The notes under the pieces were generated by a model that had not been told where the DNA came from, did not search any database, and saw nothing but the letters and a program-made list of their open reading frames with translations. This document shows positions 1 to 42,822 of a DNA stretch of 42,822 nt, piece by piece. The position numbers were made by a program, and so were the translations under genes. Where the stretch lies: NCBI GenBank assembly GCA_902794475.1, contig CADBHR010000010.1, forward strand, positions 1 through 42,822, written 5' to 3'. Position 1 is the stretch's first letter, and the number at the start of each line of letters is the position of its first letter. The stretch comes from an uncultured Methanobrevibacter sp. Lineage in GTDB: Archaea; Methanobacteriota; Methanobacteria; Methanobacteriales; Methanobacteriaceae.

Positions 1-45
1 AAAAAAATAAATAAAAAAGATAGTACACCCAATAGTGCAATTCAT

Positions 46-68
46 CCATGACCTTGAAGAGGTCATGG
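46..68 (-). repeat. Hairpin repeat, IS200/IS605 right-end-like
   Basis: A perfect 9-bp inverted repeat (CCATGACCT / AGGTCATGG) with a 5-nt loop. Read on the minus strand it is preceded by GAATA and encodes the fragment MQEYHDLFKVMDELH. Almost the same sequence recurs at 20255-20277, and a variant lies at 306-328. The GAATAC-stem-loop pattern resembles the right end of IS200/IS605 TnpB elements, where the hairpin overlaps the end of the gene. The element identity is inferred; the repeat itself is directly visible. Confidence 0.5.
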
Positions 69-305
69 TATTCTTGCATCATTTAGATAAAATATTCAGA
101 ACAGATTACCGCTATCTTAAAAGACATCATCAGGTACATTATCCTTAAAAATACAGTTTCTTGATTTGTATTTTGAAGATTTCTTCAGAAATATCCTCCT
201 CAAAATTCACAAATAATCTGGCAAAGCTGACTTCAGCGGGACACCATATAATGAGAATAGAAAAAAATGTGGGGGATTCACTCCCAATTGGTTTATATTG
301 AACCT

Positions 306-351
306 CTCCGACCTAAAAGAGGTCGGAGTATTCTTTCACTAATTTGATAAA
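306..351 (-). mobile_element. Remnant 3' end of a TnpB-like element with hairpin
   Basis: A perfect 9-bp stem (CTCCGACCT / AGGTCGGAG) with loop AAAAG at 306-328. The minus strand reads FIKLVKEYSDLF and then a TAG stop inside the hairpin, followed by AGGTTCAA. A stop codon inside the terminal hairpin followed by a TTCAA-like sequence is typical of IS200/IS605 right ends. No transposase body remains, so this is at most a decayed end. The rest of 1-363 is AT-rich and shows no gene. Confidence 0.45.
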
Positions 352-363
352 AAAATACTAATT

Positions 364-849
364 TTAGAATGCTACTGCTTCAACGTTGTTGTCTTTGTTG
401 AAGTCGTTTAATGTTGAAAGCAATTTGGATGCATCCATGTTGCTTGAATCTTTAGCCCAAACAGCTACGATGTATTGTTCACCGCCAGCATTGATTACTT
501 CTGAAACACCATGTGTTGCATGTTCGTAATCAGTGAAGTTTGCAATGTGGTCTGATCCAACATTAAGGCTTAAGTCATCATCCGGTACGATGTATTCTCT
601 TCCGTCATGATGAATGATTCCTTCTAAAACATCATCATTTTCAATATCATCATAAACATCGTCATTCACGTTTTTGTAAATTGAAATTCCACAGTCTTTG
701 TTGCCATCTGCATATACTGAATAGTATTCACCGTTATATACACTTTTGTAATTATTATCTATTTTAAAATCGTTTACGCTTGCTGCACATGCTCCGCCAA
801 TGAGGAGGGAGGTTACGATTAATGCGAAAAATATTTTTTTTACATCCAT
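364..849 (-). CDS. Small secreted protein, family of three in this window
   Basis: A 161-residue protein with a clear signal peptide (residues 1-22: MDVKK, a hydrophobic core, then ACAAS). The mature part is acidic and rich in Asp, Asn and Tyr, with no catalytic motif I recognise. Its C-terminal half (NFTD, then GGEQYIV, then a short helix rich in Asn and Leu) resembles the protein at 30655-31086 and more distantly the one at 31933-32532. All three are probably exported cell-surface proteins of one lineage-specific family. The start is supported by AGGATGAT five bases upstream. The gene stands alone, with its own palindrome-plus-TATA promoter at 936-973. Confidence 0.75.
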   Translation of the reverse strand: MDVKKIFFALIVTSLLIGGACAASVNDFKIDNNYKSVYNGEYYSVYADGNKDCGISIYKNVNDDVYDDIENDDVLEGIIHHDGREYIVPDDDLSLNVGSDHIANFTDYEHATHGVSEVINAGGEQYIVAVWAKDSSNMDASKLLSTLNDFNKDNNVEAVAF

Positions 850-935
850 GTTATCATCCTTTTTAATTTTTTAGACTGTGAGAGAAGGTTTTTGTTTAAT
901 CCTCTTCAAAGTTCTGTTTAATGTATATAAAACGA

Positions 936-973
936 CCATATATAAAGTTTTTCGCATGTAAGTGATTACTTGC
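936..973 (-). promoter_or_regulatory. TATA box with upstream imperfect palindrome
   Basis: On the minus strand an imperfect palindrome at 954-973 (GCAAGTAATCACTTACATGC) lies about six bases upstream of a TATA box, CTTTATATATGG, at 936-947. It points toward the secreted protein at 364-849 and leaves a leader of roughly 60 bases. The palindrome-then-TATA layout resembles the elements near 22.0 kb and 32.56 kb, although the palindrome sequence is different. Confidence 0.5.
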
Positions 974-1030
974 ATATTATTTTATAAATTGAATGCCTAT
1001 AATAGTTTATTTTGAAAAAAAATATTTGAG

Positions 1031-1058
1031 CCTCTCCGGATTGTAGAAGCAGGAGAGG
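1031..1058 (-). terminator. Hairpin directly after the tcdA-like stop codon
   Basis: Directly downstream of the stop at 1059-1061, the minus strand folds as CCTCTCC (1052-1058) against GGAGAGG (1031-1037) with a 14-nt loop. It is then followed by CTCAAATATTTTTTTT. Stem plus T-run suggests a transcription terminator. The GGAGAGG-nTCAA end also resembles the hairpin at 306-328, so it could be a co-opted element end. Confidence 0.45.
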
Positions 1059-1769
1059 TTAAATGCCTGCAATATCCTTTATCACTTCACCGGCAATTAT
1101 CAATCCGGCAACTGACGGTACAAATGAAACGCTGCCTTTCACCTTGAATTTCCTGTTCTGGTTTATTTCACAGTCATTTGTGTTTATCGCATGCTCCTTT
1201 GAGTATACGACTTTCAGCTTTTCTATATTTCTCTTTCTTAAGTCCTTTTTCATTATTTTGGCGAGGGGGCACACTGAGGTTTCATAGATGTCTGCAACTT
1301 CAAACATTGTGGGGTCAAGCTTGTTTCCGGTTCCCATAGAAGAGATGACAGGGACATTCAGGGCATCGCATTTGCATATCACCGCAATCTTTGCCATTAT
1401 GGTATCGACGCAGTCAACCGCATATGACAAATCCTCGGTAATGATGTCTGATGTCGAATCGGCCATGTAGAATTCCTTATGAATCTCAACATTTGCATCC
1501 GGATTGATTTCGAGGATTCTTTCCCTCATCAAATCGACCTTATATCTGCCTATTGTGTTTACATTTGCAATCAGCTGCCTGTTGATGTTGCTTTCATCTG
1601 TCTTGTCGAAATCTATCAAAATGAAATTTCCAACACCGCTTCTGGCGAGTCCTTCACAGACAAAAGATCCTACTCCTCCAAGGCCAAAAACTGCAACCTT
1701 CGCTTCCTTTAACTTTTCCATTCCCTCATTTCCAATCAACATCTCTGTTCTTGAAAACTTACTTTCCAT
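1059..1769 (-). CDS. ThiF/MoeB-family E1-like enzyme, TcdA-type
   Basis: A 236-residue protein of the E1-like adenylating family, closest in plan to TcdA (CsdL/YgdL), which cyclises threonylcarbamoyladenosine at position 37 of tRNAs. Visible motifs are FSRTEMLIG, the nucleotide-binding loop VAVFGLGGVGSFV, LIDFDKTDESNINRQ and the mid-domain AVDCVD. TcdA-type proteins are about 240-270 residues, so it is full length. ATG 1769 is chosen because GGTGA lies five bases upstream; TTG 1781 and GTG 1778 are the in-frame alternatives. The gene is divergent from tatD with a shared promoter region. A related sulfur- or ubiquitin-like activating role cannot be excluded. Confidence 0.8.
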   Translation of the reverse strand: MESKFSRTEMLIGNEGMEKLKEAKVAVFGLGGVGSFVCEGLARSGVGNFILIDFDKTDESNINRQLIANVNTIGRYKVDLMRERILEINPDANVEIHKEFYMADSTSDIITEDLSYAVDCVDTIMAKIAVICKCDALNVPVISSMGTGNKLDPTMFEVADIYETSVCPLAKIMKKDLRKRNIEKLKVVYSKEHAINTNDCEINQNRKFKVKGSVSFVPSVAGLIIAGEVIKDIAGI

Positions 1770-1859
1770 TCTCCTCACCAAAAAATATAATTTAATCCAA
1801 CTTGTTATATAATAATTGAAGTCAAGACATTAAAAACTTAATGATAAAGTGATGATTTT

Positions 1860-2609
1860 ATGATAATTGATACCCATTGCCATGTGTATAAAAGTGAAAT
1901 GGAAAATGCAGAAGAGATAATCAAACAAGCATTAAATAATGATATCCATCTTATATTGAACGGCACAGATTTTAAAAGCAATATGGAAGTTCTTGAACTG
2001 GCAGACAAATATGAAAATGTCCATGCCGCTTTGGGATACTTCTATACATTGGCAGATGATATAACAGATGATGACATCGCCCTATTGGACCGACAGCTTG
2101 AAAATAACAATGTAGTTGCCGTTGGCGAAATAGGTCTTGACTATTATTATACAAAAGACAATAAGGACCGTCAGATTGAACTGTTTGAAAGGATGCTGGA
2201 TTTGGCTAAAAAACATGGCCTGCCGGTGATTGTGCATTCAAGAAAGGCAATTCAGGACACATTTGACGTATTGAAAAGGCATGAAGTAGTCGGATCTCTT
2301 CATTGCTATCAGGGTTCGGCCGAAATGGCAAGGCGATTCCTTGAATTGGGTTTCTATATTGGAGTCGGAGGACCGGTTACCCTCACCAACAACAAAAAAA
2401 CAAGAAAAATGGTAAAAACAATTGATATCAATCATATGATTGTAGAAACTGATTCTCCTTATTTGTCGCCTCAGGAAAAAAGAGGAGAAATAAATACTCC
2501 ACTAAACATCAAATACATCATAAGAAAAATAGCACAATATTTAGACATGAATGATGATGATGTAATTGAAATAACATCAAAGAATGCCAAAAAGCTCTTC
2601 AATATTTAA
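1860..2609 (+). CDS. TatD-family metal-dependent deoxyribonuclease
   Basis: A 249-residue TIM-barrel hydrolase of the TatD family, a usual length. It shows the metal-binding DTHCH at the N-terminus, GEIGLDYYY near residue 90, PVIVHSRKA, LHCYQG and ETDSPYLSP near the C-terminus. These supply the expected His, Glu and Asp ligands. Family members act as Mg-dependent 3'-5' exonucleases or DNases. GTGATG precedes the ATG. The 3' end overlaps the convergent exonuclease gene by four bases. Confidence 0.88.
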   Translation: MIIDTHCHVYKSEMENAEEIIKQALNNDIHLILNGTDFKSNMEVLELADKYENVHAALGYFYTLADDITDDDIALLDRQLENNNVVAVGEIGLDYYYTKDNKDRQIELFERMLDLAKKHGLPVIVHSRKAIQDTFDVLKRHEVVGSLHCYQGSAEMARRFLELGFYIGVGGPVTLTNNKKTRKMVKTIDINHMIVETDSPYLSPQEKRGEINTPLNIKYIIRKIAQYLDMNDDDVIEITSKNAKKLFNI

Positions 2610-3154
2610 ATTTCAGGATAGAAATCAATATCATAACCCAATTTTATCATTATCCTCAGTTCGTCCCTGGCGTCAATGACTGCATTATGAGTTTCACAGT
2701 AGTCTTCAACACCGAGCATCTGAAGCATCGGCTCAACGCCATAGCCCCTTTTCAGCCGGCCTGTTTTGCAACATGGCATATGGTCTGGAATGCATGGGTT
2801 ATGCTGCTTGTATGCTGCAACTTTCATTATATCATGCCAGCAGAAATCGGAAAGTTCAGGCAGATGATTCTTGTCGAATGAAGCATTGTATGCAAACAAA
2901 TCATCAACACCATTGGAATTCAACAGAAGCTTCAAGTCATCAATTACTTCGACCCTTTGACCGGTAATTATCTCATGAGTGGTTTGTCTCATGCTATTTG
3001 AATACATTCCACCAATCTTTTCTTCTTTTGGAAGAATGTAGTAACGGGAATCGGTGCTTTCGAAATTCTTGCATCTTGCAATCAGAACTCCTATTGACAT
3101 TACATCATTGTTCCAGTTCGTTTCGGTGTCTATGACTGCAAACTTTTTTCCCAT
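2606..3154 (-). CDS. DEDDh-type 3'-5' exonuclease (DnaQ/RNase T fold)
   Basis: About 182 residues. Exo I is AVIDTETNW near residue 7 and Exo II is AYNASFDKNHL near the middle. Exo III is HNAVIDARDELRIM, the DEDDh arrangement with catalytic His and Asp. The family removes 3' nucleotides from DNA or RNA, and the substrate cannot be told here. ATG 3154 is preferred over GTG 3163 because GTGAT then serves as the ribosome binding site. It overlaps tatD convergently by four bases. Confidence 0.8.
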   Translation of the reverse strand: MGKKFAVIDTETNWNNDVMSIGVLIARCKNFESTDSRYYILPKEEKIGGMYSNSMRQTTHEIITGQRVEVIDDLKLLLNSNGVDDLFAYNASFDKNHLPELSDFCWHDIMKVAAYKQHNPCIPDHMPCCKTGRLKRGYGVEPMLQMLGVEDYCETHNAVIDARDELRIMIKLGYDIDFYPEI

Positions 3155-3202
3155 TAAAATCACATTCGGTTTTTGATTTTATCTTGCCAATCGCATAGAT
3201 AT

Positions 3203-3805
3203 CTAGAATTCCTGAGGTGGAATGACTCCAAATTCCAATTCAAAATCAGGTTCGAATTCCAATAGTTTTTGAGATATCAAATCCTTGAATTTCTTCAGGT
3301 TTTCTGAGGAGTCTGAAACCAAATATATCATTTCCGAATTTACCAATACTTCAGACAGATCTTCCTTAATTGGCCGGAATTTTGGTTTGAATCCTTTGCA
3401 GTATCCAATATCAGTTTTCATGGTTTTAATTTCATCAATAAAGTCATAGGTTTTTGGCTTTATGAAACTAATCTTATCGAATTTGACGATTATATATCCT
3501 GCATAATCAACTGTTACAATCATATGCTTATCTTCTTCATCCATAAGGATATACTCAGCATTCAATTCATCAAGGTTTTTAATTAATTCCCTTAATTTAT
3601 CATCACATGATTTTTCATCATCAGATTTCAACTGAAAGAAAGTTACATCCAGAACAACCTCATTTGCATCGATGGGCTGCTTATCAAAATACATATGAGA
3701 AGAGGATTGAATGGTAACTTCTGCAAATTTGGAAATGACCTCATTTATCTTGTTAATTTTCCTCTCGTCCATTATTCCAACTGTATAACTTTTCTTTACA
3801 GACAT
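3203..3805 (-). CDS. Unknown protein, paralogue of 7087-7683
   Basis: A 200-residue, probably cytoplasmic protein that I cannot assign. It has no signal peptide or membrane segment. It aligns along its whole length with the protein at 7087-7683. Shared blocks are SSHMYF-KQPID (residues about 35-47), a central strand VTVDYAG, GYCKGFKP-FRP (about 134-145), and a C-terminal IYLVSDSSENL / IYITANSEENL block. No ribosome binding site precedes the ATG. An AT-rich TATA-like stretch lies about 25-35 bases upstream, suggesting a leaderless or very short-leader transcript. Confidence 0.75.
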   Translation of the reverse strand: MSVKKSYTVGIMDERKINKINEVISKFAEVTIQSSSHMYFDKQPIDANEVVLDVTFFQLKSDDEKSCDDKLRELIKNLDELNAEYILMDEEDKHMIVTVDYAGYIIVKFDKISFIKPKTYDFIDEIKTMKTDIGYCKGFKPKFRPIKEDLSEVLVNSEMIYLVSDSSENLKKFKDLISQKLLEFEPDFELEFGVIPPQEF

Positions 3806-3851
3806 GATTAAAAATATATTTTAATAAAATATATATTTTACTTCTGATTTT

Positions 3852-4667
3852 TCACCAGTTCTTTAACTTCATGCTGGTCATGTTTGAATTAAGTGGTGTA
3901 AGGCTTGGACGTTTTTCAACAAAAAGAGCATATCCGTCACTGTTTTCATCATATTCACGAACCAGATTAGAGGTAATCATTACCAAATCATCACTGTTTT
4001 GATTTTTCTCCAAAGGATAGTTAAACAAGTCCGCCTTTTCCTCATTGGTGTTGTCGATTACTCCCTTTTCAAGCATCCTATGGGAGAGGTGAGTGATTTT
4101 GACCTCTTCAGACTCATAGTTGGTGGGGACATTCAGATTGAACAGGTCAACACCATCAGGGAATCCTTCATTGATGATTTTCAGGACAATGTCATGGAGA
4201 ACCTTTTTTGCCAAATCGAAATCATATTCAAGATACCATTCGCCATTTTCATCCTGCCGGTATGATGTTTCAGGGTCAATAAAAAGAGAAACTGCTATTG
4301 CTGGAATTCCCAGGCTTACCGCTTCAAGCGCCGCACACACAGTACCTGATGATGTGATGTCACAGCTAATATTTACTCCCTGATTTATTCCGGATATTAC
4401 AAGATCAGGTTTAATGTCCATCACATAATCTGCGCCGACTATGACTGCATCTGCAGGACTTCCGGAAACGCCGTAGGCGGGACTTCCATCCTCAAGTTTG
4501 CAGGACTCCAATTTCAAATGTTTGAATAGTGTTATTCGACGACCTACGCTACTGTTGTTTTTGTCTGGAGCTACGACATATACATTGGCCAAATCTTCAA
4601 CAGCCTGTTTTGCGGCCAATATTCCCGGTGCTGAAACCCCATCATCATTGGATATTAAAATGTTCAT
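3852..4667 (-). CDS. surE: 5'/3'-nucleotidase SurE
   Basis: A 271-residue SurE-family phosphatase that hydrolyses nucleoside 5'- and 3'-monophosphates. The N-terminal MNILISNDDGVSAPG carries the metal-binding Asp pair. GSPADAV and SGINQGVN form the rest of the active site. The reading frame extends 15 residues further, to 4712, but the family begins at MNILISNDDG, so ATG 4667 is chosen. AAGGT lies nine to ten bases upstream. The gene is transcribed alone. Confidence 0.92.
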   Translation of the reverse strand: MNILISNDDGVSAPGILAAKQAVEDLANVYVVAPDKNNSSVGRRITLFKHLKLESCKLEDGSPAYGVSGSPADAVIVGADYVMDIKPDLVISGINQGVNISCDITSSGTVCAALEAVSLGIPAIAVSLFIDPETSYRQDENGEWYLEYDFDLAKKVLHDIVLKIINEGFPDGVDLFNLNVPTNYESEEVKITHLSHRMLEKGVIDNTNEEKADLFNYPLEKNQNSDDLVMITSNLVREYDENSDGYALFVEKRPSLTPLNSNMTSMKLKNW

Positions 4668-4940
4668 AGTGTCAAAACCTTGAAATGTGTTGTTATTGAT
4701 TGTATATATCACTTTTCAATTAAAAAAATATTACTAATCCCATCGCTAAAAAGACTAAAAATTTGGATACTTGCCGTGGCAGTGGAGTTGGTGAAAATGA
4801 TTTATCAAAAAAATTTTTTAATTAAAAAATATAAAAACTTAAATGAGACACATTACGGAAATGATGGTGTGTTTAACTTAATCTAAAAAATCATTAACAA
4901 TTGAATCAGAATCATCATCATTCAGATTGGAGATGACGAC

Positions 4941-5408
4941 ATGAAAGATGAAAAATCAATGAATGAAAACAATGCAAACAGAATGAGCAAAAATGAGTAT
5001 TATCTTGCAATTGCCCTTGCAGTATCAAAAAGAAGCACATGCCTGAAAAGACGATATGGAGCAGTGATAGTCAACAACGACGAGATAGTCAGTACCGGAT
5101 ATAATGGAAATCCCAGGGGAGAGGAAAACTGCTGCGATAGAGGGGATTGCCAAAGAATGAATCTCCCATCAAATTCAGGTAACTATAATGACTGTTTTTC
5201 AGTCCATGCCGAACAGAATGCTATGATTAGTGCAAGCAGAAATGAAATGCTTGGCTCAACAATATATCTTGCCGGTGAAAAGTACGACAATGACAAATGG
5301 GTGGAAATTGAAGATGCAGAACCTTGCCCAATATGCTTTAGAATGATAAAAAACTCCGGAATATACAAAATCGTCAGCAAGAAAGGGATTTTAAAACTGA
5401 GAAATTAA
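4941..5408 (+). CDS. Zinc-dependent dCMP deaminase family protein
   Basis: A 155-residue cytidine/deoxycytidylate deaminase. The catalytic zinc site is HAE (H89, E91) and PCPIC (C129, C132). An extra Cys-rich insert (ENCCDRGDCQRM, about 62-73) matches the second zinc site seen in dCMP deaminases of the ComEB type. It would convert dCMP to dUMP for thymidylate synthesis. GGAGATGA is six bases before ATG. An internal ATG at codon 7 is possible but has no better signal. The uracil-DNA glycosylase at 33335-33997 would handle misincorporated dUMP. Confidence 0.85.
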   Translation: MKDEKSMNENNANRMSKNEYYLAIALAVSKRSTCLKRRYGAVIVNNDEIVSTGYNGNPRGEENCCDRGDCQRMNLPSNSGNYNDCFSVHAEQNAMISASRNEMLGSTIYLAGEKYDNDKWVEIEDAEPCPICFRMIKNSGIYKIVSKKGILKLRN

Positions 5409-5494
5409 ATTTATGATTATTTTTAAAAAAAATCGGTTAGGGCATCAAAGTTGAAAACACCTATTCTTAAAAAATAATTTCAAGGGAGAATACC

Positions 5495-6883
5495 ATGCAA
5501 TCAATAACCTTGAATGCAAAAACACGAAACCTTATACTCGCACTATTCACAATGGGAGCATTCATGGGTTCATTGGATACAGGAATAATCGGACCGGTGC
5601 TGCCTTCTATCGAAATGGCCTATAATCTGACAACAAGACAATCAAGCTGGATATTTACCCTATTCATAATTTCATTCATGATCGGGTCACCCATCATGGC
5701 CAAATTTTCGGACTTCTACGGTAGAAAAAAGATTTTCATTCTGGATGTGATACTCTTTGCAATAGGATCCAGCCTTATCGCATTTTCCCCCAATATTGAA
5801 TTCATATTCCTGGGAAGAATTGTTCAGGGGTTAGGATGTGGAGGCCTGTTTCCTGTAGCTGGAGCATTTATAGGAGATTCATTTCCATTAAATGAACGGG
5901 GAAAAGCATTAGGCATTCTTGGAAGTGTATTTGGAATTTCAGCCCTTGGAGGGCCATTGGTTGGAGCGGCCTTAATTCCATTCGGATGGAACTGGTGTTT
6001 TACAATCAATATACCAATCAGCATATTTCTGCTATTGTTTGCATTATACATCCTACCCGATACTGAAAATCAAAGGAAGCTGAAAATCGATTATCTGGGA
6101 ATAGCAATATTGAGCATACTTTCAATATTTTTGGCATACGGATTGAACCAAATAGATTCAAGCGATTTCATCAACAGCCTAACATCACTCAATGTAGCAC
6201 CATTTCTGATAGCATTCATTATTTTAATTCCCATTTTTGTAAAAGTTGAAAAAAGAGCACAGGAATCGATTGTACCATTGCACATGCTTAAAAACAAGGA
6301 GATATCCATCGCATGCATTGAAACATTATGTTACGGCATAATCTATTCTTCGGCCATATTCATTCCATCTCTGGTAATCCTTTCAATGGGTTTGAATGAC
6401 CAGCTTGCAAGTCTGATGCTGATTCCAATTCTTGGTGCCAATGCCGTTGCAGCGCCAGTTCTGGGCAAGATTCTTGATTCCACAGGTTCACGCAAAATCA
6501 TGATGATCGGAACACTTATGCTGACAGTCGGTTTGATTGCCGTTGCAGTATATCCCAATAATTTCATATTCTTTATTATTGCAGGATGTCTGATTGGCGT
6601 TGGCCTAGTGACAATAATAGGTGCCCCATTAAGATACATCGTTTTGATTGAAGCGAAACCTCATGAAAGGGGAGCGGGCCAAGCCATCGTAAATATGCTA
6701 TCAAGTGCTGGACAGCTGATAGGAGGAGCGCTTATAGGCGGTGTGATTGCCTCATTTTCAGGAATTCTAGGTTATAAGGCCAGTTTGATTCTGGCCGCAA
6801 TAGTTGGATTCATAGCATTTCTGTTCACTTTTAAACTAAAGAGTCGTGACGAGCAATTGGAAACAATGAAATCAAACCAATGA
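5495..6883 (+). CDS. MFS multidrug exporter, DHA2 (14-TM) type
   Basis: A 462-residue membrane protein with about 14 hydrophobic segments. The loop SDFYGRKKIF after the second segment is the major facilitator signature. GRIVQGLGCGGLFPVAGAFI matches the fourth and fifth segments of DHA2 drug:proton antiporters (EmrB/QacA group). It probably exports lipophilic compounds. AAGGGAGA is placed correctly before the ATG. There is no adjacent regulator, unlike the second exporter at 17843-19231. Confidence 0.85.
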   Translation: MQSITLNAKTRNLILALFTMGAFMGSLDTGIIGPVLPSIEMAYNLTTRQSSWIFTLFIISFMIGSPIMAKFSDFYGRKKIFILDVILFAIGSSLIAFSPNIEFIFLGRIVQGLGCGGLFPVAGAFIGDSFPLNERGKALGILGSVFGISALGGPLVGAALIPFGWNWCFTINIPISIFLLLFALYILPDTENQRKLKIDYLGIAILSILSIFLAYGLNQIDSSDFINSLTSLNVAPFLIAFIILIPIFVKVEKRAQESIVPLHMLKNKEISIACIETLCYGIIYSSAIFIPSLVILSMGLNDQLASLMLIPILGANAVAAPVLGKILDSTGSRKIMMIGTLMLTVGLIAVAVYPNNFIFFIIAGCLIGVGLVTIIGAPLRYIVLIEAKPHERGAGQAIVNMLSSAGQLIGGALIGGVIASFSGILGYKASLILAAIVGFIAFLFTFKLKSRDEQLETMKSNQ

Positions 6884-7051
6884 AACAATCAAGAATATTA
6901 AAAATTTCTTCAACAATTTTGATGTAATTGTTGAAACCATAGTTTTCATGAACCGTTCGATTAAAATTAAGAAAGTTCATTATGAAAATATAAGTTTGTC
7001 ACCTATGTCATGTGCATCAACAAAAAAATTAATCAAATTTTACAATATGTA

Positions 7052-7083
7052 AAGTATTTATTTCAAGAAAAACTTAAATACTT
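7052..7083. promoter_or_regulatory. Inverted repeat in the promoter of 7087-7683
   Basis: AAGTATTT (7052-7059) and AAATACTT (7076-7083) form an 8-bp inverted repeat ending four bases before the ATG. The left arm runs into a TATA-like TATTTATTT about 25 bases upstream of the start. It may be an operator over a leaderless promoter. Confidence 0.35.
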
Positions 7084-7086
7084 ATT

Positions 7087-7683
7087 ATGACAATTAAACG
7101 GAAATTTATTCTAGGAGTCATCAATGAAGCTGACATAACTAACGTGAATGATGTCATAACACCATATGTAACTGAAATAAAGGATATATCCTCCCATATG
7201 TATTTTGCCAAACAACCAATTGATTCCACTCACATACCAAATGATGTTTTTTTCTTTCAGATCACTGCAGAAAATGAATTGAAAATGAATAAGAAAGTGG
7301 AAAACATGATTAATGATTTGCAAAATCTAAAAGTCGACTATGTTTTAAGGGATGAAGAAACCGGAGAATTTTTGGTAACAGTTAAATATGGCGGCCAAGT
7401 AGCCATCAAATTCGATCATATTAAATTTTTAAAGAAAGGAACATTTCAAAAAATTGACGAATTGAAATTTTTCAACACAGAATATGGATATTGCAAAGGT
7501 TTCAAGCCTAATTTCAGACCTCTTGAAGACAAATCTATTGAAGATATTGAAGTTTTACCCGAAATCATTTATATCACTGCTAATTCAGAAGAAAACCTGT
7601 TAAAATTAAGAGATTATCTTTTTGATAAAGTGTCACAAATCAATCCTGATTTAGAAACCGAATTTACATGGTTTTTCAGATAG
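7087..7683 (+). CDS. Unknown protein, paralogue of 3203-3805
   Basis: A 198-residue soluble protein of unknown function, clearly homologous along its length to 3203-3805. It keeps SSHMYF-KQPID (residues about 36-47) and GYCKGFKP-FRP (about 135-146). It is basic at the N-terminus and rich in Lys, Glu and Phe. The two genes are on opposite strands and flank surE, the deaminase and an exporter. There is no Shine-Dalgarno sequence; the TATA-like stretch sits about 25 bases before the ATG. The gene converges with the radical SAM gene. Confidence 0.75.
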   Translation: MTIKRKFILGVINEADITNVNDVITPYVTEIKDISSHMYFAKQPIDSTHIPNDVFFFQITAENELKMNKKVENMINDLQNLKVDYVLRDEETGEFLVTVKYGGQVAIKFDHIKFLKKGTFQKIDELKFFNTEYGYCKGFKPNFRPLEDKSIEDIEVLPEIIYITANSEENLLKLRDYLFDKVSQINPDLETEFTWFFR

Positions 7684-7685
7684 TT

Positions 7686-8807
7686 TCATCGACCATAATC
7701 ATTTGAATTAGAAGTTTGATTTAATATATCTTCAACTTTCTCTTTATGTTCAAATAGTACGCATCCCCCTTCATGGTCATCCATTAAGATGCCACCATCC
7801 CTCAATGTTTTGAAAAGGTTAGAATCCAATGCCCCAATAAGGGATGTATCACAAACATTGGTATCAGAATATGGTGAAGCAGGACAAGGCTCTGCGCCAC
7901 CATGGGAATTTATATGGAAAAAACCCCTTCCTGCTGCCAGACAACCATCAGACAGTTTTTCATCCCCCGGAAATGACATGAACAGCATATTACGATAATC
8001 ATTTCTCAGGCGTTCTATTTCTCTAAAGAGCAATTCTCTTTCACTGTCGCCAGGTGCTAAATCATTTGTTTGATTATTCATAGGCACATATTCAATGAAA
8101 AACACAACCTTGCATCCCAAATCATGCAGCTTGTCAATGAAATCATTAGAAATCAATGAAAATATGTTTTCTTTAGTAAATGTGAGTGAAACTCCAAAAA
8201 TGATATTTTTGCTTTTCATCACTTTCATTGATTCAATCAATTGGCCGTAGACTCCTTGTCCCCTTCTTGAATCGGTCACTTCTTCTTCGCCTTCAATGGA
8301 CAGGATGGGAACAAGGTTTCTGTTATTATCCAAGAGTTTCATATAATCATCGCCAAGCAATGTTCCGTTTGTAAATATTGGAAAGAGTATTTCAGGATAC
8401 TTGCTGGCTTTTATTATGACATCCTCCCTTAGCATCGGCTCTCCGCCGGCAAGGACTATGAAGCTTATTCCGATTTCCTTAGCTTGTCTGAATATTTCTT
8501 CCCATTGTTCATCGGAAAGTTGATTGACCGGCTCATCGTCACTGCATGCATCATTTGCCCTGGAGTAACATCCTGTGCAGTGCAGATTACAGCTGCTTGT
8601 AATGCTTGCAATCAGAAATGCAGGGATATTTTGGCCATTTTTCTCATATTCCTGTCTTATTTTTGTTGCTTTTCTTGCATATTTCGAAAATTTGAGCAGA
8701 TAAATGCTTTCCTTAGGATTTTTAAGTGTGGCACGCATGGCATCCTTCACTATTATTTCTACGCCTTCAGAGAGATATTCCTGAATATTAAAATCGGACT
8801 CGGTCAT
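7686..8807 (-). CDS. Radical SAM protein with SPASM-like C-terminus
   Basis: A 373-residue radical SAM enzyme. The CxxxCxxC cluster is CNLHCTGC (C73, C77, C80), followed by the SAM-binding LAGGEPMLRED. C-terminal cysteines (CLAAGRGFF, AEPCPASP, NVCDTS, GGCVLF) suggest an auxiliary cluster domain of the SPASM/Twitch sort. Such enzymes often modify peptides, cofactors or haem-like substrates; the substrate here is unknown. The start overlaps the TetR stop in ATGA, so the two are translationally coupled. TetR control suggests induction by a small ligand. Confidence 0.82.
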   Translation of the reverse strand: MTESDFNIQEYLSEGVEIIVKDAMRATLKNPKESIYLLKFSKYARKATKIRQEYEKNGQNIPAFLIASITSSCNLHCTGCYSRANDACSDDEPVNQLSDEQWEEIFRQAKEIGISFIVLAGGEPMLREDVIIKASKYPEILFPIFTNGTLLGDDYMKLLDNNRNLVPILSIEGEEEVTDSRRGQGVYGQLIESMKVMKSKNIIFGVSLTFTKENIFSLISNDFIDKLHDLGCKVVFFIEYVPMNNQTNDLAPGDSERELLFREIERLRNDYRNMLFMSFPGDEKLSDGCLAAGRGFFHINSHGGAEPCPASPYSDTNVCDTSLIGALDSNLFKTLRDGGILMDDHEGGCVLFEHKEKVEDILNQTSNSNDYGR

Positions 8808-9433
8808 TTTTTCACCTTCACACAGTCTAGGAGGAAATTTGCATGGTCTTCTGTTTGTCTAAAGAAATCATCAAGCAAATCCTGCGGAATGTCCTCATAT
8901 TTTGAACAAATTTCCAAAAGCAGAAAGATTGGAAAGCTGTAATATTCCTTCGCCAGGAGTTCTGAATTGACATCATGTCTGATTACTCCGTTTTCTTTGA
9001 GAACCGTGAAGAATTCTTTCCAGAATATCAGCGGCTTCATCAATATCTCGTCATGGAAAAATTCCCTGATATTGTCATCATAATGCATCTGTATGAATAT
9101 AAGTTTCCAAATTTTCAGGTTTCTTTCCCTGCTAAACATTTCTCTTATTGCTTCTGACCCCATATGATAGAACAATTCCGGATTTTCAAGCAACATCTCA
9201 TTGTCTGCGGTTAAATCCAATTCTTCACTGTTAAGCATTTCATCATGTTCCAAGAGACCTGTCAGATATTCAAATATATCCATTAATATGGCTTCTTTTG
9301 AAGAGTAATGACTATATATTGAACTTTTCTTAATTCCAACTTCTTCGGCAATTTCCCTAAGAGATACTGAATCATATCCCTTTTTAGAAAATAAATCCAA
9401 TGATACATCAAATATCTTTTCCTTCGTGTTCAT
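8804..9433 (-). CDS. TetR/AcrR-family transcriptional regulator
   Basis: A 209-residue regulator. The N-terminal helix-turn-helix is typical of TetR proteins: SLREIAEEVGIKKSSIYSHY at about residues 24-43, then SKEAIL. The C-terminal region is helical and would bind ligand and dimerise. It is the first gene of a two-gene operon with the radical SAM protein. A palindrome lies right before its start codon, so it probably represses itself and its partner. Confidence 0.9.
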   Translation of the reverse strand: MNTKEKIFDVSLDLFSKKGYDSVSLREIAEEVGIKKSSIYSHYSSKEAILMDIFEYLTGLLEHDEMLNSEELDLTADNEMLLENPELFYHMGSEAIREMFSRERNLKIWKLIFIQMHYDDNIREFFHDEILMKPLIFWKEFFTVLKENGVIRHDVNSELLAKEYYSFPIFLLLEICSKYEDIPQDLLDDFFRQTEDHANFLLDCVKVKK

Positions 9434-9438
9434 TATCC

Positions 9439-9484
9439 TACCTACCGTTCGTTAGGTATACTATTTCTTTCATTATATATAAAG
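9439..9484 (-). promoter_or_regulatory. TetR operator palindrome and TATA box
   Basis: TACCTA (9439-9444) and TAGGTA (9453-9458) form 6-bp arms around an eight-base centre that itself is partly symmetric (CG..CG). It ends five bases before the TetR start codon. A TATA box, TTTATATATA on the minus strand, is at about 9475-9484. A bound TetR dimer would cover the transcription start and the ribosome binding site (TAGGAT). Confidence 0.7.
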
Positions 9485-9550
9485 TTTATGAGAAATTTTT
9501 CTAAAAAAATAGGAAAAATCAAAAAAAATGAGCATAATTGTACTCATTTA

Positions 9551-11074
9551 CTATAATTCAAAAACAATATCCTTGAATTTGGTAGCCGCTTCACCAATAG
9601 CTATTACCATCTCACAGTCCAGGTTTAACGCTTTTTTCAAACCGTCTCGAACTTCCTCTTTCGAAGCGCCCAAAGTTCCTGTCTTTTCAAAATCGTCGAC
9701 ATGGTTTAAAAAGATCTTGTCGTTCAGTTTCGGATTTTCCCTTAACTTATCAAGGGCTATTTTCTGTGATGCCCTGGAAGCCGGCACAATGAACTTTGAG
9801 AACTTCAGGACACTGTTGAAAATGTCAATATCTCCGATATAACCCGATTCGGAAGTCACCGTTATTACTGTTGTAAATTCACCGAACAGCTTTTTGAATT
9901 CCTTCAATACGGTTTCTACACCTGCGGGATTATGTGCATAGTCAACAAAAATGTCTTTACCCTTAACCTTGCCCAACTCTTCCATTCTTCCACTTACACC
10001 AGTAAACCCTGCAATTGTAGGCAATATTTTTTCAAAAGGCAAATCAAGAAATTCATGAGCGGCAATAATGACGCCTGTGATATTATAGACATTGTGAAGT
10101 CCATCCACCCCCATTTTGACTGTCAATTTTTCATTTGGAGTGTGCAGGTCAAATGTTCTGTCTTCCAGATTAACATTTGTGGCAATATAGTCAACTTGAG
10201 GAGTTGTAACACCGCATTGGCAAAAGTAATAACCGCAACCTGAAATTATTTCCTTTACAGACACTTCACGTCCGCAAACACATTCCTTCATACCTATTGA
10301 GTCCGGAAGCTCATCAACACCAAAGGTAATCACCTCTCCCTTGAAATCAAGTTCACGAAGCAATCCAATGATTGTAGGGTCATGACCGTTGACAATCAGC
10401 TTTCCGATTCCCAATTCCTTAATGAATTCACCCTTGACATTTGCATAATCCATAAAGCTTCCAAGGTCATTCAAATGGTCGGGAGTGATGTTTGTAATCA
10501 ATCCGCCTGACATATCAGTATGCTTTACTATTCTTCCAACGGTTCCGGGAACTCCAAAGGTTCCCACCTCCAATATTCCCACATCACCATCCAATCTTGA
10601 CTGCAGAATCGGAATGAACTCTGCATTTCCCTGCATTCCCTCAAGGTTATGTTCACATGGCTTTATACCGTTGTCGTATGCAATCATCTTCAGTAAAGTT
10701 GTTGAGGTTGTCTTGCCGTTGGTACCGGTTATTCCAAACACAGGCTTTTCAGGCTTGATTAATTCAATGACTTCCTCCAAGCTCAAGATAGGTTTTTCAC
10801 AATTCCTGATAATATCTGCATCAGGAGATAAACTTAATGGTGGAATAACATAGTCTGCCTTTTTAAAAAACGTATCAGGAGTATTTCCATAAAATACCTC
10901 AATGTCATGGCCTTCCAATGATTTTGCAAATCTGCAATCCTTCTTAAAGGCCAAATCTGTTCCTACAACATCATAGCCCCTTTGATTAAGCACTCTTGCT
11001 ATCAGGTTACCGTTAGCACCGCAAACCCCAATGACTCCAAAGGTAGTATTCTTATTCATACTTCCGACTTCCAT
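9551..11074 (-). CDS. Pseudomurein peptide ligase, Mur ligase with MurT-like zinc insert
   Basis: A 507-residue ATP-dependent Mur ligase. An N-terminal Rossmann-like domain is followed by the P-loop GITGTNGKTTST (residues 114-125). Then come LEVGTFG, NITPDHL and a C-terminal ligase domain with VDYAHNPAGVETVL (about 377-390). Residues 264-288 contain CVC and CQC pairs plus C280, a likely zinc knuckle placed as in bacterial MurT. In Methanobacteriales such enzymes add residues to the pseudomurein peptide. It overlaps the upstream ligase by 23 bases, so the two are coupled. ATG 11059 (codon 6) is an alternative start. Which pseudomurein residue it adds cannot be read from sequence. Confidence 0.82.
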   Translation of the reverse strand: MEVGSMNKNTTFGVIGVCGANGNLIARVLNQRGYDVVGTDLAFKKDCRFAKSLEGHDIEVFYGNTPDTFFKKADYVIPPLSLSPDADIIRNCEKPILSLEEVIELIKPEKPVFGITGTNGKTTSTTLLKMIAYDNGIKPCEHNLEGMQGNAEFIPILQSRLDGDVGILEVGTFGVPGTVGRIVKHTDMSGGLITNITPDHLNDLGSFMDYANVKGEFIKELGIGKLIVNGHDPTIIGLLRELDFKGEVITFGVDELPDSIGMKECVCGREVSVKEIISGCGYYFCQCGVTTPQVDYIATNVNLEDRTFDLHTPNEKLTVKMGVDGLHNVYNITGVIIAAHEFLDLPFEKILPTIAGFTGVSGRMEELGKVKGKDIFVDYAHNPAGVETVLKEFKKLFGEFTTVITVTSESGYIGDIDIFNSVLKFSKFIVPASRASQKIALDKLRENPKLNDKIFLNHVDDFEKTGTLGASKEEVRDGLKKALNLDCEMVIAIGEAATKFKDIVFEL

Positions 11075-12440
11075 CCTTAAGGCCTTTCATGATTTTGTTT
11101 AAAATATTAACCCTATCAAAAGATATGAGAGGTCCAATATGTAATATAACGTCTCCAGGTTCGGAATACTTGAATGATAGCTCGGCAGCCTCTTCCAATG
11201 TATCGGTAGCAACCTTTATCATCTTTTCATTTGTTATTGCATCCAGAATCTCATAGGCAATATGAATTTCAGTCTTTTGAATTGATTCATCGAAACCGCT
11301 TGCAAGTACAGCTTTGATATTATCATACTCATCAAGGATTCGGCCAACTTCCTCCTTGTCCCTTACCCAGGATGTGTCAAAGTGGTCCAGAAACACTACA
11401 AGGCTTTCCCCTTCAAAATAATCCAAAGTAGCCCTTATACCATCAGGCAGGAATGCCGCATCGATAATCACTTGCCTTCCATTGTAATCTCCATAATCCT
11501 CCATATGTGCAGAAATACCTTTAAATGTTGATAAAGCTTTAATAATGTCATCTTCACTTATTCCACAGTTTAAGCCAACTGCTGTTGCTCCAACAGCATT
11601 TTCAAAAAAGTAGCTCATCATATTAAAGGGAGTGGTGAATTGGCCACCATCATATGTGACGGTCAATGATTTGTCTCCCATTGTTCCCTTAAAGTCAGCA
11701 TCATCTCCCATTGTATAAAAAATGGTGTCGTCCCTAAGCAAATCGGTTTCATACATGCATTCAGCATTGGCTATAAACTTTTCACTTATGTCCTGAATAA
11801 TCAATTTACGCAAAATATAATTTTCATAAGATCCGCCGAATTCATTAAGATGCTCTTCGGTCAGGTAGGATAAAACACCTACCTTAATATCCAACTTTTT
11901 CAAAAGGCCCAATGTGCCGTGAGGAAGTTCAAAAACAGCTATATCGCAATTTTTGGCCTTGCCTGTAATGATGCCATCAATTATTGTTTCTGAAACAAGA
12001 TTGTTTGCAAGTGAGGAACATGACCACACGTCATATCCGGCAGCCTTAAACACGCTGGTGATAAGCATTGTTGTTGTGGTCTTACCCATTGACCCGGTTA
12101 TTCCAATGATATCAACCGGAACCAAGTCATTAACCGTCTGGGAGAAATCCTCATTGGTCAAGACCTTAACGTCACTTTCAGCAATCAGTTTTGCTATTGG
12201 CACATCATCAGACAATGTGGGTGGCATGTAAACCGCCTCAATACCTTCTAAAGTAGGTTCAGGATTATTTAAATCCAAAATTATCCCTTCACTTTCCATT
12301 TTATGCAACCATGTCTGATAAATAGGCTTGAACTCTGAAATTTCCTTTAAATCAGTAATAATAACTTTATGCCCTAAATAATTAAGCAGCCTTGCAACGG
12401 GTCTACTTGCATTTCCTGCACCAACAACTAAATAATTCAT
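11052..12440 (-). CDS. Mur ligase family protein, pseudomurein biosynthesis
   Basis: A 462-residue Mur ligase-like protein. It has an N-terminal nucleotide-binding domain (NYLVVGAGNASRPVARLL), the P-loop GITGSMGKTTTT, a central domain with FELPHGTLGLL and SYLTEEHLNEFGG, and a short C-terminal domain. It is more divergent than its neighbour: the conserved DHL is EHL and the C-terminal DYAHNP is replaced by IDAAFLPDG. ATG 12440 is chosen because GGGGTGA lies eight bases upstream; the GTG at 12452 is inside that site. With the downstream ligase it forms a pair like the adjacent pMur ligase genes of other pseudomurein methanogens. Confidence 0.78.
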   Translation of the reverse strand: MNYLVVGAGNASRPVARLLNYLGHKVIITDLKEISEFKPIYQTWLHKMESEGIILDLNNPEPTLEGIEAVYMPPTLSDDVPIAKLIAESDVKVLTNEDFSQTVNDLVPVDIIGITGSMGKTTTTMLITSVFKAAGYDVWSCSSLANNLVSETIIDGIITGKAKNCDIAVFELPHGTLGLLKKLDIKVGVLSYLTEEHLNEFGGSYENYILRKLIIQDISEKFIANAECMYETDLLRDDTIFYTMGDDADFKGTMGDKSLTVTYDGGQFTTPFNMMSYFFENAVGATAVGLNCGISEDDIIKALSTFKGISAHMEDYGDYNGRQVIIDAAFLPDGIRATLDYFEGESLVVFLDHFDTSWVRDKEEVGRILDEYDNIKAVLASGFDESIQKTEIHIAYEILDAITNEKMIKVATDTLEEAAELSFKYSEPGDVILHIGPLISFDRVNILNKIMKGLKDGSRKYE

Positions 12441-12749
12441 AATTGCTTTCACCCCACAACATTTATTATAATTTATGAATATTATTTAATTTAATATTTT
12501 GGATTTGTGTATAAATTGATATAAAAGAAGAAAATATGAACAAATCCCATATATATTTTTTAACAAAAATCAAACTTAAGTGAATAATTTTAAAATTAAA
12601 TGCTCAATATTGTCCAAAAATGAGATTAGCAACTGATAGATTTTTTCATGGATTTTAAAAAAAACGATACTCTTACATCATTAAGATAAATTTAATATAA
12701 CACATGAAATATACTTAATGAATAAGTGATGAAAAACAGAGGAGTCTTA
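12441..12749. other. AT-rich divergent promoter region
   Basis: This 309-base spacer separates the Mur ligase operon from the GNAT gene. It contains TATA-like stretches near 12461-12470 (toward the ligases) and around 12690-12705 (toward the GNAT gene). No ORF with a ribosome binding site or RNA gene was recognised. Confidence 0.5.
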
Positions 12750-13247
12750 ATGCATGTTATAAAAGCAAAGAAGGAAAATTTGGAAGATATCATGACAATA
12801 TACAGAATTGCACAGGATTTCATGATTGAATCAGGAAATCCGAAACAATGGGGCCACAGATATCCCACAAAAGACCTGATTGAAAGAGACATTGAAAACG
12901 GCGTTTGCCACCTGATATGTGATGATGAAAATATTCATGGAGTATTTGCCCTTTTTGACTGTGCAGAACCTACATATGAACATATTGAAAATGACAAATG
13001 GCTAAATGATGATGAATATGCAACAATACACAGAATCGCAAGCGACGGAAAGGTTCACGGCATATTCAAGTGTGCAATGACATATTGCAAAAGCAAATAC
13101 CGAAACATCAGAATAGACACCCACGCAAGCAATATCGTAATGCAAAAACAAATTGAAAAAAATGGATTTGAGAAATGCGGCACCATATACGTAGCGGATG
13201 GATCACCCAGAATGGCATACCAATGGACAAAAGAGAGAATTTTTTAA
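12750..13247 (+). CDS. GNAT-family N-acetyltransferase
   Basis: About 165 residues with the GNAT layout. N-terminal IKAKKENLEDIMTIYRIAQDFM leads to the QWG motif seen in a GNAT subgroup and the core strand IHGVFALFD. A degenerate acetyl-CoA loop, RIASDGKVHGIFK, is followed by THASNIVMQKQIEKNGFEKCG, the usual motif-B region. The substrate is unknown. ATG 12750 is chosen over 12726 because GAGGAG is six bases before it. Confidence 0.8.
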   Translation: MHVIKAKKENLEDIMTIYRIAQDFMIESGNPKQWGHRYPTKDLIERDIENGVCHLICDDENIHGVFALFDCAEPTYEHIENDKWLNDDEYATIHRIASDGKVHGIFKCAMTYCKSKYRNIRIDTHASNIVMQKQIEKNGFEKCGTIYVADGSPRMAYQWTKERIF

Positions 13248-13328
13248 AACCTGAATATTTCTCAAAAAATATATTACACTTGAAATAGAAATATATAATA
13301 GTTTAATATTGAATTGGATTGGATACTT

Positions 13329-14288
13329 ATGAATGTGGAAAAGCTAGTTGGAAACACACCAATGATTAAGATTGATTATGAATATAAAGGAAAAGAGGGT
13401 AGCATATACACCAAACTTGAATACTACAATTATACCGGAAGCATAAAGGACAGAATTGCATTATATATCATCCAAAAAGAAAGGGAAAACGGCAATTTGT
13501 CTGATGGACAGCCAATTATTGAAGTTACAAGCGGCAATACAGGCATTGCATTTAGTGCAATCGGCGCCCTTTTCGGTCATGAAGTCCACATATTCATGCC
13601 GGATTGGGTATCCCTTGAGCGAAGAAAACTCATTGAGATGTATGGAGCTCACGTTCACCTTGTATCAAAAGAAGAAGGAGGATTCAAAAGGGCTTTAGAG
13701 ATGGTGGACGACTTTGCAGAGGAAATTGGTGCATATAAGCCACTCCAATTTGATAATGAATTAAACACACAGGCACAATACTACACCACAGGCCAGGAAA
13801 TTATCGAGGAGATTCCGGACGTGAATGCATTCGTTTCAGGAATAGGAACCGGCGGAACACTGATGGGAATAGGCCAGAGACTAAAAGACCACAATCCTGA
13901 TGCCAAGATATTTGCCCTTGAACCATCAACACTTTCAATTCTTAAGATGGGAATGGAAGAGGGAAGCCATTTGATTGAAGGAATAGGCGATGACTTCATT
14001 CCAGGCATCGTGGATGAAGATTTGATTGATGATATAGTATTGATTGATGACTGCGATGCAATAAACATGTCAAAAAGAATTGCAAAAGAGTTTGGTTTGG
14101 GAATCGGCATTTCAAGCGGAGCTAATTTCCTTGCAAGCGTCATCATGGACAGTGATGATTTAAAAATCGCCACAGTCTTTCCGGACGACAACAAAAAATA
14201 CATAACAACAAAACTGTCAGAAAAAATTGATGAAAATCCAAAGCTTCATTCAAATAATGTGAAACTCATCGGTTTTGAAGTAATTTAA
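13329..14288 (+). CDS. Cysteine synthase family PLP enzyme
   Basis: A 319-residue fold-type II PLP enzyme (CysK/CysM group). The lysine that binds PLP is in GSIKDRIA (K40). SGNTGIA binds the substrate carboxylate and GIGTGGTLMG holds the PLP phosphate. SSGANFLA lies near the C-terminus. It probably makes cysteine from O-acetylserine or O-phosphoserine and sulfide. A cystathionine synthase role is less likely because no extra domains are present. The ATG at 13329 gives the family N-terminus (NVEKLVGNTPM); the upstream TTG at 13314 is not favoured. No serine acetyltransferase lies nearby. Confidence 0.85.
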   Translation: MNVEKLVGNTPMIKIDYEYKGKEGSIYTKLEYYNYTGSIKDRIALYIIQKERENGNLSDGQPIIEVTSGNTGIAFSAIGALFGHEVHIFMPDWVSLERRKLIEMYGAHVHLVSKEEGGFKRALEMVDDFAEEIGAYKPLQFDNELNTQAQYYTTGQEIIEEIPDVNAFVSGIGTGGTLMGIGQRLKDHNPDAKIFALEPSTLSILKMGMEEGSHLIEGIGDDFIPGIVDEDLIDDIVLIDDCDAINMSKRIAKEFGLGIGISSGANFLASVIMDSDDLKIATVFPDDNKKYITTKLSEKIDENPKLHSNNVKLIGFEVI

Positions 14289-14323
14289 CTTTTTTTAAAA
14301 AATAAGAATGTTAGGGAATTTCC

Positions 14324-15775
14324 CTAACTGAAATCATAATGGATATTGTGCAGCTTGTACAGACATACCGAACTGCTTGAAGGGAAGGCATAAATCATGT
14401 AATCCAGCTCTTCAAGAGTTATCTTCTTATTTATTATGAATGCAAACATGTTTGCCACGTTTTCAGCATCGGCTGCATATATCTCCGCACCAACAATGTT
14501 CAAGTCCTTATCAACAATGACTTTTGCCTCAGCGGTCCTGTCATTTTTGAGCTCAAGAGAATAGGAGTTACCGTATCTTATTGTGTGGACATCATATTCA
14601 TCACTTTCATCGGCAACATATGCAGGAACCCCAACGGTTGCAATCCTTGGAATGGTATAGGCAACTGCAGGAACTACCGGATATGTTATCTCATCGGCTT
14701 CGCCCAGCAATTCCTTTGCAAGGTATTTGGAGTGATGTATCGCAACGGTTACAAGCTTTGCAATTCCAGTATCTGCAACATCACCTGAAGCGTAGATGTT
14801 AGGCACTTCGCTTTGAAGATGTCCGTTGACCTTGATTCCCTTACTTGTGTATGTCAAGCCCACATTTTCAAGACCTATGTCCTCCACATTGGCGGTTCTA
14901 CCCATTGCGGCTACGACATAGTCTCCTGTTAAGCTAAGGCCGCTTTCACACTTTACCGTAAATCCGTCCTCATAGGCCACGTTGTCAATTTTGGCTTCAG
15001 GATCCCTCAGCTCATCATCTGAGTTTAAGGCATTATCGACGTTCAATACCTTTTCCAGAGGATTATCTATTTCTACATTGCTAATGACTTCGGTTACTGT
15101 TTGGTTAAAATGGAAATTAATGTTTTTTTCTTTAAGTCTTTCAATTACCTTTTGTACATATGGTTGGTGGAAGTATTTCAAGGCCATGTTTCCTCTGATG
15201 ATTACATCAGCACTGAGCCCAGCTTCGGCAAGGATTGATGCAAACTCCATTCCAACAAATCCTGCTCCTATTATAATGGCATGTTCTGGAAGCTCATCGA
15301 TATCCAAATAGTCAGTGCTGTCATGAAGGTATTCCTTTCCGGGAATGTCAGGAATCACCGGCTTTAGGCCTGTGCATATTACAATCTTGTCTGTGGTGAA
15401 TGTTTCATCTGCGACCTGAACTGTGTGCTCATCTAGAATGACTCCTTTTCCGTGGGCGACATCAAGATCATATTCCTTGAACTTGCCGTCTAAAAATGGC
15501 GCCATATTTGCAATGCGTTTTCTTTTCAGCTTCATCAAATCTGACCAGTTTACATTGAAATCGCCATCTTTTCCAACGCCTTCAAAATTTTCTGTCAATG
15601 CCTTTATTTCATAAGGCGCATCAAGCAATGCCTTTGAGTTGCAACCACGATTTGCACAGGTTCCACCGTATAGGCTTTCCTCTACGATTAAGATTTTAAG
15701 ACCTGCTTTTCTTAAAAATCGGCCACCTTGCCAAGCGGCATTTCCACTTCCGATATATATTACATCATAATCCAT
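14324..15775 (-). CDS. Dihydrolipoamide dehydrogenase-like flavoprotein, atypical C-terminus
   Basis: A 483-residue FAD/NAD(P)-dependent disulfide reductase. The FAD loop IGSGNAAW, the redox disulfide GGTCANRGC (C40, C45), the NAD(P) loop IIGAGFVGMEFASIL and the second FAD motif YASGDVADTG are all present. The dimerisation domain lacks the usual HP-T--E motif that supplies the catalytic His-Glu pair. In its place is AFPSSSSVCLYKLH near residues 465-478. It may reduce a small disulfide or CoA/coenzyme M-type disulfide, or work by an altered mechanism. No 2-oxoacid dehydrogenase genes are adjacent. Confidence 0.82.
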   Translation of the reverse strand: MDYDVIYIGSGNAAWQGGRFLRKAGLKILIVEESLYGGTCANRGCNSKALLDAPYEIKALTENFEGVGKDGDFNVNWSDLMKLKRKRIANMAPFLDGKFKEYDLDVAHGKGVILDEHTVQVADETFTTDKIVICTGLKPVIPDIPGKEYLHDSTDYLDIDELPEHAIIIGAGFVGMEFASILAEAGLSADVIIRGNMALKYFHQPYVQKVIERLKEKNINFHFNQTVTEVISNVEIDNPLEKVLNVDNALNSDDELRDPEAKIDNVAYEDGFTVKCESGLSLTGDYVVAAMGRTANVEDIGLENVGLTYTSKGIKVNGHLQSEVPNIYASGDVADTGIAKLVTVAIHHSKYLAKELLGEADEITYPVVPAVAYTIPRIATVGVPAYVADESDEYDVHTIRYGNSYSLELKNDRTAEAKVIVDKDLNIVGAEIYAADAENVANMFAFIINKKITLEELDYMIYAFPSSSSVCLYKLHNIHYDFS

Positions 15776-15852
15776 TTTTCTAACCTCTTAGTTAATATAT
15801 TGTCTTGGTCCAATATAAAAGTTAATTAATGATTTTTTAATAAAATGATAAC

Positions 15853-16665
15853 ATGAAAGAATATCTTTATATTGATTCAGCTGATGATTCCAGTCAGGCA
15901 AGGTTTAAGGTTTCAGACACCCCAAAAATTGATTATCTGATTAAGGAAAAGGAATTTGACAAAGCATTAATCGAAATTAACAAAACACTGAAAAAAGATT
16001 ACAGCTATGACAATTTAAACCTTAAAGGAATTATTCTGGAAAATCTTGGAGAATTTGATGAATCAGTCAAGTGTTTTGACAATGCATTGAGCCTTCATGA
16101 ATCATCAGAAATTCAACTGAACAAGGCAAATTGCTTATATAAATGGGCAAAAGTTACTTTTTTTCCTGAAGCAGATTACGAAAAGGCTTTGAATTTAATC
16201 AACTGTGGGATATCCAATATACCTGATAGTGAGGATCAGTCCGAATTCTATTTTTTAAAAGCTGAGATTCTAGAGGCACTGAACGAACTGGTTGATTCCC
16301 ATAAATGTTATCTGATTGCCTATAAGGAATTCGACAAACTCAAAGAATTTGAATCCCAATGCGATTATTTAAACAATACTCAAGACACCCTCATTAATGT
16401 TGTCGGCAGTGATTTTTATGGTTTTACTCCCCAAATAGGAGATGTTTTGACCTTGGTTAAGGATGATGACAATGAACATGACCCTGATGCGGTTGCAGTT
16501 GTGAAAGACGGCAAAACCGTCGGATATGTTGCAAATAATCCGTATACCTTAATCGATGAGGTCAAAAGCGCAAGCAATATAAGGAATCAAATTTCAGATG
16601 AACAAAAAATTGAGATATTGTTCATTTACCTTGGCGAATATGTAATCGCAAGATTGTTAGATTAA
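15853..16665 (+). CDS. TPR-repeat protein with C-terminal HIRAN-like domain
   Basis: A 270-residue soluble protein. Residues about 25-170 form tetratricopeptide-like helical pairs (FDKALIEINKTLKKD, FDESVKCFDNALSLH, YEKALNLINCGISN). Residues about 180-270 match the HIRAN pattern: FYGFTPQIGDVLTLVKDDDNEHDPDAVAVVKDGKTVGYVAN, written here as one run only up to its key parts (GD-L-L, D-EHDPDAV-V, VGYV). HIRAN domains in eukaryotes bind 3' ends of DNA at stalled forks; in prokaryotes they often stand alone or join nucleases. The TPR fusion suggests a scaffold for a DNA-associated partner, which is inferred. Confidence 0.7.
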   Translation: MKEYLYIDSADDSSQARFKVSDTPKIDYLIKEKEFDKALIEINKTLKKDYSYDNLNLKGIILENLGEFDESVKCFDNALSLHESSEIQLNKANCLYKWAKVTFFPEADYEKALNLINCGISNIPDSEDQSEFYFLKAEILEALNELVDSHKCYLIAYKEFDKLKEFESQCDYLNNTQDTLINVVGSDFYGFTPQIGDVLTLVKDDDNEHDPDAVAVVKDGKTVGYVANNPYTLIDEVKSASNIRNQISDEQKIEILFIYLGEYVIARLLD

Positions 16666-16833
16666 GAAATTTATATTTCCCTTTCGAGTAATTTTTGATT
16701 TTCCATTGAACCTTCTGATGTTGATATCAGATTTTTGGGCTTTTTTCGTATCCAGTGGATTGTTAAGCTGATAATTTATGTCTTTCATGATGTAAAACGT
16801 ACCATATATGCTGCCGTTAATATGGTTTCTCAT
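16657..16833 (-). CDS. Possible small basic protein
   Basis: A 58-residue reading frame starting MRNHINGSIYGTFY and rich in Lys, Arg, Asn and Ile. GGGGTG lies five bases before ATG 16833 and a TATA-like TATATATC is further upstream at about 16881-16890. These signals suggest a real gene, but the protein resembles nothing I know. It overlaps the end of the HIRAN gene by nine bases. Confidence 0.35.
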   Translation of the reverse strand: MRNHINGSIYGTFYIMKDINYQLNNPLDTKKAQKSDINIRRFNGKSKITRKGNINFLI

Positions 16834-17238
16834 TGCCACACCCCTAGTTATTTGTAAAATTTGAATTTTAAAAGAACTTGATATATATCCATAATTGAAT
16901 ATTATTTTAAATTAACATGTCATACATGCTAATGTGAAAACCAGTTAATTAAATGAGTTAAATATCTTATGACTATAAAATATATGGCCATTCTATTGAT
17001 ATAAAGATACCTTCCAAAACATCAGAATTTTCCTTTTCCCTATTTTCTAAGAAGCTATTTCATATTTGCTTTTGAAAATATTTCATAGGTAATATTGTTA
17101 ATTTTATCTTTCAAATCAACTCTTAACATTTTTTCACAAATAATTCCTTATTTTTAATAATTGGTATTTTTCTTATTGTATTTAAGCTTAATCAAATTGT
17201 AATGGCTTTGTTAAATTGTTGTAGGCTTGTAAAATTGC

Positions 17239-17263
17239 TTTCATTGAAACATACTATATAAAT
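17239..17263 (+). promoter_or_regulatory. Upstream promoter with TTTCA-T-TGAAA palindrome
   Basis: The perfect palindrome TTTCATTGAAA (17239-17249) is followed by the TATA box ACTATATAAATC (17252-17263). The half-site TTTCA/TGAAA is the same as in the second operator at 17322-17337, so it is probably bound by the same MarR-family protein. Confidence 0.45.
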
Positions 17264-17321
17264 CTATTGGTTGTAAAAACAATTTGGTTCAGATGAAAAA
17301 AATGACAGTTTCATTTTTAAC

Positions 17322-17346
17322 TGTTTCAAATGAAACATTTATATTG
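17322..17346 (+). promoter_or_regulatory. MarR operator and TATA box
   Basis: TGTTTCA (17322-17328) and TGAAACA (17331-17337) form a 7-bp perfect inverted repeat with a two-base centre, followed directly by TTTATATTG. It lies about 45 bases upstream of the MarR start. Placement next to the TATA box fits autorepression that also covers the downstream exporter. An extra half site, GTTTCA, is at 17309-17313. Confidence 0.6.
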
Positions 17347-17379
17347 TTTGAAAAACATAGAATACCATAGGTGAAAAAT

Positions 17380-17829
17380 ATGGAGGAAGAAAGTTTTCAG
17401 GCAATAAACGATAATTCACCTTTTATCGCATGGATTCATAACATTTCCCTGAACCAGCAGAAATATATGAAATCAAAATTCAAGGAACTTGATTTGGGCC
17501 ATGACGTGAGATACATCATGTTCATATATGACAATCCAAACTGTTCTCAAGAAGATTTGGTTAATATGTTCGGCCAAAGCAAAGGAAATATTGCAAAAAC
17601 ATTAAAAAAACTAGAAGATCAAGGATTTATCCGAAGAGAAGTCAATCCGGAAAACAGACGCAAATACATGTTGAATACAACAGAAAAAGGCAACAATCTG
17701 GTTCCCGAATACAGAAAACTATCAAAAGAATGGGAAAAAGAAGTGGGAATAAGCGAAGAGGACATTGAAATAAAAAAGAGAATAAAAGAAATAGCAATAA
17801 AAGGCATGAAACTCATTGAAGATAATTAA
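17380..17829 (+). CDS. MarR-family transcriptional regulator
   Basis: A 149-residue winged helix protein. The helix-turn-helix is CSQEDLVNMFGQSKGNIAKT (about residues 52-71). The wing region is RREVNPENRRKYMLNTTEKG, and N- and C-terminal helices serve dimerisation. MarR proteins usually repress drug-efflux genes and release on binding phenolic or lipophilic ligands. ATG 17380 has GGTGA five bases upstream; the GTG at 17371 lies inside that signal. The exporter follows 13 bases after the stop, so they form one operon. Confidence 0.9.
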   Translation: MEEESFQAINDNSPFIAWIHNISLNQQKYMKSKFKELDLGHDVRYIMFIYDNPNCSQEDLVNMFGQSKGNIAKTLKKLEDQGFIRREVNPENRRKYMLNTTEKGNNLVPEYRKLSKEWEKEVGISEEDIEIKKRIKEIAIKGMKLIEDN

Positions 17830-17842
17830 AAGAGGGAGAAAA

Positions 17843-19231
17843 ATGAAAATAGAATTTGAAACATATATAGTGTTTATATCATTCATAACATCATTTTTTG
17901 CAGTCTTTCTGTCAAATGGAATAATCATTGGTGTTCCAGCGATAGCACAGGACTTCGCAATGAATAATGTTATACAAAATTGGATTCCAACAATATTTTT
18001 CCTTGTGGTTGCTGTCTTTACAGTGCCTGCAGGGCAAATTTCAGGAAAATTCGGAGTTAAAAAGTCACTGCTGGCGGGAATCTGTGTATTTCTGCTAGGT
18101 TCAATCGGCGCCTGCATCTCATTTTCAACAGAGTCATTTCTGGTATTCAGGATAATACAGGGTGCAGGGGTTGCATTCCTAAATGTATCTGCAATGGCCA
18201 TGGTAGTGCAAGCGGTCAAACCTCAAAATCGTGGAAAGGCATTGGGATTTACAGTAACCGGAGTGTATCTTGCAACATCCCTATCACCTGTAATATGTGG
18301 ATTTTTAGTGCATAATCTCGGCTGGAGGTCAATGTTTTACTTTGTAATTCCATTTTTGGTATTGTGCATAATCTTGATGATACTGAAAATACCTCAGGAA
18401 TGGAAAACATATGAAAAGGATAAAATCGATAAGGTCGGTTCAATCATATATGCAATAGGTATTCTGGCATTCATTTACGGATTTACAACATTAATCACAA
18501 CAACCGGAAAAATATTGACCATTACTGGAATCATACTGCTGATTATATTCGGATGGTACGAGCTTAGGCAAAAATCCCCAGTATTCAATATGAACCTGTT
18601 CAAAAACAAGAAGTTTACATCATCCAATATTGCCGCACTGTGCAGCTATTTGGCAATTATGGTCGTAACAACAATTCTGAACTACCATTTCCAATATGTA
18701 AGGGGATGGGATGCCCAAATGTCAGGAATGATATTAATTATAACACCTATCATCATGGCAATAATGGCCCCTAACGCAGGTAAACTTTCAGACAAAATTC
18801 ACCCGCAAAAGCTGGCGGCATTAGGAATAGGAATAGCTGCCATCGCATTGGCGATTCTCACATTCCTGACCGGAGAAACTCCATTGTATATCGTAGTTCT
18901 TGCAATGGTATTGCAGGGTATCGGAATGGGACTCTTCTCAAGCCCAAACATGAACGCCATCATGAGTTCAGTTCCGCCTAAGGACGCACCAACAGCATCC
19001 GCATCACAGGCGACAATGAGAACAATTGGCCAGACCATGAGTTTAGGGCTATTGACATTGGTATTTGCTTGGGTAATGGGCAGCCTAAAATTAGATCCTC
19101 AATATGCTGCAATGATTGTGCAGGCATCACAGATAATCTGTTTAATCTGTACCGTTGCATGTGTCCTTGCGGTGTTTGCGTCACTTGTCGGAATCAGGTC
19201 ATCTGACCAATTCAACACCGGCAGAAAATAG
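17843..19231 (+). CDS. MFS multidrug exporter, DHA2 type, MarR-controlled
   Basis: A 462-residue membrane protein with about 14 hydrophobic segments. It shows GQISGKFGVKKSLL after segment 2, FRIIQGAGVAFLNVSAMAMV in segments 4-5 and GVYLATSLSPVICGFL in the antiporter motif-C region, typical of drug:proton antiporters. It probably exports the compound sensed by the upstream MarR. GAGGGAG lies a few bases before ATG 17843; the frame is open from 17816 but overlaps the MarR gene there. Confidence 0.88.
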   Translation: MKIEFETYIVFISFITSFFAVFLSNGIIIGVPAIAQDFAMNNVIQNWIPTIFFLVVAVFTVPAGQISGKFGVKKSLLAGICVFLLGSIGACISFSTESFLVFRIIQGAGVAFLNVSAMAMVVQAVKPQNRGKALGFTVTGVYLATSLSPVICGFLVHNLGWRSMFYFVIPFLVLCIILMILKIPQEWKTYEKDKIDKVGSIIYAIGILAFIYGFTTLITTTGKILTITGIILLIIFGWYELRQKSPVFNMNLFKNKKFTSSNIAALCSYLAIMVVTTILNYHFQYVRGWDAQMSGMILIITPIIMAIMAPNAGKLSDKIHPQKLAALGIGIAAIALAILTFLTGETPLYIVVLAMVLQGIGMGLFSSPNMNAIMSSVPPKDAPTASASQATMRTIGQTMSLGLLTLVFAWVMGSLKLDPQYAAMIVQASQIICLICTVACVLAVFASLVGIRSSDQFNTGRK

Positions 19232-19261
19232 AAAAAATTTGTTGAAAGATAGTTGTTTTAA

Positions 19262-20032
19262 CTATCTTTCATCAAGGAATTTCAATACATAATCCCTGTA
19301 TTCAACTCCATAAGGTATCTCCATATCAACAAACAGTTCTCTTCTTTTTACGATAACCTTCTCGTTTTTGACTGGGTTGAAACCTTCTCTTTCAACATCT
19401 TTAAAGTAGATTCCACATCCGTATTTTTGCCAGTTGGCAACACTGTCAAAATCGATGCCCCTTTCGGCCAATAGCTCTTTTTTGAATTTGGAACCTTTGC
19501 CGTTTAAGATTCTTGAAGCCTGAGATGCGGTCTTGCCCTCATCCCTTAAGGTCCAATAACAATATCCGTTTAAGGCATTTCTCCGAGAATCCTCTTGTCT
19601 CCATCTGAAATAGTCACCAACTCTTTTTTTGCTAGGCAAAGGCACTACACGACTGTCAAAAGTGGCAATTTGACCAATTTTAAGAGAAAATGCGGCACTA
19701 GCTTCACCTGAAAGAGTGGAGTTGATTTTTCTTACCTTCCTTGAAAAGGTATTTTCGCTTGGATGGAAAAGCAGTGAAATCTCGTCACTTTCAGTGTATC
19801 CATACACGATTTTAAAACCGCATTCCATTAATGATTTAACAGTTTCGGTCATCAAATCCCTAAATCTTTCGTCAAAAGGGGCTTTAAATTTGCAGACCCT
19901 TTTAGTCAAGCGGGTGAATGAGCGCCCATCAAGACGAACAACAATATAATCCTCCTCGGGAACATATTGATCAAGGGATTCCTCATATTCTCTCATTTCC
20001 ATGTCAAAATCATCAAATTTCATTTTAACCAT
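19262..20032 (-). CDS. thg1: tRNA-His guanylyltransferase (Thg1 family)
   Basis: A 256-residue Thg1-like 3'-5' nucleotide polymerase. VRLDGRSFTRLTK (about residues 32-44) and GYTESDEISLLF (about 78-89) carry the metal-binding aspartates of the palm domain. The C-terminal region (YFRWRQEDSRRNALNGYCYW) matches the tRNA-binding part. It adds G-1 to tRNA-His or repairs 5' ends. It lies downstream of the tRNA cluster on the same strand. ATG 20032 or ATG 20023 (MKFDDFDM) could be the start; neither has a strong ribosome site. Confidence 0.87.
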   Translation of the reverse strand: MVKMKFDDFDMEMREYEESLDQYVPEEDYIVVRLDGRSFTRLTKRVCKFKAPFDERFRDLMTETVKSLMECGFKIVYGYTESDEISLLFHPSENTFSRKVRKINSTLSGEASAAFSLKIGQIATFDSRVVPLPSKKRVGDYFRWRQEDSRRNALNGYCYWTLRDEGKTASQASRILNGKGSKFKKELLAERGIDFDSVANWQKYGCGIYFKDVEREGFNPVKNEKVIVKRRELFVDMEIPYGVEYRDYVLKFLDER

Positions 20033-20063
20033 CTGTATTATTATTTTAAAACTTATTGAACAA

Positions 20064-20338
20064 CCTCACCTTCTAGAAGATGAGGATTCCTAGATTTTGT
20101 TTTTTTTTGCTCAATGGGTTAATTGAGTCTTTTCTAGGCAATCCCCGCTGAACCATCGGTTCAACAATCATTATGTGATTGTTATCTAGTAATTTAATTA
20201 CAATTAAAGAGGGAGCATTTGAAAAGTATTCCCAATCCCATTTATGCAATTCATCCACGACCTTGAAGAGGTCATGGTATTCTTGCATCATTTGATAAAT
20301 ATATCTGAAAAGCACTGGCTGACAGTGCTTAGATATAT
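20064..20338 (-). mobile_element. Decayed IS200/IS605-like fragment made of consecutive hairpins
   Basis: The minus strand holds an 80-codon frame (20315-20073) ending LGILIF. Its TAG stop lies in the near-perfect palindrome CCTCACCTTCTAGAAGATGAGG region (20064-20085), and TTGTTCAA follows. This is the layout of a TnpB 3' end plus right end. Inside the region are further hairpins at 20110-20127, 20149-20163, 20163-20183 and 20255-20277, and a bulged hairpin at 20299-20338. That last one could be the left-end hairpin. No catalytic TnpB motifs remain. A structured RNA unrelated to transposons is the alternative. Confidence 0.45.
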
Positions 20339-20376
20339 TAACTCTATTTATTCTGGAAATTAATTATGGCAGAATA

Positions 20377-20440
20377 AGTATTAAAGTGTTAGATTTAAGG
20401 AGTGAAAGCTAATGATTGCATATGTCAACACTTTAATACT
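20377..20440 (-). terminator. Large inverted repeat after the tRNA cluster
   Basis: AGTATTAAAGTGTT (20377-20390) and AACACTTTAATACT (20427-20440) are perfect 14-bp arms separated by 36 bases. The right arm ends three bases past the 3' end of tRNA-Gly. It may end or protect the tRNA transcript, or trim its trailer. There is no long T-run, so a classical terminator is not certain. Confidence 0.4.
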
Positions 20441-20443
20441 AAG

Positions 20444-20515
20444 TGCTCCAGTTGGGATTCGAACCCAAATCGCAACCTTGGAAGGGTTGTATGTTACCAA
20501 TTACACCACTAAAGC
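20444..20515 (-). tRNA. tRNA-Gly(UCC)
   Basis: It has a 7-bp acceptor stem (GCTTTAG / CTGGAGC) and discriminator A. The D-loop is AATTGGTA. The anticodon stem ACAACC/GGTTG has loop CTTCCAA, giving anticodon UCC. The T-arm is TTGGG-TTCGAAT-CCCAA. No CCA is encoded. It is the last gene of the cluster in the direction of transcription. Confidence 0.9.
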
Positions 20516-20519
20516 ATAA

Positions 20520-20536
20520 GCCGGTGTCAAACCGGC
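20520..20536. repeat. GC-rich hairpin in the tRNA-Gly leader
   Basis: GCCGGT-GTCAA-ACCGGC is a perfect 6-bp stem four bases upstream of the tRNA-Gly 5' end. It belongs to a set of hairpins placed just before tRNA genes in this cluster. Confidence 0.5.
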
Positions 20537-20557
20537 CAGGAATTTGAGGTTAAATTT

Positions 20558-20644
20558 ATGGAATTGAATCCAGATAGCAACAGCGTGATTAGAACACATA
20601 TATTTCCTGCATATAGAGTCGTTTTACCTATAAACTACGCCGCC
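20558..20644 (-). pseudogene. Degenerate tRNA-like sequence between tRNA-Ser and tRNA-Gly
   Basis: The 5' part looks like a tRNA: acceptor-like GGCGGCG, TA, then a D-arm GTTT-ATAGGTA-AAAC (20635-20621). The 3' part has a T-arm-like TGGATTCAATTCCA (20572-20559) whose loop is one base short. Between them an arm with loop TTCTAAT (20588-20594) is preceded by about 19 extra bases. The acceptor 3' strand does not pair with the 5' strand. I read it as a decayed tRNA, possibly of glycine type from its 5' half. A split or unusual tRNA is possible but not supported by pairing. Confidence 0.4.
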
Positions 20645-20650
20645 ACATTA

Positions 20651-20731
20651 CGGTAAAGGAGGGATTCGAACCCCCGAGCGTTAACCGCACTTGAGTAGCA
20701 ATCAAGCTCCGTTCCACTTGGATACTTTACC
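20651..20731 (-). tRNA. tRNA-Ser(GCU)
   Basis: A class II tRNA with acceptor GGTAAAG / CTTTACC and discriminator G. The anticodon stem CTTGA/TCAAG has loop TTGCTAC, giving GCU. The long variable arm (TGCGGTTAACGC) is expected for serine. The T-arm is GGGGG-TTCGAAT-CCCTC. No CCA is encoded. Confidence 0.9.
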
Positions 20732-20745
20732 AACCACATCTTTAC

Positions 20746-20779
20746 AGGCCTAATTGGCTAAATAAAACCAATTAGGCCT
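20746..20779. repeat. 12-bp inverted repeat before tRNA-Ser
   Basis: AGGCCTAATTGG (20746-20757) and CCAATTAGGCCT (20768-20779) are perfect complements with a 10-nt loop. It lies between tRNA-Trp and tRNA-Ser, about 14 bases upstream of the tRNA-Ser 5' end. Confidence 0.55.
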
Positions 20780-20793
20780 TAACCGAAATCAAA

Positions 20794-20865
20794 TGAGAAC
20801 AGAAGGACTCGAACCCCCATCCTTTGGTCTGGAGCCAAAGATGCTGCCGATTACACCATGTCCTC
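20794..20865 (-). tRNA. tRNA-Trp(CCA)
   Basis: Acceptor GAGGACA / TGTTCTC with discriminator A. The anticodon stem TTTGG/CCAAA has loop CTCCAGA, giving CCA for tryptophan. The T-arm is GGGGG-TTCGAGT-CCTTC. No intron interrupts the anticodon loop, although tRNA-Trp carries one in many euryarchaea. Confidence 0.85.
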
Positions 20866-20877
20866 AATATATATGAA

Positions 20878-20949
20878 AGATGATGTCCGGAGTTGAACCG
20901 GAATAACTTGGTTTGCAGCCAAGCACCTTACCACATCGGTCACACCATC
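20878..20949 (-). tRNA. tRNA-Cys(GCA)
   Basis: Acceptor GATGGTG / CATCATC with discriminator U, as expected for cysteine. The anticodon stem CTTGG/CCAAG has loop CTGCAAA, giving GCA. The T-arm is TCCGG-TTCAACT-CCGGA. Confidence 0.9.
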
Positions 20950-20965
20950 ATTAAGCGAATATATA

Positions 20966-21039
20966 TTGGCCGGAGGGGATTTGAACCCCTGACTTTCGCC
21001 TTGTAAGGGCGACACTCTACCAAACTGAGTCACCAGCCA
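20966..21039 (-). tRNA. tRNA-Val(UAC)
   Basis: Acceptor TGGCTGG / CCGGCCA with discriminator A, giving an unusual U1-A72 first pair. The anticodon stem TCGCC/GGCGA has loop CTTACAA, giving UAC. The T-arm is AGGGG-TTCAAAT-CCCCT. Confidence 0.87.
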
Positions 21040-21047
21040 TTTTTAAA

Positions 21048-21072
21048 ATTGGGGCAATATTTATGCCCCAAT
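21048..21072. repeat. 9-bp hairpin before tRNA-Val
   Basis: ATTGGGGCA and TGCCCCAAT pair perfectly around the loop ATATTTA, eight bases upstream of the tRNA-Val 5' end. A second hairpin, CTTAAGA-AGTTAC-TCTTAAG, is at 21104-21123 in the same long spacer (21040-21190). I see no gene in that spacer. Confidence 0.5.
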
Positions 21073-21190
21073 ATTTTGGAGAATATATTATGAAAGACGT
21101 TTTCTTAAGAAGTTACTCTTAAGGCCCTTGAAGACTTAAACCGTTACCAATCTTTACAGATCAGGTCCATGCTTATATGCTACGGGCCAG

Positions 21191-21263
21191 TGAACCTGTT
21201 GGGACTCGAACCCAAGGCCTTCTCATTGCAAATGAGATATTCTACCAACTGAACTACAGGCTC
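21191..21263 (-). tRNA. tRNA-Ala(UGC)
   Basis: Acceptor GAGCCTG / CAGGTTC with discriminator A; the third position from the end is a G-U pair (G3-U70), the alanine identity element. The anticodon stem TCTCA/TGAGA has loop TTTGCAA, giving UGC. The T-arm is TTGGG-TTCGAGT-CCCAA. Confidence 0.9.
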
Positions 21264-21277
21264 ATATTACATTACAG

Positions 21278-21350
21278 TAGGTCCGGTGGGACTCGAACCC
21301 ACGACCACCCGGTTATCAGCCGGGCACTCTACCATCTGAGCTACGGACCT
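21278..21350 (-). tRNA. tRNA-Ile(GAU)
   Basis: Acceptor AGGTCCG / CGGACCT with discriminator A. The anticodon stem CCCGG/CCGGG has loop CTGATAA, giving GAU. The T-arm is GTGGG-TTCGAGT-CCCAC. It lies 14 bases before tRNA-Ala. Confidence 0.9.
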
Positions 21351-21360
21351 ATATATCAAG

Positions 21361-21432
21361 CGGACCTAAAAGGACTTGAACCCTTATCTCCAGATTAACA
21401 GTCTGGCGTTCTACCTGTTAAACTATAGGCCC
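21361..21432 (-). tRNA. tRNA-Asn(GUU)
   Basis: Acceptor GGGCCTA / TAGGTCC with discriminator G. The D-arm is GTTT-AACAGGTA-GAAC. The anticodon stem CCAGA/TCTGG has loop CTGTTAA, giving GUU. The T-arm is AAGGG-TTCAAGT-CCTTT. Confidence 0.9.
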
Positions 21433-21445
21433 AAAGAATTAAGAT

Positions 21446-21465
21446 AAAATCGCACCCACGATTTT
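21446..21465. repeat. 7-bp hairpin before tRNA-Asn, and nearby palindrome
   Basis: AAAATCG-CACCCA-CGATTTT is a perfect stem 13 bases upstream of the tRNA-Asn 5' end. The same spacer (21433-21566) also has a perfect 20-bp palindrome at 21545-21564 (TTGAAATCAA and its complement), just past the tRNA-Tyr 3' end. No gene was recognised in the spacer. Confidence 0.5.
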
Positions 21466-21566
21466 GGTTGAAGGTCCGATTATACCTTAGCTACTGTTTA
21501 TTCTTTTGAAGTTAGGAATGTGATTGTCACCACATCCCATTGCATTGAAATCAATTGATTTCAAAA

Positions 21567-21638
21567 TCTCCGTGAAGGGAATCGAACCCCCATCCCCGGG
21601 TCTACAGCCCAGTGCACTAACCATTATGCTACACAGAG
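21567..21638 (-). tRNA. tRNA-Tyr(GUA)
   Basis: Acceptor CTCTGTG / CACGGAG with discriminator A; the C1-G72 pair is the archaeal tyrosine identity element. The anticodon stem CTGGG/CCCGG has loop CTGTAGA, giving GUA. The T-loop is TTCGATT. It follows tRNA-Phe after ten bases. Confidence 0.9.
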
Positions 21639-21648
21639 AATTACTTTA

Positions 21649-21719
21649 TGCTCACTACCGGAATCGAACCGATATATGGGGGTCTTCAGCCCCCCGCTTT
21701 CCCATTAAGCTAAGTGAGC
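21649..21719 (-). tRNA. tRNA-Phe(GAA)
   Basis: Acceptor GCTCACT / AGTGAGC with discriminator A. The anticodon stem GGGGG/CCCCC has loop CTGAAGA, giving GAA. The T-arm is ATCGG-TTCGATT-CCGGT. It is the first gene of the cluster; a TATA-like AATTTATAG lies just upstream on the minus strand (about 21725-21733). Confidence 0.9.
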
Positions 21720-21836
21720 TTTAAACTATAAATTCAATGTTAAAGTTGTAAAAAATCAGGCTCATTAAATTAAATAATCTAATGACAACAGCAAAAACAA
21801 TATTTCTAAATGGTGAGGCAAAGGTTGGGATCAAAA

Positions 21837-21944
21837 TTAATCAATAAGCCCAAAGTTGGACTTATTCCAATACCTACTGCATTCCCACACAGAAATATCA
21901 TGTCTATATCCAGACTCTGTACAACTTGGGCATTCATTATTCAT
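21837..21944 (-). CDS. Tiny zinc-knuckle ORF, probably truncated
   Basis: A 35-residue frame, MNNECPSCTESGYRHD and onward, too short for standard gene calling. It begins with a CPSC knuckle and then has VWECSRYWN, which looks like the second knuckle (WEC--C---W) of small archaeal zinc-ribbon proteins with the last cysteine lost. GATGAT precedes the ATG and a TATA box (about 21991-22000) with a tandem palindromic promoter lies upstream. It may be a decaying copy of a small zinc-ribbon gene. The remaining sequence at 21720-21836 shows nothing else. Confidence 0.45.
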   Translation of the reverse strand: MNNECPSCTESGYRHDISVWECSRYWNKSNFGLID

Positions 21945-21992
21945 GGTAATCATCTATCTTTTTAATTCTAGTTAATAATCTGTTTCAGTTTA

Positions 21993-22024
21993 TATATAAA
22001 TCACATAAAGCACTTGCTTTATAC
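21993..22024 (-). promoter_or_regulatory. Palindrome-TATA promoter element, copy A
   Basis: On the minus strand AAAGC-AAG-TGCTTTA is followed by T and then GTGATTTATATATA. AAAGCA/TGCTTT is an inverted repeat placed directly before a TATA box, about 50 bases upstream of the zinc-knuckle ORF. The same element recurs at 22079-22110 and at 32555-32584. Confidence 0.6.
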
Positions 22025-22078
22025 TGCAATTCCCGATTCCAGATTTAAGAAACCTAATACATAATCTATTTACTGCCA

Positions 22079-22110
22079 TATATAAATCACATAAAGCATT
22101 TGCTTTATAC
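22079..22110 (-). promoter_or_regulatory. Palindrome-TATA promoter element, copy B
   Basis: It differs from copy A at one position (AAAGC-AAA-TGCTTTA, T, GTGATTTATATAT) and lies 86 bases upstream of it in the same direction. Flanking bases (AGATTAT, then TTAG or TAG) also match, so this is a tandem duplication of about 86 bp. No separate ORF follows copy B. A weaker match to the flank (GATTATGTATT) near 22160 may be a third, decayed unit. Confidence 0.55.
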
Positions 22111-22231
22111 AACACTCCATTTTACTCCAATCAATAATCTTTTCAAGAAATACATAATCAATTAAAGTCTCTTATAATGTAATTAAATTAATTAACATAA
22201 TATTACAAAAGATATTATCAAGGTGGAAAAT

Positions 22232-22915
22232 ATGCAAAAATCAACAAAGATAATTCTTTTTGTAGTGATTTTAATTGTTATAGGAGGAATAATATTTTTC
22301 GAAATCTCAAAAAATCCTGAAATCAAATACACTACAATTGCCAATACAAGTATTGGTACAGTGGAAGTCGGAACAGCAGGAAATGAAAATGCCACTACAT
22401 GCATTGCCCTGATAACAGGAATTCACCCAAGGGAAACATTGTCCATTGATCCTGAAATCCAGGCGACAAGAGAATTTGGAAACGACAATGTCAAGATAAT
22501 CAACTATAAGGTAACCGTGACTGAAAGTCCTGAGGACTACGAACAGGGAAGGGCAAACGGAGAAAGTCTGGTACATGATTACGTTAATCCGAACTTAACA
22601 TCTTCCGATGCGGATGCAGTCATAATCAGCCATTCACATAATGCCGATTACGGTGAAGGATTTTATCTTGCCACACCTGAAATGGATAACTCTTCAGTGA
22701 GCATTGCTGAAAAGGTCAGTGAGAAAAGCGACTTCAACTATTATCCTGTAACAGGTAATGAAACATACAAATCCACATCAGCTGTTTTGGTTTCAAAACC
22801 TATTGCACAAGCAGGCTATCCTACATTTGTTTATGAAATACCTGAAGACATCTGGGAAAGCACTGCAACCGACAAGACCAAGGAATTATTCAATTTGATT
22901 GTAGAAAATCTTTAA
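22232..22915 (+). CDS. Membrane-anchored M14/AstE-like metallopeptidase
   Basis: A 227-residue protein with an N-terminal membrane anchor (about residues 6-25) and an extracytoplasmic domain. GIHPRE (about 63-68) matches the HxxE zinc motif of the M14 carboxypeptidase/AstE-like group. IISHSHNADYGEGF supplies a candidate third histidine and TFVYEIPED a candidate catalytic glutamate. This assignment is from motifs only. ATG 22232 has AAGGTGG correctly spaced; GTG 22223 is inside that site. Its stop is nine bases before the CARF-HEPN gene, so the two are probably co-transcribed. Confidence 0.6.
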   Translation: MQKSTKIILFVVILIVIGGIIFFEISKNPEIKYTTIANTSIGTVEVGTAGNENATTCIALITGIHPRETLSIDPEIQATREFGNDNVKIINYKVTVTESPEDYEQGRANGESLVHDYVNPNLTSSDADAVIISHSHNADYGEGFYLATPEMDNSSVSIAEKVSEKSDFNYYPVTGNETYKSTSAVLVSKPIAQAGYPTFVYEIPEDIWESTATDKTKELFNLIVENL

Positions 22916-22924
22916 AGTGATATT

Positions 22925-24199
22925 ATGAAAAGAAAGGAAGTTATTCTGTTCATGACAGTAGGAACCGGTACCAATTTAAGTTCAAACGAAGAAAGCTCAA
23001 AAGATCTTGCCCAAAAATTATATTATACAATAGATAAGATGCGACCAAATCATGTTGTATTTTTTGCATCCGACAAATCAAAAGAAACCATAGGATATAT
23101 TGAAGATTTATTTGTAAGGGATAATGATGAATTTATAGAAGGTGAGGATTATCAGATTGTTGAAATAACTGCAATTGATGATTTGAATACCTGTTTTGAA
23201 ACATATGAACAAAAGTTATGGGAATTTGATTACGCCGATAATAAAAAAGATTATCAAATAATAATGGACTATACCTCCGGAACCAAGACAATGTCTGCCG
23301 CAATGGCAAGCTGCGGAATATTCTATTCAAAGGACCTTATTTCAATAGGAGGGGACAGGTCAACAGGCGAGGTTTCAAGAGGAACCGAAATCATCAATTA
23401 TCAAAACATCTACAAGATACATGACAAATTTCTACTAACAAGAATCAGATACAATTTCGATGCAAACCGTTTCATGGCAAGCATCGAAATGATGAACTAC
23501 ATCGTTGATTTGAATATCCATAAGGAATCATTGATTCACCTCTTCAAATCATATTATGCATGGGACAATATGGATTTTGAAGAGGCATACAACCATCTAA
23601 GACAAGTGGATGCCAATCAAATGGAGCTGAACGATATCAAAAACGACATTAAATTCAATCTGAAAGCTCTTGGAAACATCATGAATTCAAGATCAGTCAA
23701 CTTGAAAAACTGCTATATTCTTGCAAGCCTGATTAATAATTCAATAAGAAGGTCTGAAGAGTTCAAATATGATGATGCCATAGCAAGATTATACAGGTCA
23801 CTGGAATTGATTGCACAAATTGAATTAACAAAATATAACCTGAAAAGCTCAGACATTAAAGTTTCAACACTTAAGGAAAACAATGTATCCGATGAATTCA
23901 TAGCAGAATTAGAAAAAATAAGAGAAGACGGAAAAATAAGAATAGGACTTGAAAAAGATTTCCTACTTTTGAATGAACTGGGAAATGAACTGGGCAAGTA
24001 TTATATTGAAAACAAATCCAAAATTAAAAATTTAACTAAAAAAAGAAACAACTCCATTTTAGCACATGGCCTTGATTCATTAACCAAAAAAGACTTTGAT
24101 GAATTCTTAGATATCGTACTCAATTTATCATATACTTTGGATAAGGATATGAAAAAATTCTTAAAGCAAACCAAATTCGCAAAATTTGATTTAGACTAA
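22925..24199 (+). CDS. CARF-HEPN ribonuclease, Csm6/TIGR02710-like
   Basis: A 424-residue protein of the CRISPR-linked CARF group. The N-terminal Rossmann-like CARF domain has VGTGTN (12-17) and DYTSGTKTMSAAMA (115-128), which bind cyclic oligoadenylate in relatives. Residues about 280-300 (IARLYRSLELIAQIEL) match the TIGR02710 family. RNNSILAH (R374 to H381) is a HEPN Rx6H ribonuclease motif. In type III CRISPR systems such enzymes degrade RNA when activated by cyclic oligoadenylate. No cas gene or array is in the window. GTGAT precedes ATG 22925. Confidence 0.8.
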   Translation: MKRKEVILFMTVGTGTNLSSNEESSKDLAQKLYYTIDKMRPNHVVFFASDKSKETIGYIEDLFVRDNDEFIEGEDYQIVEITAIDDLNTCFETYEQKLWEFDYADNKKDYQIIMDYTSGTKTMSAAMASCGIFYSKDLISIGGDRSTGEVSRGTEIINYQNIYKIHDKFLLTRIRYNFDANRFMASIEMMNYIVDLNIHKESLIHLFKSYYAWDNMDFEEAYNHLRQVDANQMELNDIKNDIKFNLKALGNIMNSRSVNLKNCYILASLINNSIRRSEEFKYDDAIARLYRSLELIAQIELTKYNLKSSDIKVSTLKENNVSDEFIAELEKIREDGKIRIGLEKDFLLLNELGNELGKYYIENKSKIKNLTKKRNNSILAHGLDSLTKKDFDEFLDIVLNLSYTLDKDMKKFLKQTKFAKFDLD

Positions 24200-24251
24200 A
24201 AACAGCAATTATTATTTAATTAATCGAAAAAAAGAAAAAAAGAATAGTTAA

Positions 24252-26864
24252 TTAGAAAGGAAGACTTGCATAAGTTCCTGATAAGGAAAATGATTTAGTA
24301 TTCCAATTAACTATATTACCAAATGAATTTCTTGAACTTGTTGGGTCTACAACATACCAATAGTTGTCAACACATACTTGAGCCCATACATGACCGTATG
24401 TACTTCCACTGGAGAATGTACATGTTCCGTGAACGTATCTGGCAGGAATGCCTGCGGTCCTTAACATTGCAACAAGTAAATGAGCCTGGTCTACACAATT
24501 TCCTGATCCAGCATTATAGGTACCTACTGCACCATAGTGTGTGTCATAATAGAAACTGTATGAAATGGAATCTCTTACAAAGTTGTAAATTGCCTTAGCC
24601 TTGGCTAAATCAGTAGTCAAGTCTTTAGTAAGTGAATTTACTTTTGATTTGAGTTTAGAGTTTCCAACTTGACAATTAGATGTAGATTTAAGATAAATAC
24701 TTAAGTCTTTAACTGTATTCTTCTGATTCAAACCTGTTCCACCTTGTGAACTTGAAGATCCTGAACCATAAGTGATTGTACAGTAATTTGGTAAATATTT
24801 ATCATTGTCTGCATAAAATACTAAAATCCTAGAGAATGCATCACCCAATTCACCATATATGATTTTTCCAACAGCTGAATTAGCAAAATTAGGTGCCTGT
24901 TTATTATTATTAATATAGGTCACAAGATTTTTTGCTACAGTTAGATAATCTTTCTTATATAATTCAATTGAACTAATAGTGTCTCCAGAAGGTGATGAAG
25001 GTGCTTTGACCCCAGTCAAAATACCGACATTTCCAGTTTTTGAATTGCCTAACTCACTAATAGCTTCACCCATTACATATAAAAATTCAGGCATTGTAAA
25101 TTTGAGTCCACCTGCAGTTACAGTAGCAGGCAATTTTTCATTGCTTGCATAATATGATTTAACTGTTCTTGCACCAGCGATAACATTTGCAAGAGATATG
25201 GTGTCAATTTTTTTCACAGTTAAATCAGCTGTACCATAACTTGGAGCATTTAGATTGCTTCCGCCATATTGATATGAAACAGAATATGTGCCCGGTGTGA
25301 AACTAGCACTAACAGTTGCATAACCATCGGAAGATGTTTTAGCATTGTAATATTTGGAATTTACATTCAAAAGAACATTTCCATTGGATACAGGTTTATT
25401 ATTTGAATCAAGCACTAAGATTTTACAATTTTGAGTGCCTTGATAAAATGTGGTTTCACTTTTCCAGCTTACTGAAGTAACTGCTCTTTCAACAACACTA
25501 ATCGGAGTTGATCCGGATTTTGCATTAAGTTTAGAAGTTGCTGAATGAGAGTATTTGATTGTATATTGACCAATGTCTAAATTAATTGGTAATGAAACAA
25601 TTCCTTTGCTGTTAGTAGTTTTGGTGTATTTTTGACCATCAACATTGAGTGTTACTTTTTTATTGGTAATTGGAACGCTTCCAGATGTTAAAGCTAATTT
25701 GAATTGTGTTCCTGCATCCTTACCGAATGTTTTTGTACTTTTAACAGTGTAGGTAGGGTTTTTAGATGGAATAATTATAACTTTATCACTTGCACTGGAT
25801 GCTTTGTAATAACCAAACTTGTTAAATTGATATTTTGCAGTGTAAATTCCTTCTTTTAGTGAAGGCAATTTAAATGTGGCAACACCGTTTTTATTGGTGG
25901 TTGCAGTGTATTTTTTACCGTCAATTTTTAATTTGATAACTTTACCTGATTTTGGAGCGTAACCAAATTCGTTAAGTAATTTAACCTTTACCTTTTTGGC
26001 ATCACTTTTCAGGAAAGTGTAGGTTTTAGTGGTTAATGAAGATTTAGCTAATGTAACCACTTTCACTTTATTGGTTTTTGTCAAACCGTCTCTATTATAT
26101 GATATGATTTTATAAGTTCCTTTAGGAAGATTAGTTAATGACAAACTAGCTTCCCCTTTACTATTAGTCTTTACTTTGTAGGTTCTACCATTGATTTTAA
26201 ATTGTATATTCTTATTAACCAGAGCTTTTCCCTTTTTATTAAGAAAAGTGGCAGTGTATTTTTTACTATCAGTATAAACTTTACTCATGTCACTTGAAAC
26301 GATTGTTGATAAAACCTTAATCTTTTTAGTTAAAGAATAACCAGTATAATCATTATTTACAACAATTTTATGTGTTCCAGGTTTGAGATTAATAATATCT
26401 AAGGAAGCAACACCTTTACTATTGGTTTTTACAGTATGGCTTTTACCGTCCAATACAAATTTAATATCCTTATTGATTACCGGTGTGCCATTCAGATTTA
26501 AAAATGTTGCGGTATACTTTGCAGTTCCCTTATAATATGTAGTAACATCTTTAGCGGTGATAGTATCTGATATATCAATCTCTGATTGTGCATTATTATC
26601 ACTTACCAAAGAATTACCTTCTTCCATGTTAGTTGATAAAGTACTTGAATCTTCAGATTTTAAAACATCATTTGATGAATCATTATCAACAACAGATTCA
26701 CTCGCCTGCAACTCTGATGAGTCATCACTAGCAATGATTTGTGCATCATCTTGTGAGCCAGAAACATATGAATCTGTAACATTTACATCACTTGCACATA
26801 TTGTACCAACTGATAATGCAGCAGCAAGCACAAAAACGAAAGTGAGTAATATTTTTTTGTTCAA
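24252..26864 (-). CDS. Secreted pseudomurein-binding protein with transglutaminase-like C71 domain
   Basis: An 870-residue exported protein: signal peptide (1-25), a Ser/Asp-rich linker (26-105), and about five Ig-like repeats (106-555). Each repeat carries a variant of KTNSKGVASL followed by GTY-I-Y. Two pseudomurein-binding repeats come next (about 558-700: NVIAGARTVKSYYASNEKLP and NLVTYINNNKQAPN). The C-terminal transglutaminase-like domain has GNCVDQ (C789), GHVWAQV (H824) and VVDPTS (D839). This matches the C-H-D triad of pseudomurein endoisopeptidase-like enzymes (C71). It probably binds and cuts or remodels the wall, or helps adhesion. The start is TTG with GGAGGTAA upstream. Confidence 0.85.
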   Translation of the reverse strand: MNKKILLTFVFVLAAALSVGTICASDVNVTDSYVSGSQDDAQIIASDDSSELQASESVVDNDSSNDVLKSEDSSTLSTNMEEGNSLVSDNNAQSEIDISDTITAKDVTTYYKGTAKYTATFLNLNGTPVINKDIKFVLDGKSHTVKTNSKGVASLDIINLKPGTHKIVVNNDYTGYSLTKKIKVLSTIVSSDMSKVYTDSKKYTATFLNKKGKALVNKNIQFKINGRTYKVKTNSKGEASLSLTNLPKGTYKIISYNRDGLTKTNKVKVVTLAKSSLTTKTYTFLKSDAKKVKVKLLNEFGYAPKSGKVIKLKIDGKKYTATTNKNGVATFKLPSLKEGIYTAKYQFNKFGYYKASSASDKVIIIPSKNPTYTVKSTKTFGKDAGTQFKLALTSGSVPITNKKVTLNVDGQKYTKTTNSKGIVSLPINLDIGQYTIKYSHSATSKLNAKSGSTPISVVERAVTSVSWKSETTFYQGTQNCKILVLDSNNKPVSNGNVLLNVNSKYYNAKTSSDGYATVSASFTPGTYSVSYQYGGSNLNAPSYGTADLTVKKIDTISLANVIAGARTVKSYYASNEKLPATVTAGGLKFTMPEFLYVMGEAISELGNSKTGNVGILTGVKAPSSPSGDTISSIELYKKDYLTVAKNLVTYINNNKQAPNFANSAVGKIIYGELGDAFSRILVFYADNDKYLPNYCTITYGSGSSSSQGGTGLNQKNTVKDLSIYLKSTSNCQVGNSKLKSKVNSLTKDLTTDLAKAKAIYNFVRDSISYSFYYDTHYGAVGTYNAGSGNCVDQAHLLVAMLRTAGIPARYVHGTCTFSSGSTYGHVWAQVCVDNYWYVVDPTSSRNSFGNIVNWNTKSFSLSGTYASLPF

Positions 26865-27346
26865 AATATTTTACCTCCATAACAAAATTATTCTACGAGA
26901 TTATTCTCGCTTACATAATATATAATGCAAATATCTTATATAAACCTTTTTATTCCCTAAATCTTATTAAATGAGTTTAATTTTAAAAAATAAAGTTAAT
27001 ACACTATGAAAATATTACATTAAAGCAATTTTTACTTAAACTTGACAATAAAAAGATTAAAAGATATGAAATAATTTATTAAGCAGTTTAATTAAATATA
27101 AGTTAAAACATTGATTAAAAAAAGTATATTATAAAATAACAAGAATTCTAACTAAATTAATTTATAAATCAACATATTTAGTATTATAAACCATGAAAAT
27201 ACGATATATGACCATTTATTTTAAAAAATAAGCCTTAATAAACATTTTTATATTTTTTGATAAAAAATATAATAAATTATTAAAATTTAACTATCAATAT
27301 TGGAAAAAATCTTGACGATTAAAATGAATACAGTAATACTTAGACA
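26865..27346. other. AT-rich spacer with promoter of the wall-binding gene
   Basis: The left end holds the strong GGAGGT site, a small hairpin CGAGA-TTAT-TCTCG (26896-26909) and a TATA-like stretch (about 26930-26942) for the gene at 24252-26864. From about 26950 to 27346 there is only AT-rich sequence with no gene or repeat I could support. Confidence 0.5.
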
Positions 27347-30300
27347 TTATTTTCCCATTGCCTCCTTTTTTTCAATGTCGATATTATCCTCAACTGATAT
27401 TGAAACAGTTGATTTAGATTCATCTTCCAAAATTTTGTTAAGGGTATCCATTTTTTTAGAGTTTTTCATGATGTGCTTGAAATTGAAAAATTCCGAATTT
27501 TCCAGAATGTCCCTAACCTTCTTCCCATCAATTCCTTCACTTTCACTGTCGAAGAATTCCATTTTCTGATTTATGATATCATATTTTTTCCATATCCCGT
27601 AATCGGCACTGCCCAAATCCTTTTTCAGCTTTTTGTTTAAAAATTTAACAGATATTCCAATATCCCGTGCCCTTCTAAAAGTCAACACTCTTGGAATGAT
27701 GACACCCAATTCAAAAATCATGGCAAACACCTTATATTTTTCATCCCCTTCCTTTCCATTGAAATACCACTCATAAATCTCATCGACGCTGATTCCCGCA
27801 TCCCTTGCCAGCTTGACACCAGTAGTCTTATTTTTAGTTATAGCTTCGCCAATTATGGATATTCTTTCCTTAAGGACAATATCCTCGATTTCCTCCCTAT
27901 TCTCATCAAACTCTTCCTCTGATAATGCAGAATTTTTCAAGGCAATCTTCAATGACTTTTTCGACAGCACACTATCGACGAATATATTTATTTTGACATC
28001 AAGCAAATCATGGTAGAAGTCCTTGAAATTCTCATTGCCTGATTTTCCCAATTCATAATAGTAATCCAATTCTCCCTTACTGAGTTTTGCATTTTTAAGA
28101 GATTTGAAGAGTGTTTTTGTCTGAAAATCATTGAGGAATATATCAAGGTGCTTTGGAATGACATTGTTTTCATATAAATAAAACAGATTGCCGTATTTTC
28201 TAAATCCATTTTGACCCAATTCAATGAATTCATCTATTGTTCTGACAGATATATCATAAATTTCAGAGACTTCCATTTTTGACATGCCCTGTTGGAATCC
28301 CCTTACAATCAAATCGACTGTTACCTGATTATTTCTTTTTGAAAATTCATAAAATATGTCAAATTCAGTATGATTAAGCCATTTGTTTATAACAGTATTT
28401 GACAATCCAACGCTTTTTGCCGAATCAGGTTTATTCCTGCCGTCTGTTCTTGCCTGAAGGTATTTGTCCATAAGTTCTTGTGTGGCAGTTAAATAAAAGA
28501 GGGTGGATTTTCTTGTTGATAGGAACATGTCCTGATCTTTAAAGTACCATTTGTTAAATTCCTTTTGAGATATTTCACACTTTTGGATGGCATTGTAGAA
28601 ATCCTCATTTTGGATAATTTCCGTGAATAATCTTTTTCTGCTTTTCTCGTATTCCTCATCAAATCTTAAATAGAACTCAGTCTTTTCTCTTTTGCTTGCA
28701 TTGTAAATTTCCATAAATTCCCTTGGAGTGAGATTTGCATAAAAGATTGCTTCCTGTTTGCTTTTACCTTCCTTTATTCCGTTAATGATTCTCCCTCTCT
28801 TAATCAGATCAGATGTGATTTTTGCATTTTTATTTTCAAAGTCTCTGAACAAATCGGATTCTCCGTGTTTTGACCAAGAGTTATACATATCCCTTGAAAC
28901 ATTTATTTCCCTTAGGATATCCCTTTTGTCCCAATCATTTTTCCGATAATTGATGTATTTGTCCATTAGCAGTTCAGTGGTTTTTAAATAAAATTCCGAA
29001 AGCGTTTTTTCACTTTCATAATACCATTTTAGAAACTCGGTTTTTGTAATCTTAGATAATCTGATGGCCTTATTAAGATTATGATTCCTAAGGTGTTTGA
29101 GTAACATCTTTTGTCTTTTGTGAACGTATTCCCTTTGAAAACTATTATAGAACTCATCATCTGCACTTTCTGATACACTATACATTTTTTCAAAGGCGCT
29201 TTTCGTTATTTTTGCTGATTTTAAAGCATCATTCAATGATTTGTTGTTTTTTAGTTCATCTATAATCACATCCCTCTTGAAGTTACTGTTTTTCTTGGTG
29301 AACCTGCCTGCCATAAACTGATTTTGCCAAAATTGATAAACATCCTTCGGAATATTCAGCCGGATTAAAATGTCCTCGTCGTCCGCTTGGCTTTTCTTCT
29401 TTAGTGTGAAAAAATCATTGACAAGAATATTATTATATAATATGAAAGCATCATTTATTATGCCCTCATCAAAAGATTCCTTTTCACGATAAAACCAGTA
29501 TTTAACATCCAAAGCATTCATTGAAGATTTTTTCATACTTTTTTTAATGTTTTTTGACTGCAAGAGATTTTCCTCAAATGTCTTTTCGATCTTGACTGTG
29601 GCAAGCTTGAAAAATTCCCTATAGGGCTTTTGGTCCCTGCAGCCTTTCTTATATTGTGGAGTCTCCTTCACTTCCTCAGCTGAAATTTCATCCTTGTAAA
29701 ATTTTGTAATCAGCATTCCAATCTCTATGTACTGGTCGATTTCATGGAGATAATTATTAAAATTCTCATGATTGATACGGTAATGCTCCCCGTTATTTGT
29801 TATTGCATCATATTTCGATAAATCCATAAGCAAAAGGATTGCCCGGCTTTCATTGATTCCCGATTCGACCAGATCCTGCCTTGTGAATGGTGCATCATTG
29901 AATGTGTTTTGAATGCCTAACATGAAACTTGCATTCTCTATTTTCTGGTTGCATATTTTGCACATGTTGGACATGGATTTTTTGTTCGAATATCCGCAGA
30001 TGATGCAGTTATCGAAATGGACATCCATATTGGACGGTTTTTTGTAATCGGGAATTTCAATATAGATTTCATTTTCACAAAAATCCCTGAAATATTTCTT
30101 TGATATATAATATAGCCTTCTGTGCAAATCAAATGCGAGGTCCTTTTCTTCGCTATGTCCAAGAGAACTCTTATGGATTCTGTTTCTTAGATTATATGCT
30201 TCCTGAAGTTTGTTTTTGTAGATGTAGCTTATTGCCCCCATCCTGTAAAGGTTATCGATTTTTCTGTAAAATGACTTTAAATGTTTTTCAAGTTTATTAT

Positions 30301-30454
30301 TTGATAGTTTATATATGTCTTTAACCAAATTTTCCAAAAATAAAGTTGCATCGGCCGTTACAGCCCTTGGAGAATTCAAAACATCCTCCTCAAGTTTTAC
30401 GCCGATTTCATACAATTCATTATTAAAATTTTTTAAAAAATCAAAATTTGTCAT
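27347..30454 (-). CDS. HEPN/DUF4145-like protein with zinc ribbon and helix-turn-helix array
   Basis: A 1035-residue cytoplasmic protein of unknown function. Residues about 30-125 resemble DUF4145/HEPN-like domains (LFLENLVKDIY, LRNRIHKS). A four-cysteine zinc ribbon follows (C150, C153, C165, C168), then a helical region. From about 300 to 960 there are roughly 12-13 repeats of 50-75 residues, each with an Ala-Ile/Leu-Ser-type helix-turn-helix core. Examples are LKSAKITKSAFEKMY, RLSKITKTEFLKWYY, KCEISQKEFNKWYF and ARDAGISVDEIYEWYF, often followed by an acidic G-E-D-Fy tail. These resemble terminase-small-subunit or transposase HTHs. An extended nucleic-acid-binding role is inferred. Confidence 0.75.
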   Translation of the reverse strand: MTNFDFLKNFNNELYEIGVKLEEDVLNSPRAVTADATLFLENLVKDIYKLSNNKLEKHLKSFYRKIDNLYRMGAISYIYKNKLQEAYNLRNRIHKSSLGHSEEKDLAFDLHRRLYYISKKYFRDFCENEIYIEIPDYKKPSNMDVHFDNCIICGYSNKKSMSNMCKICNQKIENASFMLGIQNTFNDAPFTRQDLVESGINESRAILLLMDLSKYDAITNNGEHYRINHENFNNYLHEIDQYIEIGMLITKFYKDEISAEEVKETPQYKKGCRDQKPYREFFKLATVKIEKTFEENLLQSKNIKKSMKKSSMNALDVKYWFYREKESFDEGIINDAFILYNNILVNDFFTLKKKSQADDEDILIRLNIPKDVYQFWQNQFMAGRFTKKNSNFKRDVIIDELKNNKSLNDALKSAKITKSAFEKMYSVSESADDEFYNSFQREYVHKRQKMLLKHLRNHNLNKAIRLSKITKTEFLKWYYESEKTLSEFYLKTTELLMDKYINYRKNDWDKRDILREINVSRDMYNSWSKHGESDLFRDFENKNAKITSDLIKRGRIINGIKEGKSKQEAIFYANLTPREFMEIYNASKREKTEFYLRFDEEYEKSRKRLFTEIIQNEDFYNAIQKCEISQKEFNKWYFKDQDMFLSTRKSTLFYLTATQELMDKYLQARTDGRNKPDSAKSVGLSNTVINKWLNHTEFDIFYEFSKRNNQVTVDLIVRGFQQGMSKMEVSEIYDISVRTIDEFIELGQNGFRKYGNLFYLYENNVIPKHLDIFLNDFQTKTLFKSLKNAKLSKGELDYYYELGKSGNENFKDFYHDLLDVKINIFVDSVLSKKSLKIALKNSALSEEEFDENREEIEDIVLKERISIIGEAITKNKTTGVKLARDAGISVDEIYEWYFNGKEGDEKYKVFAMIFELGVIIPRVLTFRRARDIGISVKFLNKKLKKDLGSADYGIWKKYDIINQKMEFFDSESEGIDGKKVRDILENSEFFNFKHIMKNSKKMDTLNKILEDESKSTVSISVEDNIDIEKKEAMGK

Positions 30455-30500
30455 TTCAATCGCCTACCTCATTAAATTTAGTAGTATCTATAAAACTAGA

Positions 30501-30535
30501 CATATATAAGTGCTTTGCATTTTATAAAGCATTAT
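30501..30535 (-). promoter_or_regulatory. Palindrome-TATA promoter element, variant
   Basis: On the minus strand ATGCTTTATAAAATGCAAAG leads into CACTTATATATG. It holds inverted TGCTTT and AAAGCA arms directly before a TATA box, about 50 bases upstream of the 1035-residue protein. It uses the same half sites as the elements at 21993, 22079 and 32555, but in reversed order and spacing. Confidence 0.4.
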
Positions 30536-30654
30536 TGATGTTAATTTGTAAAAATATTAGCTTAAATCAATATTTACTTCAATTTGGGAAAAATTTGAAA
30601 AAAGAACAATTAATAAATAATCGGATGTGAAAAAAAGAGAGAATAGAAAAATAA

Positions 30655-31086
30655 TTATTTTTCTATCGGCTTAATGTTGTTTAAATTATTGAATTCAAGC
30701 AGGTTAGTATAGGTTTTATTGAAATCACCATTATTACCGGTCTTTGCAAAATCAATGATGAACTTTTCACCGTTAACTTCAATAAGTTCAAAGGAACCTG
30801 CCTCATTGACGCTGCCGTCAGTGAAGTTATATGTGTTGTTTTTATCCTTATATACAACATACTTGTTTTCAGTGTCATTGGTAGTGTAATCCTTCCAATC
30901 GTGCTCATTGTACTCTACAACAGACAGGATTTCATCTGCATTCTGTAGAGAGTCATACAACACGTAGACGCCATCACCAATATCAACAAAATCACTCGGC
31001 GCTTTAAAGTTTGTCTGATTAGCTGCACTTACCGCACCGATTATCATCATGGCAAATACCAAACACAATACTATTTTTTTAAACAT
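30655..31086 (-). CDS. Small secreted protein, paralogue of 364-849
   Basis: A 143-residue exported protein: signal peptide MFKKIVLCLVFAMMIIGAVSA, then an acidic Asn/Tyr/Asp-rich domain. YNFTDGS, EVNGEKFIIDFA and the C-terminal LLEFNNLNNIKP align with the protein at 364-849. The function is unknown. AGGTGA lies five bases before the ATG, and TATATATAATAATATGG is about 30 bases further upstream. Confidence 0.72.
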   Translation of the reverse strand: MFKKIVLCLVFAMMIIGAVSAANQTNFKAPSDFVDIGDGVYVLYDSLQNADEILSVVEYNEHDWKDYTTNDTENKYVVYKDKNNTYNFTDGSVNEAGSFELIEVNGEKFIIDFAKTGNNGDFNKTYTNLLEFNNLNNIKPIEK

Positions 31087-31184
31087 TGTCTCACCTGTTT
31101 AGTTAATATTATGCCCATATTATTATATATAATATTAGCATTTAATACAAAAAGCTATTTAAATTTTGAAAACAATTAAAAAAT

Positions 31185-31751
31185 ATGGAAAATTCAAAAA
31201 TGGAAATCAAAAAGTCTTTTGAAAAAATTTACCGAAGATTAGATAAGGTCACCCCTGTTGATTTTGATTGCGGAAAGCTATGCGGAGAGATATGCTGCGT
31301 GTTTGACAGCGAGGAATATCCCAATGAGGACCTTGCCCTATTCCTCATGCCCGGTGAGGAATTGATGTATGAGGACAGTGATGAATTTGAACTGTACTAC
31401 ATTGATTCAAAGGAACTTGACTTTCCCCATTCATGGAAAGGTGACGTTTGCCTTGTCAAATGCAAAAATCCGCCCAAGTGCGACAGAAGCATTAGGCCAA
31501 TACAATGCAGGACATTTCCTTTAGTGCCCCACATATCCAAGGATGGAGAATTTCATCTGGTACTGGATGCAACCGAATTTCCATATGAATGTCCAATCAT
31601 AGAAAATCACATCAGTTTCAGAGAGGATTTTCTCACAGAAACTTTTGAGGTTTGGAAAACATTAATCAAAAATCCCCTTGTATATGATTTTGTTGACATG
31701 GACTCAAGAAGAAGGGAGAACAGAAAGATCGATTTTGAAATTGTCATATGA
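31185..31751 (+). CDS. YkgJ-like cysteine-cluster protein
   Basis: A 188-residue protein with a YkgJ/UPF0153-type metal-binding cysteine pattern: CGKLCGEICC (C29, C33, C37, C38), then CLVKCKNPPKC, and CRTFPLVPH near the middle. Such proteins are thought to chelate zinc or iron-sulfur; their job is not settled. The rest is acidic. No ribosome binding site is visible before the ATG. A TATA-like TATTTAAATTTT is about 30 bases upstream, so the transcript may be leaderless. Confidence 0.7.
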   Translation: MENSKMEIKKSFEKIYRRLDKVTPVDFDCGKLCGEICCVFDSEEYPNEDLALFLMPGEELMYEDSDEFELYYIDSKELDFPHSWKGDVCLVKCKNPPKCDRSIRPIQCRTFPLVPHISKDGEFHLVLDATEFPYECPIIENHISFREDFLTETFEVWKTLIKNPLVYDFVDMDSRRRENRKIDFEIVI

Positions 31752-31932
31752 TTGATTACCAATTAATTTAACCATGCCCTTTTCCAATATCTTGAATTTA
31801 ATTAATCAATCATTCAATTTAAATTAACCTCATCAAAAATTATTTTTTAAAGAAAACATCCACTATATGACAACAATTAAATCATGATTTTTTTCAAATT
31901 ATTTAACAATAAGTTAACTATAATATATTATC

Positions 31933-32532
31933 ATGATTAAAAAAATCTTAATTTTTCTTCTGATTATGTTCATACTGATGGGAGCAGCCAGTGCAATTGA
32001 CTCATCCAATTGGACAACGGCCAATGTAGGATATGATCAGTTCAAAATCCCTCCAAAATACGAAAATCCCTATAAGAGCGACTTCCATATGTATGAATAT
32101 GATGAGGACATTGACGTCTTTACCATCCGTTATGTCAATCCTGCCATAATGGACCTGTACGGATACTTCATAGAGCACAACCAAGCCAAGAAAGTCAATG
32201 TTGAAGGCCATGATGCCATTCACTTCACCACATATGACCGACATGATGAAGCAAACAACTCAAAATTATGGTTTTCGGCCGGAGAGGAATTCTACTACAT
32301 CGCATGGAGAGGAAATGAAATAACTCCAACCATCAAGGAAGTGGTTAAATCTGCATCCGATTCCAACTTCACCCACAAAGAATTCTATGACCTCCTCAAT
32401 GATGAATACCAAAATTATAAGGTTGTCAATTCAATCGAATCACAAAGATATGACTACCCAAGAAGCGACAGCGGACACCACTCTTTCGTATCCATTGGAA
32501 GCAATGGAGTCAACTTTGGAGTTATGAGCTGA
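31933..32532 (+). CDS. Small secreted protein, distant member of the 364-849 family
   Basis: A 199-residue exported protein with signal peptide MIKKILIFLLIMFILMGAASA. The mature domain has GYDQFKIPPKYENPY, VEGHDAIHFTTYD and a C-terminal SNFTHKEFYDLLNDEYQNYKVV that resembles the end of the other two family members. The sequence ends in a Ser/Gly-rich tail. I do not recognise a catalytic motif. It has its own promoter in the AT-rich spacer at 31752-31932. Confidence 0.7.
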   Translation: MIKKILIFLLIMFILMGAASAIDSSNWTTANVGYDQFKIPPKYENPYKSDFHMYEYDEDIDVFTIRYVNPAIMDLYGYFIEHNQAKKVNVEGHDAIHFTTYDRHDEANNSKLWFSAGEEFYYIAWRGNEITPTIKEVVKSASDSNFTHKEFYDLLNDEYQNYKVVNSIESQRYDYPRSDSGHHSFVSIGSNGVNFGVMS

Positions 32533-32554
32533 CTCCACCATATTTTTTTAATAG

Positions 32555-32584
32555 AAAGCTTTTGCTTTAAGTGATTTATATATA
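32555..32584 (+). promoter_or_regulatory. Palindrome-TATA promoter element, copy C
   Basis: AAAGC-TTT-TGCTTTA, then A, then GTGATTTATATATA. Apart from the three loop bases and one spacer base this equals copy A at 21993-22024 over about 30 positions. It points to the VWA gene, whose ATG is 64 bases beyond. Confidence 0.65.
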
Positions 32585-32647
32585 CTCCGGATTAAATTAA
32601 TAATGAAGATGAAACTCTTCAAAAATTAATTACTTCGAGGTGAAAAT

Positions 32648-33343
32648 ATGGGATTTCTTGATAAAGATGGACTCTTTAGTGAAGAAAAAAATGTAACAAA
32701 TGTAAAATCATTTGAAGGACTAGACGAAAATAACAAACCTAAAGCTCAAGAAAATGCAATGGATCTGATTTTCATTTTAGACAAGAGCGGGTCAATGTGG
32801 AACATTGTGGAAGATACAATCGGTGGATTCAACTCATTCATTGAAAGGGAAAAAACAAAAGATATCAAAACATATGTCACATTAGTTCTTTTTGACGATG
32901 AATACAAAATTCTATACACAAGAAAACCTATTGAAGAAGTAAAAGAACTTACCAGTGAAGAATACTTTGCAAGCGGATGTACCGCCCTTTTAGATGCAGT
33001 TGGAACCACAATCGAATCTCTAGACAAAGAGATTTCCCAAAAGGTAATGTTTGTAATTACCACAGACGGCCTTGAAAACGCATCTACAAAATACACAAAA
33101 AGCGATGTCAAGAAATTGATTCAAAGCCATGATTGGGAATTCCTGTTCATCGGTGCGGATATCGACTCATACAAAGAGGCTCAAAGTATCGGAATTGAAA
33201 CAGAACGTTCTGCAAATTATGAAAAAAGCAGTGAAGGACTCGGTTGCTTATTCGATTCAGTTTCAGAATTTAAACGCGGATATTCCGAAAGTTCCGGGTC
33301 AAGATACAGATGTGCCGGAGAATGGAAAAGAGGTCTAGATTAA
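32648..33343 (+). CDS. VWA-domain protein, TerY-like
   Basis: A 231-residue protein with a von Willebrand factor A domain. The metal site DKSGSM (D45, S47, S49) is intact; GCTALLDAVG supplies the threonine and TTDGLENAS the second aspartate. There is no membrane segment. It resembles TerY-type VWA proteins that act in tellurite and stress modules. The TelA/XpaC operon 2.7 kb away supports a stress role, by inference. GAGGTGA is placed well before the ATG. The 3' end overlaps the uracil-DNA glycosylase by nine bases, convergently. Confidence 0.82.
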   Translation: MGFLDKDGLFSEEKNVTNVKSFEGLDENNKPKAQENAMDLIFILDKSGSMWNIVEDTIGGFNSFIEREKTKDIKTYVTLVLFDDEYKILYTRKPIEEVKELTSEEYFASGCTALLDAVGTTIESLDKEISQKVMFVITTDGLENASTKYTKSDVKKLIQSHDWEFLFIGADIDSYKEAQSIGIETERSANYEKSSEGLGCLFDSVSEFKRGYSESSGSRYRCAGEWKRGLD

Positions 33344-33997
33344 ATTCCAATCTATTTCTTCTTTTTTATTTTCTTTTAAAAATTCATTAGCCAATTTAAA
33401 ATGATTGCAGCCCAAAAAACCACGCCTTGCCGAGAATGGTGAAGGGTGTGAAGTAATCAGGACCAAATGATTCGGGTTTGTAATCAGCTCTTTTTTCTTT
33501 TCAGCCTGTTTTCCCCAAAGTAAAAATACTATAGGCTGTTTTTGACTGTTCAATATTTTAATTACATTGTCGGTGAAGGTTTGCCAGCCGCATTTGCTGT
33601 GGGAATTGGCATTGCCGTCTTCAACTGTCAACACAGTATTTAGTAAAAAAACGCCCTGTTTTGCCCATTTTTCAAGACAACCTGAATCAGGAATGGGATA
33701 ATCATACTCGGAATTTATCTCCTTGAAGATGTTTTTAAGCGATCTTGGAATAGGCCTGCCGTCGGGTGTTGAAAAGGCAAGGCCATGTGCCTGACCCTCT
33801 TCATGATAGGGGTCCTGGCCTAGAATAACCACCTTGACACTGCTCAATGGAGTGAACTTAAAAGCATTGAATATCTCATCATATGGCGGATAGATTGTTT
33901 TTGTCCTGTACTCCTCTGCAACAAAATCCCTGATTTTCAAAAAGTAGTCCTTTTTAAATTCATCCTCCAAAGCCGAATCCCAGTCATTTCCTATCAT
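33335..33997 (-). CDS. ung: Uracil-DNA glycosylase, family 1
   Basis: A 220-residue family-1 uracil-DNA glycosylase of normal length. The water-activating loop GQDPYH (60-65, D62) and the minor-groove loop HPSPFSA near residue 185 are intact, and VFLLNTVLTVE and FLLWG match the uracil pocket. It removes uracil from DNA. Family 1 is common in bacteria and eukaryotes but unusual in archaea, which mostly use families 4 and 5, so horizontal transfer is likely. Confidence 0.92.
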   Translation of the reverse strand: MIGNDWDSALEDEFKKDYFLKIRDFVAEEYRTKTIYPPYDEIFNAFKFTPLSSVKVVILGQDPYHEEGQAHGLAFSTPDGRPIPRSLKNIFKEINSEYDYPIPDSGCLEKWAKQGVFLLNTVLTVEDGNANSHSKCGWQTFTDNVIKILNSQKQPIVFLLWGKQAEKKKELITNPNHLVLITSHPSPFSARRGFLGCNHFKLANEFLKENKKEEIDWNLI

Positions 33998-34009
33998 GTT
34001 TTTATTCCT

Positions 34010-34480
34010 TTACTTTTCCTGAACTATTTTACCGCTCATATGATCTATAGTTATTTCAAAAACTTCTGTTTTATCCAAAAGCCTTGAAATTTCTTTGACA
34101 GTATCTTCATGAGTTGGGAAAAACTTATCTCCCAAAATTGTTAACTTATGAATTTTTTCTGTTTCATCAGTTAAAAACCTTATTTTTCCAAAAACAATTA
34201 CACTTTTAAATGTATAAGACCATCCGTCATCGTTTTTGACTCCATTATCCATAACACAATATGAAACCTTCTCATTTTTGTCAACAGCATCATGCTTGTG
34301 ACCTTCCATCGCTCCATGAAAATATATCTTGCCGTCAATATATGCATGAGACATTGGAAGAGCGTAAGGATAATCATAATCGCCAATCAAAGCCAAAACG
34401 CCTCTGGGCTCATTGGTCAATATATCCACACATTCTTCTTCTGATAGCTCCTGCTTTTGCCTTCTCATCTTCCTAAACAT
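34010..34480 (-). CDS. Nim/pyridoxamine 5'-phosphate oxidase-like flavoprotein
   Basis: About 156 residues of the split-barrel flavin-binding fold, close to the NimA group: FRKMRRQKQELSEEEC, GVLALIGDYDYPYALPMSHAYIDGKIYFHGA and HKHDAV. Relatives bind FMN or F420 and can reduce nitroimidazoles or act in general redox detoxification. ATG 34480 fits the family N-terminus; the open frame to 34567 runs into the upstream gene. It is the last gene of the XpaC-TelA operon on spacing alone. Confidence 0.78.
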   Translation of the reverse strand: MFRKMRRQKQELSEEECVDILTNEPRGVLALIGDYDYPYALPMSHAYIDGKIYFHGAMEGHKHDAVDKNEKVSYCVMDNGVKNDDGWSYTFKSVIVFGKIRFLTDETEKIHKLTILGDKFFPTHEDTVKEISRLLDKTEVFEITIDHMSGKIVQEK

Positions 34481-34512
34481 AATATTAATCCCATTGAAAA
34501 ATAGCCAAATGA

Positions 34513-34935
34513 TTATAGAACAATTACTGCAAATACTATAAATATACAAATCAGACAAATACAGCATCCCAGATTTGAAAATCCTTTACCTGAATTCTGC
34601 TTAGCCGAATGGTTCAGGTTAGTTTGCCTAATTGTGTACTTTTCATTGTTATCATATACATCTGCAAGCTTAATGGCCACCCATACCGACCTGATTACAC
34701 TAATCAGCATCAATATTACTGCGAAAGTGATTATCAGTGTTGACGGAACGCTTACTCCATAGATTGCAAATATTATAAAATAGAAAAACCATGGAAATTC
34801 ATAGGTAATTCCTTCCAGAACCCAATTTCTATTGTTGTGCTTAAATCCTATATACAGGAATCCCAAACCATTTAAAAATATGATAAAGGAAAGGATTACC
34901 CACCATGAGTTTTTAATTTTTTCTACAATATTCAT
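34513..34935 (-). CDS. Small membrane protein in the TelA operon
   Basis: A 140-residue membrane protein with about four hydrophobic segments (about 10-30, 45-60, 62-88 and 120-140). A soluble loop between the last two contains DVYDNNEKYTIRQTN. The family is unknown. It starts seven bases after the TelA stop and is followed by the Nim-like gene, so it probably shares their transcript. Confidence 0.65.
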   Translation of the reverse strand: MNIVEKIKNSWWVILSFIIFLNGLGFLYIGFKHNNRNWVLEGITYEFPWFFYFIIFAIYGVSVPSTLIITFAVILMLISVIRSVWVAIKLADVYDNNEKYTIRQTNLNHSAKQNSGKGFSNLGCCICLICIFIVFAVIVL

Positions 34936-34942
34936 CTTTTCA

Positions 34943-36085
34943 TTACTTAATCAAATCATTGTTAGTGATTTCTATTTTTTCAACTACCTTTTGACCTTCA
35001 TCAGCCATATCACTAAACAGGTTAATGGTTTCCTTCATTTGAGGTAATGCCTGAACCTTATAGTTGCTTACATCATTGATGGCCTGAAGAGCTTCTGCAA
35101 ATGCAGCCTTCAATACATCTGGTGAAATCATTGTCTCGGCACTGTGCTTCTGGATTTCGCTTCCTTGGTCCTTAAGCATGTGAGAGGTTGTTTCGATGAT
35201 GTGTTCTGTAGTCTGGTTTAGGATATTAATCTTGTCCATAACAATCTTTTGGTCATAAAGTGCGCTTGCAACCATTACCCCTGTTCTTAAAGCTGATACG
35301 GTTACAGTCTTTGCACGGTTGACTCCACGAATCAATTCCTTATTGTTACGTCTGATTACATTAAGTGAAACGATTCCTTGCTGATTTACAACAATCATCT
35401 GTTGCATATCCATGATTCTCTGCCTTAATGGGAACAATATCTCTTCACGAACAAAATCAATCTTGTTTTGGTCAACACCTTCAATTTCAGCAGTTTGAAT
35501 TTGCGCCTCGATTGATGCATCCATCTGTTTTCCAAGTTCAATATCGGCAAGAAGCTTGTTTGTCACTTCCCTTAAGTAATTTTCTTCATTCAAAAGGGTT
35601 GTATTGTCATTTTGCAATACTTTGCTGCTTTTGTCAAGGGAATCGACAATGTCAGATATGGCCACTTCCGCCTTTTCATATTTTGCAAAGTATTTCCTGA
35701 CAGGATTCATAAGGTTTCCTATGACTCCCTTTTTGGCAAAATCAACTTTGCTTGGGTCCAAATCCTTCATCTGTTTGTTTAATTCCAATAACTGCTCACC
35801 GATATTGTCAGCATCTTTTCCTCCTTTTGTCAAATCAACAAATCTTGTTGCCAACATTTCATTGCGGGATGCTGATCTTGACATTTCATTTAATCCAAAA
35901 TCATCGAGAGGCTTTAGGATGCCTTCTCTTTCCTGAGGATTATTCAAATCGGCATCAAATATTGCCTGTGCATTGTTGCCCGCCTGAGTCTTGAGATTTG
36001 AATCTTCAAGCTTTTCCTTTTCGACATTTAATGATTTTTCTACATCGTCTTTAATACCATCTACATCAAGTGAGAATTCGGCCAT
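34943..36085 (-). CDS. TelA-family toxic-anion (tellurite) resistance protein
   Basis: A 380-residue, largely helical, coiled-coil-rich protein of the TelA/KlaA/YaaN family. Typical blocks are YFAKYEKAEVAISDIVDSLDKS, LLNEENYLREVTNKLLADIELGKQMDASI, FVREEILFPLRQRIMDMQQMI and VVNQQGIVSLNVIRRNNKELIRGVNRA. Relatives support tolerance to tellurite and some antibiotics by an unclear, probably membrane-linked mechanism. ATG 36085 is preferred because AAAGGTGA lies five bases before it; GTG 36094 is in that site. The XpaC-like partner is two genes upstream. Confidence 0.85.
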   Translation of the reverse strand: MAEFSLDVDGIKDDVEKSLNVEKEKLEDSNLKTQAGNNAQAIFDADLNNPQEREGILKPLDDFGLNEMSRSASRNEMLATRFVDLTKGGKDADNIGEQLLELNKQMKDLDPSKVDFAKKGVIGNLMNPVRKYFAKYEKAEVAISDIVDSLDKSSKVLQNDNTTLLNEENYLREVTNKLLADIELGKQMDASIEAQIQTAEIEGVDQNKIDFVREEILFPLRQRIMDMQQMIVVNQQGIVSLNVIRRNNKELIRGVNRAKTVTVSALRTGVMVASALYDQKIVMDKINILNQTTEHIIETTSHMLKDQGSEIQKHSAETMISPDVLKAAFAEALQAINDVSNYKVQALPQMKETINLFSDMADEGQKVVEKIEITNNDLIK

Positions 36086-36096
36086 TTGCATCACCT

Positions 36097-36681
36097 TTAA
36101 TTTAAATAATCAATTTTATTTTTATCAATTTTTTCTGTATAAGAATCTATAACTTTTCCACCTTTTATAATTTCCACTTTCACATGGTCAGGGTTGGGCA
36201 ATTTATATGTGGTATAAAATGCAAAACTGAGTGCATATTCGCTATCATAATATACATCCTCCAATGTTTCAGTTTCATGACCTATTTCCGAACCGTTTGA
36301 ATCATAATAGGTAGTTTTAACATTATAACCTTTTAAATCACCAGGAACACTATTGAATATTGCTTCAGTATATAATGAATAGCTTTTTTTACCTGAATCA
36401 GTATTATCCCATCCGCCGACATCAGTTATTGTCAAGTCAACATTGTGTGTAGCCTCATCAGATTTTTCTGATGATTTGTTGTTGTCTCCAAAACCTGAAG
36501 ACAGAATTAATGCTCCCCCTATTACCAATATTGCAATGATCAATACGATAAACAGAGTTGAAAGTGAAAAGTTACTTAGAAATCCGCCGCTTTCCTGCTT
36601 GTCAAGAGTGTATCCACAATCCATACAAAATCTTGCATCATCCGGCAATTCCTTACCACATTTTGGACAACTTTTACTCAT
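36097..36681 (-). CDS. Zinc-ribbon membrane protein
   Basis: A 194-residue protein with an N-terminal zinc ribbon (CPKC and CMDC: C5, C8, C19, C22) and one membrane segment (about 41-62). The C-terminal domain is probably extracytoplasmic with beta-sandwich character (VDLTITDVGGW, YSLYTEAIFNSVPGDLKGYNVK). The last part resembles FxLYD-type or Ig-like domains. It sits between the XpaC-like and TelA genes with short spacing and likely helps anchor or sense at the membrane. GGTGAT precedes the ATG. Confidence 0.75.
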   Translation of the reverse strand: MSKSCPKCGKELPDDARFCMDCGYTLDKQESGGFLSNFSLSTLFIVLIIAILVIGGALILSSGFGDNNKSSEKSDEATHNVDLTITDVGGWDNTDSGKKSYSLYTEAIFNSVPGDLKGYNVKTTYYDSNGSEIGHETETLEDVYYDSEYALSFAFYTTYKLPNPDHVKVEIIKGGKVIDSYTEKIDKNKIDYLN

Positions 36682-36689
36682 CGTATCAC

Positions 36690-37592
36690 CTAATAGTCTT
36701 TTACAGAGTCGATTAAATTTTCCATATCATCTAAAAGATTTTTAACCTCACCAGTTGATTCGTTTGAAGAACTGATGTTAATAACCAGCTCATTTGTCAA
36801 ATCTTCAATTTGATTAATGATTCTCTTCATTGAACCTATTTTATTATTTATCTCATCCCGAACCCTTGGTGTGTCTTCAGCCGCCAAATTAATAATGTTT
36901 AATGCCGCATCCGATTGCACATAAAACAACTTATGGCAACTGTCAATAGATGACATGAATTTGTCATAAGTAAGTTGGGGCGGTTCAAAACGTTTTTCAA
37001 TTAGCTCGCGCACCACTTCCTCCTTAACGTTGAACAATATATTTAAATTATTAATCTCCTTTTCATATTTTTTCAGGGACTCAACTCCAGTGGATTCCTC
37101 AACAGAAGTTGTTTGAACAGGAGTTTCCACTTTTTTAGACTCCTTAACAGGCTCTTTAACCGTGTGTTTTGTATATTTTTTGAAATTAAAGATATAATAG
37201 AGATAAAGCAGCGGCAATATAATTAAAACTAAAATCAGGTACATTCCCAGTATGTTTTTTGAAAATGTCACTGGAATGGATATGCAAATTAAAACTACAT
37301 AAAACAATCCTAAAATCCATGGAAGAGATTCATGTACCAATAAAACATCCTGAATACCTCCAAACCCTCTTTTTAATCTGATTTCAGATGCTGATTTTGA
37401 TTCAGGAGCATACTGCAAGATTTCATCATCATTTAAAATATTCTTCTTTGGTTCGACAATGAATCTCACATCAGACAAGGTTTCACTACAGTTTAGAAGC
37501 TTTCCCTGACTGTCATAGGCCTTGAAGTCCTTGATGGTCAATGGGGTAGTTAACCTTTTTATTTCATTTGATTTTGGAGTTTCAATAGACAT
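36690..37592 (-). CDS. XpaC-like membrane protein
   Basis: A 300-residue protein with two membrane segments (about 92-110 and 114-135) and a helical C-terminal region (175-300) of the XpaC type. XpaC was named for 5-bromo-4-chloroindolyl phosphate hydrolysis but has no proven enzymatic role. It is regularly paired with TelA proteins in Firmicutes. Here it opens an operon with zinc-ribbon, TelA, membrane and Nim-like genes. GAGGG lies eight bases before the ATG; an AT-rich TATA-like stretch (about 37605-37618) precedes it. Confidence 0.72.
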   Translation of the reverse strand: MSIETPKSNEIKRLTTPLTIKDFKAYDSQGKLLNCSETLSDVRFIVEPKKNILNDDEILQYAPESKSASEIRLKRGFGGIQDVLLVHESLPWILGLFYVVLICISIPVTFSKNILGMYLILVLIILPLLYLYYIFNFKKYTKHTVKEPVKESKKVETPVQTTSVEESTGVESLKKYEKEINNLNILFNVKEEVVRELIEKRFEPPQLTYDKFMSSIDSCHKLFYVQSDAALNIINLAAEDTPRVRDEINNKIGSMKRIINQIEDLTNELVINISSSNESTGEVKNLLDDMENLIDSVKDY

Positions 37593-37662
37593 TTACATAC
37601 CCTCGTGTAAAAATATATTTAGATGTAAATGCTTTTAAATATTTGTATTTAAATTGTTAATA

Positions 37663-38103
37663 TCATTCAAATTCCTTTTCCAAAAGAATGGTGACCGGAC
37701 CATTATTCAACAGACTGACCTTCATGAATGCTCCGAATTCCCCTGTTTCAACATCAACGAATTCACTGCATTTTTCGGTGAAATAATCAAACAGTTCCGT
37801 TGCCTTATCAGGTGCCAGAGCCTTATGAAATGAAGGCCTGTTCTTTTTAGTGTGAGCATATAATGTAAATTGAGGAACCAATAACAGCTTTCCGCCAATA
37901 TCCATTACGGATCTGTTCATCCGGCCGTTTTCATCATGAAATATTCTTAGTTTTGCAAGCCTGCGGGCCAGATAATCCGCCTCTTTGGTGGTATCGTTTT
38001 CTCCAAAACCTACCAGAACCATCAAACCGTCTTCAATCTCACCAACGATTTTACCTTCCACTTCCACGCTAGCTGAAGTTACCCTTTGAACGACAAGTTT
38101 CAT
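37663..38103 (-). CDS. dtd: D-aminoacyl-tRNA deacylase, bacterial-type DTD
   Basis: A 146-residue homodimeric hydrolase that removes D-amino acids (and glycine from tRNA-Ala) from charged tRNAs. MKLVVQRVTSASVEV is the family start. The first active-site motif is PQFTLYAHTKKNRPSF, with Pro in place of the usual Ser, and the second is LNNGPVTILLE. Many archaea use the unrelated DTD2/GEK1 instead. Its ATG follows the SstT stop directly (TAAATG), so the two are coupled. Confidence 0.9.
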   Translation of the reverse strand: MKLVVQRVTSASVEVEGKIVGEIEDGLMVLVGFGENDTTKEADYLARRLAKLRIFHDENGRMNRSVMDIGGKLLLVPQFTLYAHTKKNRPSFHKALAPDKATELFDYFTEKCSEFVDVETGEFGAFMKVSLLNNGPVTILLEKEFE

Positions 38104-39348
38104 TTAATCACCTTTTGAAAATTCTCCCAAATAATTAACGGGCTCACCATTTTTAGCCCTGATATAATATTCTGTATCTGCAGTAAACAGGACATCACTT
38201 GAAGAATTAAGGGCTGTTTCGAAGGAATCCTGAATTACGCTGATTATAAATCCTACCGCAACAACCTGCATTGAAATGTCCTGACTGATGCCGAAAAGTG
38301 AACAGGTTAACGGGATCAGCAGCAATGATCCTCCGACAACGCCTGAAGCGCAGCATGCAGCCAATGTAGTTACAGCACATAAAAGAAGGGCCCATGAAAA
38401 ATGAACCGGAATTCCCATCGTATGGCATGCAACAAGTGTCATGACCGCAATTGTTACAGCAGCCCCATTCGTATTTATTGTTGAGCCTAACGGAATGGTA
38501 ACTGAATAGAAATCCCTATCAAGACCCAGCTTTTCACATAATTGCATATTGATTGGAATGTTTGCAGCAGAACTTCTTGAGAAAAATGCTGTTATTCCGC
38601 TTTCCTTAAAGCATGTGAAAACCAATGGGTAAGGGTTTCTCTTTAAAAGCAAGAATGATATTAGTGGATTGATTATAAATCCCATAATGAGAATGCATCC
38701 GACAATCAGGAATATAAGCTCTCCGTATTGTGAAAAAATACTCAAGCCGCTTTCGCAAACGGAGGTGAACACCAAACCCATTACTCCTATTGGAGCAAAT
38801 TGAATAATGAAATAAACGATTTTGGAAAACACTTCAGCAATATCGCTTAGCAAATCTTTTGTTGTGTCACTAGCTACCAACCTTAAAGCGATTCCAATGA
38901 TTATGGACCAGAATAATATTCCGAGATACTCCCCTTCAGACAATGATTTTATCGGATTGGAAAAAATCTTCAAAAGCATTCCACCTAATATATCCCCTAG
39001 TCCTCCAGGAGAAACCGCTGCGCTGGCTGAGGATAAATGAATGCTTACAGGGAATATGAAACATGCCACCGTTGCAACGACTGCAGCAATAAAATTCATC
39101 AGCAAAAATATTGCAATAATTATTTTAAATTTAGAGCCCACTCCAGTTTTTGCTTGAGAAATGGCCGAAGCTACCAAAATAAAAACTAAAAGTGGTGCAA
39201 CAGATTTTAGGGCTTCTACAAATACTTTACCAAAAAAGCCAATGAATGACCATTGAGGGACAATTATTCCTAAAACGGCACCGGCAATCATTCCTATGAT
39301 GATTTTTAAAATAAGGCTTGATTCAGTCCATTTTTGAATAAAATTCAT
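38104..39348 (-). CDS. sstT: Sodium:serine/threonine symporter (SstT-like)
   Basis: A 414-residue membrane transporter of the dicarboxylate/amino acid:cation symporter family, SstT branch. It shows eight or more membrane segments, the first re-entrant loop FFSRSSAANIPINM, the signature IPLGSTINTNGAAVTI and the second loop CASGVVGGSLLLIPL. It probably imports serine or threonine with sodium. The stop is immediately followed by dtd, and GGTGAT at its end serves as the dtd ribosome site. Confidence 0.88.
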   Translation of the reverse strand: MNFIQKWTESSLILKIIIGMIAGAVLGIIVPQWSFIGFFGKVFVEALKSVAPLLVFILVASAISQAKTGVGSKFKIIIAIFLLMNFIAAVVATVACFIFPVSIHLSSASAAVSPGGLGDILGGMLLKIFSNPIKSLSEGEYLGILFWSIIIGIALRLVASDTTKDLLSDIAEVFSKIVYFIIQFAPIGVMGLVFTSVCESGLSIFSQYGELIFLIVGCILIMGFIINPLISFLLLKRNPYPLVFTCFKESGITAFFSRSSAANIPINMQLCEKLGLDRDFYSVTIPLGSTINTNGAAVTIAVMTLVACHTMGIPVHFSWALLLCAVTTLAACCASGVVGGSLLLIPLTCSLFGISQDISMQVVAVGFIISVIQDSFETALNSSSDVLFTADTEYYIRAKNGEPVNYLGEFSKGD

Positions 39349-39357
39349 TGAATACTC

Positions 39358-40308
39358 CTATAACTCCAAATTAGCTAAAACTTCCTTGGTTGCATCTCTA
39401 ACAGTGTTTGCAGCTATTAAAAATTCCTTCTTTTCAATATCATTCATATGAATCGGAACAATCATTGCTACACCCTTTTTGGTAATTACTGCCGGGACTC
39501 CGAGAGAAACATCCTCAACCATTTCAATTTCAGCGTCCAAATAGCTGCTTACAGTCAAGACCCTATGGGAGTCTGTAAGAATTGTGGACATAAGATTTGA
39601 AATTGCAAAAGCAGGACCATACTCTGTCGCTCCTTTTTTAGATATGATGGTATTTCCTGCACGTTTTAACTGTTCTACAAGTCCAGTAATGTCCAAATCA
39701 ACATATTCTACAAAATATTTTAAAGGGATACCACCTATAGTTGTTGAACTTAAAAGCGGAACCATATGGTCCCCATGTTCACCTATTACCCTGGTATGCA
39801 CTTCAGAACTGTTGATGTCGATTTGCCTTGAGAAGTAATTTTTCAGTCTCAATGAATCCAAGTGGTTTCCAACACCGATGACCTTGCTTTTCTTGAATCC
39901 TGATGCCTTAAGTGCAACAGTTGTCATCACATCAACAGGATTTGTAGCAATCAAAATTATTGAATCAGGAGAATATTCTGCAATTTTTTTAGAATAATAA
40001 CTTACAATCTTTGCATTGGGAACTGCAAGATCCAATCTTTTCATTCCTTTTTTCCTTGGAACTCCCGCTGAAATAAGCACAATGGCCGAACCTTCAATAT
40101 CATTAAAGTCAGAACTTGGTGTCAGCCTACAATCGATATCATTAGCAGCCAGTGCATCATACATATCATATGTTTCTCCTTTTGCCTTGTCAAGACTTTT
40201 AGGTCTTGAAAACATTACAATTTCGTCAACTGCATCTTCAAGTGCAAGAGTAAATGCAACATTTTTACCTATAATCCCAGTTGACCCTATAATAGTTACT
40301 TTTGCCAT
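39358..40308 (-). CDS. mdh: Malate dehydrogenase (LDH/MDH family)
   Basis: A 316-residue NAD(P)-dependent dehydrogenase. The nucleotide loop IGSTGIIGKNVA, VPRKKGMKRLDL (the mobile loop with the arginine that favours oxaloacetate), ATNPVDVM and the catalytic GEHGDHMVPL are present. It interconverts malate and oxaloacetate in the partial reductive TCA pathway of methanogens. ATG 40308 gives the family start (AKVTIIGSTG). It ends nine bases before sstT, so the three genes may form one transcript. Confidence 0.9.
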   Translation of the reverse strand: MAKVTIIGSTGIIGKNVAFTLALEDAVDEIVMFSRPKSLDKAKGETYDMYDALAANDIDCRLTPSSDFNDIEGSAIVLISAGVPRKKGMKRLDLAVPNAKIVSYYSKKIAEYSPDSIILIATNPVDVMTTVALKASGFKKSKVIGVGNHLDSLRLKNYFSRQIDINSSEVHTRVIGEHGDHMVPLLSSTTIGGIPLKYFVEYVDLDITGLVEQLKRAGNTIISKKGATEYGPAFAISNLMSTILTDSHRVLTVSSYLDAEIEMVEDVSLGVPAVITKKGVAMIVPIHMNDIEKKEFLIAANTVRDATKEVLANLEL

Positions 40309-40477
40309 AATAATAATTTTGGTTTTCAATATAAAAATAACTTACTAAAATTATTTTAAATTACCTATTAAATATTAAATTAATAAAAAATTAAATATAA
40401 TTAAAATAATTAATTTTAATATAGATATATGTTCAAGTTACAATAGATTTATATTTAAATCTGAATATAATAATATT

Positions 40478-41128
40478 ATGGCAGATGAAGATTTAAAACT
40501 TGAAACAAAATGTTATGACGCTAACGAATATGGGTATCTTTACGGATTGAACAAAAGAATTCCCGATGAAGAGTTCGAAAAGGTTAAGCCATACTTTAGA
40601 CAATTCAAAAGAATGGACTTTAAAGAGGGCAATATTCAAGTGACCGGAAGGCCTGAAGGATGGAGATGCCTTGAAAAGGACGTCAGCAAAGTTGAAGAGA
40701 TTCTTGGAATAACAAATACATTAGAGTCAAGACAAAACAAAGTAAAAGAAGCATTTGCCGATCCTATTAAAAAAGCGAATTTGATTGACAAGTCATATGA
40801 ATGGCTGAAGATGCTGTTTGAAAAGACAGGCACAAGGCCCGAACAGGATCTTTCAAGACTTGCAGTCCATTCAACCAAAATTTATGACCCTCAGGACAGC
40901 TTTAAAAAAGGTTATTCAAAAGGAGAAGGGGAACTGTTCATCTACACTCCCCATGGAATGTGGTACATCATAAACAACTCAGGAGAATTTTCAGACAAAT
41001 CCCTGAACAATGTCAAGACCCCTCAGGGCGGAGCTGTAGGCCATAGGTTAATGTATGATGATTTGATTGACAGGTTAATCAGAATATACACCGAAGAAAA
41101 TCTATATACCGGTGAAAAGTTATATTAA
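40478..41128 (+). CDS. Conserved-looking protein of unknown function
   Basis: A 216-residue soluble protein that I do not recognise. Notable parts are GYLYGLNKRIPDEEFEKVKPYFRQF, VTGRPEGWRCLEKD and a C-terminal ELFIYTPHGMWYIINNSG. It has no signal peptide or membrane segment. A TATA-like TTTATATTTAAATC (about 40448-40461) is only 20-30 bases before the ATG and no ribosome site is visible, so the transcript may be leaderless. The amidohydrolase follows after 19 bases, probably in the same operon. Confidence 0.65.
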   Translation: MADEDLKLETKCYDANEYGYLYGLNKRIPDEEFEKVKPYFRQFKRMDFKEGNIQVTGRPEGWRCLEKDVSKVEEILGITNTLESRQNKVKEAFADPIKKANLIDKSYEWLKMLFEKTGTRPEQDLSRLAVHSTKIYDPQDSFKKGYSKGEGELFIYTPHGMWYIINNSGEFSDKSLNNVKTPQGGAVGHRLMYDDLIDRLIRIYTEENLYTGEKLY

Positions 41129-41147
41129 GTTAGTAGGTGACCAACAT

Positions 41148-41945
41148 ATGCAAAAGATTATAAATTCACATTGTCACATTTATCCGGAAAAAATTGCAGA
41201 CAAGGCAGTTTTGGGAATTAGAGACTTTTATGATTTGGACATGTCATTAAACGGCAAATTGGACGACCTGATAAGAGACGGAAATGAAGTCGGCGTTACA
41301 CATTACCTCGTGCACTCCGTTGCAACAACCCCCAAGCAGGTCAAGTCCATTAATGAATTCATTGCCCAGGCAGTGAATGCACATCCAGATTTATTTACAG
41401 GTTTTGGAACCCTTCACCCCGACAGTGAAGATATCCAGGGAGATTTTGACTATCTGATTGAATTAGGGTTGAAAGGAGTCAAGCTTCATCCCGATTTCCA
41501 GCAGTTCGCAATGAATGAAGAGCGTGCATTCAGGATAGGAGAAGTGGTGAGCAAAGCAGGCGTTCCTATGCTTGTCCACTGCGGCGATTTCAGATATAAC
41601 TATTCAAATCCCGAACAGATCAAGCCATTCCTGGAAAGATTTCCGGACATAACATTCATTGGAGCCCATTTTGCCGGATGGAGCATGTGGGAAGATGCAA
41701 CCCGTGAACTGTCAGGTTTTGAAAACCTCTATGTTGACTTGAGCTCAAGCCTATATGCATTGACTCCTGAAACTGCATTGGAACTGATTCATGCATACGG
41801 TGCAGATAAAGTCTTATGGGGAACAGACTATCCGATGTGGGAGTCAGTCAGCGAAATGGAATACTTCAATAAAATCGATTTGACCGATGAAGAAAGGCAG
41901 CAGATTCTTTATGAAAACGCTGCAAAATTATTAAAACTAGAATGA
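41148..41945 (+). CDS. Amidohydrolase-2 family metal-dependent hydrolase
   Basis: A 265-residue TIM-barrel hydrolase. Metal and active-site motifs are NSHCHIYP at the start, GVKLHPDFQ, MLVHCGDF, FIGAHFAGW and LWGTDYPMW. The family includes decarboxylases and lactone or amide hydrolases; the substrate is unknown. ATG 41148 is chosen over 41112 because GGTGA is seven bases upstream and the family begins with the HxH strand. Confidence 0.82.
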   Translation: MQKIINSHCHIYPEKIADKAVLGIRDFYDLDMSLNGKLDDLIRDGNEVGVTHYLVHSVATTPKQVKSINEFIAQAVNAHPDLFTGFGTLHPDSEDIQGDFDYLIELGLKGVKLHPDFQQFAMNEERAFRIGEVVSKAGVPMLVHCGDFRYNYSNPEQIKPFLERFPDITFIGAHFAGWSMWEDATRELSGFENLYVDLSSSLYALTPETALELIHAYGADKVLWGTDYPMWESVSEMEYFNKIDLTDEERQQILYENAAKLLKLE

Positions 41946-42011
41946 TTCGGTTGACTACACATGTAGCCAACAAAACATGATGGTTACAACAGTAGCCATC
42001 TCAAAATACCA

Positions 42012-42428
42012 TTATTTTTTAAATGCATTAACCGCAGGCGGAGTCAACAAACCTTTTTCAATCATTTCATCGACTTCATCCATATCAAACCATCCGTACT
42101 CATCATGCTCCTCGCTTATCGCAACCTCATCGCTGTCGCATGTCACTTTCATGATAAGCTGAATTGATTTGACCTTTTCAGATGTTTTGCATGCAGTATA
42201 ATCATTTCTCACAACATTATGCAATGAGACAATGTCTATTTCAAGGCCGGTTTCCTCAAGGTATTCCCTTTTTAGGGCCTCATCGAAAAATTCACATTTC
42301 TTTACCTTGCCTCCGGGAATTTCCCATTTTCCGGCATCATGTGCTGATTTGGACCTGACCTTTAAAAGCAGAACTTTGCCGTTGTATTCGCAGATTCCCC
42401 TTACTGTCAATCCCCACATTGTACTCAA
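42012..42428 (-). CDS. Nudix hydrolase (MutT-like)
   Basis: A 138-residue Nudix hydrolase with an intact Nudix box in GGKVKKCEFFDEALKREYLEETG (key residues G, E, and the REYLEE glutamates). It probably hydrolyses a nucleoside diphosphate derivative such as an oxidised nucleotide. A TTG start at 42428 has GGTGAT four bases upstream; ATG 42419 is an alternative. Confidence 0.85.
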   Translation of the reverse strand: MSTMWGLTVRGICEYNGKVLLLKVRSKSAHDAGKWEIPGGKVKKCEFFDEALKREYLEETGLEIDIVSLHNVVRNDYTACKTSEKVKSIQLIMKVTCDSDEVAISEEHDEYGWFDMDEVDEMIEKGLLTPPAVNAFKK

Positions 42429-42486
42429 GATATCACCTTAATCTTTGGAATCATATTAAAAAAATAAGTGGAAGGGAATTGAATCC

Positions 42487-42822
42487 CTATTCCTTCATAG
42501 CCTTTTCGACCGCAACGGCCACTGCCACTGAAGCACCAACCATCGGGTTGTTTCCCATACCAATCAGTCCCATCATTTCCACGTGAGCAGGAACTGATGA
42601 TGAACCGGCAAACTGGGCGTCTGAGTGCATTCTTCCCAGGGTGTCTGTCATACCGTAGGATGCAGGCCCTGCCGCCATGTTGTCTGGGTGCAGTGTCCTT
42701 CCTGTTCCTCCTCCTGAAGCAACTGAGAAGTACTTTTTGCCCTGAAGGATACATTCCTTCTTGTATGTTCCGGCTACAGGATGCTGGAAACGTGTAGGGT
42801 TTGTTGAATTTCCTGTAATTGA
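42487..42822 (-). CDS. C-terminal part of a methanogen protein, 5' end outside window
   Basis: A 111-residue C-terminal fragment open through the window edge, so the start lies outside. It is rich in Gly, Ala, Ser and Met: RFQHPVAGTYKKEC, VASGGGTGRTLHPDN, GMTDTLGRMHSDAQFAGSSS and IGMGNNPMVGASVAVAVAVE. The strong, well-kept composition suggests a conserved methanogen protein. I cannot name it with confidence; DUF2193 is a guess. The downstream stem GGGA-ATTGAA-TCCC is at 42473-42486. Confidence 0.6.
   Translation of the reverse strand, partial: SITGNSTNPTRFQHPVAGTYKKECILQGKKYFSVASGGGTGRTLHPDNMAAGPASYGMTDTLGRMHSDAQFAGSSSVPAHVEMMGLIGMGNNPMVGASVAVAVAVEKAMKE

Follow-up and report, generated by a model that had tools for sequence, protein, structure and literature searches.

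An orphan Csm6-type CARF-HEPN ribonuclease seemingly kept without Cas10 by rumen methanogens

CARF sensors are usually read as listening to Cas10, and the described proteins closest to the ribonuclease considered here are the Csm6/TIGR02710 (PF09670) effectors of type III CRISPR systems, with which it shares the CARF-6H-HEPN domain order, a profile match, a near full-length fold, the SGTK lysine and the R-x4-6-H motif. It differs from them in lying outside any cas operon in the window (the whole 42,822-nucleotide stretch of DNA analysed) and in that 27 of the 33 genomes carrying it have no cas10 match. The sequence family of the PADLOC model CARF1--CARF_HEPN (PDLC01802) also fits, and its listing names no trigger or system; the existence of such a close-fitting model indicates that sequences of this type have already been catalogued. 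CARF proteins outside cas loci, as here, are likewise described: a 2014 survey states that each CARF family includes genes outside CRISPR-Cas, and that just 9 of 145 CARF genomes were without both cas1 and cas10 (PMC4012209), whereas 23 of our 33 carriers, many of them incomplete MAGs, had a match to neither gene. Orphan CARF genes as such are known, and the group described here is a well-defined, testable clade of them; our search of the literature on Methanobrevibacter with Csm6, or on orphan or stand-alone CARF genes, found no study of this clade.

The contig of the window is C10 of a 210-contig, 2.27 Mb genome with a completeness of 84.8%, and the comparison set comprised 138 genomes of the same taxonomic family, most of them MAGs. 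The CARF-HEPN family was present in 59 of the 138, including 33 carriers from two genera of the orthologue group of this ribonuclease, which was defined at 58-81% identity; 53 genomes from the same two genera formed the non-carrier comparison group. The main features of the locus are:

22232..22915, + strand: predicted, from fold model and alignment, as a minimal M14-fold carboxypeptidase with a membrane anchor (227 aa, or 230 aa from GTG 22223); judged from its distribution to lie outside the ribonuclease system
22424..22435, + strand: HPRE zinc motif (H65, E68) of the M14-like protein, invariant in 30 relatives
22631-22639, + strand: H134/H136 of the M14-like protein, invariant in 30 relatives
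22835-22837, + strand: E202 of the M14-like protein, invariant in 30 relatives
22925..24199, + strand: predicted orphan CARF-HEPN (Csm6-type, TIGR02710) ribonuclease, 424 aa, from profiles, alignment, tree and fold model
22958..22969, + strand: CARF motif 1 VGTG, residues 12-15, invariant in 28 orthologues
23270..23293, + strand: CARF motif YTSGTKTM, residues 116-123, conserved in the 28-orthologue alignment
24044..24067, + strand: HEPN active-site motif R374-N-x5-H381 (R374 at 24044-24046, H381 at 24065-24067), invariant in 28 orthologues

Sequence and structure of the ribonuclease

The first-pass annotation of this DNA had described two open reading frames on the same strand, nine bases apart, and both were confirmed in the sequence. 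Its identification of the second as an orphan CARF-HEPN ribonuclease held: the product is matched by TIGR02710 (E 6e-56, 190 bits against a curated cut-off of 83.9), by Pfam PF09670 (Csm6 HEPN; E 3e-31, 108.6 bits against a cut-off of 27) and by PF22205 (Csm6 6H; E 1e-6), its best PADLOC model is PDLC01802 (E 2.7e-134, residues 5-422), its CARF and HEPN (R374-x6-H381) motifs are intact and its genome has no cas10 match. Thirteen positions are invariant across 28 orthologues (V12, G13, T14, G15, D115, Y116, T117, G119, T120, T122, M123, R374 and H381). By profile, HEPN motif and CARF motifs alike, the second gene is classed from its sequence as a Csm6-type CARF-HEPN ribonuclease.

An AlphaFold2 model built from the 28 orthologues (mean pLDDT 83; weak at residues 143-154 and 373-385) had as its best structural match Thermus Csm6 with cA4 (Z 19.0 over 367 residues), and the rmsd of 12.3 indicates that the domains are set differently in the model. 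In alignment, K121 of the SGTK motif corresponds to the lysine that is changed in the Thermus Csm6 structure 8jbc (K137A). The VGxG (V12, G13, G15) and YxSGTKTM motifs are conserved in the orphan and cas10-linked sets alike, and the pocket and HEPN active-site residues are common to the orphan ribonucleases and the 12 relatives that we labelled as cas10-linked. The residues that differ between the two sets lie mostly outside the motifs, and we therefore make no case for a changed ligand.

The upstream peptidase and other neighbouring genes

The first gene begins at GTG 22223 or ATG 22232 and ends at 22915 (+); residue numbers count from the ATG. The first-pass annotation had taken its product for a single-pass membrane protein with an M14-like HxxE zinc motif and had proposed modelling of the zinc site as a check. 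The fold model (pLDDT 87.5) bears out this description, with one N-terminal helix (residues 2-26) and an M14-fold domain in which H65, E68, H134/H136 and E202 are the invariant residues. A Foldseek search with the model reached E 1.5e-7 to a carboxypeptidase, and fold comparison gave Z 13.7-15.2 in all 50 matches listed, the top match among them being the Helicobacter D,L-carboxypeptidase Csd4 (Z 15.2, rmsd 3.4, 182 residues). Like M14 metallocarboxypeptidases such as Csd4, the protein has the fold, the HxxE zinc motif and a conserved Tyr-Glu; unlike them, it comprises only ~200 residues and has no match to the Pfam M14 profile at E values up to 10, nor did any of 30 members at E up to 1. Solved M14 structures gave zero matches to it by sequence. 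From M14 patterns, we take H65, E68 and H134/H136 to be zinc ligands and E202 to be the catalytic Glu. As modelled, the product of the first gene is a minimal metallocarboxypeptidase of the M14 fold that is anchored in the membrane and keeps an invariant zinc site; its peptidase domain, we infer, faces outward. It would be an envelope enzyme, and our guess is that it trims pseudomurein or surface proteins.

Upstream of the peptidase gene lie two near-identical 30-base copies (21994-22023 and 22080-22109) with a TAAAGCA-TTGCTTTA palindrome. Shuffled sequence gave zero chance matches, no further copy was found elsewhere in the window's genome, and the two copies are a possible operator.

The first-pass annotation had joined the two genes in a module, with the CARF-HEPN protein and the envelope peptidase acting together in cyclic-nucleotide defence, a proposal that we now find hardly credible. 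The nine-base gap on one strand makes co-transcription plausible, and is present in three intact loci (G000, G072 and G075); the genes are also adjacent in two loci where the ribonuclease is broken (G079 and G082). These five are the only cases among the 33 carriers in which the peptidase gene directly precedes that of the ribonuclease, and the peptidase family is found in 135 of the 138 genomes, often in multiple copies (five in the window's genome). Nine other carriers have a peptidase orthologue (at least 65% identity) located away from the ribonuclease gene, 20 genomes have the orthologue without the ribonuclease, and carriers have it no more often than non-carriers (Fisher p = 0.82, no association). 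Among the 30 best peptidase loci inspected, 25 were free of the ribonuclease gene: it was in none of the 20 for which longer stretches were taken, and none lay within 1.5 kb at the other five. At two loci (G057 and G100), the gene directly behind the peptidase, at distances of 75 and 55 bases, is instead a homologue of the transglutaminase/Ig-like gene found behind the ribonuclease in the window, and in G091 a different gene occupies this spot. In other lineages, an unrelated 120-aa TPR-like gene ends 1-8 bases before the ribonuclease gene, or the latter stands alone with 280-410 bases free upstream. The check for co-occurrence in related genomes that the annotation had suggested thus found the pair unconserved, an outcome that it had itself set against its proposal.

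A peptidase present family-wide, a pair that is rarely adjacent and genes that each occur without the other indicate a neighbourhood and not a module, and the peptidase was ruled out as a partner on its distribution, the rare adjacency and the peptidase sites that have no ribonuclease gene. In one sub-clade, the two genes would simply occupy the same variable site of the chromosome and perhaps use a common promoter. The nine-base gap should not be taken as the sign of a functional pair where the neighbouring peptidase is a family-wide gene.

Other genes of the region were also inspected. Downstream of the ribonuclease, 24252-26864 (-) encodes a secreted Ig-like/transglutaminase protein with a pseudomurein-binding repeat, likely a cell-wall enzyme, and 27347-30454 (-) a 1035-aa helical protein with repeated helix-turn-helix-like units and a CxxC cluster, which no Pfam or PADLOC model matched over cut-off. 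The type III locus of G039 includes a homologue of the latter (900 aa, 31% identity) whose neighbours are CARF-HEPN genes; the protein occurs in 31 of the 138 genomes, in most cases not near CARF genes, and on this distribution it was dropped as a candidate partner of the ribonuclease. The product of 19262-20032 (-) resembles, by eye, what we take to be a Thg1-type tRNA-His guanylyltransferase. At four loci (L082, L084, L086 and L087), a divergent gene upstream of the ribonuclease encodes a short protein with the motif RAVNGTxxNRAYYSAYSYALLWLEE, which looks HEPN- or toxin-like by eye. No recurring neighbour of the ribonuclease was found that might make a ligand, since the genes just upstream encode the 120-aa TPR-like protein, an acidic protein of 105 aa or the peptidase, and some loci have no close upstream gene.

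Signal makers, descent and selection

The window's genome contained no match to the cas10, RAMP, cas1, mCpol or DAC profiles, and within the window no array-like repeat was found, as the first-pass annotation had also noted. The genome-wide search for cas10 and type III loci that it had recommended returned no cas10 or RAMP match in this 85% complete assembly, so that a type III locus could sit in the missing part. Across the 138 genomes, cas10 (PF22335) was matched in 23, RAMP (PF03787) in 25 and cas1 in 71. The frequency of cas10 was similar in carriers (6/33) and non-carriers (7/53; p = 0.55), and the ribonuclease is independent of cas10 across both carrier genera. Eight of the 11 carriers at least 95% complete had no cas10 match, seven had neither cas10 nor RAMP, and seven neither cas1 nor cas10. 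Carriers had cas1 less often than non-carriers (10/33 vs 30/53, p = 0.026, uncorrected for kinship).

A further 26 genomes have ribonuclease homologues that all fall outside the orthologue group, and 16 of these have cas10; the ten without it are G006, with a broken near relative, and nine of genus g12. The latter hold a distant CARF-HEPN set (L093-L097, L169-L173 and L177) at ~30% identity, perhaps an independent orphan lineage.

Other sources of a cyclic signal were searched for in the same 138 genomes. There was no mCpol over cut-off, and no match to DAC, for which the same search matched 11 of 14 control genomes; c-di-AMP was rejected as a trigger on this result. The SMODS profile matched 114 of the 138, nearly always as one ~457-aa protein per genome, the window's genome included (G029 and G076 each have another match). 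This protein is probably the archaeal CCA-adding enzyme, and a CD-NTase was set aside as signal source on that reading. With no mCpol or DAC match and the SMODS matches so read, any cyclic signal would need an undescribed enzyme, and on the mCpol and SMODS results the window's genome does not fit a Panoptes- or CBASS-like cyclic-nucleotide defence. A viral origin or cargo was also rejected, after a scan of viral contigs with the ribonuclease alignment gave 12 pattern matches and zero confirmed relatives.

In a tree of 73 homologues (L097_11021, shorter than 395 aa, was left out of the original 74), all 30 intact orphan copies group in a single clade (support 100/100) that is nested among cas10-near homologues. 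Labels in this tree were set by contig: G019 is labelled 'no_cas10_near' though its cas10 lies at 12.5 kb, and L160/G007, L165/G041 and L168/G035 bear the same label in genomes with cas10 on another contig. Among the 30 intact copies, dN/dS had a median of 0.109 (range 0.077-0.165) over the 18 of 435 pairs that were unsaturated (dS < 1.5), and in all 18 both genomes were without cas10; judged by these substitutions, the ribonuclease is under purifying selection between genomes that both have no cas10 match. Three of the 33 copies (G079, G081 and G082), left out of this calculation, are broken, as is the G006 relative, which may reflect decay or assembly error.

In the complete 2.94 Mb genome of G019, a CRISPR array of ~39 repeats is located ~3 kb from the ribonuclease gene, and cas10 lies 12.5 kb from it; a single TPR-like gene separates array and ribonuclease, and the left flank of the ribonuclease matches that in cas10-free relatives. 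The simplest reading suggests that loss of the type III locus left the effector behind; the alternative, although not the simplest, is that a type III locus arrived next to the ribonuclease. In G017, cas10 is on another contig and the contig of the ribonuclease ends 870 bp beyond the gene, so that adjacency to a type III locus could hold there too.

Activation and role of the ribonuclease

We consider it likely that this protein is a Csm6-type effector ribonuclease that came apart from a type III CRISPR locus and has been kept by selection, on the basis of its family, intact motifs, fold match to Csm6 with cA4, nested clade, purifying selection, independence from cas10 and lack of a dedicated partner. 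By analogy with its family, it would work as a dimer, with a cyclic-oligoadenylate-like ligand binding across both CARF domains (VGTG and SGTK motifs); binding would open the paired HEPN sites (R374, H381), and RNA would then be cut non-specifically, leading to dormancy. Against this reading, G019 does have its copy of the gene at a type III locus, and the acquisition and loss of type III by individual strains could be enough to keep the effector of use, with no need for a new trigger.

The first-pass suggestion of a type III accessory working at a distance is weakened by the window's genome with no cas10 or RAMP match and by the two genera with no cas10 association, but the complete genome of G019 has the gene beside such a locus. 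It is possible that the turnover of type III loci is faster than that of the ribonuclease, which would serve any Cas10 present in trans and be idle for now in cas10-free genomes; this would be one way to fill the missing ligand step. The six carriers with cas10, the unchanged CARF pocket motifs and the G019 gene beside a CRISPR array and csm locus, which relatives with the same flanks do not have, would be consistent with such a role, as would the sharing of signals between type III loci proposed in one study (PMC11229360). However, dN/dS is ~0.1 between genomes that both have no cas10 match, and carriers are no richer in cas10 than non-carriers and, uncorrected for kinship, poorer in cas1. 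Those same selection values, with 30 intact copies and invariant active-site residues, make it very unlikely that the gene is a functionless, decaying leftover of lost type III loci, as the four broken copies might otherwise suggest.

In the other first-pass suggestion, a stand-alone cyclic-nucleotide unit with an envelope effector, the envelope effector has been dropped and the stand-alone unit stays live. A stand-alone defence or stress ribonuclease with a non-Cas10 trigger, such as a different nucleotide or damaged ends of RNA, is possible although somewhat doubtful. The many carriers without cas10, the long retention under selection and the results for mCpol, DAC and SMODS all favour it, and the RNA repair operon that damaged tRNAs regulate through RtcR, which bears a divergent CARF domain (PMC7790460), suggests by analogy that signals of other kinds can act on CARF domains. 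Against it, the locus has no recurring gene that might be a partner, and the pocket motifs are unchanged from those of cas10-linked relatives, which speaks for the same ligand. Rather unlikely, in our view, is that the lineage left type III CRISPR and now acts alone in rumen Methanobrevibacter, its signal coming not from Cas10, mCpol, CD-NTase or DAC but being either a cyclic nucleotide of an undescribed enzyme or RNA with damaged ends; if true, the ribonuclease would be a self-contained switch for infection or RNA damage.

We retain as the preferred reading a Csm6-type effector detached from its type III locus: an ordinary enzyme family in an unusual, well-supported context, with the proposed partner gene rejected. 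Many rumen methanogens seem to have kept this ribonuclease without the CRISPR enzyme that makes its alarm. An intact, selected CARF-HEPN clade in genomes without a Cas10 match raises the question of what else switches a CARF domain, and the small size of the protein (424 residues) makes the trigger approachable at the bench with a ligand panel.

Follow-up and report, generated by a model that had tools for sequence, protein, structure and literature searches.

What does a protein do that strings about a dozen helix-turn-helix (HTH) units along a single chain behind a HEPN-like domain, and is it part of the defenses of the archaeon that encodes it? The question arises from a 42,822-nucleotide stretch of DNA from an uncultured Methanobrevibacter sp. 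(the whole of this stretch is hereafter the window), in which a first-pass annotation had singled out a 1035-residue reading frame at 27347–30454. We confirmed this frame, which lies on the minus strand (30454–27347) and begins with ATG; the plus strand of the same interval holds no long ORF. The ORF calls and orthologs outline a protein, hereafter P0001, composed of a HEPN-like domain, a zinc ribbon, a winged HTH-like segment, an array of ~12 HTH units, and a poorly conserved C-terminal tail (residues 913–1035; 27350–27718, minus strand) with a mean pairwise identity of 0.47 over residues 913–965 and 0.22 over residues 966–1035. P0001 scored above no cut-off in Pfam or NCBIfam and gave no credible match in the PDB with phmmer. 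Its architecture has no counterpart entry in Pfam, NCBIfam, PADLOC, PHROG or the PDB, in keeping with the original remark that it fits no familiar family. With high confidence, we conclude that this architecture is real and is unclassified in the libraries searched, and that its components are known domain types.

P0001 carries an array of about twelve HTH units with an internal duplication

The first-pass annotation had described about a dozen HTH-type repeats. Profile self-comparison, a unit HMM, AlphaFold and block alignment all agreed with this description, placing ~12 units at residues 297–912 (27719–29566, minus strand) with a period of ~55 aa and a three-unit super-period of ~160 aa. 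In its first iteration, the HMM was built solely from units of distant giant relatives, which are described below. This version scored above 13 bits at residues 396–443, 556–604, 780–818 and 885–911 of P0001 (range 13–24 bits), and the best-scoring unit, our example HTH, spans residues 556–601 (28652–28789, minus strand; 24.0 bits). Across 24 family proteins, including the giants, it produced 196 matches, compared to 6 when the sequences were reversed and 5 when they were shuffled. Later iterations took in the family itself and so are not independent; they placed 11 units in P0001 at residues 297–329, 397–439, 452–489, 500–539, 556–598, 612–641, 665–704, 719–755, 773–814, 825–851 and 884–910, with a weaker twelfth near residues 352–378 that is detected in some orthologs. 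The core motif originally proposed for the repeats held up only when relaxed: the exact form matches once, but the relaxed form matches seven times, compared to 0.12 expected and a maximum of 2 in 2000 shuffles.

Comparing slices of the ortholog profile with the whole profile produced off-diagonal matches every ~160 aa. The slice covering 386–455 matched 549–614 (98.5%), that covering 452–521 matched 612–685 (98.7%) as well as 298–370 and 775–826, and that covering 520–589 matched 369–430 and 686–737. Direct alignment of residues 393–547 (28814–29278, minus strand) with residues 552–712 (28319–28801, minus strand) gave 52 identities in 155 positions (34%) and a score of 251, against a shuffled maximum of 64 (z = 28.7). 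These two segments are internal duplicates, each consisting of three units. A second pair, residues 274–376 and 432–527, aligned with z = 8.4. Low complexity or chance as the origin of the repeats was ruled out by the shuffles.

An AlphaFold model of residues 388–710, made with three sequences, had a mean pLDDT of 83.2 and a pTM of 0.56, at which the arrangement from unit to unit is unreliable. Within it are six successive units of helix, short helix, 3–4 residue turn and helix, the geometry of an HTH, so the predicted structure of the repeats agrees with the folds proposed for them. Foldseek with this model found no match covering the whole array; its local matches were weak (E > 0.05) and included TetR-type/HTH regulators and terminase small subunits. 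The resemblance to HTHs of terminase small subunits or transposases, also noted at first pass, was recovered from sequence, as the array units matched a PHROG terminase small subunit at 7.6e-6 and HTH_23 at 9e-5. P0001 itself reached 15.8 bits against HTH_28, below the cut-off of 25, and the giant relative L071 lies above the Pfam cut-offs of both HTH_28 and HTH_23. PDB sequence searches returned only marginal homeodomain matches. What P0001 has in common with the small subunits of phage terminases (PHROG 4102, 4044) and with the homeodomain-like HTHs of transposases is the sequence of a single unit and the HTH pattern. Unlike the terminase small subunits, it has tandem copies in one chain, no phage context, and no terminase large subunit nearby.

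The N-terminus resembles a HEPN domain with an altered spacing

The first 135 residues of P0001 (30050–30454, minus strand) form a putative all-helical HEPN/DUF4145-like domain, identified through matches in relatives, the family alignment, and published HEPN criteria (PMC3710099). Among 17 family members, the N-terminal domains of four match DUF4145 (best 3.4e-5) and one has a HepT-like match (0.0039), which lends support to the HEPN-like start proposed at first pass, though P0001's own copy gave no match. A PDB sequence search with the N-terminal domain matched no HEPN structure and, because a three-sequence AlphaFold model of the whole chain reached a mean pLDDT of only 48, the fold assigned to this end of P0001 rests on sequence. 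The hallmarks of HEPN domains comprise a helix-2 acidic residue, an arginine followed by a polar residue, and a histidine ending helix 3, in an Rx4–6H arrangement (PMC3710099). R90 and H94 of P0001 are invariant in 34 aligned proteins, and N91 is present in most. E41 is a glutamate in 31 of the 33 proteins that have the column and an aspartate in the other two, and it lies within a predicted helix (residues 29–48) of a low-confidence model. The R–H spacing is x3 in 33 of the 34 proteins, outside the canonical x4–6, and x4 in L051 only. This Rx3H spacing, as read from the alignment, argues against a canonical HEPN active site, and the altered site may be inactive.

Two genomes (G065, G044) also carry tandem stand-alone copies of the HEPN-like domain (L073:8035–9220 and L074:6496–7310, both minus strand), in which the arginine is kept and the equivalent of H94 is lost; H94 is thus not merely required by the fold. 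The HEPN-like region is also the best-conserved part of the long clade to which P0001 belongs (see below), with a mean pairwise identity of 0.70, compared to 0.50 across the array and 0.22 at the extreme C-terminus (last 70 residues). The P0001 family is like the DUF4145 branch of HEPN domains (PF13643) in having an all-helical N-terminal domain, an acidic residue in helix 2, and an arginine, a polar residue and a histidine that ends helix 3. It differs in its Rx3H spacing and in its long HTH array, which no known member of that branch has in the libraries searched. Fusions of DUF4145-branch HEPN domains to zinc ribbons and HTHs are known, as are operons with restriction–modification, TerD and McrBC genes (PMC3710099). 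A HEPN effector joined to a nucleic-acid-binding module is a known kind of combination, and the unusual part of P0001 is the length of its array.

Between the HEPN-like domain and the array lies a C4 zinc ribbon at residues 148–172 (29939–30013, minus strand), as the first-pass annotation had recognized; its four cysteines (C150, C153, C165 and C168) are invariant in the 34 aligned proteins. Residues ~180–252 (29699–29917, minus strand) follow a sequence pattern suggestive of a winged helix and are common to the giant relatives, with profile positions 149–243 matching L066, L067 and L068.

Short and giant relatives keep defense-type gene company

Relatives turned up in 32 of the 139 Methanobacteriaceae genomes covered by a protein search. 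A profile search of 13 further genomes of the same phylum gave none, the family was never matched in phage, plasmid or IMG/VR collections, and the two matching public contigs are both titled uncultured Methanobrevibacter. Among the genomes and collections searched, the family is thus seen only in Methanobacteriaceae. In a tree of residues 1–300, with a midpoint root only, all long forms, P0001 among them, make up one clade (support 99/97) within a family of short forms. Aligned with P0001, the short forms show a gap of ~160 aa (at about 488–650), indicating that the long form has an extra three-HTH block and the short relatives about one such block fewer.

The short forms usually have a DUF1232 gene next door. 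Of the 27 DUF1232 occurrences in the 139 genomes, 17 adjoin an array gene of the short or giant type, and two more DUF1232 genes adjoin other large HTH-unit proteins (L100, L102). With about two array genes per two thousand, we estimate the chance expectation for such adjacency at well below one. This pairing links several unannotated giant proteins. A structural search with DUF1232 gave no informative relative. Short-form loci also hold genes for an AAA ATPase, a DinG-like helicase, and SseB-like, HIRAN-TPR and cold-shock-domain proteins, or a PLD-SF2 helicase-DUF3427 gene (L091 and L092), or Csm6 genes (L047 and L050). Elsewhere, DUF1232 occurs in another recurring cluster (L103, L105 and also L104) with SF2-helicase-like genes and unknown proteins of ~600–650 aa, and at L100:281–5943 it lies between a Csm6 gene and a gene for a 1285-aa protein that has a single HTH unit.

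The family profile extended further, to giant proteins of roughly 1000–1700 aa (L066–L071). They match P0001 over the zinc ribbon plus winged segment, at E-values as low as 9.8e-11, and have HTH units in common with it. Beside them are a BrxC/D-family ATPase (PF10923, 2.9e-93; PADLOC BrxD, 1.3e-72, and SngB, 1.2e-65) and a BrxHI/SngC helicase (3.1e-148 and 9.3e-130, respectively); L079 is a further giant HTH-array protein beside such BrxD/SngB and BrxHI/SngC homologs. All six PF10923-bearing genomes of the window's genus have an array giant in the PF10923 locus, compared to one of eight outside the genus, where one locus is on a 4.4 kb contig. The L066, L067 and L068 giants also contain a repeated ~70-aa 'LP...TGxAWV...WGVxD' domain that is unassigned to a family. 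Two loci encode a second giant with zinc ribbons and HTH units (L069:6018–10562, minus strand; L070:14612–18193, plus strand), and that of L069 has long coiled-coil-like stretches. PADLOC mad1 matches among the relatives were rejected, as they cover a 22–26 residue single-HTH stretch of a 60-position model; P0001 itself did not match mad1 (MADS).

The homologs that adjoin the giants recall two known systems: Shango, which comprises the TerB-like SngA, the ATPase SngB and the helicase SngC, and type 2 BREX with its BrxD/BrxHI pair. BrxD and BrxHI are tightly linked in type 2 BREX, and BrxD is suggested to load BrxHI (PMC12839542). Unlike Shango, the giant loci tested gave no SngA match, with no TerB-like protein detected among those scanned, and Shango as described has no array protein as a component (PMC10250203). 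P0001 differs from both systems in lying outside such an operon.

The window copy lies in conserved chromosomal synteny

The long-clade locus shows chromosomal synteny and no evident defense island. Its conserved neighbors are transglutaminase/adhesin, MFS, MarR, UDG and PNPOx genes; no partner genes were found, and in the window's neighborhood there is no DUF1232, BrxD or helicase partner. The genome from which the window comes (84.8% complete) has no DUF1232 or PF10923 match. Because the window copy lacks its relatives' partners, we infer its function from theirs. The first-pass view that the surrounding genes look accessory was only partly right, given this synteny. The nearest defense-type gene, ~3.2 kb from P0001 and common to four syntenic long loci, encodes a Csm6-like CARF-HEPN protein (22925–24199, plus strand; TIGR02710, 6e-56). 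As PF09670 is widespread (60 of 139 genomes), the occurrence of Csm6 genes near the long loci, through synteny, and near two short ones is suggestive only. The window also contains a large surface protein gene with Big, pseudomurein-binding and transglutaminase domains (24252–26864, minus strand) and, near the UDG and PNPOx genes of the conserved neighborhood, a TelA toxic-anion-resistance gene (34943–36094, minus strand).

Compared to its closest orthologs, the P0001 gene has a dN of 0.14–0.15 with synonymous sites saturated, which marks the long-form gene as old and constrained by purifying selection. The strength of this selection, the lack of any sign of an arms race, fixation of the long clade in conserved synteny without partners, a pI of 8.4 and a possibly inactive Rx3H would all suit a chromosomal DNA-binding protein with an architectural or regulatory role, with an array that coats or bridges DNA at low specificity and a HEPN-like part that only dimerizes. 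We nevertheless consider this account rather unlikely, as such a protein would not be expected to be present so patchily, to have short and giant relatives in defense-like gene company, or to hold H94 invariant when stand-alone copies lose it.

Exposed positions of the array disfavor reading of one fixed site

The first-pass annotation had suggested that such an array could read an extended or repeated stretch of DNA or RNA. If the units read a sequence, the exposed residues of their recognition helices would be expected to show conservation between orthologs or, failing that, a basic character. We anchored the putative recognition helices by eye on the turn and averaged over 12 units, which makes this a coarse test. 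Positions +1, +2, +5 and +9 had pairwise identities of 0.43, 0.31, 0.29 and 0.35, among the least conserved in the repeat and as low as other exposed positions, whereas core positions reached 0.65–0.75. Nor were the putative recognition-helix positions basic; the array has a net charge of +4 over 626 aa. Since the exposed positions are neither conserved nor basic, the reading of one fixed site is disfavored, leaving non-specific binding, rapidly changing targets, RNA, or a scaffold for proteins.

A scaffold, in which the HTH-shaped units build an alpha-solenoid to hold partners and make no nucleic-acid contact, would account for conservation being confined to core positions and for exposed positions that are neither basic nor conserved above other exposed ones. 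The nearest sequence relatives of the units, though, are DNA-binding HTHs (HTH_23, HTH_28 and terminase small subunits), and the zinc ribbon and winged segment likewise point to nucleic acid, making a pure scaffold quite doubtful. A degenerate terminase or transposase derivative, passively carried, is highly improbable: the units do resemble the HTHs of such proteins, but searches of IMG/VR and of phage and plasmid collections gave no family match, neither a terminase large subunit nor a transposase core was found, and the preservation of long ORFs at saturated silent divergence contradicts it.

Discussion

We interpret P0001 as a standalone, defense-type nucleic-acid-binding or scaffold array with a HEPN effector, a mechanism to which we assign a probability of roughly 40%. 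This defense reading is the best supported, mainly through the relatives, and would make P0001 a lineage-specific conflict or defense-type protein of Methanobacteriaceae with a putative antiviral role. The dozen-unit array would be an extended platform that makes many weak nucleic-acid contacts or gathers partners, as opposed to binding one fixed sequence, with the zinc ribbon and winged segment adding further contact. Engagement of the array would bring the HEPN-like domain into action, most likely as an RNase or, if Rx3H is inactive, as a dimerization switch. The idea of an N-terminal effector, raised at first pass, gains from the invariance of R90 and H94 and from the defense-type neighbors of the relatives, and loses from the Rx3H spacing. 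Without its relatives' DUF1232 and helicase partners, the long form would act alone or through genes elsewhere.

In BREX, the multi-HTH proteins BrxA and PglZ have two to three HTH units in a DNA-binding or sensing component (PMC12839542). P0001 likewise has multiple units, about twelve, a parallel in architecture rather than a shown sequence kinship, and adds to them block duplication and a HEPN-like domain in the same chain. A broader proposal, which we regard as speculative and on balance unlikely, is that modular arrays of up to a dozen HTHs are the nucleic-acid sensors of Shango/BREX-like helicase–ATPase systems and also exist in self-contained versions armed with a HEPN RNase, their unit number shifting by three-unit block duplication; together these would constitute a new class of archaeal immunity.

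If the array binds nucleic acid, it would be a naturally occurring modular array that changes in length block by block over evolution. Since genes beside its relatives resemble components of antiviral defense systems, P0001 is probably an unrecognized defense or DNA-surveillance protein of a methane-making gut archaeon, and its family offers a concrete, testable defense candidate in rumen Methanobrevibacter.
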